The notes below the pieces were generated by a model that ran no database searches, had not been told where the DNA came from, and worked only from the letters and a program-made list of their open reading frames with translations. From NCBI GenBank assembly GCA_027859205.1, contig JAQIBH010000202.1, forward strand, positions 1 to 64,000: a stretch of DNA of 64,000 bases, written 5' to 3'. Positions 1-64,000 of the stretch are shown here, one piece after another; position 1 is the first letter of the stretch; every line of letters begins with the position of its first letter. Both the position numbers and the translations under genes were made by a program. Source of the stretch: Bacteroidales bacterium (GTDB taxonomy: Bacteria; Bacteroidota; Bacteroidia; Bacteroidales; UBA12077).

Positions 1-108
1 GAAAATGAAATCAGATATAATATATAATACAGATTTTGGTATTCTTGCTAAAATCAGAAAAATCAATTCTGGAAAAATATATAGGATTTTTTTCATTATT
101 CATTCATT

Positions 109-996
109 TTAATAATACACTGGATCATTTTTATCATGTTTCCAGCGCTTATGAGACCATAACCAATATGCTGGATTTTCTATGATCTTTTTCTCAAGAA
201 CCTTGACATATTTTTCAGTAATCTCATGTTCTTTACAATTAGAAACATCTTCAAATAGTTGTTCGAATTTAATAATGTATCTTCCTCTTTTTATCCTTTC
301 AATATATAAAAAAACAACTGCTGCATTTATTTTCTTTGCAATCTTGTCAGGTCCATTATAAAATGGAGCTTCTTGGTTTAACAATGTTGTCCAATGACTA
401 ATATTTGCCTTTTGTGGTCTTTGATCAGCTATTAACCCAATAAAAGTCAATTTTTGTGCTTTATAATTTTTTAAAATGACTTTATAAGATTCTTCCATCG
501 ATACAGGAGTGGCGCCAAATTTACTCCGCATTTTATTGATTTGTTCATTAACAAAATTATTGTTTAAAGGTTTATAAATCCCAAGAACTTTGTGTGGTAT
601 AACTTTAGGAATAGCAAGCATTAATTCCCAATTATAAAGATGAGCAGAAACGCCAACTATGTTTTTATTTTTTTTATATAGCTTCTCAAAAATATCAGTC
701 TCTTCAAATTCTACCTTTTGTAAAATGCGTTTTTTTGTCATTTTAAATAATGCAATATTTTCAATAATTGTATCTCCAAGTTGTCGATAGAATTTCTTAC
801 TTATTAGTTGTAATTCTATATCAGATTTTTCAGGGAACGATTTTTTTAGATTCTTGCAAACGATTTTTTTTCTGTAATTTATAATATAATATATAATGAA
901 ATATATAATATCAGCAATGCCAAAAAGAATAAAATCAGGAAGTATTGCAAAACAATAGCTAGCCGATGAAAATAAAAAATGCCCAATTTTTTTCAC
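109..996 (-). CDS. Lysophospholipid/lauroyl acyltransferase family protein (LpxL/HtrB-like)
   Basis: 295 aa ORF; N-terminal hydrophobic segment, HLYNWE (HX4D/E-like) and acyltransferase-like layout. Confidence 0.85.
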   Translation of the reverse strand: MKKIGHFLFSSASYCFAILPDFILFGIADIIYFIIYYIINYRKKIVCKNLKKSFPEKSDIELQLISKKFYRQLGDTIIENIALFKMTKKRILQKVEFEETDIFEKLYKKNKNIVGVSAHLYNWELMLAIPKVIPHKVLGIYKPLNNNFVNEQINKMRSKFGATPVSMEESYKVILKNYKAQKLTFIGLIADQRPQKANISHWTTLLNQEAPFYNGPDKIAKKINAAVVFLYIERIKRGRYIIKFEQLFEDVSNCKEHEITEKYVKVLEKKIIENPAYWLWSHKRWKHDKNDPVYY

Positions 997-1802
997 TTAA
1001 TATTATTTTTTTGTGTCATAAATTGCTTTACACGATTTAAAAAACCTTCAAATACAAAGTTATTACAAGCCACAATTTCTTCGCCAAAAATGTAATTGTT
1101 ATCTCCGGAGAAATCAGAAACTTTTCCACCTGCTTGTTGAACAATGAATGCCCCTGCCGCAACATCCCAAGGATTTAAGCTATATTCATAAAAAGCCTCG
1201 AACCTACCACATGCAACATAAACCAAATCTGTAGCTGCAGAACCTAATCTTCTAACTCCATGCGAATTTTGCATAAAATAATCTAAGGATTTGAGAAAAG
1301 GGTTTATTCTTTTAAAATCATAATAAGGAAAACCAGTAGCAATTAAGCTGTCTTCAATAGTTTTTTTATCGGAAACAGTTATGATTTCACCATTTAAAAA
1401 AGCAGAACCACCTTCCCATGCATAAAAACATTCGTTTAAACCTAATTCATGAACTACACCTAATATAATTGTATCATTTTCCATTAAAGCAATACTTATA
1501 GCATATGGTGTTACTCCATGTATAAAATTTGTTGTGCCGTCAAGCGGATCAATTATCCAATTGAATTTTTCGCCTTTTTCGGTTGAGGTTCCTTCTTCTG
1601 CTAAGAACCCGGCTTCAGGTAAAATTTTCTTTAATTCTGAAACTAGTTTCTGCTCAGAGGATTTATCAACATAAGTTACAAAATCGTGCAGTCCCTTAAC
1701 CTCAATATCTAATTTTGAATTATTTTTTCTTTCGTTTACTATAAATTGACCAACAATATCGGTTAACTCTGTTACTTGTTCACATATTTTTTGTAAATCC
1801 AT
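993..1802 (-). CDS. Inositol monophosphatase family protein
   Basis: EEG..., IDPLDGTTNFIHG and NPWDVAAGAFIVQQAGG motifs. Confidence 0.93.
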   Translation of the reverse strand: MDLQKICEQVTELTDIVGQFIVNERKNNSKLDIEVKGLHDFVTYVDKSSEQKLVSELKKILPEAGFLAEEGTSTEKGEKFNWIIDPLDGTTNFIHGVTPYAISIALMENDTIILGVVHELGLNECFYAWEGGSAFLNGEIITVSDKKTIEDSLIATGFPYYDFKRINPFLKSLDYFMQNSHGVRRLGSAATDLVYVACGRFEAFYEYSLNPWDVAAGAFIVQQAGGKVSDFSGDNNYIFGEEIVACNNFVFEGFLNRVKQFMTQKNNIK

Positions 1803-1865
1803 TTTTTATTTTTGTTTTTCAAAGATACTAAACCATATAATGTATTTCTAGGCTAAAAATATGTT

Positions 1866-3176
1866 TTAACTCATTTTAACACTTACATTTCCACTAGGAG
1901 CAATTGCACCAAGTTTTACTTTTTTTATTGCTCCAACTAAGGATATATTATATTCTGTTTCAACTTTAATATAATTCTCGGTGAATCCATACATCAAACT
2001 ATCTTTTTTAGATGCTTCAAATAATACATTTCCTTCTTTTCCAAGATTTTGAGCATAGAAATTAGATAGTTTTTTATTAGCTAATTCATGCAATTTTTTA
2101 CTTCTAGCAGAAATAATGTTTCTGGGAATTTTATTCTCAAAACTTGCTGATTTTGTGTTTGGTCTTTCTGAATACGAGAAAACATGATAAAAAGACGCAT
2201 CAATATCTTCAAGAAATTGATATGTTTCGTTAAAATCATGATCGGTTTCATCTGGAAATCCAACTATTACATCTACACCTATGAAAGCATCAGGAATTAA
2301 TTGCTTGATTTTATCAACTCTTGATTTAAATAATTCCCTCTTATATCGTCGTTGCATTTTAGCAAGAATTTTATTACATCCCGATTGCAAAGGAATATGA
2401 AAATGAGGTAGGATTTTATTCGATAAAGAAACAAATTCAATAATTTCATAGCTTAAAAGATTTGGCTCGATAGATGAAATGCGAATTCGTTCAATTCCAT
2501 TAACTTTTTCAATAGATTTTATTAATTCAAAAAATGATTCCTTTGTTGATTTTCCGAAATCACCAATATTAACACCTGTGAGAATAATCTCCTTTATACC
2601 AGATTCAGCTATTTTTTCTGCTTCAAGTACTAAATCTGATATTTTTTTATTTCTGCTTTTTCCCCGAGCTAAAGGAATAGTACAATAAGAGCAAGAATAA
2701 TCGCATCCGTCCTGAACTTTTAGGAATGATCTTGTCCTATCAGATTCGGAGTGAGAAGAGTCAAAATCTGCAACTTTTGCAATTTCACATGAATGAACTT
2801 CGGGTTTTTCGTTTTTCTGTAAGTTGTCGAGATGTTCTAAGATGTTAAATTTTTCTTTTGTACCCAGAACTAAGTCAACTCCTAAGTTTTTTGCTATTTC
2901 TTCAGGCTTTAATTGAGCATAACACCCAACAACTGCTATAAATGCTTCAGGGTTTTTATTCTGTATTTTTTTTATTGATTGTCGGCACTTTTTATCAGCT
3001 TGTTCTGTTACAGAGCAAGTGTTTATAACATATATATCAGCCTCTGAATTGAAGCTAACTACATCAAATCCTTTTACTTTAAAATTTCTTGAAATTGTTG
3101 ATGTCTCTGAAAAATTTAGCTTACATCCTAAAGTATGAAATGCTACCTTTTTCCCTTTATCCCCTGAATATGCCAT
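1866..3176 (-). CDS. mtaB: tRNA (N6-threonylcarbamoyladenosine(37)-C2)-methylthiotransferase MtaB
   Basis: UPF0004 N-terminus (TLGCKLNFSET), radical SAM CDYSCSYCTIP, C-terminal TRAM-like region. Confidence 0.92.
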   Translation of the reverse strand: MAYSGDKGKKVAFHTLGCKLNFSETSTISRNFKVKGFDVVSFNSEADIYVINTCSVTEQADKKCRQSIKKIQNKNPEAFIAVVGCYAQLKPEEIAKNLGVDLVLGTKEKFNILEHLDNLQKNEKPEVHSCEIAKVADFDSSHSESDRTRSFLKVQDGCDYSCSYCTIPLARGKSRNKKISDLVLEAEKIAESGIKEIILTGVNIGDFGKSTKESFFELIKSIEKVNGIERIRISSIEPNLLSYEIIEFVSLSNKILPHFHIPLQSGCNKILAKMQRRYKRELFKSRVDKIKQLIPDAFIGVDVIVGFPDETDHDFNETYQFLEDIDASFYHVFSYSERPNTKSASFENKIPRNIISARSKKLHELANKKLSNFYAQNLGKEGNVLFEASKKDSLMYGFTENYIKVETEYNISLVGAIKKVKLGAIAPSGNVSVKMS

Positions 3177-3267
3177 ATAAAATTGTAATTATCGGAATGC
3201 AAAGTTAAATTATTTATATTGATTTTGATTAAATTGTTTTGCCTGATAACAAGCTTTCAATCATTGT

Positions 3268-3747
3268 TTAGGGATAATCAAAAAAAGAACTTATAGTTTT
3301 AAAGCGATTAATTTTAGCCCACGAAACTAATTCTAATTTTAAACCTACAATTCCTGAAGGTGGCATATTAGATATTTTATCTTTAAGGAAATGGTTGGCT
3401 AAATAAGTAAAAGTAGGATTATGTCCAAATATCATCAAGCTATCAATTTTATTATCTGTTTGCTTAATAATATTTAGCATAGAATTCTTATTGGCTAAAT
3501 AAATTTCATCATTAATTGTAATATCGCTTACTAAATATTCAAATGTTTGTGCAAAAATTGTTGCAGATTGTAGTGCTCTTATGGCAGGACTAGACAATAT
3601 TTTATCAGGTAAAATATCATTATTTGATAATCGCTCAGACATCACTAAACTGTTATTTATTCCATGCTCATCTAAAGTTCGATCTAAATCTGATAAACTA
3701 TTACTAGGAGAACTTCCATGTCTGACAAAATATAAGTGTTTATACAT
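3268..3747 (-). CDS. Histidine phosphatase family protein (SixA-like)
   Basis: RHG motif (LYFVRHGSS), FGHNPT motif. Confidence 0.88.
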   Translation of the reverse strand: MYKHLYFVRHGSSPSNSLSDLDRTLDEHGINNSLVMSERLSNNDILPDKILSSPAIRALQSATIFAQTFEYLVSDITINDEIYLANKNSMLNIIKQTDNKIDSLMIFGHNPTFTYLANHFLKDKISNMPPSGIVGLKLELVSWAKINRFKTISSFFDYP

Positions 3748-3762
3748 TATTAACTATATGGT

Positions 3763-5169
3763 TTATAAAAGATCACTGGCCAAATCAGCTAAATAGCTTC
3801 TTTCACCTTTAACTAGATTCACATGTGCAAAAATATCTTGGCCTTTCATTCTGTCTGCCAAATAACTTAATCCGTTTGATTTTGAATCCAGATACGGTGA
3901 ATCAATCTGATGGATATCTCCAGTAAATATCATCTTTGTTCCTTCGCCAGCACGTGTAATAATGGTTTTAATCTCGTGTGGAGTCAAGTTTTGAGCTTCA
4001 TCAACAATAAAAAATACATTAGATAAACTTCTTCCACGTATATATGCTAAAGGTGTAATTACCAGTTTTTCAGATCTTTGCATTTCTTCAATTTTCATAT
4101 ACTCCTTACTTTGCAACTTAAATTGATTTTTAATAACAGATAAATTATCAAATAATGGTTGCATATATGGTAATATCTTTTCTTTTACATCGCCAGGTAA
4201 AAATCCAATATCTCTATTTGCGAGTGGAACAATAGGTCTTGCTAATAGAATTTGGTTAAATTTATTTTCTTGATGTAAGGCTGCTGCCAAGGCTAGTAAA
4301 GTTTTTCCTGTTCCAGCCTTGCCGGTTAAAGCAACGAGTTGAATATCAGACCTTGATAAAGCATCTAACGAAAAAGTTTGTTCCGCATTTCGAGGATCAA
4401 TTCCATAGGTTTTATGTTTTTCTACTCGTTGTAAAATTTTTCCCGAAGGATCGCAATGTGCTAATGCAGAAGATTTTAATCCTCTTAAAATAAAATACTG
4501 ATGAGGTAATGGTTTCAACTTAAACTCAACTGTAGGGATTCCTTCATGCGAATCGTAGAATCTCGAAATTAATTGATCATCAATATTATCATGAGTTTCA
4601 ATGTCTTTATGAATTTTTTCTACATCAGCGATTTGATCATTTTTATAATCCTGAGCAAATATGCCAAGAGATTTGGCTTTCATTCTGAGGTTGATATCTT
4701 TACTAACAAGAATAACCTTATTGATCTTTTTCTTTAATTTAACATCTTCGGCAATGGCTAAAATCCTATGATCAGGAGTTGGTTCTGGAAAAGATTCTTT
4801 TAATTTATCTGAATAAGCTTTCCCTGTTTCTATTGATAATTTGCCTAAACCTTTTCCCAATGAGATGCCTCCGTTGAATAGGTTATCACCCGATAATTTG
4901 TCTAATTCACGTGTGAATTCTCTTGCATTAAAGTTTATTTGGTTATCTCCTTTTTTTAAATGATCCAGTTCTTCCAAAACAACTATTGGTAAAACAATAT
5001 CGTTCTCCTGAAATTTGTATAAACAGTTAAAATCGTGAAGAATTACATTTGTGTCTATTACAAATACTTTTTTATTTTTTTTCATAGATTTTATTTTTTT
5101 ATCAGATAAGCTCCGCTTAATTTTATTCCTTACTAATTTAATGTATTTATTTCTTTTTAAAACAAACAA
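3763..5169 (-). CDS. PIN domain-PhoH family ATPase; true start probably MKKNKKVFVIDTN (~5085)
   Basis: N-terminal PIN domain (VFVIDTNVILHD) and C-terminal PhoH Walker A (GKAGTGKTLLAL). Confidence 0.9.
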   Translation of the reverse strand: MFVLKRNKYIKLVRNKIKRSLSDKKIKSMKKNKKVFVIDTNVILHDFNCLYKFQENDIVLPIVVLEELDHLKKGDNQINFNAREFTRELDKLSGDNLFNGGISLGKGLGKLSIETGKAYSDKLKESFPEPTPDHRILAIAEDVKLKKKINKVILVSKDINLRMKAKSLGIFAQDYKNDQIADVEKIHKDIETHDNIDDQLISRFYDSHEGIPTVEFKLKPLPHQYFILRGLKSSALAHCDPSGKILQRVEKHKTYGIDPRNAEQTFSLDALSRSDIQLVALTGKAGTGKTLLALAAALHQENKFNQILLARPIVPLANRDIGFLPGDVKEKILPYMQPLFDNLSVIKNQFKLQSKEYMKIEEMQRSEKLVITPLAYIRGRSLSNVFFIVDEAQNLTPHEIKTIITRAGEGTKMIFTGDIHQIDSPYLDSKSNGLSYLADRMKGQDIFAHVNLVKGERSYLADLASDLL

Positions 5170-5183
5170 ACACTGATTTTATT

Positions 5184-5693
5184 ATGGAAATCATAAAAGG
5201 AATTTTAACCCGAAGAAGTATCAGAAAGTATACCGATAAACAAATTTCGGAAGAACAAATTGAAACGCTACTTAAAGCGGGAATGTATGCACCTTCGGCC
5301 AGTAATCAGCAACCGTGGCATTTTATTGTTATTAAAGACAGAGAAATTTTGAATAAAATTGCAGAAGTTCATCCATATGCAAAAATGTTAACTCAGGCAC
5401 CTCTGGCAATCTTAGTTTGTGGTGATCAAAATCTGGAACTTAGTAAAGATTATTGGGTTGTAGATTGTTCTGCTGCAACACAAAATATTTTGTTAGCAGC
5501 ACATGATTTAGGTTTAGGTGCAGTTTGGTTGGGTGTGCATCCAAGAATAGAAAGAAAAGCTGACATTCGAAAAATATTTGAATTGCCTAATCACATTCAG
5601 CCAATGTCTTTGATTTCAATTGGATATCCTGATGAAGAAAAAGAAATGCCTGAAAGATTTAAACCCGAAAGAATACATTACAATGAATGGTAA
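5184..5693 (+). CDS. Nitroreductase family protein
   Basis: RRSIRKYTDKQI, APSASNQQPWHF, GLGAVWLGV. Confidence 0.92.
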   Translation: MEIIKGILTRRSIRKYTDKQISEEQIETLLKAGMYAPSASNQQPWHFIVIKDREILNKIAEVHPYAKMLTQAPLAILVCGDQNLELSKDYWVVDCSAATQNILLAAHDLGLGAVWLGVHPRIERKADIRKIFELPNHIQPMSLISIGYPDEEKEMPERFKPERIHYNEW

Positions 5694-5730
5694 TTTTGGT
5701 TAATTTTGAAGCCTGTTTTAAAAGAAATAT

Positions 5731-7020
5731 ATGAATTATCAGGAAACACTCAACTGGTTATTTAATCAGTTGCCTATGTATCAGAGGGACGGAAAGGCAG
5801 CATATAAAGATGATTTAAATAATACTCTTGAGTTAGACAACTATTTTAATCATCCCCACAAAAAATTTAAAAGCATTCATGTTGCAGGAACAAACGGAAA
5901 AGGATCTGTTTCTCATATGTTAGCTTCAGTTCTTCAGGAATCAGGTTATAAGGTTGGATTATATACTTCACCTCATTTAAAAGATTTCAAGGAGAGAATT
6001 AAAATTAATGGACAAATGATTTCGGAGGATTTTGTGGTTCAATTTGTTAATGATCATCATAAAATATTTGAAGAAATAAAACCGTCATTTTTTGAAATGA
6101 CTGTTTCAATGGCATTTGATTATTTTGCTACGGAAAATATTGATGTAGCTGTTGTTGAAGTAGGAATGGGCGGACGTTTAGATTCAACAAATATTATTCA
6201 GCCCGATATTTCGATAATTACTAATATAGGACTAGATCATACTGCATTTTTAGGAAACTCACTTTCCGAGATTGCAAAAGAAAAGGCTGGGATAATTAAA
6301 AAATGCATTCCTATTGTGATTGGAGAAACACACTCTGAGACAGAATCTATTTTTAGGAATTTTGCTAAAGAGAAAACGTCGGAAATTTATTTTGCTGATG
6401 AATATTTTTCCAGCGATTATGGAATGTTATCGACTGACAACAAACAGGTTCTTAATATAAAACAGAACGATAAAATAATTTATCAAGATTTGAAATTAGA
6501 TCTTTTAGGTATTTATCAGAAAAAAAATCTTTTAACAGTTTTGCGTTCCGTTGATTTACTAATTGAAAATGAATACAAAATTTCAAACGCAACTATATAT
6601 AAAGGATTAGAAAATGTATCGAAGAACACAGGATTGCAAGGTCGTTGGCAAATACTTAGTTATAATCCAACAATAGTTTGCGATACAGCACATAATTTGG
6701 ATGGAATTACAATGGTTGTTAATCAAATTCAACAAACACCTTATAAAAATCTGCATGTTGTTTTTGGTATGGTTGATGATAAAAACATCGACAGCATTCT
6801 TAATATTTTACCAGGGAACGCTACATATTATTTTGCAAAAGCAAATATTCCTCGTGCTTTAGATCAAAAAATACTAAAGAAAAAAGCGAATAATTTTGGA
6901 TTATTGGGCAATGAATACAAAAATGTTGAAGAAGCATTAAAAAATGCACAAAAAAATGCAGATGTTAACGATTTGATATTCATTGGCGGGAGTACTTTTG
7001 TAGTTGCTGAAGTAGTATGA
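5731..7020 (+). CDS. folC: Bifunctional folylpolyglutamate synthase/dihydrofolate synthase
   Basis: HVAGTNGKGSV, YTSPHL, VVEVGMGGRLDSTN, GLDHTAFLG. Confidence 0.93.
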   Translation: MNYQETLNWLFNQLPMYQRDGKAAYKDDLNNTLELDNYFNHPHKKFKSIHVAGTNGKGSVSHMLASVLQESGYKVGLYTSPHLKDFKERIKINGQMISEDFVVQFVNDHHKIFEEIKPSFFEMTVSMAFDYFATENIDVAVVEVGMGGRLDSTNIIQPDISIITNIGLDHTAFLGNSLSEIAKEKAGIIKKCIPIVIGETHSETESIFRNFAKEKTSEIYFADEYFSSDYGMLSTDNKQVLNIKQNDKIIYQDLKLDLLGIYQKKNLLTVLRSVDLLIENEYKISNATIYKGLENVSKNTGLQGRWQILSYNPTIVCDTAHNLDGITMVVNQIQQTPYKNLHVVFGMVDDKNIDSILNILPGNATYYFAKANIPRALDQKILKKKANNFGLLGNEYKNVEEALKNAQKNADVNDLIFIGGSTFVVAEVV

Positions 7021-7039
7021 TCAAGTTAATATAAATAAG

Positions 7040-7073
7040 AAAAGCAGCCATTTTATTGACTGCTTCTTTTTTT
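7040..7073. terminator. Bidirectional-looking intrinsic terminator between folC and tRNA-Val
   Basis: AAGCAGCCATTTTATTGACTGCTTCTTTTTTT hairpin plus T tract. Confidence 0.7.
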
Positions 7074-7074
7074 G

Positions 7075-7149
7075 TGGGAGATACTGGATTCGAACCAGTG
7101 ACCCCCTGCTTGTAAGGCAGGTGCTCTGAACCAGCTGAGCTAATCTCCC
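7075..7149 (-). tRNA. tRNA-Val(UAC)
   Basis: Full cloverleaf on minus strand: GGGAGAT/ATCTCCC acceptor, GCTC..GAGC D arm, CCTGC-CTTACAA-GCAGG anticodon arm (anticodon TAC), ACTGG-TTCGAAT-CCAGT T arm. Confidence 0.95.
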
Positions 7150-7529
7150 TATTGAATTAGAACTTTTTCTTCTAAAGCGTTGCAAAGATAATCCTCTTTT
7201 TCAATTTGCAAAAATATTTTTCATTTTTTTTTAATTATCTTGTAAAATGAACAGCATTTCAATCAACATTATGAACCGTTAGTAAATAATAGGTTTTTTT
7301 AATATCTTAAATAAAACCATTAATAAAAATAAATTTACTTCGATAGGTCTTTCTGACCCAGTAAGAGAGGACTTGTAGTTAAAGGTGTTAGAAACATTAT
7401 TTTATATTTAATAAACATGTTTTAAGCTATACGAAAAACAAATAAAAGCGAGCTGTCGGGAAAAAGGCGTGCCACGTGCCAGAGACTAAGATTTGAAAAG
7501 CAGGTGAGCGTTTTTTTCCCTAGTACCGA

Positions 7530-7622
7530 AAGCTTTCGGAACGGGACCAGTATCTCCCACAAAACCTCGACAAAAGTCGGGGTTTTTTCATAAGGAAAGT
7601 ATTTTTTCTACATATTATACTA
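7530..7622 (+). repeat. Module A: tRNA 3'-end fragment + terminator hairpin + decayed GIY-YIG-like N-terminus
   Basis: ACCAGTATCTCCCACAAAACCTCGACAAAAGTCGGGGTTTTTT; conceptual TSISHKTSTKVGVFS* then KYFFYILY. Confidence 0.65.
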
Positions 7623-7824
7623 ATTCTTTCCAAAACGCAGCTTCATTAATGATGTTTTGTAGTTTAGAATTATTAATGCTCTTATAAATTCAAATCAAAT
7701 TTGTTTTTACAAATATGGTATTTTGAATAATAGACGGTATAAAAAATGGGAAAATTGCAATAGGATTAACGCATTGTTAGCAAAAATACTTACTTTAAAA
7801 TCAAGAAAGTTTTTTAAAATAAAA

Positions 7825-7839
7825 TTACCGTATTGGTAA
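7825..7839. promoter_or_regulatory. Candidate operator of the HigBA operon
   Basis: Inverted repeat TTACC-GTATT-GGTAA just upstream of a TAnnTTTG box. Confidence 0.5.
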
Positions 7840-7847
7840 CTTTTTTG

Positions 7848-7855
7848 TATATTTG
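7848..7855 (+). promoter_or_regulatory. Bacteroidota -7 box TATATTTG for higBA
   Basis: Exact match to TAnnTTTG, 15-22 bp before the start codon region. Confidence 0.6.
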
Positions 7856-7869
7856 TAGTATACTTTAAA

Positions 7870-8169
7870 TTGAATATGAGAGTTATTGCTAAAAAAATAT
7901 TGAGAGAATTCTGGGAAGTACATTCTGATTCAGCAGAACAACTGAAAACTTGGTATAAAGAAGCATCAAATGCAAGGTGGGATTCCCCAAATGATATTAA
8001 AAAAGAATACGCAAGAGCTAGTATTCTAAAAGATAATAGAGCAATATTTGATATTTGCGGAAACAAATATCGATTGATTGTGAAGATACAATATAAAAGA
8101 CAGTGGGTTTTTATTCGTTTTATAGGAACACACAGTGAATATGATAAAATAGACGCAAATAATATTTAG
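7870..8169 (+). CDS. higB: HigB-type toxin of type II TA system
   Basis: MRVIAKKILREFWEVHSDSAEQLKTWYKEA... resembles HigB_toxin family; HTH antitoxin immediately downstream. Confidence 0.88.
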   Translation: MNMRVIAKKILREFWEVHSDSAEQLKTWYKEASNARWDSPNDIKKEYARASILKDNRAIFDICGNKYRLIVKIQYKRQWVFIRFIGTHSEYDKIDANNI

Positions 8170-8173
8170 AATT

Positions 8174-8530
8174 ATGAAAATAAAAGTAATAAAAACCGAA
8201 GAAGATTATAATAAAGCATTAAAAAGACTTGAAGTGGTATTTGATGCACCAATTGATTCTCCACAAGGAGATGAAGCTGAATTACTAGCAATTCTTATAG
8301 AAAATTATGAAGAAGAACATTATCCAATCGAAGCACCTGATCCAATTGAAGCAATAAGATTTAGAATGGAACAGATGAATATGAATAAAAAGGATTTAGC
8401 AAAAATAATTGGATACAAAAGTAGAGTTTCTGAAATTCTTAATAGAAAGAGAAAACTATCTTTGAATATGATAAGACAACTTCATAAGAAATTAAAGATT
8501 CCATATGATTCTTTACTGTCTGAATATTAA
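8174..8530 (+). CDS. higA: HigA-like HTH antitoxin
   Basis: C-terminal XRE-like HTH (NKKDLAKIIGYKSRVSEILNRKRKLSLNMIRQLHKKLKIP); 4-nt gap after toxin. Confidence 0.87.
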   Translation: MKIKVIKTEEDYNKALKRLEVVFDAPIDSPQGDEAELLAILIENYEEEHYPIEAPDPIEAIRFRMEQMNMNKKDLAKIIGYKSRVSEILNRKRKLSLNMIRQLHKKLKIPYDSLLSEY

Positions 8531-8589
8531 CCGCACATTTCATACAGCACTTCTTATAATATGTGGGGGTTTTGTGGTTTGCTGACTAA

Positions 8590-8825
8590 GTTTTATCTAA
8601 GTAAAGTTGTTCAAAGTGGACCATGAAACAAAGCGAAATCAGTACTTTACAAAAGCGCGGACCGATAAATAGAAAAGGTTCAGAGCATCCCGACTGTTAA
8701 GTCGGGAGGGTCACTGGTTCGTCCCGATAGCTATCGGGACCAGTATCTCTCACAAAGCCTCGGGAAAACCGTTTTTTTTTGTATAGGGCTATTTTATTAC
8801 TTCTACATATTGCATTGGATCACTT
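8590..8825 (+). repeat. Module B: decayed GIY-YIG-like C-terminus + tRNA-like sequence with inserted palindrome + terminator + decayed N-terminus
   Basis: GGTTCAGAGCATCCCGACTGTTAAGTCGGGAGGGTCACTGGTTCG[TCCCGATAGCTATCGGGA]CCAGTATCTCTCA; then YFYILHW in a downstream frame. Confidence 0.65.
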
Positions 8826-8977
8826 CATATGTAGTTAATAATTACTCCTGTTCTTGCAACGAGAGTAAAAACTATAAATAATTACTTTAGTTTCAGGTTA
8901 GTTTCACTTCTTGTTATTAGATATCAAAGTGTTGTTTAATCTTTTAGTATCTTTAGGTGATTAACTGTTTTTAAATT

Positions 8978-9640
8978 ATGACTAAGAGATTATTTGCTAT
9001 TGGAGATGTACATGGATGTTTCGATAAATTGAGAGCATTGATAGAAGATAAGATCCATTTGCAAAAATCTGATAAACTTATATTACTTGGAGATTATATT
9101 GATAGGGGTACACAAAGCAAGGAGGTAATCGATTATATTATTGAATTAAAAGAGAAGGGTTTCGATATTATTCCTCTAAGAGGTAATCATGAGGATATGT
9201 TAATTGATTTTATTTTTGACAAAAACAATTTATCCTTATGGATTCAGAACGGTGGATCTGAAACATTAAAGAGTTTTGGAATTAGTTCATTAGAATCCTT
9301 TGAATCAAAGTATATAGATTTCTTTAAAGACTTGCAATATTATTATTCTCATGATGATTTCTTATTTGTGCATGCAGGATTTAATGATGAAGCAATTAAT
9401 CCTTTTGAAGACAAACGTCATATGATTTGGAAATGTAGGGAGAATTATAAGCACTTATTGTTAGAAAATAAAATTATTGTACATGGTCATTGTCCAATAA
9501 AAGAATCCATACTAAAAAAACAGCTTTTAGAATCTAAAAGTGTAATTAATGTTGATACTGGATGTGTATTTGTCGATAAAATGGGGTATGGAAAGTTGTC
9601 AGCAATAGAATTATACACAAAGATTCTTTATTCGGTTTAA
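8978..9640 (+). CDS. Metallophosphoesterase (serine/threonine protein phosphatase-like)
   Basis: GDVHGC, GDYIDRG, RGNHE, VHAGF, VHGH motifs. Confidence 0.92.
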   Translation: MTKRLFAIGDVHGCFDKLRALIEDKIHLQKSDKLILLGDYIDRGTQSKEVIDYIIELKEKGFDIIPLRGNHEDMLIDFIFDKNNLSLWIQNGGSETLKSFGISSLESFESKYIDFFKDLQYYYSHDDFLFVHAGFNDEAINPFEDKRHMIWKCRENYKHLLLENKIIVHGHCPIKESILKKQLLESKSVINVDTGCVFVDKMGYGKLSAIELYTKILYSV

Positions 9641-9646
9641 ATTTTA

Positions 9647-9654
9647 TATATTTG
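9647..9654 (+). promoter_or_regulatory. -7 box TATATTTG for the AbiE-like operon
   Basis: Exact TAnnTTTG match abutting the TCGCGA operator. Confidence 0.55.
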
Positions 9655-9656
9655 AC

Positions 9657-9682
9657 ATATCGCGATTCGCGATTCGCGATAT
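9657..9682. promoter_or_regulatory. Candidate operator: three TCGCGA boxes at 7-bp spacing inside a larger inverted repeat
   Basis: ATATCGCGATTCGCGATTCGCGATAT directly upstream of the wHTH ORF. Confidence 0.6.
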
Positions 9683-9707
9683 GAGATATAAAATAAAATG
9701 AAATGGC

Positions 9708-10229
9708 ATGAAAAAACATAGTGGAATGCGCCCTCAAGATATAGTAGTGTTATTGAAAATAATAGCACTTGAAAATAAGGAGTGGTACTATATAGACTTG
9801 GCTTATTCTTTAAAAATTAGCCAATCCGAAGTATCTGAAGCCTTAAATAGGTGTAAAATTGCTGGATTAATTGATTCTAAAAAACGAAAGGTACACATAA
9901 ATTCATTTATTGAGTTCTTAATTTATGGATTAAAATATGTGTTTCCAGCTGAACCAGGGAAAGTAGTAAAGGGAATACCAACTGCACATTCAGCTCCACC
10001 AATAAATAAACATATATCTGAAGGTTCAGATGTTTATGTTTGGGCGTATGCTAAAGGCAGCAAAAGAGGACAAGCTATTGAACCGCTATATAAAACTATT
10101 CCTGCAATTATTCAGGAAGATGAATTATTCTATGAACTTCTGGCAATTGTAGATACTATTAGAGTTGGAAGAGTAAGAGAAATTGAAATTGCTATTGCTG
10201 AATTAAAAAAACGTTTGCTCCATGCCTAA
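9708..10229 (+). CDS. wHTH regulator/antitoxin of an AbiE-like pair
   Basis: N-terminal winged-helix-like region (SLKISQSEVSEALNRCKIAGLI); overlaps the downstream nucleotidyltransferase by 8 nt. Confidence 0.65.
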   Translation: MKKHSGMRPQDIVVLLKIIALENKEWYYIDLAYSLKISQSEVSEALNRCKIAGLIDSKKRKVHINSFIEFLIYGLKYVFPAEPGKVVKGIPTAHSAPPINKHISEGSDVYVWAYAKGSKRGQAIEPLYKTIPAIIQEDELFYELLAIVDTIRVGRVREIEIAIAELKKRLLHA

Positions 10230-10914
10230 TACAAATATTATTATGCTACAAACAGTAGTAACTGGTTTAGCAGAATTAAAGGATGATGTAGTATTTGTTG
10301 GTGGAGCTGTAGCTGAACTTTATGCTAATGATCCTGCTGCTTCAGAAATCCGACCAACAAAGGACGTAGATTGTGTAATAGAATTAGGTTCAAGGATTGA
10401 GCATGCAAAATTAGAAGAAGATTTGAGAGCAAAGGGCTTTGTAAATGATATATCGCCTGAAGCACCAATTTGTAGATATGTATACAATGATATAAAAGTT
10501 GATGTAATGCCAAGCGACTCTGAAGTTTTAGGGTTTACTAACTTATGGTATGCAGATGGAATTGAGAATAAGATAATAAAAGTGTTACCTGATGGAACAA
10601 ATATTTTTGTATTTACACCTGAATATTATTTAGCCGCCAAGCTTGAAGCTCATAAAGATAGAGGTGGGAATGACTTAAGACAAAGCCACGACTTTGAAGA
10701 TATAATTTATATACTTGAAAATTGCACTGATTTATTAGAAAATATTGGTGCTTCAAATACAAGTGTTAAAGCATATTTAAAAACTGAATTCACAAATTTA
10801 TTAGAAAATGATAATATAACAGAAGGTATTGAAAGTGCCTTACCTTATGGTTCAGATTCTGATAGTACAGAAATAATTGAAGACTTAATGAGGAGTATCG
10901 CTGAAATTGAATAA
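10222..10914 (+). CDS. Nucleotidyltransferase, AbiEii-like toxin
   Basis: VGGAVAELY...TKDVDCVIEL (GG...DxD NTase signature); operon with wHTH gene. Confidence 0.72.
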   Translation: MPNTNIIMLQTVVTGLAELKDDVVFVGGAVAELYANDPAASEIRPTKDVDCVIELGSRIEHAKLEEDLRAKGFVNDISPEAPICRYVYNDIKVDVMPSDSEVLGFTNLWYADGIENKIIKVLPDGTNIFVFTPEYYLAAKLEAHKDRGGNDLRQSHDFEDIIYILENCTDLLENIGASNTSVKAYLKTEFTNLLENDNITEGIESALPYGSDSDSTEIIEDLMRSIAEIE

Positions 10915-10946
10915 TGGAAAAAGAAAGATTATGGTATTAAACATAG

Positions 10947-11020
10947 AAGAGCATCCCGACCTTTAATTGGGTAGGGTATGTAGTTCGTCCCAGATAGCTA
11001 TCGGGATCAGTATCTCCCAC
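10947..11020 (+). repeat. Module C: tRNA-like remnant with palindrome inserted in the T loop
   Basis: GAGCATCCCGACC...TAGTTCG[TCCCAGATAGCTATCGGGA]TCAGTATCTCCCAC. Confidence 0.65.
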
Positions 11021-11033
11021 TATTGAAAGAGAA

Positions 11034-11063
11034 GAGGTTAGCTGAAACGCTAACCTCTTTTTA
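11034..11063 (+). terminator. Intrinsic terminator
   Basis: GAGGTTAGCTGAAACGCTAACCTC + TTTTTATTT. Confidence 0.8.
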
Positions 11064-11254
11064 TTTGCACAGGTTAAACAAGGTTTAAACAAAAAGGGAT
11101 CTGGAAAAAAAAGTTGAAAAGAAAATTTTACATTATCATTTATATCTTTATTAATTGAAATATATAATTTACAATGTTAATGGGTGAGGATTAAACAGGG
11201 CGAAAACCCCAGTCTAAGTTTACACCAAGCCCATTAGTTGTAAGGCAACTCTGC

Positions 11255-11361
11255 TAAAATGCGGAGAATAGCACTGTCATTTACCGCAAATTTTACGGAG
11301 AATATTTTTAAATGCGGAAAATAATCATTACTTTCACCGCAAATTATGCGAAGAATATATA
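11255..11361 (+). repeat. Two ~53-bp imperfect tandem repeats upstream of and overlapping the Fic start codon
   Basis: Boxes ATGCGGAGAATA (11259), TTACGGAGAATA (11293), ATGCGGAAAATA (11312), ATGCGAAGAATA (11346), plus ACCGCAAATT twice. Confidence 0.7.
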
Positions 11362-12464
11362 TATATCAACAAGAAAACTGGCCAAATTTCACTTGGAACA
11401 GTGATAATTTAGCACCAATTCTCGGCAAAGTTCGAAATTTGCAGGGAAGGTTGGTAGGGAGAATGGAATCTCTTGGTTTTGAATTAAGATCTGAAGCAAC
11501 CCTTGAGACACTTACCTTAGACGTATTAAAATCAACTGAAATAGAAGGAGAAATTCTAGATCATGAACAAGTTCGTTCATCAATTGCAAGAAGACTGGGA
11601 ATGAATGCATCAGGGTTAATTCCATCTGACAGAAATATTGATGGAGTTGTTGAAATGATGCTCGATGCAACTCAGAATTACACTGATAATTTATCAATAG
11701 AAAGACTATTTAATTGGCATTCCTCACTATTCCCAACAGGTCGAAGCGGAATGTACAAAATTATAGTTGGAAGTTGGAGAGATGACTCGACAGGGCCAAT
11801 GCAAGTAGTTTCTGGAGCATTGGGAAAAGAAAAAGTACATTATCAAGCACCTGATGCAAAAGATATTGAACATGAAATAAAAATATTTTTGAATTGGTTC
11901 AACAGTAATCAAGAAATAGATCCTGTTTTGAAATCTGGTATAGCACATTTTTGGTTTGTCACACTCCATCCTTTCGAAGATGGAAACGGAAGAATAGCAC
12001 GTGCGATTGCGGATATGTTATTGACAAAATCAGATGGTATATCACAAAGATTTTATAGTATGTCTTCTCAGATTAGAAAAGAGAGGAATAAGTATTATGA
12101 AGTACTTGAAAAGACACAAAAGAGTTCCTTGGATATAACTGAGTGGCTAACTTGGTTTATATACTGCTTGCAAAGCGCATTAGAATCCTCAGAAAATACA
12201 TTTGCTAAAGTTATTCATAAACATGATTTTTGGAATAAGAATGCATCTAAACTTCAGAATAACAGACAGAAAAAAATGTTGAATAAGCTTTTAGAAGGAT
12301 TAGAAGGTAAGTTAACATCTTCTAAGTGGGCAAAAATGACAAAATGTTCACCTGATAGTGCATTGAGAGACATACAGTATTTAATTGAAAAGAGAATTTT
12401 AACAAAAGCCGAAGGCGGTGGACGAAGTACAAACTATGAGTTGAATGAACTAAATGTAGATTGA
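11346..12464 (+). CDS. DUF4172-Fic family protein (putative AMP-transferase)
   Basis: HPFEDGNGRIAR Fic motif; N-terminal YQQENWPNFTWN (DUF4172-like); STEIEG matches the (S/T)xxxE(G/N) inhibitory motif. Confidence 0.93.
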   Translation: MRRIYIYQQENWPNFTWNSDNLAPILGKVRNLQGRLVGRMESLGFELRSEATLETLTLDVLKSTEIEGEILDHEQVRSSIARRLGMNASGLIPSDRNIDGVVEMMLDATQNYTDNLSIERLFNWHSSLFPTGRSGMYKIIVGSWRDDSTGPMQVVSGALGKEKVHYQAPDAKDIEHEIKIFLNWFNSNQEIDPVLKSGIAHFWFVTLHPFEDGNGRIARAIADMLLTKSDGISQRFYSMSSQIRKERNKYYEVLEKTQKSSLDITEWLTWFIYCLQSALESSENTFAKVIHKHDFWNKNASKLQNNRQKKMLNKLLEGLEGKLTSSKWAKMTKCSPDSALRDIQYLIEKRILTKAEGGGRSTNYELNELNVD

Positions 12465-12637
12465 AGGCCCAACAGCCAACAATGCATCATAAAACTTACG
12501 GGTTTCTTTGGTCTGTAAACCTATGTATCTTAACAAACACAGCTCAAATTTTTATTTATGTTATAATTTTCAAAAAACTTTTTTTCAACGAGTAGAAAAA
12601 TTAAAGCGCTACGAAAATTTCTCAATGGATGAACAAA

Positions 12638-12775
12638 GAAACAAGGCGAAACCCGCACGTAACAAAAGCGCAGACCGATAAATTGAAAAGTATTTCCCAC
12701 CAAACCTCGACAAAAGTCGGTTTTTTTTCATATATAGGAAAGTATATCCTCTAACATATTGTATTCTTACAATCC
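12638..12775 (+). repeat. Module D: decayed GIY-YIG-like C-terminus + tRNA 3' fragment + terminator + N-terminus
   Basis: One open frame ETRRNPHVTKAQTDKLKSISHQTSTKVGFFSYIGKYIL*; one-base correction gives KYILYILYS. Confidence 0.65.
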
Positions 12776-12820
12776 AGCTTAATTTTTGTTTTTATTTTCT
12801 CCCAAATCTCTCAGTTTATT

Positions 12821-12853
12821 TCAACGAACTTTTTGTGTTTAATTGTTCGTTGA
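12821..12853. repeat. Inverted repeat TCAACGAAC-15 nt-GTTCGTTGA
   Basis: 9-bp perfect arms upstream of the adhesin gene. Confidence 0.5.
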
Positions 12854-13161
12854 TACACAAGTATTTGTTATTTTCGACTGATTACTTAACCTTTTAAATA
12901 ATTATAAGTAAAATTAATTGTTTAAAATAATTTAAAATGATGTAATATAGCAGGTTAAAAAATTATATATTTGAATATATTCTATTTTGGGGATATGATT
13001 TAATGTAATAATCTATATCATTCATCTAATATAATGTAGCAATTATAAATTTATAAGCTATAAGTGTAACATTATATAGTGTTTAAAGGTAAACTAATAG
13101 TACTTTTGTTCTTTTTGTTTGAAGATTTGAAAATATTAATAATTAATGGCCAATAATTATT

Positions 13162-16100
13162 ATGAAAAAATATATTAAAGTAATAAGAAAAGGAATACTT
13201 GTTTTATTCATAACAGGTGTAACAATGTTTAGTTTAAACGCCCAAACTGGACCTGGAGGTGTTGGTGCAACAGATGCTCCTTCCAGTTTAAAAATGTGGC
13301 TTAGAGCTGATAAAAATGTTAGTTATAATAATCTTAAACAAATCAACGAATGGGTTGATTATAGCGGAAATAGTTTTACTTTGGTAAATTGTGCTACCCA
13401 ACCTGTATTTCAAAGCAATTTTATTAACGGATTTCCTGCCGTTAATTTTTCTTCAGCACAAGCAGGAATGTCCGCAGCAGCTGTTTTGGGAAGCGATCTG
13501 TTTTCTGCTCAAAACAATACCATTATTTTTGTAAAGCAATCAGAAAGTGGATCAAATTGGTTTACCTGGGAGACGGCTACTACTGACACTGTTTCTTTCT
13601 CGCTTAGCGCGAATAAATCGGTTTTCAATTTTCTAAATAAAACATCTGGTCAGCTGACTAGCTCATCCGATGTAAATGGTGCTTTTCATATTATTTCAAA
13701 TGTAATTGATGGAACCGATCAATCTATTTTCCTCGATGGAGCAGCCGATGGAACGCAGGCTAATGCACTTTCGTTAAATACTGCATTAAGCGCCAATCTT
13801 TATTTGGGAACATATGATTGTACTGCAACGGATGATTGGGTTGGATATATCGGAGAAGCAATTATATTTAACACTACTCTTAATTTAGCCGAAAGAACAC
13901 TGGTTGAAAATTATTTAAGTGCAAAATATGACTTAACTATTACAAATGATTATTATGCCGGAGATGATCTTGTGAATGGAGATTATGATTTTGATGTTGC
14001 CGGAATAGGAGAAGAAGCAGATGGAAATTCAATTCTGGCGGTTTCGGATGGTTTATATATTGAAGAAGAAACGGTTCCTCTTGATCCAGGTGATTATTTA
14101 ATTATTGGTCATAGCTCTCTTATTGATAGCGTTACATCTAATGATGTTGTAGCTTCAGTTACACATCGCTGGAATAAAATATGGTATTTTGATAAAACAG
14201 GTAATCTTGATGCTAAAGTATCTTTCGACTTTAGCGAAGGAATCGATGGGGGAACCCCGGGTGAAGTTGTAAATTATAGGCTACTATATCGTGCAGGAAC
14301 AACAGGAAATTTTTCTGAGGTTGCTGTAGTTTCAACTACCATTGAAAATTCAGATCAGGTTGCTTTTGTAGTTGCTGATCTTAATTTACTACCTGGGTTT
14401 TATACCATCGGTACTACTAATGCCCCAAACAGTCCACTGGAAGGAACTAAAACCTGGTATAATTATTATGTTCTTGATACCGATGATTGGGATGACTGGA
14501 GCCGCTGGACATTAGATCCGGATGGAACTCTTCTGATAAATCCGACTCATGTTATTCCCGGCGCAAGCGATACAGTAGTTATACTTAATGGCTCAACAGT
14601 AAACATTAATACGGATAATAAAGTTGTTTCAAAGATACAAATTTTAGATGGTGGTATTTTAAATATAGATGGTGCGACTACTGGTCATGATTTTACCACA
14701 ATTTTGGGAGAGGGAAGAATAAAACTTGAAGCTGACAATTATCCTGCGGGTGACGATTCAGATTTTATTACAAAAGGAACCGTAGAATTTTATGGAGGAT
14801 CTTACAGCATTGCTAATCTAAATACAGCTGACACCTTTTACAATTTAGTAATTAATCTTGATAATGCCGCAAATACTATAATTTTGAAAGATAGCGTTGT
14901 CATTAGTAATGATTTTACTGTAAAAAAAGGGATATTTCAAATTAATAATACTGAAGATGATGTAAAATATACAATTGATATTTCCAATGATGTTGTAGTT
15001 GAAGCATTTGGACAGATTGCAACTGGTACAGGGAATCCAATTCAAACAGCAGCATACAACCATTACGGAAGTATGCCATTAATAGGTGAGTTCCATTCAA
15101 TATATCACGAATTTAATGTTGGTGGAAATTTTACCAATCATGGACCTGTACGCTTTACAAATTTAACTGCTCCCCTTTATAACGAATTTACAACAACCGG
15201 TGCAGTTACACTTCGTTTTAATGGATTAGGGAATCACACGGTAGATCTTTATTCAGACGCATATTTCTATAATTTTATTGTTGATAAAGGAAGCTCCCAA
15301 ACATATATTCTAACAGTATATTCTGCAAATCTTAACTATTTTAATTTATATGGTGCAAACAGGGCAGGTCGCTTGGAAGGAGCACCTTTTTCACCTGAAA
15401 ACCCGGAAATTCGAAAAGCTTTGTTTATTCAAAACGGAACACTAAAATTAACGGGCAATATATATATTCATTCATTGTCTGAAGGAGATAACACTAGTGG
15501 TAATGGTGATTATACCATTGGAGCAAATGCCAGTTTATGGATTGCAGGCTCAGGAGTTAAATTATATTCTACAACAACATCAGTATATGTACATACTCAT
15601 CCTTTACCTGGAGGGACTGTTGGTTTTAATAATGCCTCAGGTTATCAGGGCCTTTCTGTTTATGGAAAATTTAGAATAAGCGATGGTTTTTTTGGTACTG
15701 CAAATTCATCCGGAATAATTTTCTGGGATACTGCAAACGGAACAATGCAAATAGAAGGTGGAACTGTTGATATTTCTCAGTTCAGAAGTGCCGTAGGGGG
15801 TTCCGGAAAAGCAAATTACATTCAATCCGGAGGACTTTTAATGGTGAGGGGTGATGATAAATCAGAAGCTGGAGAAGTGTCAGATGCTAACCCAATATTT
15901 GGCTTGGTAAATACTTCTGATAATTTCCAGATGAGTGGTGGTGCAATTGTTATTTATGATGATGTCGACGGAATTGGTGTTAACGATTTCTTTATTAATT
16001 GTGCTGATGGAAATTTTGGTGTCACCGGTGGTGATATTACTATACAGGATAATGGAGCTAAATTTTTCGATTTTTATTCAACTGCAAATTTATGGAATTT

Positions 16101-19100
16101 GAATATTAAAAAATACGTCAATCCAGGTGATTTTACAACACAGCTTACTCGCGATTTAATTGTTTTGAATGATCTATTGATAGATGAAGATGCTCAACTC
16201 GATCCAACTAATTTTGATCTTACTATTGGCGGTGATTTTGCAATAGGAATTGAGACAGATGGAACATCAACAGCTGTTTATGTTAACAGAGACAATACAA
16301 CTACTTTTAATGGAGGAGGGAATTCAATTATTACTGTTTCTAACGATGCTGTTGCTAATTATTTTAGTCCTTACGATCTGGTAATAAATAAAGACTTATC
16401 TAGTACTACAGTAACAATGGCTTATCGTAATACAACTGTAAACCCAATAGTAAATATTCGTAACGATTTTACCATTAGCAGGGGAACTTTTGATTATGAT
16501 TCCTATATTATTGATGTGAAAGGAGATCTTAATAATAATGGTGTAATGGGTGTTTGGGATAAAACCGGACGAATAAGGTTGGATAATACTGGATCAATTC
16601 AAAATATTAGTTCCTCAATAGGTTCTGCTTATGTTTTTGGGCATTTAGAAGTTGCTCATACAGATGGTTCTGCAAATAATGTTCAACTTAACTCAAATAT
16701 TTCGAGTGATTTATTTACTTTAACTTCTGGTCTTGTTTATGCTCATAATTATAAATTATCCGTTGATACAAATTTTGTAGGAGGTTTCGCAGATTGTGAT
16801 GTCCAGAGGATGATTGAATTCGATTCAAGTCATGCAAACAGGGGCTTAAAATTTAAAATGGATTACAATTATTCTGTTGATACCACAGTAACTTTTCCTG
16901 TTGGAACTTATGATGGGACAACTCATTATTGGGCTGGAGCAGATATAGATATAACATCTGCAGTTGGAAATGTTACAGGAAGTATGACAGTAGCTCCTGT
17001 TCCAATAGCACATCCAACTAACTCGAGTCCTGGCTGCGGAGTGCTTTTAGGTTATTGGAAAGTAAGAGTTGATGGGTTATCAGCTGCCGCTAGTGGTGTT
17101 TCTTATTCCTTTGATACGAATTTTCCTGATGAAGGTTCAGGGACCTATAAAGAGTGGTACCTTATGGAAGGTAGCTGGAGTCAAGAAGGTAATGCTAACA
17201 TTCCTGGAATAAATACATTAGTAGATGCAACTTTGGATGGTTTTAAGACACTTGATTTTTCATGTGCAAAAAATGTATGTTTTAATTCCGTTGATGTTAT
17301 TTATAGCAATGAAACGGGTGGTGGTAATTGGGATGTTGGTGCTAGTTGGCAGGGAGGTTCAACTCCTGGAGATGAGGATATAGCTGTTATTGAAAATGGT
17401 GATGTAATTTCTGTTACAAGAGATAATATTGATGACGTTACAAAGGTTGTTATTCGGTCAGGTGGAACGCTTGATGTAGGAATTTATACCGGGCTTAGCT
17501 ATGGAATAGTTAATGGTGGAGGTAAATTTAGGATTGCTTCAAATACAGGAACAACACCAACGCTTCCTACAGCTGATTTTGACCCGTTCCTATTAAATGA
17601 TACAGCCATTTTTGAATTTTACGGAACCGGTTCGTACACCTTACCTGCTTTGACATATTACCCAAATTTAAAAATTGGTGGGTCAGCCGGAACAGTTAAA
17701 ACTTTACCCGATGCTAATATTACTGTTTTGCAAGATTTAATGATTTATGATGATACAAATGATGGAGTAGTATTAAGATTAAGTAATAGTGCAACTTCTG
17801 GTTACGATTTATCAGTTCTGGATAGTTTAAAGTTAGATAACCAAGGAACATTAATTTTTCCTACTACAGGAGCAACAAGGACTGTCACTGTTGAAAAATC
17901 AATCGATATGGCAGCAAATGGAAATACCGATGCCAATATAATCGAAATTGAAGATGCTGCTGGTAATTTATATACTGATTTTCATAATTTAATTGTTAAA
18001 CAAGATATTGTATTAAACGATAATGCTGTTATCACCTTTTATATAGATACGACAAATCGACGTGCTGTTGATTTATATTTTAATGGTTCAGATCATTCTG
18101 AGATAACTTCATCCACAAGTGTGCCTGCTCTAAATAATTTGGTAGTTGATAAGGATTTAAGTACCAGTGAAGTACTCGTAAGTTCAGAAATTACTTTCAC
18201 AGAAGATACCTACCGACCAATTACTTTTAACCGGGGTCATTTAATTTTCGATAATTCTGATATCAACATCTCATTAAGTTCCGAGGACGGTGATTTTACA
18301 ATTCCTGAAAACAGTAAGCTTTCATTACGCAATGGTTCAATTGCAAATATTACAGGTGCAAGTACCGGAATTATTTTAAACGGAAGCCTGTTTCTTGAAG
18401 GTAGCAGTCAATTATTACTTAACGATGGTACATATGATAATTTTATTGAATATTCCTCTTCCGGGAATTCAATTATCAATGTTTCAGGTACATCTGTATT
18501 AAATGTTGGCTCTCAGTTACGACGAAAAACTACCAGCGATCAGGGTGTGTTAAAGTACTATCAGTCAGGCGGAACTGTTACCCTGGGTAATAATTCAGCT
18601 CCAATAACATCACGAGGTGTATTTGAAGTAATGAATACAAATAGTGTATTTGATTACACAGGTGGCAATTTAATTATTGCCCGCTCACAAAGTGTTTCTA
18701 ACCCTGCAGTATACCTCGATCCTACAAGCTCTACGTTGGTTGACGGAGCTACATTAACATTTGGAAATGACAATACTCCCACCGGTCAAAATATTGGAAT
18801 CTATTCAGCTATCGCTTTAAAGGATATCGTTGTTAGTAATTTAGGTGAAGCAAAAACTGTTACAGTTTATACCTTAGGTTTAACAATAGATTCCTTAAAT
18901 ATTAATACGGGTCAAACCTTTGATGCTAATGACTTAGATCTAACATTAAACGGGAACTTCCGGAATGATGGAACGTATACTCCTGGTACTAATACTACAT
19001 CGTTTACAAGTGCTGATCAGAAAGTTATTGGTGCCACAACATTTAATAATCTAAGTGCTAATCTGACAACATCGTCCGATTCATTAGAAATTTATAATGA

Positions 19101-22074
19101 TATTACAGTTAATGAAAATCTTACTATTACTAATGGTAGATTGCACGATAGGTCTAATACTATTACCTTATTAGGGGATTTTTCAAATTCCGGCGTACAT
19201 TATAGTCAAAGTACGACAACAGGTGGTGTATTGTTTAACGGATCATTACGTCAGGAAATTGCTGGTACCGGAACTTATGGTTTACTTGAAATTAATAATA
19301 CTGCCGGGGTTGAATTGCTCAATGACTTTATTCTTGTCGATCGAAATATTATACTTACAAGCGGTAGTTTTTTTATTAAGCAATTCCAGTTACAACTTGG
19401 ACTTAATGCTGATGTAACTGTGCCATCAGGTGATTTTAGTAAAAACAGAATGGTTGTTTCAAATGGTGCATCAAGCGATGATGGGATTAAAAAATGGGTA
19501 AATGCAGGTACTCCTGCTGACATTTTAATTCCCATTGGGGTTGTTGGTTCATATACTCCGATTTATATATCAAATATAACCACAGTAGGCCCAGGTTCTG
19601 TTTTTGTAAGACCCGTTAATTCGGATCATCCTACGGCATTGGATCCTACTAATGTATTACAATATTATTGGAACATGCAAACTGTTGGTTTCACAAGTTT
19701 TATGGCAGATGTTGATTTTTATTATGAGCAAGCCGATGTAGCGGTAACTGGTATAAATCTGGAATCGGATTATATACCAGCATATCTTCTAGACGTTAAC
19801 TGGTCTAAGTTTGGAGCTGAAAGTGTTGATGCTAACTTGAATATTGTAAAATTTAATTTTAGTACAGGTGAACAGTTAAATGGTGATTTTACTGCAGGAA
19901 TTTCTGATGCTATTCCTGATCAGGTTCCTGTATTTGTTTCAAAAGAAATTGGTAACTGGGAAAATATAAATACCTGGGAGCGTGAAGATGCAGAACCTGT
20001 TACGTCTTATCCTAACGGACATGTGGTTAGAATTAAACATGATGTTACAATAGCCAGTAATTTGAAATCAGCATATAAAACTATTATTGATACAACAGGT
20101 AAATTAATTGTTGGTAACACCATTGGACATTATTTTGGACGTGTGAGCGGTAGAGGACACCTAGCTTTAACTACGGGACGCTTGCCTGCTGGTAACTATG
20201 ACGATTTCTTCGATTGCAGTGGTGGAACTATAGAATGGGGTGGTGATGTAAATTATGAACTACCTGACGAAGGTACTAACTTCAGAAGAATGTTATTTAC
20301 AGGTACAGGAACCAAAACTCTTTCATCGAATAACATAACCATCTGCGATACACTTTGGATAAACGGACCTATTTTAAATAACGATACGCATGATAATACA
20401 ATAACCATAAATGGATTTTTCCATCTTGAATCCGGAGAATTTCATAGTGGAACAACGCTTTCAACTGCAGCATTAATTTTTAGCGGAACTTCTGCACAAA
20501 CCATTACCGGAGATTTTACTGACAACACTGACAACAATACACTGAACAACGTTACCATGAATAATGCTACAGGATTAACTCTTGATGGAGATGTAACTCT
20601 TAAAGGCGATTTAACACTTACTTCTGGAAATATTGATCCAAATGGGAATGCTTTTACTTTAGAAATTGCTTCGGATGTATCTCCTGTTGGCGGTAGTGCT
20701 GCATCATTTGTTGATGGACCTATGTTTAAAGACTTAGCAAGTTTCTCAAATTTTGAATTTCCAATTGGCGACGGAACCAGATATGGTAAATTAGAAATAT
20801 TTAATACAACAACAGGTATAGTTACTTGGGAGGCTCAATATTACAATTATAATCCTACAGCCCATGTTCCTTCGCTAGACATAACAAGTATGGAGGATCC
20901 TCCAATAAAATTTGTTAGTGATAATGAATTTTGGAGACTTGATGGACTCACTAGTGCAGCAGAGGCTATGATCCGTTGGGATGATCAAAGTGTACTCCCT
21001 GCACAAGTTAGCGATTTTGATGATCTTGCTATAGCCAGATGGTCAACATCATCGCGATGGGAAGAAGTAGTTGGTACCGTGGCCGACGGTGGTGTAAATT
21101 CAGGTACCATAACTTCAGATGCTGCTTTAGCTACAGGTGAGCATTTTCTTACTCTTGGTTCAAAAGATGCAACACCTCTGGGTACTGCAACCATTACTTC
21201 TGGTGATGTTTCAATTTGTGATGGTGGCTCAACAAATATTAGCATTGATTTAACCGGAACGGCAACATGGAAACTAGAGATATATAAAGATGGAGGCTGG
21301 TATTCAGATGAAACATTAATTGGAGCTTCTCCTTATTTACTTAATGTTACAACTGCAGGTCTTTATACTATTAATGATGTATGGGATGCGAATGATCTTG
21401 TTTTAGGAACTGTTTTTGGTTCAGGAGTTACAGTAACTGTTGTTCCTGTTCCAGATAATCTTTTAACTGTTACTGGTGGAGGTCCATATTGCGCGGGTGG
21501 TACTGGAGTGGTTGTTGGACTAAGTGGATCAGAACTAAGTGTAAATTATGAACTTTTTGTAGATGGTTCACCATTAAATACTGTTGCTGGAACTGGTGCC
21601 GCTATTTCTTTTGGTTTGCAAACCACAGCAGGAGATTACACAGTTGAAGGAACTCATTCGACAGATGCTGCAGATTTGTGTACTCAAACAATGACAGGTA
21701 GTCAAACTATAACCATTATTCCGGCACCTACTGCAACTATTACTGTTAATGTAGCGCTTGATTCAATTTGCGACGGAATTAATACACAAATTGATATAGA
21801 CTTTACAGCTGGTGCTACACCTTGGGATCTTGTTATTGATGATGGCACAAATCCAGTTGAAAATATAGATGATGTACTTGATCCTTATACATATAATCCA
21901 AGTGTTTTTCCAATTTGGGTTGATGATGGTTCACCTGATACTGATTATGTTTATTCTATACAAATTACTGATGATAATGGATGTACGAACTCATATAATA
22001 GTTCAACAGTAACGGTATTTAAAATTCCTGACACAGGAGATCAATACCATATTTCGAATGATTGGGCGAATTAA
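13162..22074 (+). CDS. Giant secreted repeat protein (2970 aa), LamG/ConA-like N-terminus and beta-rich repeats; putative adhesin
   Basis: Signal peptide; PSSLKMWLRADKNV...; recurring 'W..W...G' + beta-helix-like blocks; C-terminus TGDQYHISNDWAN. Confidence 0.85.
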   Translation: MKKYIKVIRKGILVLFITGVTMFSLNAQTGPGGVGATDAPSSLKMWLRADKNVSYNNLKQINEWVDYSGNSFTLVNCATQPVFQSNFINGFPAVNFSSAQAGMSAAAVLGSDLFSAQNNTIIFVKQSESGSNWFTWETATTDTVSFSLSANKSVFNFLNKTSGQLTSSSDVNGAFHIISNVIDGTDQSIFLDGAADGTQANALSLNTALSANLYLGTYDCTATDDWVGYIGEAIIFNTTLNLAERTLVENYLSAKYDLTITNDYYAGDDLVNGDYDFDVAGIGEEADGNSILAVSDGLYIEEETVPLDPGDYLIIGHSSLIDSVTSNDVVASVTHRWNKIWYFDKTGNLDAKVSFDFSEGIDGGTPGEVVNYRLLYRAGTTGNFSEVAVVSTTIENSDQVAFVVADLNLLPGFYTIGTTNAPNSPLEGTKTWYNYYVLDTDDWDDWSRWTLDPDGTLLINPTHVIPGASDTVVILNGSTVNINTDNKVVSKIQILDGGILNIDGATTGHDFTTILGEGRIKLEADNYPAGDDSDFITKGTVEFYGGSYSIANLNTADTFYNLVINLDNAANTIILKDSVVISNDFTVKKGIFQINNTEDDVKYTIDISNDVVVEAFGQIATGTGNPIQTAAYNHYGSMPLIGEFHSIYHEFNVGGNFTNHGPVRFTNLTAPLYNEFTTTGAVTLRFNGLGNHTVDLYSDAYFYNFIVDKGSSQTYILTVYSANLNYFNLYGANRAGRLEGAPFSPENPEIRKALFIQNGTLKLTGNIYIHSLSEGDNTSGNGDYTIGANASLWIAGSGVKLYSTTTSVYVHTHPLPGGTVGFNNASGYQGLSVYGKFRISDGFFGTANSSGIIFWDTANGTMQIEGGTVDISQFRSAVGGSGKANYIQSGGLLMVRGDDKSEAGEVSDANPIFGLVNTSDNFQMSGGAIVIYDDVDGIGVNDFFINCADGNFGVTGGDITIQDNGAKFFDFYSTANLWNLNIKKYVNPGDFTTQLTRDLIVLNDLLIDEDAQLDPTNFDLTIGGDFAIGIETDGTSTAVYVNRDNTTTFNGGGNSIITVSNDAVANYFSPYDLVINKDLSSTTVTMAYRNTTVNPIVNIRNDFTISRGTFDYDSYIIDVKGDLNNNGVMGVWDKTGRIRLDNTGSIQNISSSIGSAYVFGHLEVAHTDGSANNVQLNSNISSDLFTLTSGLVYAHNYKLSVDTNFVGGFADCDVQRMIEFDSSHANRGLKFKMDYNYSVDTTVTFPVGTYDGTTHYWAGADIDITSAVGNVTGSMTVAPVPIAHPTNSSPGCGVLLGYWKVRVDGLSAAASGVSYSFDTNFPDEGSGTYKEWYLMEGSWSQEGNANIPGINTLVDATLDGFKTLDFSCAKNVCFNSVDVIYSNETGGGNWDVGASWQGGSTPGDEDIAVIENGDVISVTRDNIDDVTKVVIRSGGTLDVGIYTGLSYGIVNGGGKFRIASNTGTTPTLPTADFDPFLLNDTAIFEFYGTGSYTLPALTYYPNLKIGGSAGTVKTLPDANITVLQDLMIYDDTNDGVVLRLSNSATSGYDLSVLDSLKLDNQGTLIFPTTGATRTVTVEKSIDMAANGNTDANIIEIEDAAGNLYTDFHNLIVKQDIVLNDNAVITFYIDTTNRRAVDLYFNGSDHSEITSSTSVPALNNLVVDKDLSTSEVLVSSEITFTEDTYRPITFNRGHLIFDNSDINISLSSEDGDFTIPENSKLSLRNGSIANITGASTGIILNGSLFLEGSSQLLLNDGTYDNFIEYSSSGNSIINVSGTSVLNVGSQLRRKTTSDQGVLKYYQSGGTVTLGNNSAPITSRGVFEVMNTNSVFDYTGGNLIIARSQSVSNPAVYLDPTSSTLVDGATLTFGNDNTPTGQNIGIYSAIALKDIVVSNLGEAKTVTVYTLGLTIDSLNINTGQTFDANDLDLTLNGNFRNDGTYTPGTNTTSFTSADQKVIGATTFNNLSANLTTSSDSLEIYNDITVNENLTITNGRLHDRSNTITLLGDFSNSGVHYSQSTTTGGVLFNGSLRQEIAGTGTYGLLEINNTAGVELLNDFILVDRNIILTSGSFFIKQFQLQLGLNADVTVPSGDFSKNRMVVSNGASSDDGIKKWVNAGTPADILIPIGVVGSYTPIYISNITTVGPGSVFVRPVNSDHPTALDPTNVLQYYWNMQTVGFTSFMADVDFYYEQADVAVTGINLESDYIPAYLLDVNWSKFGAESVDANLNIVKFNFSTGEQLNGDFTAGISDAIPDQVPVFVSKEIGNWENINTWEREDAEPVTSYPNGHVVRIKHDVTIASNLKSAYKTIIDTTGKLIVGNTIGHYFGRVSGRGHLALTTGRLPAGNYDDFFDCSGGTIEWGGDVNYELPDEGTNFRRMLFTGTGTKTLSSNNITICDTLWINGPILNNDTHDNTITINGFFHLESGEFHSGTTLSTAALIFSGTSAQTITGDFTDNTDNNTLNNVTMNNATGLTLDGDVTLKGDLTLTSGNIDPNGNAFTLEIASDVSPVGGSAASFVDGPMFKDLASFSNFEFPIGDGTRYGKLEIFNTTTGIVTWEAQYYNYNPTAHVPSLDITSMEDPPIKFVSDNEFWRLDGLTSAAEAMIRWDDQSVLPAQVSDFDDLAIARWSTSSRWEEVVGTVADGGVNSGTITSDAALATGEHFLTLGSKDATPLGTATITSGDVSICDGGSTNISIDLTGTATWKLEIYKDGGWYSDETLIGASPYLLNVTTAGLYTINDVWDANDLVLGTVFGSGVTVTVVPVPDNLLTVTGGGPYCAGGTGVVVGLSGSELSVNYELFVDGSPLNTVAGTGAAISFGLQTTAGDYTVEGTHSTDAADLCTQTMTGSQTITIIPAPTATITVNVALDSICDGINTQIDIDFTAGATPWDLVIDDGTNPVENIDDVLDPYTYNPSVFPIWVDDGSPDTDYVYSIQITDDNGCTNSYNSSTVTVFKIPDTGDQYHISNDWAN

Positions 22075-22567
22075 AATAAAAATAAACAATTTGTAAATAT
22101 TAACGTAAAACTTATTAACAACACAAAACAACAAAATGATAAATGAAGATGATTTGTTAATAAAATGTAAATTTTACTTATGAACTTTGAATTGATGAGT
22201 ACTAATTTAGTAAATGCTTTATAAATTTTATAATATAATTAAGTAAACGAATGCTTTTATAACAAAGCATTAGGTTTATTCAAGTAAAAATAGGGAGGGT
22301 TTGTAAAATTACATTTTGCACTAATCATTAAAAATGATACATTTGCGTGCTTATATAGGGTTGTAATCAAACAACTAAATATTTTGTAACCAATCAGATA
22401 ATGCTACGTTAAATTATAATAAGAATAAAAGACATTAACATCTTTAAATAAATCCAAGGTTTGAAACCCTTTAAAAAAATTCACTAGAAAAAAATTTGCC
22501 TGCCGAATGGTAGGTTAATAATTTAAAAAATTAATAATTAATTAAATACTAACTTAAACTTTTAGTC

Positions 22568-23479
22568 ATGAAAAAAATGAACATTTTTAAAATTGCTTTA
22601 ACCCTGGTAATGGTTTTTGCTATTTCGGGCGCTTTTGCTCAGATTCTTACTGATTATGATGAAACTAATGCCACTGATATGTATCAAACTACTGGTACAA
22701 CGTTTAGGCTTTACGCTCTTCCTGATCCTATTTATAGTCCAACTTATGTTGCGGCTGCAAATGCTCCTTTAGGTGTTAATTCTGAATGGGAATGGAATTA
22801 TCCTATTGCTTTAACTGGTGCTCCAGCTACGGCTACTCCAGCAGCTCAAAACTGGGTTGAATTTACTGTTACACCGATTGGAATTCATGCAATTACTGTT
22901 GAGGAATCAAATACTTTGACTGGTTGTGGTGACGCTACTCCAATATCTCAAACGGTTAATATTGTTGCTGCTCCAACTGCCACAATTACAACTGGCGATG
23001 CAGTTGCTTATTGTGGTGATCAGGTAGCTCAAGCAGTAAGTATATCTTTTGTTGAAAATGTACCTGATGCTAATGCAGCTTTTGGATTTGCTGTTCAAGA
23101 ACTTGTTGAAGAAATTGATGGTGCTGATGCCTGGATAGCAACTGTAAGTACAACTGATATTTTTGTAGATTTTACTCTTGCTGCAAAAGCCAAATTTCCA
23201 GCAGATTTAGCTGGAGGAACACCTAACTATACTTATGGATTTAACACTTCGGCTCTTACTGTTTCAAGTAATAATCGTACACGTTATACATATACGCTTT
23301 TAGAAGCTTCTGATGCTGGTGTTGGTTCTGATGGTATTATATCTGCAATAAGTCAAAAATCTGATTATATTGATGGATTACAGACTTATGCTTTTACAGA
23401 TGATAATGTTGTGTTTATTGTAAATCCAGCTCCTGTAACAGGTCCTATATATCACATTGGTAATTTAACTAATTACTAA
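22568..23479 (+). CDS. Secreted protein with conserved C-terminal TGPIYHIGNLTNY tail
   Basis: Signal peptide (MFALAISGAFAQ-type); tail shared with neighbours. Confidence 0.75.
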   Translation: MKKMNIFKIALTLVMVFAISGAFAQILTDYDETNATDMYQTTGTTFRLYALPDPIYSPTYVAAANAPLGVNSEWEWNYPIALTGAPATATPAAQNWVEFTVTPIGIHAITVEESNTLTGCGDATPISQTVNIVAAPTATITTGDAVAYCGDQVAQAVSISFVENVPDANAAFGFAVQELVEEIDGADAWIATVSTTDIFVDFTLAAKAKFPADLAGGTPNYTYGFNTSALTVSSNNRTRYTYTLLEASDAGVGSDGIISAISQKSDYIDGLQTYAFTDDNVVFIVNPAPVTGPIYHIGNLTNY

Positions 23480-23522
23480 TAAATAAATCTATACTACTGA
23501 ATAGGAGTTTAGGTTAAAACTT

Positions 23523-23552
23523 AACTGGTTCGGGGTAAAACCTGAGCCAGTT
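23523..23552. repeat. Intergenic hairpin copy 1
   Basis: AACTGGTTCGGGGTAAAACCTGAGCCAGTT. Confidence 0.75.
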
Positions 23553-23576
23553 AAAAAAATAGTAAGCATAACAAAA

Positions 23577-23914
23577 TTGAAAAAAACTATACAAATATTA
23601 TTTTTTGTTAGTTTCCTGATCTTCGGATCGGGCTTTATTAGTTATGCACAAACTATTCGTGTAGCTTGTAGCGAAAGTGTTGTTAGGTACGGTGTATATG
23701 GAAATAACGGAACTTCTGATTTTTATTGGACAATTGAAGGTGGCACTATTGTGGAAACACACGCTCGAGGTGATTCTGTTGATATACTATGGAATAATGT
23801 TGCAGGTGCACGCGTTATTTCAATTATAGAAAGAAATAACAACAGGTCCTATTTATCATATACCTAATAACTTTAACTATTAATAGTTAAACGGTTATTT
23901 GTTAATGAAATTAA
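23577..23914 (+). pseudogene. Frameshifted small secreted protein; intact form would end TTGPIYHIPNNFNY
   Basis: ORF 23577-23867 (TTG start) ends RNNNRSYLSYT*, but the +1 frame reads EITTGPIYHIPNNFNY*; N-terminus parallels the 24904 protein. Confidence 0.65.
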
Positions 23915-23942
23915 ACTGGTTCAGGGAAACCTGAACCAGTTT
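23913..23942. repeat. Intergenic hairpin copy 2
   Basis: AAACTGGTTCAGGGAAACCTGAACCAGTTT, perfect 13-bp arms. Confidence 0.8.
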
Positions 23943-23967
23943 AAAAACAAAAAATAGAGATTGCAAA

Positions 23968-24011
23968 AAGTGCTAAGCGTCCCGATAATTATCGGGATTC
24001 GCTAAGCACTT
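23968..24011. repeat. Nested palindrome: AAGTGCTAAGCG-[CCCGATAATTATCGGG]-CGCTAAGCACTT
   Basis: 12-bp outer arms around a 16-bp inner palindrome. Confidence 0.8.
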
Positions 24012-24089
24012 ATAAAAACAAAAATAATCATAGCCGACTTTGAGTTGTCCATGATTAAATAAAATTGAAAAAGAATATTTACATATTAT

Positions 24090-24120
24090 AAACTGGTTCA
24101 GGATTTTCCTGAACCGGTTT
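24090..24120. repeat. Intergenic hairpin copy 3
   Basis: AAACTGGTTCAGGATTTTCCTGAACCGGTTT. Confidence 0.8.
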
Positions 24121-24134
24121 AAAACAAAAAAAAA

Positions 24135-24521
24135 GTGGATAAAAACATTAAATATTGGATTGACTTGTCTGATTATGATTTAGAAACGGCAGAAGCTATG
24201 CTAAAAAGCAAAAGGTATCTGTATGTTGGATTTATGTGTCATCAGACAATAGAAAAGATATTTAAAGCATATTTTACCAGACTAAAAAATGAAACAGCAC
24301 CATTCTCTCATAGTCTATCTTATTTAGCAAAACGAGGTGAGTTTTATGAATCTTTCTCTGAAAACCAGAAAGATTTTATTGATCAGATTGAACCATTGAA
24401 TATCGAAGCAAGATATCCGTCACACAAAGAAAGATTGATGCGAAGCCTTACAGAATCAAAATGTTTGGAAATTATTCAAAAAACAAAAGAGATTCAACTG
24501 TGGATAAAAGCGAAGTTATAA
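24135..24521 (+). CDS. HEPN domain protein (toxin of HEPN/MNT pair)
   Basis: DLETAEAMLKSKRYLYVGFMCHQTIEKIFKAYF typical of HEPN; adjacent MNT gene. Confidence 0.85.
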   Translation: MDKNIKYWIDLSDYDLETAEAMLKSKRYLYVGFMCHQTIEKIFKAYFTRLKNETAPFSHSLSYLAKRGEFYESFSENQKDFIDQIEPLNIEARYPSHKERLMRSLTESKCLEIIQKTKEIQLWIKAKL

Positions 24522-24811
24522 CTAAAATAAAAGCATATAAGGCTTTATTAGAGGATTACTTTAAAATGGATAAAGTATACCTTTTTGGTTCGTATGCAAA
24601 AGATACATATAATGAAGATAGCGATATTGATGTGGCAATTGTTTTTGATCAAATAGATGGTGATTATTTTGCTGTAAACCCATTGCTTTGGAAGTTGAGA
24701 AGACAAATAGACGATAGAATAGAACCTATAATCATTGAAAAAAAATTTGATGACGCAAATTTCCTGGATGAGATAATTCGAACAGGAATTGAAATAAAAA
24801 CAAAAGCATAA
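24461..24811 (+). CDS. MNT-type nucleotidyltransferase antitoxin; likely real start near 24500 (GTG, VDKSEV)
   Basis: GSYAKDTYNEDSDIDVAIV (GS...DxD). Confidence 0.85.
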   Translation: MFGNYSKNKRDSTVDKSEVITKIKAYKALLEDYFKMDKVYLFGSYAKDTYNEDSDIDVAIVFDQIDGDYFAVNPLLWKLRRQIDDRIEPIIIEKKFDDANFLDEIIRTGIEIKTKA

Positions 24812-24837
24812 CCAAATTTAAAAGTGTTTTACTAAAC

Positions 24838-24888
24838 TTGTCCTCCCTTGAGGGAGGTGTCCGATCCCGATAGCTATCGGGAGAGGGT
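24838..24888. repeat. Repeat element with CCCTTGAGGGAGG and CCCGATAGCTATCGGG palindromes
   Basis: TCCTCCCTTGAGGGAGGTGTCCGATCCCGATAGCTATCGGGAGAGGGTG; core palindrome also at 8722 and (variant) 10988. Confidence 0.7.
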
Positions 24889-24903
24889 GAAAAAAAAATA
24901 AAA

Positions 24904-25932
24904 TTGAAATATTTAAATAAAATATTGTCCTTAATATTTTTCCTGGTAATTTTACCAGGCATTGGTAGTTATGCACAAACTATACCTGTAGCTTGTGGCA
25001 GTAGTGTTGTTCGTTATGGTGTTATTGGCAATAATGGAACTTCTGTTTTTGATTGGACTATAGCGGGGGGTGCCATTGTTAATAATTATAATGATTCTAT
25101 CGATGTTCAATGGAATGATGTAGTCGGAGCACATATTATTACAGTTGTTGAAACTAATATTTATGGTTGCGAAGGTGAACCTTACCTGGAAACAATCATG
25201 GTAACCACTCCTTTTATTGATTTAGGTGTTGATGTTGAAATGTGTCAAAATGAAACTGAAGAGTTTATTGCCAGCTCGGCAGATATTACCGATTATTTGT
25301 GGCAGGACAGTACCATAGGAGAAACACTTATAGCTTCAACTGAAGGTGTTTATTGGGTTCGAATTACCGATGTAAGTGGTTGTGTAGCATCCGATACTGT
25401 TGCAGTAACAATTCATGAATTGCCAATAGTTGATTTAGGATCAGATACCGCAATCTGTGAACCAGGAGCGATTCTTACTTTGGATCCTTCTGATAATTGG
25501 AGTAACAGTTTTGCATGGTTTGATGGCGATGATTTACCGCTAAGTAATTCTCCAACAATTGACGTAACATCCAGAACTGAAGACCAAGAATTTTGGGTAT
25601 CTGTAACTGATGAATTTGGTTGTGAAGGAACAGATACAATTGTGGTTCGACTTTGTGGTAAGTTAACAATTCCCAATGTTTTTACACCTAATGGCGATGG
25701 TATTAACGAAGTTTGGGAAATCGAAGAATTATTTGTTTTTGAAGATTTAACCATTGATATTTTTAATAGATGGGGTGAAAGAGTTTTTCATTCGTATGGA
25801 TACTCATCCGATAGTTTTTGGGACGGCAATGATTCTAAAGGTAAAAAATTACCCATGGATGCTTACTATTACGTAATTGATTTACATAATGGCGAAGAAC
25901 CAATTGTTGGAAATGTAACAATAGTAAGGTAG
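24904..25932 (+). CDS. T9SS type B sorting domain (CHU_C) secreted protein
   Basis: C-terminal NVFTPNGDGINEVWEIEEL...IFNRWGERVF...WDGNDSKGKKLPMDAYYYVID; TTG start. Confidence 0.9.
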   Translation: MKYLNKILSLIFFLVILPGIGSYAQTIPVACGSSVVRYGVIGNNGTSVFDWTIAGGAIVNNYNDSIDVQWNDVVGAHIITVVETNIYGCEGEPYLETIMVTTPFIDLGVDVEMCQNETEEFIASSADITDYLWQDSTIGETLIASTEGVYWVRITDVSGCVASDTVAVTIHELPIVDLGSDTAICEPGAILTLDPSDNWSNSFAWFDGDDLPLSNSPTIDVTSRTEDQEFWVSVTDEFGCEGTDTIVVRLCGKLTIPNVFTPNGDGINEVWEIEELFVFEDLTIDIFNRWGERVFHSYGYSSDSFWDGNDSKGKKLPMDAYYYVIDLHNGEEPIVGNVTIVR

Positions 25933-25974
25933 AATTTTGGAAATCTCATTTGGATTGATTTTTTTTGTTAAAAA

Positions 25975-26952
25975 ATGAAGAAGCTATTAATAATAATGTT
26001 TATCATATCATTGACTAACTTTTCAGGGAAAAGTCAACCCGACGTTAGTATGAGTCAGTATATGATGAATAAATTTCTTATTAATCCTGCTTTCGCCGGA
26101 AGTGAGGGCTATACTTCATTTAACCTTACAGCACGCCAGCAATGGTTAGGTTTTGAGGATGCTCCAATGACACAGTCTATTAGTGGGCAATCGAGGATAC
26201 TGAAAAATAGCTATGTTTCTAAATCCAGATCAGTTCGAAATAGAACAAAAAAACGTCGACCAAGTGGGAAAATAGGACTTGGGGGATATTTATATAACGA
26301 CCAAAATGGTCCAATAGGAAAAACGGGACTAGAAATATCTTACGCATATCATTTGTTTGTACAAGATGGGCAATTGTCCTTGGGTTTATCTTTGTCTGCA
26401 TTTCAGTTTAGAATTAAAACCGACGAATTAGTGCCTTTAGAGGATAATGATCCATTACTGAACGATGCCAGAGGAAGTATGTATATTCCAGATGGTAGTG
26501 TTGGTATTTATTATACCTATCAACCTTTTTATTTTGGTATATCTGCAAAAAATTTGTTTCAGGCCTCAGTAAAATTTGGATTAGATAATGGCTTTGCCGA
26601 TTATCAGCAGTTACGTAATTATTATGTAATTACAGGCTATAGGTATGATATGAGAAATGATTTTGAGATTGAACCTTCTATTTTAATAAAAACAACCGAA
26701 ACTTTTAACTTGCAAGCTGATGTTTCTGTTAGAGGATATTATAAAAGAGATTATTGGTTAGGCTTTTCATACAGAACAGGTAATGCCTTTGTTACAATGG
26801 TTGGAATAAAAGTAGATAAAATTGTGATTGGTTATGCATTTGACTATTCATTAAATGAAATTCAAAGAATTAGCTATGGTTCGCATGAAATAATGGTTGG
26901 ACTGAACTTCGGTGATAATAGCAGAAGATATCGTTGGTTGAACAGATTCTAA
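25975..26952 (+). CDS. PorP/SprF family type IX secretion outer-membrane protein
   Basis: SQYMMNKFLINPAFAGSEGYTSFNLTARQQWLGFEDAP. Confidence 0.92.
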   Translation: MKKLLIIMFIISLTNFSGKSQPDVSMSQYMMNKFLINPAFAGSEGYTSFNLTARQQWLGFEDAPMTQSISGQSRILKNSYVSKSRSVRNRTKKRRPSGKIGLGGYLYNDQNGPIGKTGLEISYAYHLFVQDGQLSLGLSLSAFQFRIKTDELVPLEDNDPLLNDARGSMYIPDGSVGIYYTYQPFYFGISAKNLFQASVKFGLDNGFADYQQLRNYYVITGYRYDMRNDFEIEPSILIKTTETFNLQADVSVRGYYKRDYWLGFSYRTGNAFVTMVGIKVDKIVIGYAFDYSLNEIQRISYGSHEIMVGLNFGDNSRRYRWLNRF

Positions 26953-27058
26953 AATCTTGTAATTTCATACTGGATATGCTTTGCTTTTTGCAAGGCTTTT
27001 TTTGTAATCCTTTTCTTTTTGCAGGTAAAAATTAATTTAAGGTACAGCTCATTATTCT

Positions 27059-27089
27059 GTCATTCTGAGCTCGTCGAAGAATCTATTAA
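27059..27089. repeat. Dispersed repeat TGTCATTCTGAGCTCGTCGAAGAATCTATTA copy 1
   Basis: Near-identical to 27325-27355. Confidence 0.75.
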
Positions 27090-27185
27090 TAATTATATAA
27101 TAACATTAGTTTAGCTAGTCTTCACAATTGTTGCCGGCGGGCAGGGAAGCATCTGTACATATTTCATAAATGAATATTCCGCCTT

Positions 27186-27269
27186 ATAGCCGCTTAGCGG
27201 TTAAACATTTTAAAATGATGGTTTTTAAGTTTGTTTGACTCTAATTTAAAATATCCGCTTAGCGGCTAT
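27186..27269. repeat. MITE-like element copy 1 with ATAGCCGCTWAGCGG termini
   Basis: ATAGCCGCTTAGCGG...CCGCTTAGCGGCTAT, ~84 bp, interior shared with copy 3. Confidence 0.75.
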
Positions 27270-27324
27270 TGGTCCTATCATTCCAACTTTAATTTCATTA
27301 TGTTATCTTAAAATATCGAGAAAT

Positions 27325-27355
27325 TGTCATTCTGAGCTCGTCGAAGAATCTATTA
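27325..27355. repeat. Dispersed repeat TGTCATTCTGAGCTCGTCGAAGAATCTATTA copy 2
   Basis: Same 31-mer as copy 1. Confidence 0.75.
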
Positions 27356-27483
27356 CTTTTATTTATATGAAACTATATTAACTGTCAATCCTTCGCACCT
27401 GTCTACTGAAAGGCAGATGTAGGAATTTATTGTGTACTGATTTGCTTTGCTTTTAGCATGGTATTTTGTGTTTCTTGCTTAAA

Positions 27484-27554
27484 GCCGCTAAGCGGTTATG
27501 CTAATTAAGCATTAATGCTTTTCAATTTTCAATTTAGAGTATCTGCTAAGCGGC
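27484..27554. repeat. MITE-like element copy 2 (divergent interior)
   Basis: GCCGCTAAGCGG...CTGCTAAGCGGC. Confidence 0.65.
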
Positions 27555-27603
27555 TTGCTCAATGCTTTTTTTGCTTATATATGCTTAGCTGTTATTGTTT
27601 GAT

Positions 27604-27631
27604 GTCATTCCTGCGCAGGCAGGTATCTCTT
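27604..27631. repeat. Dispersed repeat GTCATTCCTGCG(c/a)AGGCAGG copy 1
   Basis: GTCATTCCTGCGCAGGCAGGTATCT; second copy at 27851. Confidence 0.7.
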
Positions 27632-27706
27632 AAATCACTGGTGTTATGATGAGCTTGGCCCAATCTCACGGCAGGCAGAGAAACACTAATTTATTTTGTG
27701 CTTAAT

Positions 27707-27786
27707 GCCGCTTAGCGGTTAAACCAATTAAAAACGATGGTTTTTAAGTTTGTTTACCTCTTATTTAACATATCCGCTTAGTAGCG
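27707..27786. repeat. MITE-like element copy 3
   Basis: GCCGCTTAGCGGTTAAACCAATTAAAAACGATGGTTTTTAAGTTTGTTTAC...ATATCCGCTTAGTAGCG. Confidence 0.75.
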
Positions 27787-27850
27787 AATAGAGATATTTT
27801 TGTTTTCATTAATATATAATTTTGCAATATAAGAAAATCCAACACTATAT

Positions 27851-27876
27851 GTCATTCCTGCGAAGGCAGGAATCTA
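27851..27876. repeat. Dispersed repeat GTCATTCCTGCGAAGGCAGGAATCTA copy 2
   Basis: Pairs with 27604 copy. Confidence 0.7.
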
Positions 27877-28122
27877 TTTGTCATACATGCGCTTAGCAAC
27901 TTATTTACATACGTTATTTAAACATCTTTGTATAACCTTGTGTTATATTTTGATATATAATGAAAATCAAAATAATCTATAATAGAAAACCACAATTATC
28001 ATTGTTCAATTCCAAAGTATTTTTTAAATTACCTTCTTGCTTTTTGAAACGTTATTTGTAAATTTCCGTAGAGATAAAATGAATAAATGAAGGGTTTTTA
28101 TTTAAACATAAAAATTTGATCG

Positions 28123-29463
28123 ATGAAAAAAATTATATTAATAATTACTACTGTTCTGTTACTACTGGTTGCATTCTTTATTTTAAAACCAAAATTATCA
28201 GAAAGTTATTATCATAAGGGTTTAGTCTTTACAGATTCTGTAAATTATGAACTTGCCATAAAATATTATAGTAAGTCCATAAAGTTTAATAAAAAGCACA
28301 CAAACGCGTTGCTATATAGAGCTAATGCCTATTATCAGTTGGAGCAATTAGAAAATGCTTTAAAAGATTTTAATAATTTATTAGAGCTAGATAAGTCAAA
28401 TTATGACGGATATTTTGGACGAGCTTTAGTTTTTATTAAGCAAACTGAATGGCAAAAAGCATTAATTGATTTAAATGCTGCTTTTGATTTAAATAAAGAA
28501 AAACCCGAATTATTTTATTTTTTGGCATTTGTTCAATCAAATTTAAATGCTTTTGATGAGGCTTTATTAAACTTTGATAATGCTATTAAATTGGATTCAA
28601 ATTATGCCGAGGCATATCATCAACGGGGTATAGTAAAAGCGAATCTAGATGATTTAGAAGGGTCCGTAGCCGATTTTAATAGAGCCATAGAGCTGAACAA
28701 GAATAATCTAGATGCATATCAACGCAGAGTAAAATATCGAATTGATAAAGATGATTATAGCGGCGCAATTGCTGATTACAATGCAATTATTAACTTAGAT
28801 GCAGGAAATCAGGATGCATATTTTCAAAGAGGGTATTATAAATTGCAAATACAGGATTTTGAAGGAGCATTAGACGATTTTAATAAGTCGATTGAAATAA
28901 ATCCAAAAGATGCGAAATCGTATAAAAAAAGGGGAAATGCAAATGGTGCTTTACTTAATTACGATGATGCATTATTAGATTATGATAAAGCAATCAGTTT
29001 GGATATGTCGGATAGTGAACCTTATTACCGAAAAGGCTTTGTTTATATTAATAAATCTGATTTACAAAAAGCAATTTATAATTTTAATCTGGCGGTAAAA
29101 TATAAAAAAGATTATTTTGAAGCTTATTATTTGCGTGGCGTTGCAAAGGCCATGCAACAACAATATGAACAGTCTATTAAAGACTTTAACTTGTCCTTAA
29201 AATATAACAAAAACTATTATGATGCGTATTTGGGAAGAGCCATTTCTCTTGGTATTTTAACAAAGCACAAAGAGGCAATAGCAGATTATGATATTTATCT
29301 TTCAAATGTAAAAGACAATGGAAGTGCATTTTTAAACAGAGGGGTCTCTAAAATAAATATTAGTGATACTCCGGGAGGTTGCGCTGATTTTACAAAAGCA
29401 TTGGAGCTAGGTATTCAGCAGGCACAGGACATGTTGAATATGTATTGTTCAAATATTCAATAA
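28123..29463 (+). CDS. Tetratricopeptide repeat protein
   Basis: Many consecutive TPR units (AYYQLEQLENALKDFNNLLELDKSN...). Confidence 0.93.
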   Translation: MKKIILIITTVLLLLVAFFILKPKLSESYYHKGLVFTDSVNYELAIKYYSKSIKFNKKHTNALLYRANAYYQLEQLENALKDFNNLLELDKSNYDGYFGRALVFIKQTEWQKALIDLNAAFDLNKEKPELFYFLAFVQSNLNAFDEALLNFDNAIKLDSNYAEAYHQRGIVKANLDDLEGSVADFNRAIELNKNNLDAYQRRVKYRIDKDDYSGAIADYNAIINLDAGNQDAYFQRGYYKLQIQDFEGALDDFNKSIEINPKDAKSYKKRGNANGALLNYDDALLDYDKAISLDMSDSEPYYRKGFVYINKSDLQKAIYNFNLAVKYKKDYFEAYYLRGVAKAMQQQYEQSIKDFNLSLKYNKNYYDAYLGRAISLGILTKHKEAIADYDIYLSNVKDNGSAFLNRGVSKINISDTPGGCADFTKALELGIQQAQDMLNMYCSNIQ

Positions 29464-29588
29464 TTAAAAACGGGAATTTTAAAAGTAAAAATAATATATA
29501 AAAAAATACTTCGATAGATTCAATATTGTAAAAGATGTTTTGTTGTCACACTGAGCTTGTCGAACTGTTTTTTTCATATTTTTAGTTA

Positions 29589-30695
29589 TTGATCCTTTAC
29601 TTAAGAAAATATTTAGATATGAATTTATTTTATAAAAATACCATAGGTTTAATTATAGTATTAATGGTTTGCATTCAATTCTCGCTAAGTGCACAGGATA
29701 CTTTAAATCTTGATCAAATTGAAAAATCTGCAGATAAGTATTTAACATTTTTCTCAGATAATAATCCGGGAGCTGTGGTTACTGTAATAAAAAAAGGTGA
29801 TATTATCTTTAATAAGGCTTATGGAATGGCAAATGTTACTGATAAAGTACCTATGAATATTGAAAAGTCTTTTAACCTTGGAGAATTATCTAAATCTTTT
29901 ACAGCACTGGCTGTTCTTAAACTTGTCGAGAAAAATAAATTAAATTTAGAAGATAATCTTTCAAAACTATTTCCCGATTTTCCCGAGTACGGGAAAAAAA
30001 TTACTGTAAAGAATATTTTAGATCACACTTCTGGATTAGCAAATTATAATATTCAAAATTTACATTCAAATGATGAGGTTTATAGTTTTCTTATAAAGCA
30101 AACAGGTGCAATTTTTGAGCCTGCTTCGAAAATGAAATTTTCAAATTCGGATTATGCAATGTTGGTAAAAGTTATAGAAAAGTCGTCAGGAATGTCGTAT
30201 CAGGACTTTTTGGGAAAATATATATTCAAAAAATTGTCGATGAATAGTACTTTTTTTGCCAATGAAATTGCCAACAAGAATATAGCAGAGAGCCATTTTA
30301 AAGAAAATGAGGAATATATAATAAAAAAGGACGTAAGTTATATATATGGTAATCAAGGAATTTATACAAATTCTATAGATTTTGCAAAGTGGGATAGGGC
30401 GTTATATTCAACCAAATTATTGAAATGCGATGGACTGTATAAAGTTTTTAAAATCGGAAAATTAACCGAAGGTGAGAATAAATCAGATTATGCTTATGGT
30501 TGGGTTTTGATGGCTAAAAACGGAATTAGATATTTCTGGCATGGAGGAATGCAAAACGGTTATTCAAATTTAATATTGCACTTGCCTGATACTCAAATGA
30601 CCGTTCTTATTTTTACCAATAGAAATGATGGTTATGATTTCTTAAAAATGGCTATATATATTGCAAAATTATTTGATAAAGATTTAAAATTGTAA
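29589..30695 (+). CDS. Serine hydrolase (beta-lactamase class C/PBP family); probable start at MNLFYKN
   Basis: GELSKSFTALAVLKL (SxxK-type), YGN..Y, HGG motifs. Confidence 0.88.
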   Translation: MILYLRKYLDMNLFYKNTIGLIIVLMVCIQFSLSAQDTLNLDQIEKSADKYLTFFSDNNPGAVVTVIKKGDIIFNKAYGMANVTDKVPMNIEKSFNLGELSKSFTALAVLKLVEKNKLNLEDNLSKLFPDFPEYGKKITVKNILDHTSGLANYNIQNLHSNDEVYSFLIKQTGAIFEPASKMKFSNSDYAMLVKVIEKSSGMSYQDFLGKYIFKKLSMNSTFFANEIANKNIAESHFKENEEYIIKKDVSYIYGNQGIYTNSIDFAKWDRALYSTKLLKCDGLYKVFKIGKLTEGENKSDYAYGWVLMAKNGIRYFWHGGMQNGYSNLILHLPDTQMTVLIFTNRNDGYDFLKMAIYIAKLFDKDLKL

Positions 30696-30818
30696 AAAGC
30701 ATATAGATTTAATAATTTTAGAATTAATCACAAACGTTTATATCTCATACCTCTTATTTAAAATCTAAACATCTAATTACTTCAATTCAAGAGATTATTT
30801 AATACTTTTGCTTATCTA

Positions 30819-31787
30819 ATGAATTATAAAATGGACAAGAGCAACTTTAAAATAATTTATATGGGTACTCCTGACTTTGCAGTGGAGCCATTGAAAAAAT
30901 TAGTTGAAAATAATTATAATATTGTTGCAGTTATTACCAATCCTGACAAACCTGCCGGCCGAGGACAAAAAGAGCAAGAATCAGCGGTTAAAATATATGC
31001 TAAAAGCCAAAATTTAAATATTTTACAACCGGATAAATTTCGTGACGAAACATTTCTAAATCAATTACAAAAACTAAATGCAGATTTACAAATTGTGGTC
31101 GCATTTAAAATGTTACCCGAAATAGTTTGGAATATGCCTCGGCTTGGCACATTTAATTTACATGCCTCTCTTTTGCCTCAATACAGAGGTGCTGCTCCTA
31201 TAAACTGGACAATTATTAATGGAGATAAAAAAACCGGAGTAACAACTTTTTTCTTAAAACATAAAATTGATACTGGTAATATTATTTTTCAGGAAGAAAT
31301 AGCTATAAGTGAAAATGACAATGCCGGTATTATTCATGATAAACTTATGTGCATGGGAGCGGATGTTGTTGTGAAAACAGTTGATGCAATAATAAATAAC
31401 GATTATGAACAAGTTAATCAAAACGATTTGATATCTGAAGGTGAAGAAATAAGGCATGCTCCAAAAATATTTAAAAATGACTGTAAAATAAATTGGCAGA
31501 AAGATTTAAATTCTATTTACAATTTAATCAGAGGCTTAAGTCCTTATCCTGCCGCATGGACTGAGATAAACAACCTTAAAAATGAAACTGTTCAGCTAAA
31601 GATATTTATTACAACAACAGAAAAATCTATACATAATCATGTGTCTGGGAAATTTATTTCTGATAATAAAAGCTTCTTAAAAGTGGCCGTTCAAGATGGA
31701 TATGTAAATATTCTAGAACTTCAACAAGCAGGTAAAAAGAGAATGCAAGTAAGTGATTTTCTTAAAGGATTTCAATTTAAACTTTAA
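30819..31787 (+). CDS. fmt: Methionyl-tRNA formyltransferase
   Basis: YMGTPDFAVEPL, GTFNLHASLLPQYRGAAPINW. Confidence 0.95.
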   Translation: MNYKMDKSNFKIIYMGTPDFAVEPLKKLVENNYNIVAVITNPDKPAGRGQKEQESAVKIYAKSQNLNILQPDKFRDETFLNQLQKLNADLQIVVAFKMLPEIVWNMPRLGTFNLHASLLPQYRGAAPINWTIINGDKKTGVTTFFLKHKIDTGNIIFQEEIAISENDNAGIIHDKLMCMGADVVVKTVDAIINNDYEQVNQNDLISEGEEIRHAPKIFKNDCKINWQKDLNSIYNLIRGLSPYPAAWTEINNLKNETVQLKIFITTTEKSIHNHVSGKFISDNKSFLKVAVQDGYVNILELQQAGKKRMQVSDFLKGFQFKL

Positions 31788-31834
31788 ATCAAATATATCT
31801 AGGTACTAGGTACTCCATACTTGATCCTAATCAT

Positions 31835-32881
31835 TTATTCGTCAAAATCCTCTATAATAGGAGTTTCTTCTATAACATCGGTATGAGTTTTAAAATTGCG
31901 TAACCAAAGTTTTTGTCCAACTTTTGGTTCATCGCCAACATCCATCAAATTTTTTTCATAAAGTTTTTTAATCTTCATCCCATACATTTGAGAAATTGCA
32001 TACATCGATTCACCATTCATTACTTCATGAAAATCTAATCCATGTTCTGCTTTATTTCTTTTTGGTTGAATGAATAAAATCTGACCTTGCATCAATTTAG
32101 CATTTTCCTCTAGCTCATTATATTTAAATAATTCCCATGATAGCATTCCAAGTTCTTCTGAAATACTGTTAAATGTATCTCCTTTCTTAGCAATAATATA
32201 ATCTATCCTGTTTTTGTTATAGACACGATGTTTTTCAGTATAAATTTTAAAGTTATCAATATCAGCTAAAACTACTTCTTGAGAATCAACTGCGCTATAA
32301 GTTTCATTTGTTAAAGTTCCTCCTTTATCAAAAATATAAAGTTGATTATCTTCTATAATTTTTATAAGCATTGTTGCATAAGACTTACTAGTTGCATACC
32401 CCGCTTTCTGTAATCCTTTTGACCACGATTTATAATCTGTTGGATTATATTCAAATAAGAATGCATATCTGGGGCCATTAACAATAAAATTGCTATGGTC
32501 TTTATACGATTTATATACTGTTTTATATTTACGGAAACACTCATTTCTTTTATCATCATCATGATAAACCTTATTGCCCCTCCATCCACTATGACATTTT
32601 ATTCCGAAATGATTATTTGATTTTTGAGCTAAGGTACTATTCCCATTATCAGACTCGAGTAAAGCCTGTGCTAAGGTTATACTAGCAGGTATTTGGCTTC
32701 TATTCATTTCTTTAATGGCCAAATCTTTATAATTTTTAATGTATTCAGTCCTATTTAATGAACTTATATTGTTCGATTTAGGACTTGATATTGGTGCTCT
32801 TTGAACCTTACACGACACTATAAGGAGTACTAATACAAGGAATAATAGCTTTTTTGTCATTTTTTTTGTTATTTTGAACAA
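31835..32881 (-). CDS. Glucosaminidase-domain lipoprotein with C-terminal LysM repeats
   Basis: SQIPASITLAQALLESDNGNSTLAQKSNNHFGIKCH; LysM-like IAKKGDTFNSISEE and VMNGESMYAISQMYG. Confidence 0.9.
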   Translation of the reverse strand: MFKITKKMTKKLLFLVLVLLIVSCKVQRAPISSPKSNNISSLNRTEYIKNYKDLAIKEMNRSQIPASITLAQALLESDNGNSTLAQKSNNHFGIKCHSGWRGNKVYHDDDKRNECFRKYKTVYKSYKDHSNFIVNGPRYAFLFEYNPTDYKSWSKGLQKAGYATSKSYATMLIKIIEDNQLYIFDKGGTLTNETYSAVDSQEVVLADIDNFKIYTEKHRVYNKNRIDYIIAKKGDTFNSISEELGMLSWELFKYNELEENAKLMQGQILFIQPKRNKAEHGLDFHEVMNGESMYAISQMYGMKIKKLYEKNLMDVGDEPKVGQKLWLRNFKTHTDVIEETPIIEDFDE

Positions 32882-32937
32882 ATGTAAAAAAAAACATTTT
32901 ATTATTTAATCATTTTTCATTTACGAAATATCTATTT

Positions 32938-33420
32938 ATGATTAAACGCGAAATTAAATCTGTTCTTGTTGACTACAATTCTCCTGCCGAACTTAATGAA
33001 GATATGCAAAACTTAATGCAAAAAGCTAAAGAAGCGGCAGAAAAAGCATACGCACCTTACTCTAATTTTAAAGTTGGTGCTGCAGTTTTACTAGAAAATA
33101 ATGAAATTATTGAAGGTAGTAACCAAGAAAACGCAGCATATCCTTCAGGATTATGTGCAGAACGAGTTGCTATTTTTTATGCTAATTCACAATATCCGAA
33201 TATAAAAATAAAAGCTATTGCGATAACTGCAAGTACTAAAGATGGTTTTGTTGAAGATCCTATTCCTCCGTGTGGATCCTGTTTACAGGTTATGTTGGAA
33301 AGTGAACAAAGAGCAAATAAACCAATTAAGGTTTTATTATATGGTACCAATAAAATAACTATTGCAGAGGATATTAAACAATTTTTACCAGTTTATTTTA
33401 ATAAAGATATGCTAAAATAG
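32938..33420 (+). CDS. cdd: Cytidine deaminase
   Basis: CAERVAIF and PPCGSCLQVM zinc motifs. Confidence 0.93.
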   Translation: MIKREIKSVLVDYNSPAELNEDMQNLMQKAKEAAEKAYAPYSNFKVGAAVLLENNEIIEGSNQENAAYPSGLCAERVAIFYANSQYPNIKIKAIAITASTKDGFVEDPIPPCGSCLQVMLESEQRANKPIKVLLYGTNKITIAEDIKQFLPVYFNKDMLK

Positions 33421-33425
33421 AAGAT

Positions 33426-35027
33426 TTAGTATTTTGAAAGGATTTTTTGGAATAGTGGATTAGGAATAACACCATCGTCATCGCTAGAATACTCTGGTTT
33501 TAATCTGTTTATAAAGTACATTTCGAGTTCAATATTATTTTTTACTTCAATTTTACCTCTGTAGGTACAATCAAAATAATCCTTGATATAATCGTAAGTT
33601 GCTCCGGAAACATTTACTTTACCTACTTCACCGGCTTGTTCCATTCTACTAGCTTTGTTTACAGCATCTCCCCATATATCATAGGCAAATTTCTTTTTCC
33701 CAATAACTCCTGCAATTACTTCGCCTGTGTGAATACCTAATCGGAGTTCCCATGCAACTTCATTATTCTTTTTCTTTTCTTTAGCATAGTCTTTCATAAA
33801 TTTCTGGATCTCTAAACCGGCCAAAACAACATTTATAGGATTACTCTTATTTCTTAATGGAAGTCCCCCGGCACACATAAAAGCATCTCCAATAGTTTTT
33901 ATTTTCTCAATATAATGGTCTTCAATTAGTTCATCAAATTTCTGAATATAAACATTAAGCTCCTCAACCAACTCCTGGCTATCTATTACATCAGCTAACT
34001 TGGAAAAATTCTTAAAATCTGTAAAAAGAATTGTAACCAATTTGTATTTTTTTGATTTAGCAAATCCTTTTTTCTTTAATTGTTCGGCAGTTTCAAATGG
34101 AAGGATATTTAATAAAAGTTCATCTGACTTTTTCTTTTGTGCCTCGAGGTCCCCTTTTTGTTTTTCAATTTCAACGTGTTGTTGTTCTAAAAGTAAATTA
34201 GAACTCTCTAAATGTTCTGTTAAAGTAATTAAATTTTCATTTTTAGCTTCTAAATGTTCTTCAGCTTCTTTTAATGCAGTTACATTTGATTCAATTGCTA
34301 TGTATTTAATTATACTTTCTTGCTCATTATAAACTGGAGAAAGCGTCGTTTGAATCCATATTTCTCTACCTTCTTTTGTTATCCATTTATTTTCATATAA
34401 ATAACTTTCTGCACCCTCTTTACATTGTTTAATTGCCTTAGCTAATTTTGGATTTTTTTCAGGATTAAAGACCGATAATTCATATTTTTCTCTAAATTCT
34501 TCCAGAGAATATCCATACATTCGTTCAAAACCCTCATTTACCCACTCAATTTTATGGTTATGACTTAAAATAACAACCCCTGTAGCAGTTTTTTTTGCAA
34601 CTATAGAAAGCTCGCGAAGTAATTCATGTTCTATATATATTTCGTGTTGAAACTCTCTGCGACTTTCGGCAGCTTCAATTCGTATTAATAATTCTTCCTT
34701 ACTATATGGCCTTTTGATTAAATCTACTATGCCATATTCAAAAATTCGATCAAGATTTGTTCGAGGAGAATAATCAACAATTAAAAGTACAGGGATACTA
34801 TGCGTTGATTTGTCTTGTTTTAAAGACATTACACTTTCAATCCCAGTTTTTCCTAAAACTTCTACACTAATAAATATAATATTTGGTTGATTTTCTAATG
34901 CGGCAGTATAAATATCGTCTCGTTTAGATTTAATTAATTCAAATCTATCCTTTTCATCTTTAAGAATTTCACTCAAATAAGAATATGAATCACTTTTGTC
35001 ATCTGCAATTAATATCTTATACTTCAT
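33426..35027 (-). CDS. REC-PAS-class III nucleotidyl cyclase (predicted adenylyl cyclase)
   Basis: REC-like N-terminus, PAS (VVILSHNHKIEWVNEGFERMYGY), coiled coil, cyclase domain TILFTDFKNFS / EKIKTIGDAFMCAGGLP / YDIWGDAVNKASRME. Confidence 0.9.
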   Translation of the reverse strand: MKYKILIADDKSDSYSYLSEILKDEKDRFELIKSKRDDIYTAALENQPNIIFISVEVLGKTGIESVMSLKQDKSTHSIPVLLIVDYSPRTNLDRIFEYGIVDLIKRPYSKEELLIRIEAAESRREFQHEIYIEHELLRELSIVAKKTATGVVILSHNHKIEWVNEGFERMYGYSLEEFREKYELSVFNPEKNPKLAKAIKQCKEGAESYLYENKWITKEGREIWIQTTLSPVYNEQESIIKYIAIESNVTALKEAEEHLEAKNENLITLTEHLESSNLLLEQQHVEIEKQKGDLEAQKKKSDELLLNILPFETAEQLKKKGFAKSKKYKLVTILFTDFKNFSKLADVIDSQELVEELNVYIQKFDELIEDHYIEKIKTIGDAFMCAGGLPLRNKSNPINVVLAGLEIQKFMKDYAKEKKKNNEVAWELRLGIHTGEVIAGVIGKKKFAYDIWGDAVNKASRMEQAGEVGKVNVSGATYDYIKDYFDCTYRGKIEVKNNIELEMYFINRLKPEYSSDDDGVIPNPLFQKILSKY

Positions 35028-35251
35028 TGGATTTAAAAATGAAAATTTATTATTTAATTTATCAGTTTAAAAATATAACTTTTAAATCAAAATATTATTC
35101 TTTTAAGTCCTTTTTTAATTATATATATGTAATACTCACAACAGTTTTTACTGATTTCATCAAAAACAGTAATAAATAATCGCATATTTCAAAAATAACA
35201 TCGCTATTTATTAAGATTAGTTGAGAACATGTATTATTTTAGTTCTCAAAA

Positions 35252-36505
35252 TTGCATGGGAATTATATGGCTCAAAAATTACTAATAATAAAAAATAACA
35301 ACACAGATATTCAGAAAATTAGTGAATGTTTAAATTCACATTTCTCGGAAATTGAAATATTTTCAACTAGCAATGATAGCAACCTACTAAATAAAGTTAA
35401 ATCAGTAATTCCTGATATAATCATTTTTGATATTGATCAGGCAAAAGATCAGATTGGTGAAAATTTAAGTGTGATAGTTCAGATTTTAAGAATAAAACCA
35501 TTCCCTATTATTGTACTGTCATCAACAAATGATTATAAAAGGGTGTTGAAATCAGGAGCAATTAACTTTATCCAAAAACCTTATTCTGAAATAACGCTAG
35601 TTTCTAATTTTAAAACTGCAATAAATCTAATTGAAATTCTAAAATCAATAAGTATAAAAGAAAAAGTAATAGAAGAAAAGAACCAGAAAATACAAATGCA
35701 AATAAAAAATGAGAATATTCAGCGTGAAATTATCATAAAAAAGAATAAAGAAATAATGGCTGATATTCGATATGCAAGCAGAATACAGCAAGCAATTTTC
35801 CCCAGTGCAAATCTAATAAATGAACTATTTCATGAGTATTTTATATTACATCAGCCCAAAAGTCATGTAAGCGGCGATTTTTATTGGATTTCGCATAAAA
35901 ATAATATTAAAATAATTGTTGTAGGTGATTGCACAGGCCACGGTATTTCTGGTGGACTTATGCACATGTTAGGGTCTGCTTATTTGAATGAAATTATTGC
36001 AAATGGAAACTTCAAAACAGCCAGTGATATTTTGGAACAATTGCGTGATCAAATTATGAGATCATTAAATCAAACAGGTGAAATGGGAGAGACACAAGAT
36101 GGTCTCGATATTGCTTTATGTATAGTTGATGACGAAAATAAAACTCTTCAATTTTCGGGGGCTAATAATCCCTTATATTTGATAAGAAACAAGGAATTAA
36201 TAGAAATAAAAGGTGATAGAATGCCTGTTGGTATCCATATAAATTTTAATAAACCTTTTACTAATCATATCCTAGATTTTCATAGCAATGATCAGTTTTA
36301 TTTGTTTTCAGATGGATATGCCGATCAATTTGGAGGCCCACGTGGAAAGAAATTTAGGTATAAACAATTTAAGGAGCTTGTACAAAGTGTTAGTCATGAA
36401 CCAATGAATATTCAAAAGGAGATATTAACTAATATTCAAGATAAATGGCGTGGATCATTGGAGCAAATTGATGACATACTTGTTTTTGGATTAAAAATAA
36501 AATAA
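35252..36505 (+). CDS. REC-like domain + PP2C/SpoIIE phosphatase; likely start at MAQKLL
   Basis: SGDFYWISHKNNIKIIVVGDCTGHGISGGLMHMLG; IIFDID in REC-like region. Confidence 0.88.
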   Translation: MHGNYMAQKLLIIKNNNTDIQKISECLNSHFSEIEIFSTSNDSNLLNKVKSVIPDIIIFDIDQAKDQIGENLSVIVQILRIKPFPIIVLSSTNDYKRVLKSGAINFIQKPYSEITLVSNFKTAINLIEILKSISIKEKVIEEKNQKIQMQIKNENIQREIIIKKNKEIMADIRYASRIQQAIFPSANLINELFHEYFILHQPKSHVSGDFYWISHKNNIKIIVVGDCTGHGISGGLMHMLGSAYLNEIIANGNFKTASDILEQLRDQIMRSLNQTGEMGETQDGLDIALCIVDDENKTLQFSGANNPLYLIRNKELIEIKGDRMPVGIHINFNKPFTNHILDFHSNDQFYLFSDGYADQFGGPRGKKFRYKQFKELVQSVSHEPMNIQKEILTNIQDKWRGSLEQIDDILVFGLKIK

Positions 36506-36528
36506 CTTTAACTTTTTAATAATCTGAT

Positions 36529-38271
36529 TTGAAAAAAATATCCGTACATATCTGGCTAATATGTCTGACAATCAATCTTTTTTGGTTTTCTGCAAATTCA
36601 CAAGATATTCCTTCAAATATCAAAGTCGAGCTTACTAGTTATGAAACCAAAATAGAACAATACCATAAAGAAAACAATCCTCAACTTGAACTCGAATTTC
36701 TTAATAAAGCTGCATTTTTATGCTGGAATAATCAAATAAATATTAAAGCAATTGATTATTTTAAGAGAGCGATTGGAATAAATGATCAATTGGGAAACAC
36801 CAATGGAGTTATTTTAGCTACAAATTATGTTGGGATGATTTATGATGAAATTCAAGATTATAATTCGGCCGTTAATTATTTTAAAAAGGGTTTAGACTTA
36901 AATAAAAAGCTAAAAAATAAACAGAATATTGCTTCTTCATACAATTACATATCACAATCATATCAGCAATTACCCGACTATGAACAATCAAACAAATGGG
37001 CACTTGAAGGTGTAGAAATAGCAAAGGAGCTAAATGACTTAAAAATGCTAAGAAGCTTTTATGGGATTTTAGCGAATAATTTTCAAAGTATTGGTAATTC
37101 AGAAAAAAGCATAAAGTATTTTGAACTTTTTGCTTCAATTGATAAATTTCTGAAAAAAGAAGAGATAAAAGATATTAAACATGAAACCGCAACGCAAGTC
37201 CAACAGGCAGAGCAAGAGAAAGAGGAAACTAAGCAAGAGCTTGTAATTCAAACAGATAAATTAAAAGAAACGAAAAGCTCTCTTGCATATGTTGAAGAAG
37301 TGTCGCGCGAACAAAAAATGCAGCTTGAGCTTCAGGAATCAAAAATAAGAGAACAAGAAGCAGAATTAAAATTTGAGAGATTAGTTCGTAATACGTTAAC
37401 TGGTGGGATTATAGGCATTTTAATGATTTTTAGTGTTTTAGTTATTTTATATCGTAAAATTAGATCACAAAAAACAAAGATTGAAGAACAACGAGATAAA
37501 TTAGATTTTCAGAATCAACATATTAATTCGAGCATTCAATACGCACAAAATATTCAAAGAGCAATACTCCCTGTTAAAAATCAAATTAATAATCTTTTTG
37601 AAAGCTTTATCTTATATCGGCCAAAAGATATTGTTTCAGGAGATTTTTATTGGTTCACTAAAGTAAATAACATTGCTTTTTTAGCAGTGGTTGATTGTAC
37701 AGGTCACGGAGTTCCTGGTGCATTTATGTCAATGATTGGGAGTAGCCATTTAAATGAAATTGTTATAGAAAAGCAAATTACAGATCCTGCAAAAATATTA
37801 TCTTTATTAGATAAAAAAATTATTGTGTCGTTAAGACAGGCTGAAACTGAAAATAACGATGGTATGGATGTCTGTTTTATTTCTATTAATTTAAAATCAA
37901 ACGAAATTACCTTTTCGGGCGCTAAAAGACCTTTGTTTATTTATAAAAATAAAACATCAGAATTTGATGAAATAAAAGGAGATAGGATTTCAATTGGCGG
38001 AATACGTAAAGGAACAAACGAGGAATTTAATAATCATATAATAAAAGCTCAAAAAGGAGATATTTTATATTTATCTTCGGATGGATTAACAGATCAGAAT
38101 AATTCGGAAAGAAAAAGATTTGGACGTAATAAATTGAAAGAAATTATATTAAATAATGTTGCCGAACCAATGGAAAAGCAGAAAGTGATAATTGAGAAAG
38201 CATTGGATGAATTTCAGCAAGATGAAGAACAACGAGACGACATTACTTTAATTGGTATCAAAATTAATTAA
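36529..38271 (+). CDS. TPR-TM-PP2C/SpoIIE phosphatase
   Basis: N-terminal TPRs, TM segment LTGGIIGILMIFSVLVILY, SGDFYWFTKVNNIAFLAVVDCTGHGVPGAFMSMIG; TTG start. Confidence 0.9.
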   Translation: MKKISVHIWLICLTINLFWFSANSQDIPSNIKVELTSYETKIEQYHKENNPQLELEFLNKAAFLCWNNQINIKAIDYFKRAIGINDQLGNTNGVILATNYVGMIYDEIQDYNSAVNYFKKGLDLNKKLKNKQNIASSYNYISQSYQQLPDYEQSNKWALEGVEIAKELNDLKMLRSFYGILANNFQSIGNSEKSIKYFELFASIDKFLKKEEIKDIKHETATQVQQAEQEKEETKQELVIQTDKLKETKSSLAYVEEVSREQKMQLELQESKIREQEAELKFERLVRNTLTGGIIGILMIFSVLVILYRKIRSQKTKIEEQRDKLDFQNQHINSSIQYAQNIQRAILPVKNQINNLFESFILYRPKDIVSGDFYWFTKVNNIAFLAVVDCTGHGVPGAFMSMIGSSHLNEIVIEKQITDPAKILSLLDKKIIVSLRQAETENNDGMDVCFISINLKSNEITFSGAKRPLFIYKNKTSEFDEIKGDRISIGGIRKGTNEEFNNHIIKAQKGDILYLSSDGLTDQNNSERKRFGRNKLKEIILNNVAEPMEKQKVIIEKALDEFQQDEEQRDDITLIGIKIN

Positions 38272-38806
38272 TCTAATGACTGATATAGATATGGTTGAAA
38301 TTATAAATAGTAAAACAATTTTATCTTATAAGGGACCATTTTATATAGAACTTATATCTGTATTTGGTACTAACATTAGGAATTTTAATGACATTTATAG
38401 CAATGCTCGAAAAAAACTTTTTAAAATTTTCATTGAACTTTCTCAAAACGTTTCGAATTATTCTGAGAATTTCCACATGGTTAATAATGTTCAAAGAATA
38501 GGTGTAGGTGAACTTTTTTTAAAAGAATTTGATACAGCCTATAGTTTCACAACCATAAATCAAGTAAAGAAAACTGATGCTGCGATACTGGCAGAAAGAT
38601 GCGAAATTGTAAATGCTTCAGATCAATTGAAATTAAGAGAATTAAAAAGAGAACAACGTTTAAATTCACCAGGTGAAAAATTTGGAGCCAGAATTGGTTT
38701 AATTCAGGCTGTAATGCTTTCAAGAAATCACTTAGAATATAAAGTAGAAAATATAAATGAAAACTTTTCTTATTTTTCATTAACAGTTAAAATCGATAAA
38801 TATTAA
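38252..38806 (+). CDS. SiaB-like protein kinase (DUF6272-type); likely start at MTDIDM (~38277)
   Basis: ELSQNVSNYSE N-box-like, GARIGLIQAVMLSR; follows PP2C gene and precedes SiaC-like gene. Confidence 0.75.
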   Translation: MVSKLINLMTDIDMVEIINSKTILSYKGPFYIELISVFGTNIRNFNDIYSNARKKLFKIFIELSQNVSNYSENFHMVNNVQRIGVGELFLKEFDTAYSFTTINQVKKTDAAILAERCEIVNASDQLKLRELKREQRLNSPGEKFGARIGLIQAVMLSRNHLEYKVENINENFSYFSLTVKIDKY

Positions 38807-38818
38807 ACGAAACATAAT

Positions 38819-39202
38819 ATGGAAAACATTATTTTAACGAGTTCACCTTCGACCCCTTATTTCCCTGAAGTTAATTTTGACATTGATAAGGGAGTTTGCG
38901 AAATAAGCGGTGAATCATATATGGAAGAAACTTATAAGTTTTACTTACCATTGATTAATTGGCTGAAAGATTACGTTAAGCTTATTAAAAAACCATTAGA
39001 GCTAAATATTAAACTTATATATTTAAATACAAGCTCTACAAAATGTGTTTTAGATATTCTTGAAATTTTAAAAGATTTTGAAGATGATTCAGGACAAGTG
39101 AAAGTTAATTGGTATTATGATAAATCTGATCCGGATATGGTTGATGAAGTCGAAGATTTTGAGGCTGAATCGGGCATAAAAATAGAACTCAAGGAATTTT
39201 AA
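38819..39202 (+). CDS. SiaC-like (DUF1987) regulatory phosphoprotein
   Basis: FDIDKGVCEISGESYMEET, LNTSSTKCVLDILEIL. Confidence 0.78.
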   Translation: MENIILTSSPSTPYFPEVNFDIDKGVCEISGESYMEETYKFYLPLINWLKDYVKLIKKPLELNIKLIYLNTSSTKCVLDILEILKDFEDDSGQVKVNWYYDKSDPDMVDEVEDFEAESGIKIELKEF

Positions 39203-39245
39203 AAACCAGATTTGAAGAAATTATTAATGTATTGAATGAAATACT

Positions 39246-39275
39246 GAGGTTGTCTATATCAGACAACCTCTTTTT
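39246..39275 (+). terminator. Intrinsic terminator
   Basis: GAGGTTGTCTATATCAGACAACCTCTTTTT. Confidence 0.85.
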
Positions 39276-39299
39276 GTAGTTTATAACAAAGTGTTATTT

Positions 39300-40739
39300 T
39301 TATTTTTTTTGAGTTAATCCTAAATCATTCCCAATCTTTAGCATAAAATTAAAAGCTTCCTTGTAATCATTGTGTATTTCACCGTCCAGAATAGCTTCTT
39401 TTATTGCATTCTTAATTACGCCAATAACTTTAGATGGACTAATATTAAAAGTTTCAATGATTAACTCACCTGAAATTGGTGGTTGAAAATTACGCAAGGC
39501 ATCCTTTTCTTCAATCTCCAGTAACTTTTCACGAACAATTTTAAAATTATTTAAATGTTTCTGAACGGTATTTTCATTCTTCGAAGTAATATCAGCCTCG
39601 CATAGTTGCATTAAATCATCAATTTCATTACCTGCATCAAAAAGCAATCTTCTTACTGCTGAATCTGTAACTATATTTTGCGATAACACAATAGGGCGTA
39701 AGTGTAAGTGAACTAGTTTCTGCACATACTTCATCTTTTCATGCAATGGAAGGTTCAACCTTTTAAAAATTGCAGGAATCATTTTAGCACCCAAATGCTC
39801 ATGTCCATGAAATGTCCAACCAACATCTTTGTTAAAATTTTTGGTTTTAGGCTTTGCAATATCATGTAATAAAGCAGCCCATATTAACCATATATTTTCA
39901 GTTTTATTTCTGATATTATCAATAACTTCAACTGTATGATAAAAGTTATCTTTATGCTTTTTACCATCCTTTTTTTCAACACCTTTTAGATTCTGTAGCT
40001 CAGGAAAAAAACTTCCCAATAACCCCGTATTTTCTAAAGCCTTTAATCCAAGTGAAGGTTTAGGTGAAAGAAGAATCTTATTTAATTCATCAATGATTCT
40101 TTCCTTTGATAATATTTTAACTCGTTCTATATTTTCACCGATTGATTTGTATGTGTTTTCTTCAATACTAAAATTTAATTGAGATGAGAATCGAATAGCC
40201 CTAAACATTCTTAAAGGATCATCAGAAAATGTTTTATTAGGATCAAGAGGTGTTCTTATAACCTTATTCTTTAAATCTTTTTCTCCATCAAAGGGGTCAA
40301 TTAGCTGACCGTAATCTTCTTTATTTAATGATATTGCTAAAACGTTTATTGTAAAATCTCTTCTATTTTGATCATCTTTTAATGATCCATTTTCAACTAT
40401 AGGTTTTCTTGAGTCTTGTCTATATGATTCCTTTCTTGCACCCACAAATTCTATCTCATAATTGCCATGCTTTATCATTGCTGTACCAAAATTTTTAAAA
40501 ACGCTTACATTCACTTTTGGACCGAGTTTTCTTGCAACTTTTTCAGCTATTTCAATTCCACTTCCTAATGCGACTATATCAATGTCTTTCGACGGTCTTT
40601 TCAATAAAAGATCTCTTACATATCCTCCAATTACATAAATGGGTGTATTTTCTGTAATTCCCACTTGAGATATGATGTTAAAAATCGGATCATTAAGACA
40701 TTTCTTCATATATATATATGACAATTCATTAAAATTCAT
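39300..40739 (-). CDS. CCA-adding enzyme/poly(A) polymerase family with HD domain
   Basis: VIGGYVRDLLLKRPSKDIDIV; HD region LLHDIAKPKT. Confidence 0.92.
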   Translation of the reverse strand: MNFNELSYIYMKKCLNDPIFNIISQVGITENTPIYVIGGYVRDLLLKRPSKDIDIVALGSGIEIAEKVARKLGPKVNVSVFKNFGTAMIKHGNYEIEFVGARKESYRQDSRKPIVENGSLKDDQNRRDFTINVLAISLNKEDYGQLIDPFDGEKDLKNKVIRTPLDPNKTFSDDPLRMFRAIRFSSQLNFSIEENTYKSIGENIERVKILSKERIIDELNKILLSPKPSLGLKALENTGLLGSFFPELQNLKGVEKKDGKKHKDNFYHTVEVIDNIRNKTENIWLIWAALLHDIAKPKTKNFNKDVGWTFHGHEHLGAKMIPAIFKRLNLPLHEKMKYVQKLVHLHLRPIVLSQNIVTDSAVRRLLFDAGNEIDDLMQLCEADITSKNENTVQKHLNNFKIVREKLLEIEEKDALRNFQPPISGELIIETFNISPSKVIGVIKNAIKEAILDGEIHNDYKEAFNFMLKIGNDLGLTQKK

Positions 40740-40884
40740 GACAAAATTACAATTATTTGCACTTATTCTGAACTATTATAAGTTTTTTCATTTTTGGAAT
40801 ATAGTTTGTTAACATATATTCAAATTCATAACATGATTTTTTTAAAAAGAAATAATAAAAATAATAACTATAAATTTAAAAGAA

Positions 40885-41250
40885 ATGCTAGAACATTTAA
40901 CTAAAGAGACATTTAAAGAAAAAGTTTTCGACTTTGAAGCAAATAAAGAATGGAAATTTGCTGGTGACAAGCCATGTTTAATTGATTTTTATGCTGATTG
41001 GTGTCAGCCATGTAAAGCGGTAGCCCCAATTTTAGAAGAGTTATCAAATGAATATGATGGTAAACTTAATATCTATAAAGTAGATACAGAAGACCAGCAG
41101 GAATTAGCTGGTATGTTTGGTGTAAGAAGTATACCATCTTTACTTTTTGTTCCGATGGACGGACAACCTCAAATGGCACAAGGTGCTTTACCAAAAGATT
41201 CATTTCAAAATGCAATTAAAGACGTTTTAAAAGTTAGCGTAGAAAACTAA
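40885..41250 (+). CDS. Thioredoxin (WCQPC active site)
   Basis: LIDFYADWCQPCKAVAPILEEL, VRSIPSLLF. Confidence 0.93.
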   Translation: MLEHLTKETFKEKVFDFEANKEWKFAGDKPCLIDFYADWCQPCKAVAPILEELSNEYDGKLNIYKVDTEDQQELAGMFGVRSIPSLLFVPMDGQPQMAQGALPKDSFQNAIKDVLKVSVEN

Positions 41251-41272
41251 TCAACTTATAACTATTTATTTT

Positions 41273-41301
41273 AAAGGCCGGTAATTTTACCGGCCTTTTT
41301 T
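41273..41301 (+). terminator. Intrinsic terminator after thioredoxin gene
   Basis: AAAGGCCGGTAATTTTACCGGCCTTTTTT. Confidence 0.88.
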
Positions 41302-41323
41302 GTATTTTGAATATTTTAACTAC

Positions 41324-41416
41324 ATTTGCTTCAATCAATGGGGTGCCAAATATACAGGCTGAGATCATACCCTCCGAACCTCGTCCGGATAATGCCGGAT
41401 AGGGAAAAGAGCAAAT
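41324..41416 (+). ncRNA. TPP (THI-box) riboswitch aptamer
   Basis: GGGGTGCC...GGCTGAGATCATACCCTCCGAACCTCGTCCGGATAATGCCGGATAGGGA; flanking ATTTGCT/AGCAAAT extended stem. Confidence 0.92.
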
Positions 41417-41588
41417 CAAAAATTTCCCATTGTTTTTCATTAAAGTTGATAAGTATTGTTTGCTGCTTTGCAAGTAAACTAAAATCATTTTTAAATAAAA
41501 AACAATGATTTTTAGAGGTTTCAAGTTTATTGGTAAATACAAATATTGCATTCAACTATCCGTATGTTAAACAATTAAAAATTAAAAA

Positions 41589-44072
41589 ATGAAAAGGATA
41601 GGAATTATAATTTTATTAATCGTTTTATCAAGCTCGTTGTTTGCTCAAGAAATAATTAAGGGTTTTGTAAAAAATGAAAATGAAGAACACTTAATTGGTG
41701 CCAATATAATAATTAAGGAAGCGCAAAAAGGAACAGCTACAAATTCAAATGGCGAATTTAATTTTTCTAAAATTGCTTCAGGCGATTACACTTTTATTAT
41801 TTCTTTTATAGGTTTTGAAACTTTAGAAAGAAAAGTAACCGTACCTGTTTCTACAGAATTAGTGTTCATTTTAAAACGATTTAGTATTTTATCTGACGAC
41901 GTTATTGTAAGTGCAACTAGAGCTGGAGAAACATCACCAATGGCATATTCGAATATCAGTAAAGAAGTAATTAAAAAGAATAATACTGGTAATGATATAC
42001 CATATATTTTAAGCTTAACACCATCACTTGTTGAAACCTCTGAAGCAGGAATCGGAATAGGGTATACCAGCATGAGAATAAGGGGAGTAGATCCTACGCG
42101 TATAAATGTGACAATTAATGGTATCCCTTTAAACGATCCAGAATCCCATGCTGTATATTGGGTAAATTTGCCTGATATTGCATCATCGGTGCAGGATATT
42201 CAAATTCAAAGAGGTGTTGGAACATCAACAAATGGATCTGGAGCTTTTGGCGCTTCAATTAACTTACGAACTAATAGTATTAATCTTGATCCATACACAG
42301 AATTAAACAGCACTTATGGATCTTTTAATACATATAAGAATAGTGTTAAGATAGGCTCTGGATTAATCAAAGATAAATTTAGTTTTGATGGTAGATTCTC
42401 TAATGTGCAATCAGATGGCTATGTAGATTATTCCTCATCAAAACATGAATCATTCTTTTTTTCTGGTACTTATTATAAAAATAAAACCCTTATTAAAGCC
42501 AACATATTTAGAGGAAAAGAAAGAACAGGAATAAGCTGGTGGGGTATACCAAAAGAGACTCTCGAAACGGATCGTACGTATAATCCGGCTGGTGAATATG
42601 TTGATTTTGACGGTAACACAAAATATTACAAGGACCAAACTGATAATTACACTCAAACACACTATCAACTTATATTTTCGAATGAATTAAACAAAAATTT
42701 AAATCTAAATGTAGCATTGCATTATACAAAAGGGAATGGTTATTACGAACAGTATAAAGAAAGCGATGCGTTTTCAAGTTATAATTTACCTAATATCTTC
42801 TTAAATGATTCTATTTTAACCATTGGTTCTAGAACATTAATATTTCCAGATAGTACTATTTCTAATTCTGATATAATTAGGAGGAAGTGGTTAAATAATG
42901 ATTTTTATGGACTTACTTATTCTGTAATTTACAATAAAAATAATATCAATACTACTATTGGAGGAGCATGGAATAAATATGATGGAGATCACTTTGGAAC
43001 AATATTATGGTCAGAATTTGGTAATAATTTAGAGAAAGATTATGAATGGTATAATAATAATGGCACTAAGACAGATTTTAATATTTTTTGGAAAATTAAT
43101 TATACAATCTTATCAAAATTACATGTGTATGGCGATCTTCAATATCGAAATGTTCAGTATAAAATGACAGGTTTTGACGATGATTTTAAAAATCTTGAAC
43201 AAACACATAATTATAACTTTTTTAATCCAAAAGCGGGTTTATTTTTTGATATAGATAAGCATTTTGATACGTATTTTTCAATTGCAGTGGCAAATAGAGA
43301 ACCAACAAGAAGTGATTATAAAAATGCTATTGGAGATGCCAAAGCAACACCAAAACATGAAACTTTGTATGATTTTGAATTGGGTGGGAATTATAGATCA
43401 GAGAATTTATTTATGTCTGCAAATTTATATTATATGATGTATGATAACCAATTAGTTAATACAGGTAAAAAAAGTAGTGTAGGTTATGATATTCAAGATA
43501 ATGTTGATGATAGTTACAGGACAGGTATTGAATTAGTGAGTAATTTTAAAATAAATAAATTTATATCTTGGCAAGTAAACCTAACTTTAAGTAGTAATAA
43601 AATAAATGATTTCGTAGAATACTCTGATTATTCATCTTCTGATTGGACATATCTTGGGAATTTACCTCGAAATTTAGGAAAAACAGACATTTCATATTCA
43701 CCGGAAATTATAGGGTCTAATGTAATAACTATAAATCCTTTTAAACAATTTGAGCTAAGTATTATAAGTAAATATGTTGGGAAGCAATATTTTGATAACA
43801 CCTCAGATAAAAACAGGATGTTAGATCCATATTTTGTGAATAACTTAAGGTTAAACTTTTCTCCAGAAGTCAGCTTTGCTAAACATTTAGGCATTTACCT
43901 TCAAATAAATAATATTTTAAATACAAAATATGTAAGTAACGCATATGGAGGTAATTGGTATGAAAATGCGAATGGCTACAACGATTATTTAAATGCTGAT
44001 GAAGGAAGTTGGGCAGCTTATTACCCACAAGCGGGAATAAATATTCTTGGAGGAATCTCTATAAAGTTTTAA
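41589..44072 (+). CDS. TonB-dependent receptor with carboxypeptidase-like regulatory N-domain, probably thiamine-related
   Basis: Carboxypeptidase-like domain, plug (MRIRGVDPTRINVTINGIPLNDPESH), C-terminal beta barrel; TPP riboswitch upstream. Confidence 0.9.
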   Translation: MKRIGIIILLIVLSSSLFAQEIIKGFVKNENEEHLIGANIIIKEAQKGTATNSNGEFNFSKIASGDYTFIISFIGFETLERKVTVPVSTELVFILKRFSILSDDVIVSATRAGETSPMAYSNISKEVIKKNNTGNDIPYILSLTPSLVETSEAGIGIGYTSMRIRGVDPTRINVTINGIPLNDPESHAVYWVNLPDIASSVQDIQIQRGVGTSTNGSGAFGASINLRTNSINLDPYTELNSTYGSFNTYKNSVKIGSGLIKDKFSFDGRFSNVQSDGYVDYSSSKHESFFFSGTYYKNKTLIKANIFRGKERTGISWWGIPKETLETDRTYNPAGEYVDFDGNTKYYKDQTDNYTQTHYQLIFSNELNKNLNLNVALHYTKGNGYYEQYKESDAFSSYNLPNIFLNDSILTIGSRTLIFPDSTISNSDIIRRKWLNNDFYGLTYSVIYNKNNINTTIGGAWNKYDGDHFGTILWSEFGNNLEKDYEWYNNNGTKTDFNIFWKINYTILSKLHVYGDLQYRNVQYKMTGFDDDFKNLEQTHNYNFFNPKAGLFFDIDKHFDTYFSIAVANREPTRSDYKNAIGDAKATPKHETLYDFELGGNYRSENLFMSANLYYMMYDNQLVNTGKKSSVGYDIQDNVDDSYRTGIELVSNFKINKFISWQVNLTLSSNKINDFVEYSDYSSSDWTYLGNLPRNLGKTDISYSPEIIGSNVITINPFKQFELSIISKYVGKQYFDNTSDKNRMLDPYFVNNLRLNFSPEVSFAKHLGIYLQINNILNTKYVSNAYGGNWYENANGYNDYLNADEGSWAAYYPQAGINILGGISIKF

Positions 44073-44312
44073 TACACAAAATAATGGAAAAGTTTCTTGC
44101 ATTTTTGTTTTAACAGGAATGTACATTGTATAAACGCTCCAGAGTTTTATATGTTTTTTTCCTGAAATAAACAACTTTTTATGAAACAATTTTAATTCTA
44201 AAACGTTTCTTATATAGAAATTGGTTCCAAATATACTTGAGTAATTAAGTATAGCAATTAAAATTGTAAGGACAGTTTTTCATTTAAATTTTAGGTTTAA
44301 TTTTAGGGTATT

Positions 44313-44346
44313 AAAAAAGTCAGGGATGTAGGTTTCTGGCTTTTTT
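44313..44346 (+). terminator. Intrinsic terminator
   Basis: AAAAAAGTCAGGGATGTAGGTTTCTGGCTTTTTT. Confidence 0.65.
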
Positions 44347-44688
44347 AATTTATTTTCTTTTAGTGTTTATGACCCTGCAACCTTGCCTGAAGGCAGTAAA
44401 GTTTTACCGCAGCTCCTTTAGTTTCTATAAATTTAAAATATTGAATGTCAAATATCATAAACGAATTTCGAAGTGGGCTTCTTACTACTCGCGAAGTACA
44501 AAAGTTTGAATACACTTTTAAAATCAGCATTCATTATTCCTTCTTCATTATTCGAAATTGAATGTAGCGAATTTCATTTGCAGCAAAAAACTATGACGCT
44601 TTCAGTCCATAGTGGTTTACTTTGAATTACAGACATTAATCTTCCAAGATATTCATTTTTCAATTTTTCATACTTATTTTATCTATTT

Positions 44689-46323
44689 TTGTTTAAAAGT
44701 GATACAATGCGAATAAAAATTATATTTTATTTTTTTATAATAGTCTTATTTAGTTCTTGCTATAACGAAACTAAAATATCCCATAAAAATGTTTTTCGTT
44801 ATAATGAATCAAAAGGAATAGCAAGTTTAGATCCAGCATATGCAAAAAGCCAGGTTTTAATTTGGCCAGCAAATCAATTGTATAATGGATTGGTCCAAAT
44901 GGACAACGATTTAAATATCTTACCTTGTATTGCAAAAAAGTGGGTAGTATTAAATTCCGGTATTACTTATAAGTTTACATTACGAGATGATGTATATTTT
45001 CATAATCATATATTATTTGAGAATGGACTGGGAAGAAAAGTAACTGCAAAAGATTTTGAATACAGTTTAAATAGAATAACTAACCCTAAAACAGCTTCTC
45101 CAGGTGCATGGATTTTTAATAATGTAGCTGAAAACGGAATTAAAGCCCTTAACGATAGTGTAGTAATGATTCAATTAAAAAGCCCTTTTCCAGCCTTTCT
45201 TGGCTTGCTTACTATGCAGTATTGTTCCGTTTTACCTTTTGAAATTGTTGAACATTTTGGTACAGATTTTAGAAACAATCCTGTTGGTACAGGACCATTC
45301 CAATTTAAAATTTGGAAAGAAAACGAAAAATTAGTACTTGTTAAAAACCCCAATTATTTTGAGAAAGATAGTTTAGGTAATAATCTTCCATACCTGGATG
45401 CTGTCTCAATAACTTTTATAAATGATAAGCAATCAGAGTTTCTTGAATTTTTAAAAGGTAATATAGATTTTATATCTGGACTAAATGCAACAAATAAGGA
45501 TGAATTGATTACTAAAAATGGTAAACTAAATCCAAAATATAGTAATCAAATAAAAATGATAAATCAGCCTTATTTAAATACAGAATATTTGGGCTTTTTA
45601 TTAGATACAACAAAAGCAATAACAAAATCATCACCTGTTTTAAATAAAAAAATTAGACAAGCAATAAATTATGGTTTCGATCGCCAGAAAATGATGAAGT
45701 ATTTGCGAAATAGCATTGGTACTCCTGCAATAAATGGTTTCATACCAAAAGGACTTCCATCTTTTTCTGAAGAATTTGTTGGGTACACCTATGATCCTGA
45801 TAAAACCAGAAAATTATTAATTGAAGCCGGATTTCCTAATGGTGTAGGGCTTCCTTCAATTGTTTTAACTACAACCAGCGATTATTTAGATTTGTGTGAA
45901 TATATTCAGCAAGAACTTGCTCAGTTTGGTATCGATATTAGTATTGATGTAAGTACAGGGGCAATTTTCCGAGATATGGTTGCAAATTCAAAGATAAATT
46001 TCTTTAGAGGTTCGTGGATCGCAGACTATCCGGATGCTGAAAATTATTTAACCTTATTTTATAGTAAGAATTTCAGTCCTTCAGGTCCAAATTATACTCA
46101 TTATTTTAATTCTGAATATGATAAATTATACAAACAAGCAATGTTAGCAGTAAATGATAGTGTCAGATATGATATTTATAATAAAATGAATAGATTAATT
46201 ATTGATGACGCTGTAATTGTTCCTTTATATTACGATGAAGTAATTCGATTTGTAAACTTTGATATATATGGGTTTGAAAGTAATCCAATGAATTTACTAA
46301 ATTTGAAACAGGTTAAAAAATAA
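44689..46323 (+). CDS. Family 5 extracellular solute-binding lipoprotein (peptide/oligopeptide type)
   Basis: Lipobox-like LFSSC; GIASLDPAYAKS..., NPVGTGPFQFKIW, RQAINYGFDRQKMM. Confidence 0.9.
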   Translation: MFKSDTMRIKIIFYFFIIVLFSSCYNETKISHKNVFRYNESKGIASLDPAYAKSQVLIWPANQLYNGLVQMDNDLNILPCIAKKWVVLNSGITYKFTLRDDVYFHNHILFENGLGRKVTAKDFEYSLNRITNPKTASPGAWIFNNVAENGIKALNDSVVMIQLKSPFPAFLGLLTMQYCSVLPFEIVEHFGTDFRNNPVGTGPFQFKIWKENEKLVLVKNPNYFEKDSLGNNLPYLDAVSITFINDKQSEFLEFLKGNIDFISGLNATNKDELITKNGKLNPKYSNQIKMINQPYLNTEYLGFLLDTTKAITKSSPVLNKKIRQAINYGFDRQKMMKYLRNSIGTPAINGFIPKGLPSFSEEFVGYTYDPDKTRKLLIEAGFPNGVGLPSIVLTTTSDYLDLCEYIQQELAQFGIDISIDVSTGAIFRDMVANSKINFFRGSWIADYPDAENYLTLFYSKNFSPSGPNYTHYFNSEYDKLYKQAMLAVNDSVRYDIYNKMNRLIIDDAVIVPLYYDEVIRFVNFDIYGFESNPMNLLNLKQVKK

Positions 46324-46331
46324 TTAAAATA

Positions 46332-47171
46332 ATGATACTTATTGCCGACAGTGGTTCAACAAATACCGATTGGGTTTTAACTAAAAATAACAAGATTATT
46401 TCAACTTTTGTTACAAATGGATTTAACCCTTATTTCATACAAAGCAATGATATATTTAATGAATTAAAGCAAAGATTCCCAACAAATATTAAAATCAATG
46501 AAATAACTAAAATCTTTTTTTATGGAGCTGGGTGTTCAACAGTAGAGATGAACGAAATAGTTCGGCTCGGTTTGCGCAAGTTTTTTATTAATTCTAATAT
46601 AGAAATAAACCATGATTTATTAGGTGCAGCTCGAGCGCTATTTATGAATGATTCTGGTATCGCAGCTATTCTGGGAACTGGAGCTAGTTCTTGCCATTAT
46701 GATGGATTTAAAATTACGAATGGTGTACCTTCATTAGGATATGTTTTAGGAGATGAAGGAGGAGGAGATTATTTAGGTAAATTATTTATAACTGATTATT
46801 TATATGAACGTTTGCCTGAAGATATAAATCAAGCTTTTTTTGAAAAGTACAAATTAACAAATAATCAAATAATGCATAATATCTATAAAGAACCTCATCC
46901 GAATCGATTTTTAGCATCATTTTGTGAATTTATATCTGAACATAGCAAAGATCTTATTTTAAGTGATATGATAAATAAATCATTCACAGATTTATTTGTC
47001 AATCAGATAACCAAATATGAAGATTATAAAAATTGCAAAATTAGATTTGTAGGATCTATTGCATTTTATTTTAAAAATCAATTAAAAGAAGTTGCTAAAA
47101 GTTTTAATTCAAATATTGATTTAATCGAGCGAGCACCAATTACTCGACTTGCTCAATATCATTTTAATTAG
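46332..47171 (+). CDS. BadF/BadG/BcrA/BcrD ATPase family (N-acetylglucosamine kinase-like)
   Basis: ADSGSTNTDWVL, AILGTGASS, GYVLGDEGGG. Confidence 0.88.
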   Translation: MILIADSGSTNTDWVLTKNNKIISTFVTNGFNPYFIQSNDIFNELKQRFPTNIKINEITKIFFYGAGCSTVEMNEIVRLGLRKFFINSNIEINHDLLGAARALFMNDSGIAAILGTGASSCHYDGFKITNGVPSLGYVLGDEGGGDYLGKLFITDYLYERLPEDINQAFFEKYKLTNNQIMHNIYKEPHPNRFLASFCEFISEHSKDLILSDMINKSFTDLFVNQITKYEDYKNCKIRFVGSIAFYFKNQLKEVAKSFNSNIDLIERAPITRLAQYHFN

Positions 47172-47252
47172 TGTTAAATTTATATTTCAATTGATTTTTA
47201 ACACTTTGAAATCATCTTTTTATCAAGTATCTTTAATATCCAATTCTAAAAA

Positions 47253-48017
47253 ATGAATGTTCTAATGAAAACATGTGTAATAATAGATGATGAGAAAAAT
47301 TCGCGTGAAGCTTTATCTAAAATAATTGAGCGGTATTTTAACACAAAAATAAAAATTTTACAATTAGCCGATTCAGTAAAAGAAGGCGTATTCGCTATTA
47401 ATAAATTTAGTCCGGATATTGTTTTTCTTGACATTGAAATGCCAGAAGAAAATGGATTTAAGCTTTTCGATTATTTTGATATTTACAATTTCGAAGTAAT
47501 ATTCACTACAGCATATAAGCAATATGCTATTGAAGCTATTAAATTTGCTGCACTCGATTACCTTTTAAAACCAATAAACTATATAGATTTAAGAGATGTT
47601 TTAGTTCGACTAGAAAAAAAACAAAATAAATCCTCAAATACTGAGCAGATAGAGGTTTTCCTTAGTAATATAAATACCGATCCAGGAAATTTTAATAAAA
47701 TTGCTCTGCCAACTTTAGTTGGCTTCCAATTGGAGAAAGTTAATAATATTGTTTATTGCCAAGCGGAAGAAAATTATTGTAAAATTTACACAAATCGCAA
47801 TGAGGCTATACTAGTTGCACGGACCTTAAAAAGCATCGAGGAATTATTACCCAGCGAGTTATTTTTTAGAATACATAAATCGTATCTTGTAAATATGAAT
47901 TATATTAAATCTTATAATAAATCAGAAGGATATAAAATAATTTTAGAAAACGGGATAGAGCTTGATGTAGCAACACGGAGAAACGAAGAGTTCTTAAAAG
48001 CACTTACAAAACGGTAA
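47253..48017 (+). CDS. LytTR-family response regulator
   Basis: REC (DIVFLDIEMPEENG) and LytTR domain (FFRIHKSYLVNMNYIKSY). Confidence 0.93.
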   Translation: MNVLMKTCVIIDDEKNSREALSKIIERYFNTKIKILQLADSVKEGVFAINKFSPDIVFLDIEMPEENGFKLFDYFDIYNFEVIFTTAYKQYAIEAIKFAALDYLLKPINYIDLRDVLVRLEKKQNKSSNTEQIEVFLSNINTDPGNFNKIALPTLVGFQLEKVNNIVYCQAEENYCKIYTNRNEAILVARTLKSIEELLPSELFFRIHKSYLVNMNYIKSYNKSEGYKIILENGIELDVATRRNEEFLKALTKR

Positions 48018-48034
48018 AATTTTCAACAAACAGT

Positions 48035-51000
48035 ATGTTTAAAACACTATTTTTGATACTAATAAGTGCCTTCTTCTCAATTCATTCTTCTTTGAGTCAA
48101 CAGTATTATTCTAGAAATTATACAATTAATAATGGGCTGCCTGATAATTGTATTCAAGATCTTTATAAAGATAGTAGAGGCTTCCTTTGGATTGGTACTA
48201 ATGCCGGTCTTTCTAGATTTGATGGCGAGAATTTCAATGTTTATACATCTCAAGATGGTTTAATTGGAGATAAAATAAGCTCTATTACAGAAAGTGAAAA
48301 AGGAAGTATTTGGGTTGGCTGTTACGGTAGTGGTATTTCTAAATTAAATGGTAAAGAAATTATATCATACAATACTTCTTCAGGTTTAATTTCAAACGAA
48401 GTAAGAAAAATCCATTACTCGGTTAAGTATAAAATATTGCTTATTGGAACTGAAAATGGCTTAACAATTTATGATAATGAAAGATTTTTCTCGTTTCACG
48501 AAAAGCTTAAAAATGTTGATGAAAGACTGCAAATTAATAGTTTTATTGAAAAAGACGATTTTATTTATGTTTTTACAAATGGAAGTGGTTTGTATAAGTA
48601 CATTCCAAAATCACGAGATTTAATTAGAATTTCTGAATATAATACTTTGAATAAACCTTATATTAATTCTGCATTTATTTCAAATAATGGCGATACTTTA
48701 TTAAGCAAATATCAAGGGAATCTCATTTCGCTTAAAAACGGGAGAATTAATACATTAAATAATATAGGTCGCATTACAGATTACATTGAGGATAACGAAA
48801 ATAATATATGGATATCTTCCTGGAGCAATAATTATACGAATACAGGAGGATTATTTAAATATGATAGTATTGGGATTACAAATTTCGGCAAGTATCTTAA
48901 TATTAACTCCAGTAATATTTTATCACTTGAATATGATGATACAGAAAATCTTTTATGGATAGGTACTAAAGACGAAGGACTTTATTTATATCCATTAGCT
49001 AATTTTTCGTACTATAAAGCTCAAGATTTTAATTTAACTGAGTTTGATATAGGAGATTTAATTGCAGATAATTCAAATAATCTTTGGATAGCAACAAAAA
49101 AAAGTATCATAAAAAAATATGGTAATGATTATTATAAAATATTTGGTTTTGATTTATTTAAATCGGCATTTGAGTATTTTGTTAAAAATACAATCAAAAC
49201 TAAATACAATTATTTAATTGATAAGGATGGCTCTTTTGAAAAATACCAGCAAAAAATTTCAAAAGGTACATATCCTTTCCCAAATCCTTATAGAAGAGTT
49301 AATAGTGAAATATTACCTGCAAAAAGTCTTTATAAACCTTTAAAATATGAAATTTTAATAAATAAAGAAATAGAGGAATTAAACTCTGTTACTTTAGATT
49401 CAAATGAAAATATTTGGGTAGGAAGTAATGTTGGGATTTTTAAAATTGATAGAAAGACAAATGGAATTTTGTATTTTGATATGGAGGGAAATCAATTTAG
49501 TTGTTTTTCAATGGATTCAAATAGCATAATTTATGGTGGAAGTTGGGCTGATTTATTTATTTACCCGGATATAGTAGGAAATTCCAACTTTAATTTATTT
49601 AATTATTACGAACAAAAGAGTCCCATAAATATTAACAAAATAAAAATTCAAGATGATAAGGTTTGGTTTATTAGCTCTAATCGTGGATTGTTTTTGTATT
49701 ATCGAGATAAATTTTATTCAACTTATTTTGATAAATCAATTGAATATCATGATTTTAATGATATATGTTTTGATAATTTAGGGAACATAATTATTGGCGG
49801 GAATAATGGTAAAATATACATAGCAGAGTTTTTGAATGATGGTATACTTATTAAATTCGAGATTGATAAGAGGAGTGGATTGAAAGGAACAAGCATAAGG
49901 TTTTTAAATTGCACTTATGATAATATATTAATTGCAGGTACTAACGCTGGATTAAATTTAATTGATCTCAATGTTTTGTATAAAACAGGAAAAATTTCCA
50001 TAAAAACTATTGATGAATCGAAAGGATTCGTAGATTATTCAGGACAAACATCCTTAATACAAGATTCTACATATTTATGGATTGGATCAGAAAAAAACCT
50101 TATTAAAGCTTCACTTGAGCAACTAAAAGCTAAAAAATCAAAAAAAGTTAGTTTCTATATTAAATCAATAGAAATCAACAATGAACAAATAGATATTGAA
50201 TCATTGGTGGACATAGATATATGGACAAATATTCCAAGATCAAATTTTAAACTACCATATAATAAAAATTCAATTACTATAAATTACGATGTTATAAAGT
50301 TTTTGGATCATGACAACTCAAATTTTAGTTATAAACTGGAAGGATATCATAAAAAATGGATTAAAGATAATAATGATAGAAGAATTATTTTCCAAAACTT
50401 GAATTCCGGAAAATACAGATTAAGGATTAAAGTATTAAACGAAAACGATGATATAGCCTACCAGGAGTTACTCTTGAGCTTTACTATTTTACGACCATTT
50501 TGGCTTAAATGGTGGTTTATAGGTCTAACTTTAATTTTTATATTATTACTAATTTGGTTAATGATTTATTTAAGATCTCAATCAATAAAAAAATATGAGC
50601 GTCAGAAATCAGAAATCTCTGAGCGAATCTCTGAATTTGAAATGAAAGCATTAAGAGCACAAATGAATCCTCATTTTATTTTTAATGTAATTAATTCTAT
50701 TCAAAATTATATGCTTGATAATAATGTTGATGCTGCTTTAAATTACCTTTCCGATTTTGCAAAACTAATAAGACTAACACTAGATAACGTTTCGAAAAAA
50801 CAAATATCATTAGAAGAAGAATTAAAATATTTAAAGTACTACGTTAATTTGGAACAAATGCGATTTGATAAAAAATTCGAGATCAATATAATTGTCCCAG
50901 CTGAATTTGAGAATAGAAGATTCATAATCCCTTCAATGATATTACAACCTTATGTTGAAAATTCTATTAAGCATGGATTTACGTTTAAAAATGAAGGTGG

Positions 51001-51265
51001 AAAAATTCATCTCGAATTTCTGGTTTCCGATGATAATATTTTAAAATGTATTATTGAAGACAATGGAATAGGTCGTAAAAAAGCCAGAGAGCTTAATAAA
51101 GGTAAAATGAATCAAAGTTCAAAAGGTACTTTTATTACAAATGAAAGACTATCATTGTTAAATCAAACTAAGCAAAGAAAAGGTTATAAAGTTGAGATTA
51201 TTGATTTATACGATGAATATCATTTAGCTAGAGGTACTCGTGTTGAAATATTTATTCCAGTATAA
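48035..51265 (+). CDS. Two-component regulator propeller + Y_Y_Y + LytS-type histidine kinase
   Basis: Propeller repeats (GLPDNCIQDLYKDSRGFLWIGTNAGLSRFDG), ALRAQMNPHFIFNVINSIQNY, PYVENSIKHG. Confidence 0.93.
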   Translation: MFKTLFLILISAFFSIHSSLSQQYYSRNYTINNGLPDNCIQDLYKDSRGFLWIGTNAGLSRFDGENFNVYTSQDGLIGDKISSITESEKGSIWVGCYGSGISKLNGKEIISYNTSSGLISNEVRKIHYSVKYKILLIGTENGLTIYDNERFFSFHEKLKNVDERLQINSFIEKDDFIYVFTNGSGLYKYIPKSRDLIRISEYNTLNKPYINSAFISNNGDTLLSKYQGNLISLKNGRINTLNNIGRITDYIEDNENNIWISSWSNNYTNTGGLFKYDSIGITNFGKYLNINSSNILSLEYDDTENLLWIGTKDEGLYLYPLANFSYYKAQDFNLTEFDIGDLIADNSNNLWIATKKSIIKKYGNDYYKIFGFDLFKSAFEYFVKNTIKTKYNYLIDKDGSFEKYQQKISKGTYPFPNPYRRVNSEILPAKSLYKPLKYEILINKEIEELNSVTLDSNENIWVGSNVGIFKIDRKTNGILYFDMEGNQFSCFSMDSNSIIYGGSWADLFIYPDIVGNSNFNLFNYYEQKSPININKIKIQDDKVWFISSNRGLFLYYRDKFYSTYFDKSIEYHDFNDICFDNLGNIIIGGNNGKIYIAEFLNDGILIKFEIDKRSGLKGTSIRFLNCTYDNILIAGTNAGLNLIDLNVLYKTGKISIKTIDESKGFVDYSGQTSLIQDSTYLWIGSEKNLIKASLEQLKAKKSKKVSFYIKSIEINNEQIDIESLVDIDIWTNIPRSNFKLPYNKNSITINYDVIKFLDHDNSNFSYKLEGYHKKWIKDNNDRRIIFQNLNSGKYRLRIKVLNENDDIAYQELLLSFTILRPFWLKWWFIGLTLIFILLLIWLMIYLRSQSIKKYERQKSEISERISEFEMKALRAQMNPHFIFNVINSIQNYMLDNNVDAALNYLSDFAKLIRLTLDNVSKKQISLEEELKYLKYYVNLEQMRFDKKFEINIIVPAEFENRRFIIPSMILQPYVENSIKHGFTFKNEGGKIHLEFLVSDDNILKCIIEDNGIGRKKARELNKGKMNQSSKGTFITNERLSLLNQTKQRKGYKVEIIDLYDEYHLARGTRVEIFIPV

Positions 51266-51266
51266 A

Positions 51267-51294
51267 AAAAGGCTCAAATCTGGTTGAGCCTTTT
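51267..51294. terminator. Bidirectional intrinsic terminator
   Basis: AAAAGGCTCAAATCTGGTTGAGCCTTTT. Confidence 0.8.
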
Positions 51295-51306
51295 CTATAT
51301 TTTAAA

Positions 51307-52203
51307 TTAATTATTTTTAAGTAAATAAGTAATAAAATTTTTTCCTTCTATCTGAGTATATTTAAATGAAGTTTCTCCATCAAAGGTTACATTCTTAAGA
51401 TTTACAGGATCATAAAATTTTGAATATTTGAAATCAGCAAAATCATCGAAGTATGTATTTTCAAAATTTACTCCATTAGGGAATTTAGTATACTTAAATA
51501 CAGCTTCTGAATGGAATTTAGCTCCAGAAAAATTAACAAAGTCATCAAAATTGGCGTATTTAAAATCAGCCTTTCCGTAAAACTCACAATTACTAAAATT
51601 GATCTTATCCTCGAATTCAGTATATTTAAAATTAGCTTCTTCTCTAAATTTTGAATTGCTAAAGTTTGTGTTCAATGGGAATTTAGCATATTTAAAATTT
51701 GACTCGTCTTCGAATGTCGAATTTGTGAAATCTATTTCTGATACGAATTTAGTATATTTAAAAAGCGCTTCTTCTTCAAAAGTGGTTTTAGTGAATGCAG
51801 CATTTTTATCAAACTTAGAATATTTTATAAGAAAATCATTTTTAAATGTACAATTAATGAATTCAACGCTTTCATGAAACATTGCAATGTGCAATTCGTT
51901 TTTTAAGTCATCGTTGAAATAAGCAATAAATTTTCCATCGAAAGAGCAATTAGTAAATTTTAGGGGTGCATTCACATGATATTTATATGAAACATTATCT
52001 TTTGAAATTATTTCAACCTCAGTGTTCTTTTCTTTGTCTTTTATTAACCTGAAATCTAAATCTCCAGAAATAGTGACATTTGCGTAAATTGCAGCTTCTC
52101 CTTTATTAAGTTTTTCTATAACTTCATTAGCATCTACACTTACTTGCATATATGCTAAGAACGGGGAAGTTATTAATACAATTATTAAAAGTAAATTTTT
52201 CAT
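51307..52203 (-). CDS. Secreted pentapeptide-repeat-like protein
   Basis: Regular ~20-aa units FKYTKF...FxNxxF repeated; signal peptide. Confidence 0.8.
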   Translation of the reverse strand: MKNLLLIIVLITSPFLAYMQVSVDANEVIEKLNKGEAAIYANVTISGDLDFRLIKDKEKNTEVEIISKDNVSYKYHVNAPLKFTNCSFDGKFIAYFNDDLKNELHIAMFHESVEFINCTFKNDFLIKYSKFDKNAAFTKTTFEEEALFKYTKFVSEIDFTNSTFEDESNFKYAKFPLNTNFSNSKFREEANFKYTEFEDKINFSNCEFYGKADFKYANFDDFVNFSGAKFHSEAVFKYTKFPNGVNFENTYFDDFADFKYSKFYDPVNLKNVTFDGETSFKYTQIEGKNFITYLLKNN

Positions 52204-52273
52204 CTTAATTTAGTTTAGTTTTAATTGATTTAACTAATGACGAATGTTTTTTTTAATTGATGCAAGTCTGAGT

Positions 52274-52639
52274 TTATTTTCTATTCTCAATTTTATTTAT
52301 CTTTTCAAGTAAGATTTTTTGATCTTGTTTTAAGCTCCTTATCGTTTCCAATATTTCCATTTGAACAGGATTTTGTGATGATAAGTTTCTCATTTCTTCG
52401 CTCCGAATTCCTAATCTTGAGTCCCAATATCCAAGTAATAGAGCAAAAAATATAAAAAGAATAATTAATACAGGAATTGTGATATATACATTTGCGATTA
52501 GAAAAATTCCAATTCCGGTATTTTTTATAGCTCCAAGAAAAATTGTAACCATCATAAAAAGATTGATATATCCAATATACATTTTCGATCTGTCAAGATA
52601 AACCTTCCATCGAATTAAAGATTTTTTATTTACTCTCAT
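52274..52639 (-). CDS. Small membrane protein with two TM helices
   Basis: Two hydrophobic segments and C-terminal coiled coil. Confidence 0.6.
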   Translation of the reverse strand: MRVNKKSLIRWKVYLDRSKMYIGYINLFMMVTIFLGAIKNTGIGIFLIANVYITIPVLIILFIFFALLLGYWDSRLGIRSEEMRNLSSQNPVQMEILETIRSLKQDQKILLEKINKIENRK

Positions 52640-52745
52640 AATTTTAACGTTTTATGTAAAGTTAGATATAAAACCTTATAAAATAGAAATGAGTATCCGC
52701 TTTATTAAGTAATTAGCAAATACTCATTTGAACATGATTAAAAAA

Positions 52746-53201
52746 CTAATGCCTATAGTAAATTTTACTAACTATTTTCCATCCGTCATTAAATTTATAT
52801 AATTGTAAATAATCAGTAAAAAGAAGTTCCTTGTTTCTATTTAATTGAATTTTAGCCATTGCAGCATTACCTGTAATATCTATTAATAAATAATCGCAAG
52901 TAATTTTTTGCTCTTCTGTTGGAGGAGTAGGATCGGAGACTTTCCTTTGTTCAAAAGATTGCACCCAACTATAAATAGGAAATTTCGTAAGCATATTGTC
53001 TCTTACTCCTAATAAATTAAAACCAGGGTGAAAACCATCCACAATGTCTTCAACATTACCTTTGTTTTGTAATCCATCAACATAAGCGGTTTGAATTACA
53101 TTTTGAATTTCTTTTTTTTCATTTTCTGTTTCTTGAGCTTGAATAAAATTAAAAGCACAAAAAACTAATACCATTAGAATAATCGTTCTTTTCATTTTCA
53201 A
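52746..53201 (-). CDS. NTF2-like (lumazine-binding/SnoaL type) secreted protein
   Basis: IQNVIQTAYVDGLQNKGNVEDIVDGFHPGFNL...DYLQLYKFNDGWKIVSKIYYRH. Confidence 0.8.
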   Translation of the reverse strand: MKMKRTIILMVLVFCAFNFIQAQETENEKKEIQNVIQTAYVDGLQNKGNVEDIVDGFHPGFNLLGVRDNMLTKFPIYSWVQSFEQRKVSDPTPPTEEQKITCDYLLIDITGNAAMAKIQLNRNKELLFTDYLQLYKFNDGWKIVSKIYYRH

Positions 53202-53210
53202 TTTTTTAAG

Positions 53211-53507
53211 TTAACTAGTTTTCTTTCGGTATAAAACCTGAATATACATTGATGACTCAGCTGGTGTAAAAATTTGAATTAACTCCCAACTTTTATCATA
53301 TTCAGCAATGGCTTTTTTTAGTCTGCTAATTCTAGCTAAAGTATTACTGATTTCATCAGCTTCACCATTTAATTCATCCCTTATATCCCAAAGAAATGAT
53401 TCAACTCTAAAATCATAACTAATTTTTTTATCACCAACTTTTAAATGTAATTCAGCTATTTCGTTCTCACTAAATCCTGGAACCGGAATACATAGGTCTT
53501 TTAACAT
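53211..53507 (-). CDS. Conserved hypothetical protein
   Basis: 98-aa ORF with plausible spacing to the following gene. Confidence 0.55.
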   Translation of the reverse strand: MLKDLCIPVPGFSENEIAELHLKVGDKKISYDFRVESFLWDIRDELNGEADEISNTLARISRLKKAIAEYDKSWELIQIFTPAESSMYIQVLYRKKTS

Positions 53508-53632
53508 AATTTTGTCCTTTCATTTAATTAATAATTTTTCTGTCAAATTGATTTGTGAAGGGTTTGTTTATCATGTGTTTTAACTTAAAAATGTTTTTAA
53601 CGTGCTTAATAAGTAATTACTAACATGTTAAA

Positions 53633-53648
53633 TTCAATATGCATGCCA
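53633..53648 (-). promoter_or_regulatory. Weak candidate sigma-54 promoter (GG-N10-GA)
   Basis: Minus strand TGGCATGCATATTGAA; paired UAS upstream at same geometry as 55905-55921. Confidence 0.4.
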
Positions 53649-53714
53649 ATTGACGTAACATTCATGTAGTGAAGCGATTAACTGAAATGGAAGATCGGTA
53701 GGACTAAAATATTT

Positions 53715-53751
53715 TGTTCGACTACGGTCAAGGATTGTACGAATTCGCACA
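53715..53751. promoter_or_regulatory. Candidate tandem UAS for sigma-54 activator
   Basis: TGTTCGACTACGGTCA and TGTACGAATTCGCACA, 21 bp centre to centre. Confidence 0.5.
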
Positions 53752-53780
53752 AAAAAAGAAGCTAAAAAAAGCTTCTTTTT
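53751..53780 (-). terminator. Intrinsic terminator of the ABC operon
   Basis: Minus strand AGAAGCTTTTTTTAGCTTCTTTTTTT. Confidence 0.75.
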
Positions 53781-53785
53781 ATATT

Positions 53786-53873
53786 AAGAAAGAACAAAAG
53801 TGACGTCTAAATTGGGGATCTTATATACTCAAAAATCGGGAAAGTATAGGGGGATATCACTTCTGTCTTTCTT
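53786..53873 (-). other. Long imperfect inverted repeat downstream of ABC ATPase gene (possible structured 3' UTR/RNA)
   Basis: Arms AAGAAAGAACAAAAGTGA / TCACTTCTGTCTTTCTT with one bulge and one mismatch. Confidence 0.5.
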
Positions 53874-53888
53874 AATTTCTTTATATTA

Positions 53889-54572
53889 CTATAAAACTTT
53901 CTTTATATTTTCAGTTACAATATGACCATCAAATAATTGGACAATCCTATGTGCTTTTTCAGCATCTGAAGGCGAGTGAGTAACCATTACAATAGTTGTA
54001 CCTTCGTTATTTAATTCACTTAGTAAATTCATCACTTCTTCCCCATTTGCTGAGTCTAAGTTACCTGTAGGTTCATCAGCTAATATTAATTTTGGATTAG
54101 TAACAACAGCTCTCGAAATAGCAACACGTTGCTGTTGTCCTCCTGATAATTGTTGTGGAAAGTGCTTTTTACGATGCGACATTTTCATTCTGTCAAGAAC
54201 TTCTTCAACTCGCTTTTTCCTTTCAGATGAAGGCATATTTAAGTATAACAATGGAAGTTCCACGTTTTCATATACAGTAAGTTCATCAATTAAGTTAAAA
54301 CTCTGAAAAACAAATCCAATATTTGATTTTCTTAAGTTTGTTCTTTGACGTTCTGAATGCTTCGAAACTTCTTGATCAGTAAAATGCAATTCACCTGCAG
54401 ATGGATTATCTAATAATCCAAGGATGTTTAATAAAGTTGATTTCCCACATCCTGATGGTCCCATTATAGCTACGAATTCTCCAGATTCGATATTCAAATT
54501 TACTTTGTTCAGAGCAGTAGTTTCTACTTCGTCTGTTCTGAAAACTTTTACTAATTCATTAGTTTTAATCAT
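53889..54572 (-). CDS. ABC transporter ATP-binding protein (MacB/LolD type)
   Basis: Walker A GPSGCGKST, LSGGQQQRVAISRA, LADEPTGNLDS. Confidence 0.95.
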   Translation of the reverse strand: MIKTNELVKVFRTDEVETTALNKVNLNIESGEFVAIMGPSGCGKSTLLNILGLLDNPSAGELHFTDQEVSKHSERQRTNLRKSNIGFVFQSFNLIDELTVYENVELPLLYLNMPSSERKKRVEEVLDRMKMSHRKKHFPQQLSGGQQQRVAISRAVVTNPKLILADEPTGNLDSANGEEVMNLLSELNNEGTTIVMVTHSPSDAEKAHRIVQLFDGHIVTENIKKVL

Positions 54573-54608
54573 GACTGTAAAGTTTTAATTACTATTTTAT
54601 ATAATCTA

Positions 54609-55862
54609 TTATTTTAATATTAATTGATCTACATCATTAAAGTTATCGTAACTTGATACTACTACTTGCTCACCTGGTTGTAATCCTTCAAGAACTTCAT
54701 AATATCTAGGATTTTGACGTCCTATCGAAATACTTCTTTTTACTGCAAGATTTCCGTCTTCATTCACAACATAAACCCATTGTCCACCGGTACTTTGGTA
54801 AAATCCACCTCGAGGTATAAGTACAGCTTGTTTAGATTCTCCTAATTCAATTTTTACTCTAAAGGTCTGACCAATTCTTATCTGGCTTGGTTTTTCCGAA
54901 GTGAATATCATGTCAACAGCAAATCTTCCATTGTTAACTTCAGGATATACTTTGTCAATTTCAAGGGTGTAAGATGACCCTGCAAAATCGAAACTTCCGG
55001 GAAGTCCTTTTCGCACTCTTGCAATATAATGCTCATCTATTTCAACCCTTAATTTATAATTATCAAGTATGTTAATTGCACCTATTCTAAAACCATAACC
55101 AATAACTTGTCCAATTTCAGGGACTAAACTTGCCAATTCACCATTAACAGGTGCTTTCACATTTAGGTTATCCATTCTACCTTGAGTTATTTTAAGGTTT
55201 TGTTGCATACCTTCAATTTGAGCTTCCATCGCTTTTATTCGTACTTTTCTATAAATAGAATCACTTTTTAAGGCTTCTTTAAAAAGATTAAATTGTTGTT
55301 TTGTTGCACTATAAAGTTCAAAAGATTGATCAAAAACTTCCTTTGATATATGCTCGTCTGCTAGCATTTGCATATTATAATCATACTGCCTTTTTTGCAT
55401 TTTAAGCTGACGTTCTGTTTCAATAAGAGTTTGCTTTCGATTAATAGTCTGTAATTCCAATTGAATTTTGGTATTTTCAAATTCATTAATTGATGTTGAA
55501 ACCATAGCTTCATTATTAGAGATTTCGAGAATTAAACCTGTATTACTTAAACGTATAATTACATCGCCCTTTTTTACCATAGTACCCTCATCAATCAATA
55601 TTTCCTCTACTCTTCCACCTTCAATTGCATCAAGGAAAATTGTGCTTATTGGTTCAACAGTTCCAATTTGTGGTATATAATCTTTAAACTCGCTTTCGAT
55701 AATTGATTCAATGGTAATTTTTTCTTTTTCAACGTTTAATTTTGAACTTTTATCACCAAAAAATATATTATAAGCAACCAAGAGAATTAAAACACTCCCG
55801 ACTGTAATCCAGATTGTCTTTTTATTAAGCCATTTATGTTTTTTTTCTATTACTTTATCCAT
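54609..55862 (-). CDS. HlyD/MacA-type periplasmic adaptor subunit
   Basis: N-terminal TM, lipoyl-like halves (EGTMVKKGDVIIRLSN / NVKAPVNGELASLVPEIGQVI), C-terminal adaptor domain. Confidence 0.92.
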   Translation of the reverse strand: MDKVIEKKHKWLNKKTIWITVGSVLILLVAYNIFFGDKSSKLNVEKEKITIESIIESEFKDYIPQIGTVEPISTIFLDAIEGGRVEEILIDEGTMVKKGDVIIRLSNTGLILEISNNEAMVSTSINEFENTKIQLELQTINRKQTLIETERQLKMQKRQYDYNMQMLADEHISKEVFDQSFELYSATKQQFNLFKEALKSDSIYRKVRIKAMEAQIEGMQQNLKITQGRMDNLNVKAPVNGELASLVPEIGQVIGYGFRIGAINILDNYKLRVEIDEHYIARVRKGLPGSFDFAGSSYTLEIDKVYPEVNNGRFAVDMIFTSEKPSQIRIGQTFRVKIELGESKQAVLIPRGGFYQSTGGQWVYVVNEDGNLAVKRSISIGRQNPRYYEVLEGLQPGEQVVVSSYDNFNDVDQLILK

Positions 55863-55904
55863 TATTAAGAATTTTGTAAGATTAATTTAAGTTCGGTCAT
55901 CATT

Positions 55905-55921
55905 ATGCATGAACTATGCCA
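55905..55921 (-). promoter_or_regulatory. Sigma-54 -24/-12 promoter for adaptor-ABC operon
   Basis: Minus strand TGGCATAGTTCATGCAT, GG-N10-GC, ~43 nt before start codon. Confidence 0.7.
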
Positions 55922-55986
55922 AAATATTTACAGATGTGTATTTCAGCGTGTTACAGTGATTTTTGAGTTGGGCTTAAATTTGAAAC

Positions 55987-56024
55987 TGTTCGAAAATGTA
56001 ACAGGTATAGTACGAATACGTACA
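55987..56024. promoter_or_regulatory. Candidate tandem UAS for sigma-54 activator
   Basis: TGTTCGAAAATGTAAC and AGTACGAATACGTACA, 22 bp centre to centre. Confidence 0.5.
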
Positions 56025-56187
56025 CTTGATTTTGTCAACTTTAATTAATTCATTTTTTTCTTCGTTATAATAATTTTATCATCAAATAGCCTACCTTAAA
56101 TATTCGTACTTTTGTATTCAAATTAAATTGTATATTTACAATTGATTCAAATTTACTATTAGTTTAATTATATAGAACATACTTATT

Positions 56188-57564
56188 ATGAGCGAAAAGG
56201 TTGGCAAAATACTGGCAATTGATGATAATGAAGATATATTGTTTGCGTTAAAATTATTACTTAAAAATCATGTAGAGTTAGTTCAAACAGAAACGAATCC
56301 TGAAAGAATTCCTGAACTATTGCATAACGAAAATTATGATGTGATTTTGCTTGACATGAATTTCACAAAAGATGCAATTAGTGGTCAAGAGGGATTTGAT
56401 TGGTTATCAAAAATAGTTGAAATTGAACCGGATTCAGTTGTTGTGTTTATAACAGCGTATGGCGACGCTGAAAAAGCTGTAAAAGCCATAAAGCTGGGCG
56501 CAACTGATTTTGTTTTGAAACCATGGCAAAATGAAAAATTGCTTGCAACTATATCATCAGCAATAAAGCTTAGTAGATCAAAGAGTGAAGCGACCGATTT
56601 AAGATCGAAACAAAAAGAAATAAGTGCTATTCAAGATCAACCATTTCATGAGTTTATTGGTAATTCACCAGAGATGCACCAAGTGTTCTCTACTATTAAT
56701 AAAGTAGCAAAAACAGATGCAAATATTTTTATCCTTGGTGAAAATGGAACAGGAAAAGAGCTTGTTGCAAGAGCATTGCATCGTAACTCTCTAAGAAAAG
56801 ATGAAGTGTTTATTAGTGTAGATCTTGGTTCAATTGCTGAAACCTTATTTGAAAGTGAGCTTTTCGGTCATGTGAGAGGAGCATTTACAGATGCAAAGAA
56901 TGATAAACCCGGACGTTTTGAAATTGCTTCGGGCGGTACACTTTTTCTTGACGAATTGGGGAATCTATCATTACCGATGCAAGCAAAATTATTAACGGTA
57001 CTTGAAAGACGGGAAATAACAAGAGTAGGAGCCAATAAACCTAGTCCAATTGATGTAAGATTAATTTGTGCTACAAATACCAATATTCATCAAATGATTC
57101 AAGACGAATCATTTAGACAAGATTTACTGTATAGAATTAATACAGTTGAAATTCATCTTCCACCTTTACGTGAAAAAGTAAGTGATATTTCGTTGCTGGC
57201 AGATCATTTCTTGGGCGTTTACTTAAAAAAATATCGTAAAAAAATTAAAGGTATAAGTGCTGAAGCAATGAAAAAACTAAATCAGTATCAATGGCCGGGA
57301 AATGTTCGAGAATTACAACATGCCCTTGAAAGAGCTGTTATTATGAGTGATTCGGATACTTTGCAAGCTGAAGACTTTTTACTTACTACTCGTAATGAAA
57401 AGGTAGCTGAAATTGAAATCGATACTTATAATTTAGATGAAGTAGAGAAAAACATAATTGTTAAAGTATTAAAACAAAATCAAGGTAATGTTACCCAGGC
57501 CGCTACAGTTCTTGGACTAACAAGGACATCTTTGTATAGAAGAATGGAAAAATATGGTCTTTAA
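56188..57564 (+). CDS. Sigma-54 dependent response regulator (NtrC family)
   Basis: REC domain, AAA+ (GENGTGKELVARALH, GAFTDA, GGTLFLDELGN), Fis-type HTH. Confidence 0.95.
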   Translation: MSEKVGKILAIDDNEDILFALKLLLKNHVELVQTETNPERIPELLHNENYDVILLDMNFTKDAISGQEGFDWLSKIVEIEPDSVVVFITAYGDAEKAVKAIKLGATDFVLKPWQNEKLLATISSAIKLSRSKSEATDLRSKQKEISAIQDQPFHEFIGNSPEMHQVFSTINKVAKTDANIFILGENGTGKELVARALHRNSLRKDEVFISVDLGSIAETLFESELFGHVRGAFTDAKNDKPGRFEIASGGTLFLDELGNLSLPMQAKLLTVLERREITRVGANKPSPIDVRLICATNTNIHQMIQDESFRQDLLYRINTVEIHLPPLREKVSDISLLADHFLGVYLKKYRKKIKGISAEAMKKLNQYQWPGNVRELQHALERAVIMSDSDTLQAEDFLLTTRNEKVAEIEIDTYNLDEVEKNIIVKVLKQNQGNVTQAATVLGLTRTSLYRRMEKYGL

Positions 57565-58918
57565 GAATTTCAGATTTGTAGCAATATTTAGAATACTGTT
57601 GTTAACTGCAACAATATTTCTTTTTTTTTATACTATAACATTGGAGTATCTTATTACACCATTTTTAGTAGCACTTATTATAATATTCCAGATATACCTT
57701 ATCTTTAAATATTTGGATAAAACAAATAGAGATCTCGCTAGCTTTCTTGAATCAATACGTTTTTCCGAGTTTACAAGATCGTTCAAAATCGAAGGTATGG
57801 GATCATCATTTGATGAGCTCAATAAAGCCTTTAATGATGTAATTAAAGATTTCCAAAAAGTCCGTTCTGAAAAAGAAGAGCAATATCAATATTTTCAAAA
57901 TCTTGTAAGAAATATTGATGTAAGTATTATTACTTATCAACGTGACGGTAAAGTTGATATGGTTAACAGCTCTTTCAAAAAACTATTTCAGATTAATTCA
58001 GTAAAAAACATTCATGATTTAAACAGTATAAGCCCAGATTTGGTAAATACACTTATAAAACTCACTCCTGGCAAAAGTTGTCTTGTGAAAATTCAAGAAG
58101 AGGATGACATTTTGCAACTTGCAGTTTCGGGAACGGAATTTAAAATAATGGATAAAAGTATTTTACTTGTTACTATTAAAAATATTCAAAGTGTTTTAGA
58201 AGATCAAGAAACTGAAAGTTGGCAAAAGTTAATCCGTGTTCTTACGCATGAAATAATGAATTCAATTACACCTATTTCTTCAATTTCTTCAACTTTAGAC
58301 TTAATGTTTAAACAAGCTATAAACGATAATACAACACCTGATAGAGAAGCAATTGAAGAAGCACATATGGCTATTAAAACAATATATAATAGGAGTAATG
58401 GATTGTTGCATTTTGTTGACACTTATAGAAATTTAACAAAAATTCCTAAACCTAATTTTAGAATAGCTAAAGTTAAAGAAGTATTTGATGATATTCAAAT
58501 GTTAGTTCAAGAGGAAATCAAAGCAAAAAATGTAGAATATTCTATATCAATAATGCCTGAATCACTTGAATTTAATGCCGATACTGAGTTAATTGAACAA
58601 GTTTTAATTAATCTTATAAAAAATGCGATTCACGCTCTGGAAAGTACAGATTTGCCAGTATTGCAAATTAAAGCATTCTACAATAAGAGAGGTAGAGTAA
58701 CAATCCAGGTAATTGATAATGGTCAGGGAATACTTAAAGATGTTTTAGATAAAATTTTCATACCGTTCTTTACAACAAAGCCAAAAGGTTCTGGTATTGG
58801 ATTAAGTCTTTCTAAACAAATAATGAGATTGCATAGTGGATCAATAACAGCAAAATCGGAAATTGAAGAGATGCTTGATGGAAAAAAACGAGGTTCTACT
58901 TTTACTTTAACTTTTTAA
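57554..58918 (+). CDS. Membrane sensor histidine kinase
   Basis: RVLTHEIMNSITPI H-box, IEQVLINLIKNAIHAL N-box, GSGIGLSLSKQIM. Confidence 0.93.
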   Translation: MVFKNFRFVAIFRILLLTATIFLFFYTITLEYLITPFLVALIIIFQIYLIFKYLDKTNRDLASFLESIRFSEFTRSFKIEGMGSSFDELNKAFNDVIKDFQKVRSEKEEQYQYFQNLVRNIDVSIITYQRDGKVDMVNSSFKKLFQINSVKNIHDLNSISPDLVNTLIKLTPGKSCLVKIQEEDDILQLAVSGTEFKIMDKSILLVTIKNIQSVLEDQETESWQKLIRVLTHEIMNSITPISSISSTLDLMFKQAINDNTTPDREAIEEAHMAIKTIYNRSNGLLHFVDTYRNLTKIPKPNFRIAKVKEVFDDIQMLVQEEIKAKNVEYSISIMPESLEFNADTELIEQVLINLIKNAIHALESTDLPVLQIKAFYNKRGRVTIQVIDNGQGILKDVLDKIFIPFFTTKPKGSGIGLSLSKQIMRLHSGSITAKSEIEEMLDGKKRGSTFTLTF

Positions 58919-60178
58919 CTAATTGTCTTTTTTTATTGTTTTAATATTGACAAGTTCTAAGGTATGACCCATTTTTTGTCTTTTTGTTTCTAAATAAAAT
59001 TTGTTGTGCTCATTGGGTTCAATTTCTAAAGGAATATTATCGATAACTATTAAACCATATGCTTCAAGACCTTTTCTTTTTATAGGATTATTAGTTAAAA
59101 GTCTTATTTTTCCTAGCCCTAGCTCTCTTAATATACTTGCGCCAACGCCATAATCTCTTTCATCATCTGCAAAGCCAAGTTCAATATTTGCTTCCACAGT
59201 ATCTCGTCCTTCTTCTTGTAGTTTATAAGCTTTCATTTTATTAAAAAGGCCAATTCCTCGTCCTTCTTGGTTCATATAAACTATAGCTCCTTTTCCTGCT
59301 TTATCAATCATTTTCATTGCCTCGTGTAATTGTTGGCCACAATCACAACGCATTGACCCAAAAATATCACCCGTAACACACGATGAGTGTACTCTAACAC
59401 AAACAGGTTCTTCTTTTGTCCATTCGCCTTTTATTAGAGCCACATGTTCCAGTCCATTTGATATTTGTTTAAATGGAATTAAATTAAAAGTACCATAAGC
59501 TGTAGGTAGTTTTACTTGGACTCCCTTTTCAACTAAACTGTCTTCTTTTAATCTATATTTAATTAGATCTGCAATTGAAATTATTTTAAGATTGAATTTC
59601 TCTGCAATTTTATATAACTCCGGCATTCTAGCCATTGTACCATCTTCATTCATTATTTCTACTAGAGCCCCACCAGGTTTTAAACCAGCAAGAATTGTTA
59701 AATCCACAACTGCTTCCGTATGTCCTGCTCTTCGAATAACTCCTCTTTGTCTTGCTTTAAGGGGAAAAATATGTCCTGGCCTACCTAACTCTTCCGGTTT
59801 TGTAGCTGGATCAACCAAAGCTTTAATAGTTTTAGCTCTGTCGGAAGTAGAAATACCAGTTGTGCAGCCATGACCGTTTAAATCGACAGAAACAGTAAAA
59901 GGTGTAGCGTGTAAGGCAGTATTATTACCAACCATTAACTCTAGTTCCAACTCTTCACATCTGTCTTCTGGAAGTGGTGCACATATTAATCCTCTTCCGT
60001 GTGTAGCCATAAAATTTACAATTTCGGGAGTTATAGTTTCTGCAGCAACGACAAAATCACCTTCATTCTCTCTATCTTCGTCATCTACTACAATAATCAC
60101 TTTCCCAGCTTTGATATCTTCAACAGCCTCTTCTATTGTATTTAGTTTTGACTGCGTATTATCTTGATTATTAGACAT
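58919..60178 (-). CDS. ribBA: Bifunctional 3,4-dihydroxy-2-butanone-4-phosphate synthase/GTP cyclohydrolase II
   Basis: Rib[19 protein letters not shown]; Rib[23 protein letters not shown]. Confidence 0.95.
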
Positions 60179-60265
60179 TATGTATGTTTAAGGAATATTA
60201 TGTTTTTGCAAAAGTATAATAAGTGTTTATAATTCCATAGAAAAGACAATATAAATTAATATTGA

Positions 60266-61438
60266 TTATTTCCTTTTTGCTCTTTCCCAGTTTACCGATT
60301 GATTTTTTCTTATGAACCTAAATAAACCAATAATTTCTGAAAGATTCATTACGAAAAGGTAATAGGGAGCAAATAGAAGTTTAAAATTGATTTTCTTTGA
60401 TTGAAATATAGCCCCTAAAAGGACAAATAGATAAAAGATAATTTGAAGCAAAAATAAGATTGTGTAGAATCCGGCCCAGTTTTCATTTTTTGCGATAAAT
60501 AGATTAACAAAAAATAGTATTAATATAGAAAACGGAACCAATGTCCATCTAAAAACTTTATGAGAAATGTATTGAAAAGTTAATAAAGGATTTTTAAATG
60601 GATTTAATAGGCTGGGTAACCTACTTATGGTTTGAAAACCACCATAAGCTATTCTTGTTTTTCGTTTTAATTCTTCATGGATATTAATTGAAGCATCTTC
60701 TGTAGCAAATGCATTAGGTGCATATTTAATTCTATATCCTTTTTGAGCAATTCGTAATGAAATTATAAAATCATCAAGAATTGTATCATCTTCTATTTTA
60801 TTATACAAATTTGTTCGAATTGCAAAAAGCTCTCCTGCAGCTCCTAATGTTGAGTTTATTATTGATTCGGATTTTTTTATAAAAGATTCATATTTCCAAT
60901 AAATTCCTTCACCTGAATTAACTGCATTGTCCTTATTATTTATTGCAATTCTTTTCTCTCCAGCAACACAACCTACTTTTGAATTTCTAAATTCATTCAC
61001 AATTTGTCGAACTGCATCTGTATTTATCATGGAATTAGCATCAGAAAAAATCACAATTGGAGTTTTTACAAAATGTATAACCCTATTTAATGCTCCAATT
61101 TTACCTTTGCGTTCTTTGTTATGAATTACTCGTATATTATCAAATTTACTTAAGGCTTGTGGTGTTCCATCATCAGATCCGTCCGTAACCCAAATGTGAT
61201 GTAACTTTTCTTTTGGGTAATCTAAAGAAAATGAATTTTCAACTTTTTTATTGACAAATTCTAGTTCGTTGTAAGCTGCTATAAATAATGTTACTTCGGG
61301 TTCATAAATGGATTCTGAATCATAAGTGGCATTTTTCTTAAAAAAACGAAAAAATAAACTAACTATATATATCATAATAGGATATATAACATAAGAATAT
61401 AGTATAATTAACAGAAGCGTCCAGAATAAAATATACAC
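60266..61438 (-). CDS. Glycosyltransferase family 2, membrane-associated
   Basis: VTLFIAAYNELEFV, VIFSDANSMI, C-terminal TM helices. Confidence 0.9.
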   Translation of the reverse strand: MYILFWTLLLIILYSYVIYPIMIYIVSLFFRFFKKNATYDSESIYEPEVTLFIAAYNELEFVNKKVENSFSLDYPKEKLHHIWVTDGSDDGTPQALSKFDNIRVIHNKERKGKIGALNRVIHFVKTPIVIFSDANSMINTDAVRQIVNEFRNSKVGCVAGEKRIAINNKDNAVNSGEGIYWKYESFIKKSESIINSTLGAAGELFAIRTNLYNKIEDDTILDDFIISLRIAQKGYRIKYAPNAFATEDASINIHEELKRKTRIAYGGFQTISRLPSLLNPFKNPLLTFQYISHKVFRWTLVPFSILILFFVNLFIAKNENWAGFYTILFLLQIIFYLFVLLGAIFQSKKINFKLLFAPYYLFVMNLSEIIGLFRFIRKNQSVNWERAKRK

Positions 61439-61442
61439 AGTT

Positions 61443-62642
61443 TTATCTAATAAAGTTTAAAATTTTTGATCCAATTTTCTCAAAATCAAAATGTTCTTGT
61501 ACAAAATCATGAGCATTCTCTCCAATATTATTTTGTATATCGGGATTATTTATAAGAGTAATTGTTGAATTTACAAAATCATTAATATTATTTGCTAATA
61601 TAATATTTTCATTATGTAAACAATTAATACCATCAGCAGCAATATTTGTTGCAATAATTGCTTTTTTTAAAGCCATGCCTTCGATTATTTTAACTCGCAT
61701 ACCGCTCCCCGAAAACAAAGGTACAATCATAGGTCCAGGAGATAGCATAAATTCATAAGCATTATTAACTTCGCCTAGAAATAAAATGTTTTTTCGTTCA
61801 AGTTTTTTCCGCAACCATTTAGGAGCATTTCGACCGGCTACATGTAACTTGATTTGAGGAAATGATTTTAATAACTCTGGCATACATTGGTCAATAAACC
61901 ATATCAGACCTTCTTGATTAGGAATCCAGTCGAGAGCTCCTATATAATTAATAGATTGTTCTGTTTTTAAATTGTCATCAATAATTTGAGTCTTTAATGA
62001 TTTAAAGTCAACACCAAAAGGTGAAATTAAAACAGGTTTGATATTCCCTAATTCATTATAAATAGTTGCATCTGTTTGGGAAATAGGTATTAAATAATCG
62101 TAAGTGTTAATCAAACTTTTTTCAAATTTTTGGAGTCTTTTAAATAATGACCTGAAGTATATCTTTTTAAGATTTGACGACGTTTCTTCGTAATTTCTTT
62201 TCCAGATAAGAGATTCAATATTATGCGATCTGTATAAGATTTTCCCTTTAAAGTTTTTGCGTATTGTTTTAATATATTGAAGTACATATAATCCTTCTAT
62301 TTGCACAAAGTCAAATGAATTATTATTTAATGTTATTTCAAGTTTATTGTCAAATTTTTTAGAAATAAATCGTTGAGATATGTATGGCTTATTTGAAAAC
62401 AGAAAATTAAAAAAAAGTTTTAACAAATAGATTTTTGTATTTACGCTAACTCCATTTATTTCCAGATAGTTTTCATATTTATTTTTAACAATATCATTCT
62501 TATTAAAATGTTTATGAGTGATCATATTTAATAGATGAACTTTATGACCGTTTCTGATATATGCTTTTGTTAAACTAAGAATAGCCAAAGATCCTCCATC
62601 AGGGGGGAATATTGCCTTATTTGCAATTTGTAAAATATTCAT
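61443..62642 (-). CDS. Glycosyltransferase (GT4/GT1-like)
   Basis: PPDGGSLAILSL, NYIGALDWIPNQEGLIWF, PLFSGSGMRVKIIEGMALKKAIIATNIAADGI. Confidence 0.9.
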   Translation of the reverse strand: MNILQIANKAIFPPDGGSLAILSLTKAYIRNGHKVHLLNMITHKHFNKNDIVKNKYENYLEINGVSVNTKIYLLKLFFNFLFSNKPYISQRFISKKFDNKLEITLNNNSFDFVQIEGLYVLQYIKTIRKNFKGKILYRSHNIESLIWKRNYEETSSNLKKIYFRSLFKRLQKFEKSLINTYDYLIPISQTDATIYNELGNIKPVLISPFGVDFKSLKTQIIDDNLKTEQSINYIGALDWIPNQEGLIWFIDQCMPELLKSFPQIKLHVAGRNAPKWLRKKLERKNILFLGEVNNAYEFMLSPGPMIVPLFSGSGMRVKIIEGMALKKAIIATNIAADGINCLHNENIILANNINDFVNSTITLINNPDIQNNIGENAHDFVQEHFDFEKIGSKILNFIR

Positions 62643-63998
62643 TTAATTTGATTTCTTGAAAATCTTATTAAAAAGGTTCTTGAAGAAGAGTAAATATGAG
62701 TCAGAATTTAATATTACAGAATCAGTGGTGGCTTTATAGGTTAAGAATATACCTAAAGGCAATAAGATAAATGAAGGCAGCCACATGCCAATATGTGGGA
62801 GCAAAACTCCTTCTCGGGCAAATTTCTCGCCAGATATCATTATGACATAGTAAAGAATAAAAAATAATACAGAAACTACAACAGGTGTTCCGAAACCACC
62901 TTTTCTAATTATAGCCCCAAATGGAGCTCCAATAAAGAAAAATACTAAACATGAAAATGATAAAGCAAATTTACGATGCCATTCAATTTGATGTCTTCGT
63001 ATTCGCTCAGCTCTACGCTTGAATTGTTTCTTTGAGCTGTTAATACGATTTTGGGCAGTTCTTGCATATGCTAAAGCATGATTAATAGCTTCTGTTTTAG
63101 CTCTTGATTTTTGAATATTAAAAATACTATCCAAATTGAAAATTTGAGATTTAATAAGCAAAGAATCAGTTTTAGTTGTATCTGTTTTTAGGTTTGCCTG
63201 GGTTTTCTTTTTAGAACGTTTGTTTTTATTTATATTTTTAGTACTGGACTTTTTGTGTACTTTTTGATTTTTTAATAAAGCTTCCTTTTTAAAATAATTT
63301 GAAGAAATTGTAGTGTTCGAAAATTTATTAATTTGTTTATTATACGCAATTATCAGAGAATCTTTTGCATATTTAAGTTGTTTTAGATTAAACATTTGAT
63401 AGTTATTTCGAAATAAATCTTCATCAGTGCGGCTAAAGTCTAAGCCTGTAATTTTAAAAACTACAACTTGTTTTTCAAAATTTTGCCTTCGATGTGGGTA
63501 GGTTTTATCCTTCTTCCTTTTTGCTTTAGCTTCATTAATTTCCTCGTAAGTATAGCCATTAAACAAAGTTAGTATTAGACTTTGTTCATCATCTGTCATA
63601 TTCATATAACCAGAGTCAGCAACTGTAACTTTTACATTGTTTTTATTGTCAAGATGGTCATAAACCATTATGTTTTGTAAAAGATTTGTTTTGTAATCCT
63701 TCTTTGCTATTTTAATACTGTAACCCTCAATACCATTATAGAACATTCCTTCTTTAATTTGAAGTTCAGGCCGTTGGTTTCTTACATCATAGATTAATGC
63801 GCCTGTTTTAAGATTTGTATATGGAATAACATAATCTGAATAGTAAAAAGCACCTATGCTAATTAAAATTGTTAGAAATATTAAAGGTGTCATAAATTTT
63901 TGCAAGGAAACACCAGCAGATTTTATTGCTGTTAATTCAAAATTCTCCCCTAAATTTCCAAAAGTCATTATCGATGATAACAGTATAGCTAATGGCAA
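62643..63998 (-). CDS. LptF/LptG (YjgP/YjgQ) family permease, 5' end truncated by the window
   Basis: TM segments, FALSFSCLVFFFIGAPFGAIIRKGGFGTPVVVSVLFFILYY. Confidence 0.9.
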   Translation of the reverse strand: MPLAILLSSIMTFGNLGENFELTAIKSAGVSLQKFMTPLIFLTILISIGAFYYSDYVIPYTNLKTGALIYDVRNQRPELQIKEGMFYNGIEGYSIKIAKKDYKTNLLQNIMVYDHLDNKNNVKVTVADSGYMNMTDDEQSLILTLFNGYTYEEINEAKAKRKKDKTYPHRRQNFEKQVVVFKITGLDFSRTDEDLFRNNYQMFNLKQLKYAKDSLIIAYNKQINKFSNTTISSNYFKKEALLKNQKVHKKSSTKNINKNKRSKKKTQANLKTDTTKTDSLLIKSQIFNLDSIFNIQKSRAKTEAINHALAYARTAQNRINSSKKQFKRRAERIRRHQIEWHRKFALSFSCLVFFFIGAPFGAIIRKGGFGTPVVVSVLFFILYYVIMISGEKFAREGVLLPHIGMWLPSFILLPLGIFLTYKATTDSVILNSDSYLLFFKNLFNKIFKKSN

Positions 63999-64000
63999 TG

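Follow-up and report, generated by a model that had tools for sequence, protein, structure and literature searches.

A SiaABC-type switch cassette next to a class III adenylate cyclase gene in a member of the Bacteroidales

The genes at positions 35267 to 39202 of the analysed window (the whole stretch of 64,000 nucleotides from a Bacteroidales genome) probably constitute a SiaABC-type switch operon, a cassette that would have come later to its place beside an adenylate cyclase gene. For the output partner of the SiaC protein, two candidates can be named: a TerB-ABC-ABC2 transporter, to which SiaC has a strong genomic link, and, within the genus of the source organism, the adenylate cyclase, for which the link is weak.

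Organization of the locus

Five genes were confirmed at the positions given in the preliminary description of this DNA, using open reading frames and a Pfam domain search of the window. Both the coordinates and the domain matches agree with the arrangement described there, that is, a plus-strand gene run flanked by a divergent REC-PAS-class III cyclase:

33426..35027, minus strand: class III adenylate cyclase of the structure REC(pseudo)-PAS-helical linker-cyclase, 533 aa, adjoining the cassette in divergent orientation (PF00211, 2.7e-50; PAS_9, 1.8e-14; Response_reg, 2.5e-8)
35028..35266, no strand: intergenic spacer of ~240 bp between the divergent starts of the cyclase and PP2C1 genes (alignment of 18 spacers from the genus)
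35267..36505, plus strand: PP2C1, degenerate REC and SpoIIE/PP2C phosphatase, 412 aa from ATG (SpoIIE, 1.2e-17; NCBIfam model of SiaA, 181 bits over the PP2C part)
36529..38271, plus strand: PP2C2, signal peptide, TPR, TM and SpoIIE/PP2C phosphatase, 580 aa (SpoIIE, 1.2e-23; catalytic part SiaA-like)
38276..38806, plus strand: SiaB-like kinase (DUF6272), ~176 aa (PF19788, 1.9e-25; NF038262, above cut-off)
38819..39202, plus strand: SiaC-like phosphoprotein, 127 aa (PF09345, Pfam SiaC, 4.9e-39)

Comparison with relatives suggests the ATG at 35267 as the true start of PP2C1, the open reading frame of which itself opens at TTG 35252, and the ATG at 38276 as that of SiaB, for which the call began at 38252. 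The plus-strand order is REC-PP2C, TPR-TM-PP2C, DUF6272 kinase and SiaC, with gaps of ~24 bp or less. Judged from sequence alone, this gene order places the SiaABC switch genes next to each other in one putative operon. The domain search also confirmed that the plus-strand run contains no GGDEF gene; lacking the GGDEF partner SiaD, it does not qualify as a SiaABCD c-di-GMP module. Two A+T-rich blocks are conserved in the alignment of the 18 genus spacers between cyclase and PP2C1, and their role as promoters is putative. Elsewhere in the window, an open frame of 2970 aa (13162-22074) had no Pfam match at 1e-5, and a sensor histidine kinase of the Reg_prop/Y_Y_Y type (1076 aa; 48035-51265) was detected.

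Conserved residues of the switch proteins and the cyclase

The closest solved chain to PP2C2 is the PP2C domain of SiaA (6k4e; 2.6e-37). The window SiaC is closest to the SiaC structures 6kko/7e6g (1.4e-18, with NTS aligned), while the best solved match of the window SiaB is SiaB itself (6kko_A; 7e-5). The kinase scores above the NCBIfam cut-off for 'SiaB family protein kinase', and the window SiaC falls under that of the SiaC equivalog (97.8 of 150 bits). In the phosphosite motif NTSS of the latter protein, T71 aligns with T68 of P. aeruginosa SiaC, and the N-T-S phospho-Thr motif is present in all SiaC orthologs of the genus. The kinase possesses a Glu aligned with the catalytic Glu of SiaB (FIELSQN versus YIEMTQN), and the metal-binding Asps are kept in both SiaA-type PP2C/SpoIIE phosphatases, two genes of this type being present. 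With these closest structures and with phosphosite and catalytic residues preserved, the SiaABC-like partner switch proposed earlier is borne out at the level of sequence. The cyclase, in turn, retains the features of a class III adenylate cyclase: the metal-binding Asps, the Lys/Asp substrate pair (EKIKTIGD, YDIWGD), and the Asn/Arg transition-state residues. Since these are homologous proteins with phosphosite, catalytic, and metal-binding residues kept, both phospho-switch chemistry and cAMP synthesis are likely to take place at the locus.

From homology to SiaABC, we infer the following phosphorylation chemistry. The two PP2C phosphatases would oppose one SiaB-type kinase at Thr71 of a single SiaC, PP2C2 being equipped with a periplasmic TPR sensor and PP2C1 with a presumably phosphorylation-deaf REC-like domain. 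Unphosphorylated SiaC would bind a helical partner, which may be a protein encoded elsewhere (the recurrent one in this family being the TerB-ABC transporter) or, less probably, the neighbouring cyclase.

Origin of the cyclase-cassette adjacency

The cyclase gene adjoins the cassette in 18 of the 19 other genus members. All five genes are present in 16 of these 18; of the other two, G004 has its locus truncated at the end of a contig and G010 is devoid of PP2C1. G015 is the exception in the genus: its cyclase and its SiaC-SiaB-PP2C2 genes are located on separate contigs, neither of them at a break. The same fmt-LysM-cdd-cyclase order occurs in the outgroup genome G062, from which the cassette is absent, and a cdd-cyclase pair without Sia genes was found in G048. 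The sister genus carries PP2C1-PP2C2-SiaB(-SiaC) elsewhere and without a cyclase (L063 and L065; in part L064). Because the outgroup shows fmt-LysM-cdd-cyclase in the absence of Sia genes and the sister genus carries the cassette apart from any cyclase, the adjacency, which is confined to one genus, looks secondary. In the simplest history, the cassette, an old unit of the family, would have landed in the genus ancestor beside an older cytidine deaminase (cdd)-adenylate cyclase pair.

It is quite possible that this juxtaposition is due to chance and was kept by slow rearrangement, the partner of SiaC being an unrelated protein encoded elsewhere. LysM and cdd, which have no plausible link to the switch, have stayed next to the cyclase on its far side equally well, and these genomes abound in Sia loci as well as in cyclases. 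Conservation of gene order within the genus argues only weakly for a functional link, because fmt, LysM, and cdd adjoin the cyclase as stably as the cassette does. What speaks against a chance origin is that gene order has been rearranged in the genus on the far sides of SiaC and LysM, whereas the block between them is intact in most species. In addition, the REC domain of the cyclase changed its character in the genus: all 20 genus members have lost the phospho-acceptor Asp, which 11 of 14 orthologs from outside the genus still possess. The adjacency retained together with the lost REC phosphosite could reflect real coupling.

In its explicit form, the coupling proposal holds that cAMP synthesis is activated by unphosphorylated SiaC bound to the helical linker of the cyclase, with the phosphatases as the on-switch and SiaB as the off-switch. 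We regard this as rather unlikely. Its precedent is found in P. aeruginosa, where SiaC binds the stalk of SiaD, a diguanylate cyclase (PMC8457831). Besides the adjacency in the genus, the proposal is consistent with the loss of the REC Asp, as if the phosphorelay input had been abandoned on the stem that gained the cassette, and with the REC acid pocket of PP2C1, which is degenerate in the genus but intact in the two sister-genus copies examined. Conservation of the cyclase linker (81%) comes close to that of the catalytic domain (83%) and exceeds that of REC (64%). Against SiaC gating stand the divergent orientation of the genes, which are not co-transcribed, and the separation of cyclase and cassette outside the genus. 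A 'KKSDELL' stretch in the linker was considered as a SiaD-like SiaC-binding motif and dropped, being common to class III cyclases by our reading.

Sia genes and cyclases in other genomes

The preliminary description had called for conservation of the cyclase next to siaB/siaC-like genes across Bacteroidota. The search located this adjacency in one genus, and none of the 65 other Sia loci has a class III cyclase within three genes, which counts against SiaC gating. In 35 other Bacteroidales genomes that carry SiaC, only three of the 79 cyclases have Sia genes nearby. The third linkage survey covered 79 named Bacteroidota loci. Recurrence in the three surveys (79 cyclases in 35 genomes, 79 Bacteroidota loci, and 65 Sia loci) was insufficient for a general SiaB/SiaC-cyclase module, and no recurrent linkage of the window cyclase with SiaB/SiaC was found outside the genus. 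Of the idea that the cyclase replaces the diguanylate cyclase and is gated by SiaC, the linkage in 18 of 19 genomes and the loss of the REC phosphosite speak in favour, and the secondary, genus-restricted adjacency with no counterpart at 65 other loci speaks against.

The Sia/cyclase neighbourhoods that do occur elsewhere are in line with SiaC gating. In two Salinivirgaceae, SiaB immediately precedes a PAS-cyclase (L167, the locus of genome G042, and L178). At L080, a SiaB-SiaB-SiaC fusion comes two genes ahead of a REC-cyclase. A Flavobacteriales genome has SiaB-PP2C-SiaC two genes beyond a cyclase (L171), and at L152 a pair of SiaC genes is located close to a cyclase. The number of such neighbours within the order is, however, close to the 1-2 expected by chance according to our rough estimate. 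A second cyclase of the source genome near a SiaB-SiaB/SiaC pair (L019; also in G012, G016, and G017) was rejected as a further case, as alcohol dehydrogenase and penicillin-binding protein genes intervene. Several Bacteroidota have a PP2C gene directly upstream of a class III cyclase on the same strand (L118, L121, L171, and L194), in some cases with TPR in both proteins.

Class III cyclases are present in 56 of the 57 SiaC-bearing genomes of the order versus 9 of the 40 without SiaC. This co-occurrence was discarded as support, since it is confounded by lineage and by signalling-rich genomes; it is gone in the phylum-wide sample (7/9 versus 92/168). Branch-rate covariation between SiaC and the cyclase (rho 0.42) was the best for SiaC among the genes compared, a point for SiaC gating, but the unrelated pair cyclase-FMT gave about as high values (0.33-0.41), and the covariation was set aside as noise.

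Expansion of SiaC in the Bacteroidales

To our knowledge, SiaC is known solely as the activator of one diguanylate cyclase. The source genome contains 19 SiaC-family genes, five class III cyclase hits, and a single GGDEF domain, which is located on a different contig from the window. Genus mates possess 9-18 SiaC genes per genome, and members of other families of the order have up to 22. A GGDEF domain of any kind was detected in 12 of 97 relatives from the order (G000-G096), and 47 of the 57 SiaC-bearing genomes in this set are GGDEF-free. In the phylum sample, SiaC carriers number 10 of 178 genomes, the nine besides the source genome holding one to three copies. The SiaC expansion is a feature of the Bacteroidales, and diguanylate cyclases cannot explain it in this order. 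In an order whose genomes hold up to 22 SiaC genes and usually lack diguanylate cyclases altogether, SiaC must have other outputs.

Three loci (L080:2067-3584, L083:3394-4911, and L084:6736-8274) encode fusions of kinase and substrate, with SiaB-SiaB-SiaC joined in a single chain of 505-512 aa. Tandem SiaB-SiaB proteins of ~375 aa occur at other loci, and L251 displays a PP2C-SiaB fusion.

A transporter as the recurrent neighbour of SiaC

The Sia switch family of the order is tied mainly to an ABCG-like transporter, a protein of ~1025 aa with TerB, ABC ATPase, and ABC2 membrane domains. Its gene lies within three genes in 29 of the 65 Sia loci. Outside the source genome, it was found in 3 of 11 loci from more distant genomes and in 23 of 40 loci from other genomes of the order; most of the latter were chosen as high-scoring SiaC matches, and this fraction is not an unbiased estimate. 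The pairing of SiaC and transporter recurs across Bacteroidota. Three of the four transporter paralogs in the source genome directly adjoin SiaC (L016:1417-11784, L015:9571-15110, and L027:4854-9500; transporters of ~1020-1041 aa), and the remaining one lies at the edge of a contig. Two layouts recur. In one, a putative methyltransferase gene is accompanied by SiaB-SiaC, with the transporter and a ~300-aa protein in convergent orientation. The other is CheR-CheB-GAF-PAS-PP2C-SiaB-SiaC-transporter-X300-X145, represented in the source genome by L016 (CheR-CheB-GAF-PAS.PP2C-SiaB-SiaC-ABC-X300-X151). The presence of SiaC and of the transporter (threshold of 1e-120, fixed beforehand) agrees in 96 of 97 genomes, with both in 56, SiaC only in one, and neither in 40. 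These genomes are related, so that the Fisher value is no true probability, but those outside the family of the window represent one family each. Both the function of the transporter and its contact with SiaC are putative. The preliminary description had held that a partner of the SiaC-like protein found elsewhere would speak against cyclase gating; in part this is the case, as the recurrent neighbour of the family is the TerB-ABC transporter.

The window SiaC might act in trans on such a transporter, in the manner of its paralogs encoded beside transporters, and both the adjacency in the source genome and among the 65 loci and the agreement in presence point in this direction. We consider it distinctly unlikely, given that each of these transporters has an adjoining SiaC of its own, that no transporter lies near the window locus or the sister-genus cassette, and that partner specificity is expected with 19 SiaC paralogs. 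In a more general picture, Bacteroidales SiaC proteins would serve as phospho-threonine output adaptors, most of them switching TerB-ABC transporters and one wired to a cyclase whose phosphorelay input was lost as the cassette arrived; this picture appears unlikely. The probabilities attached to the alternatives overlap with that of our preferred reading, a SiaABC-type switch operon that came to lie beside the cyclase, since the latter leaves the output open.

Comparison with known systems

In the open-access papers searched, no class III cyclase was described as the target of a partner switch, and no transporter as linked to SiaC. If true, a SiaC-gated cyclase would be the first partner switch on cAMP synthesis, as far as found in those papers. 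DUF1987 proteins have been proposed to modulate adjacent proteins (PMC8457831). The SiaC expansion in the order and the transporter link merit greater attention than does the cyclase.

In domain order and active site, the window cyclase matches other Bacteroidota class III adenylate cyclases of the REC-PAS type; most of these, unlike those of the window genus, keep the REC phospho-acceptor Asp. The cassette resembles SiaABCD, the biofilm switch of Pseudomonas aeruginosa (PMC7647112, PMC8457831), in the TM PP2C with the same linker and catalytic part, the GHKL-type kinase SiaB, the NTS phosphosite of SiaC, and the adjacency of the genes in one operon. It differs in having two phosphatases instead of one, with TPR and pseudo-REC sensors, and in the absence of a GGDEF partner from the locus. 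By our reading of the alignment, SiaD-contact positions on helix 3 of SiaC are also altered in the window protein (R103 to D, L107 to E). In HsbRA-HsbD and BgrTUVW-BgrR, as cited in PMC8457831, a STAS-like phosphoprotein under the control of a phosphatase and a kinase likewise acts on a cyclase; the targets given there are diguanylate cyclases, unlike the class III adenylate cyclase proposed here.
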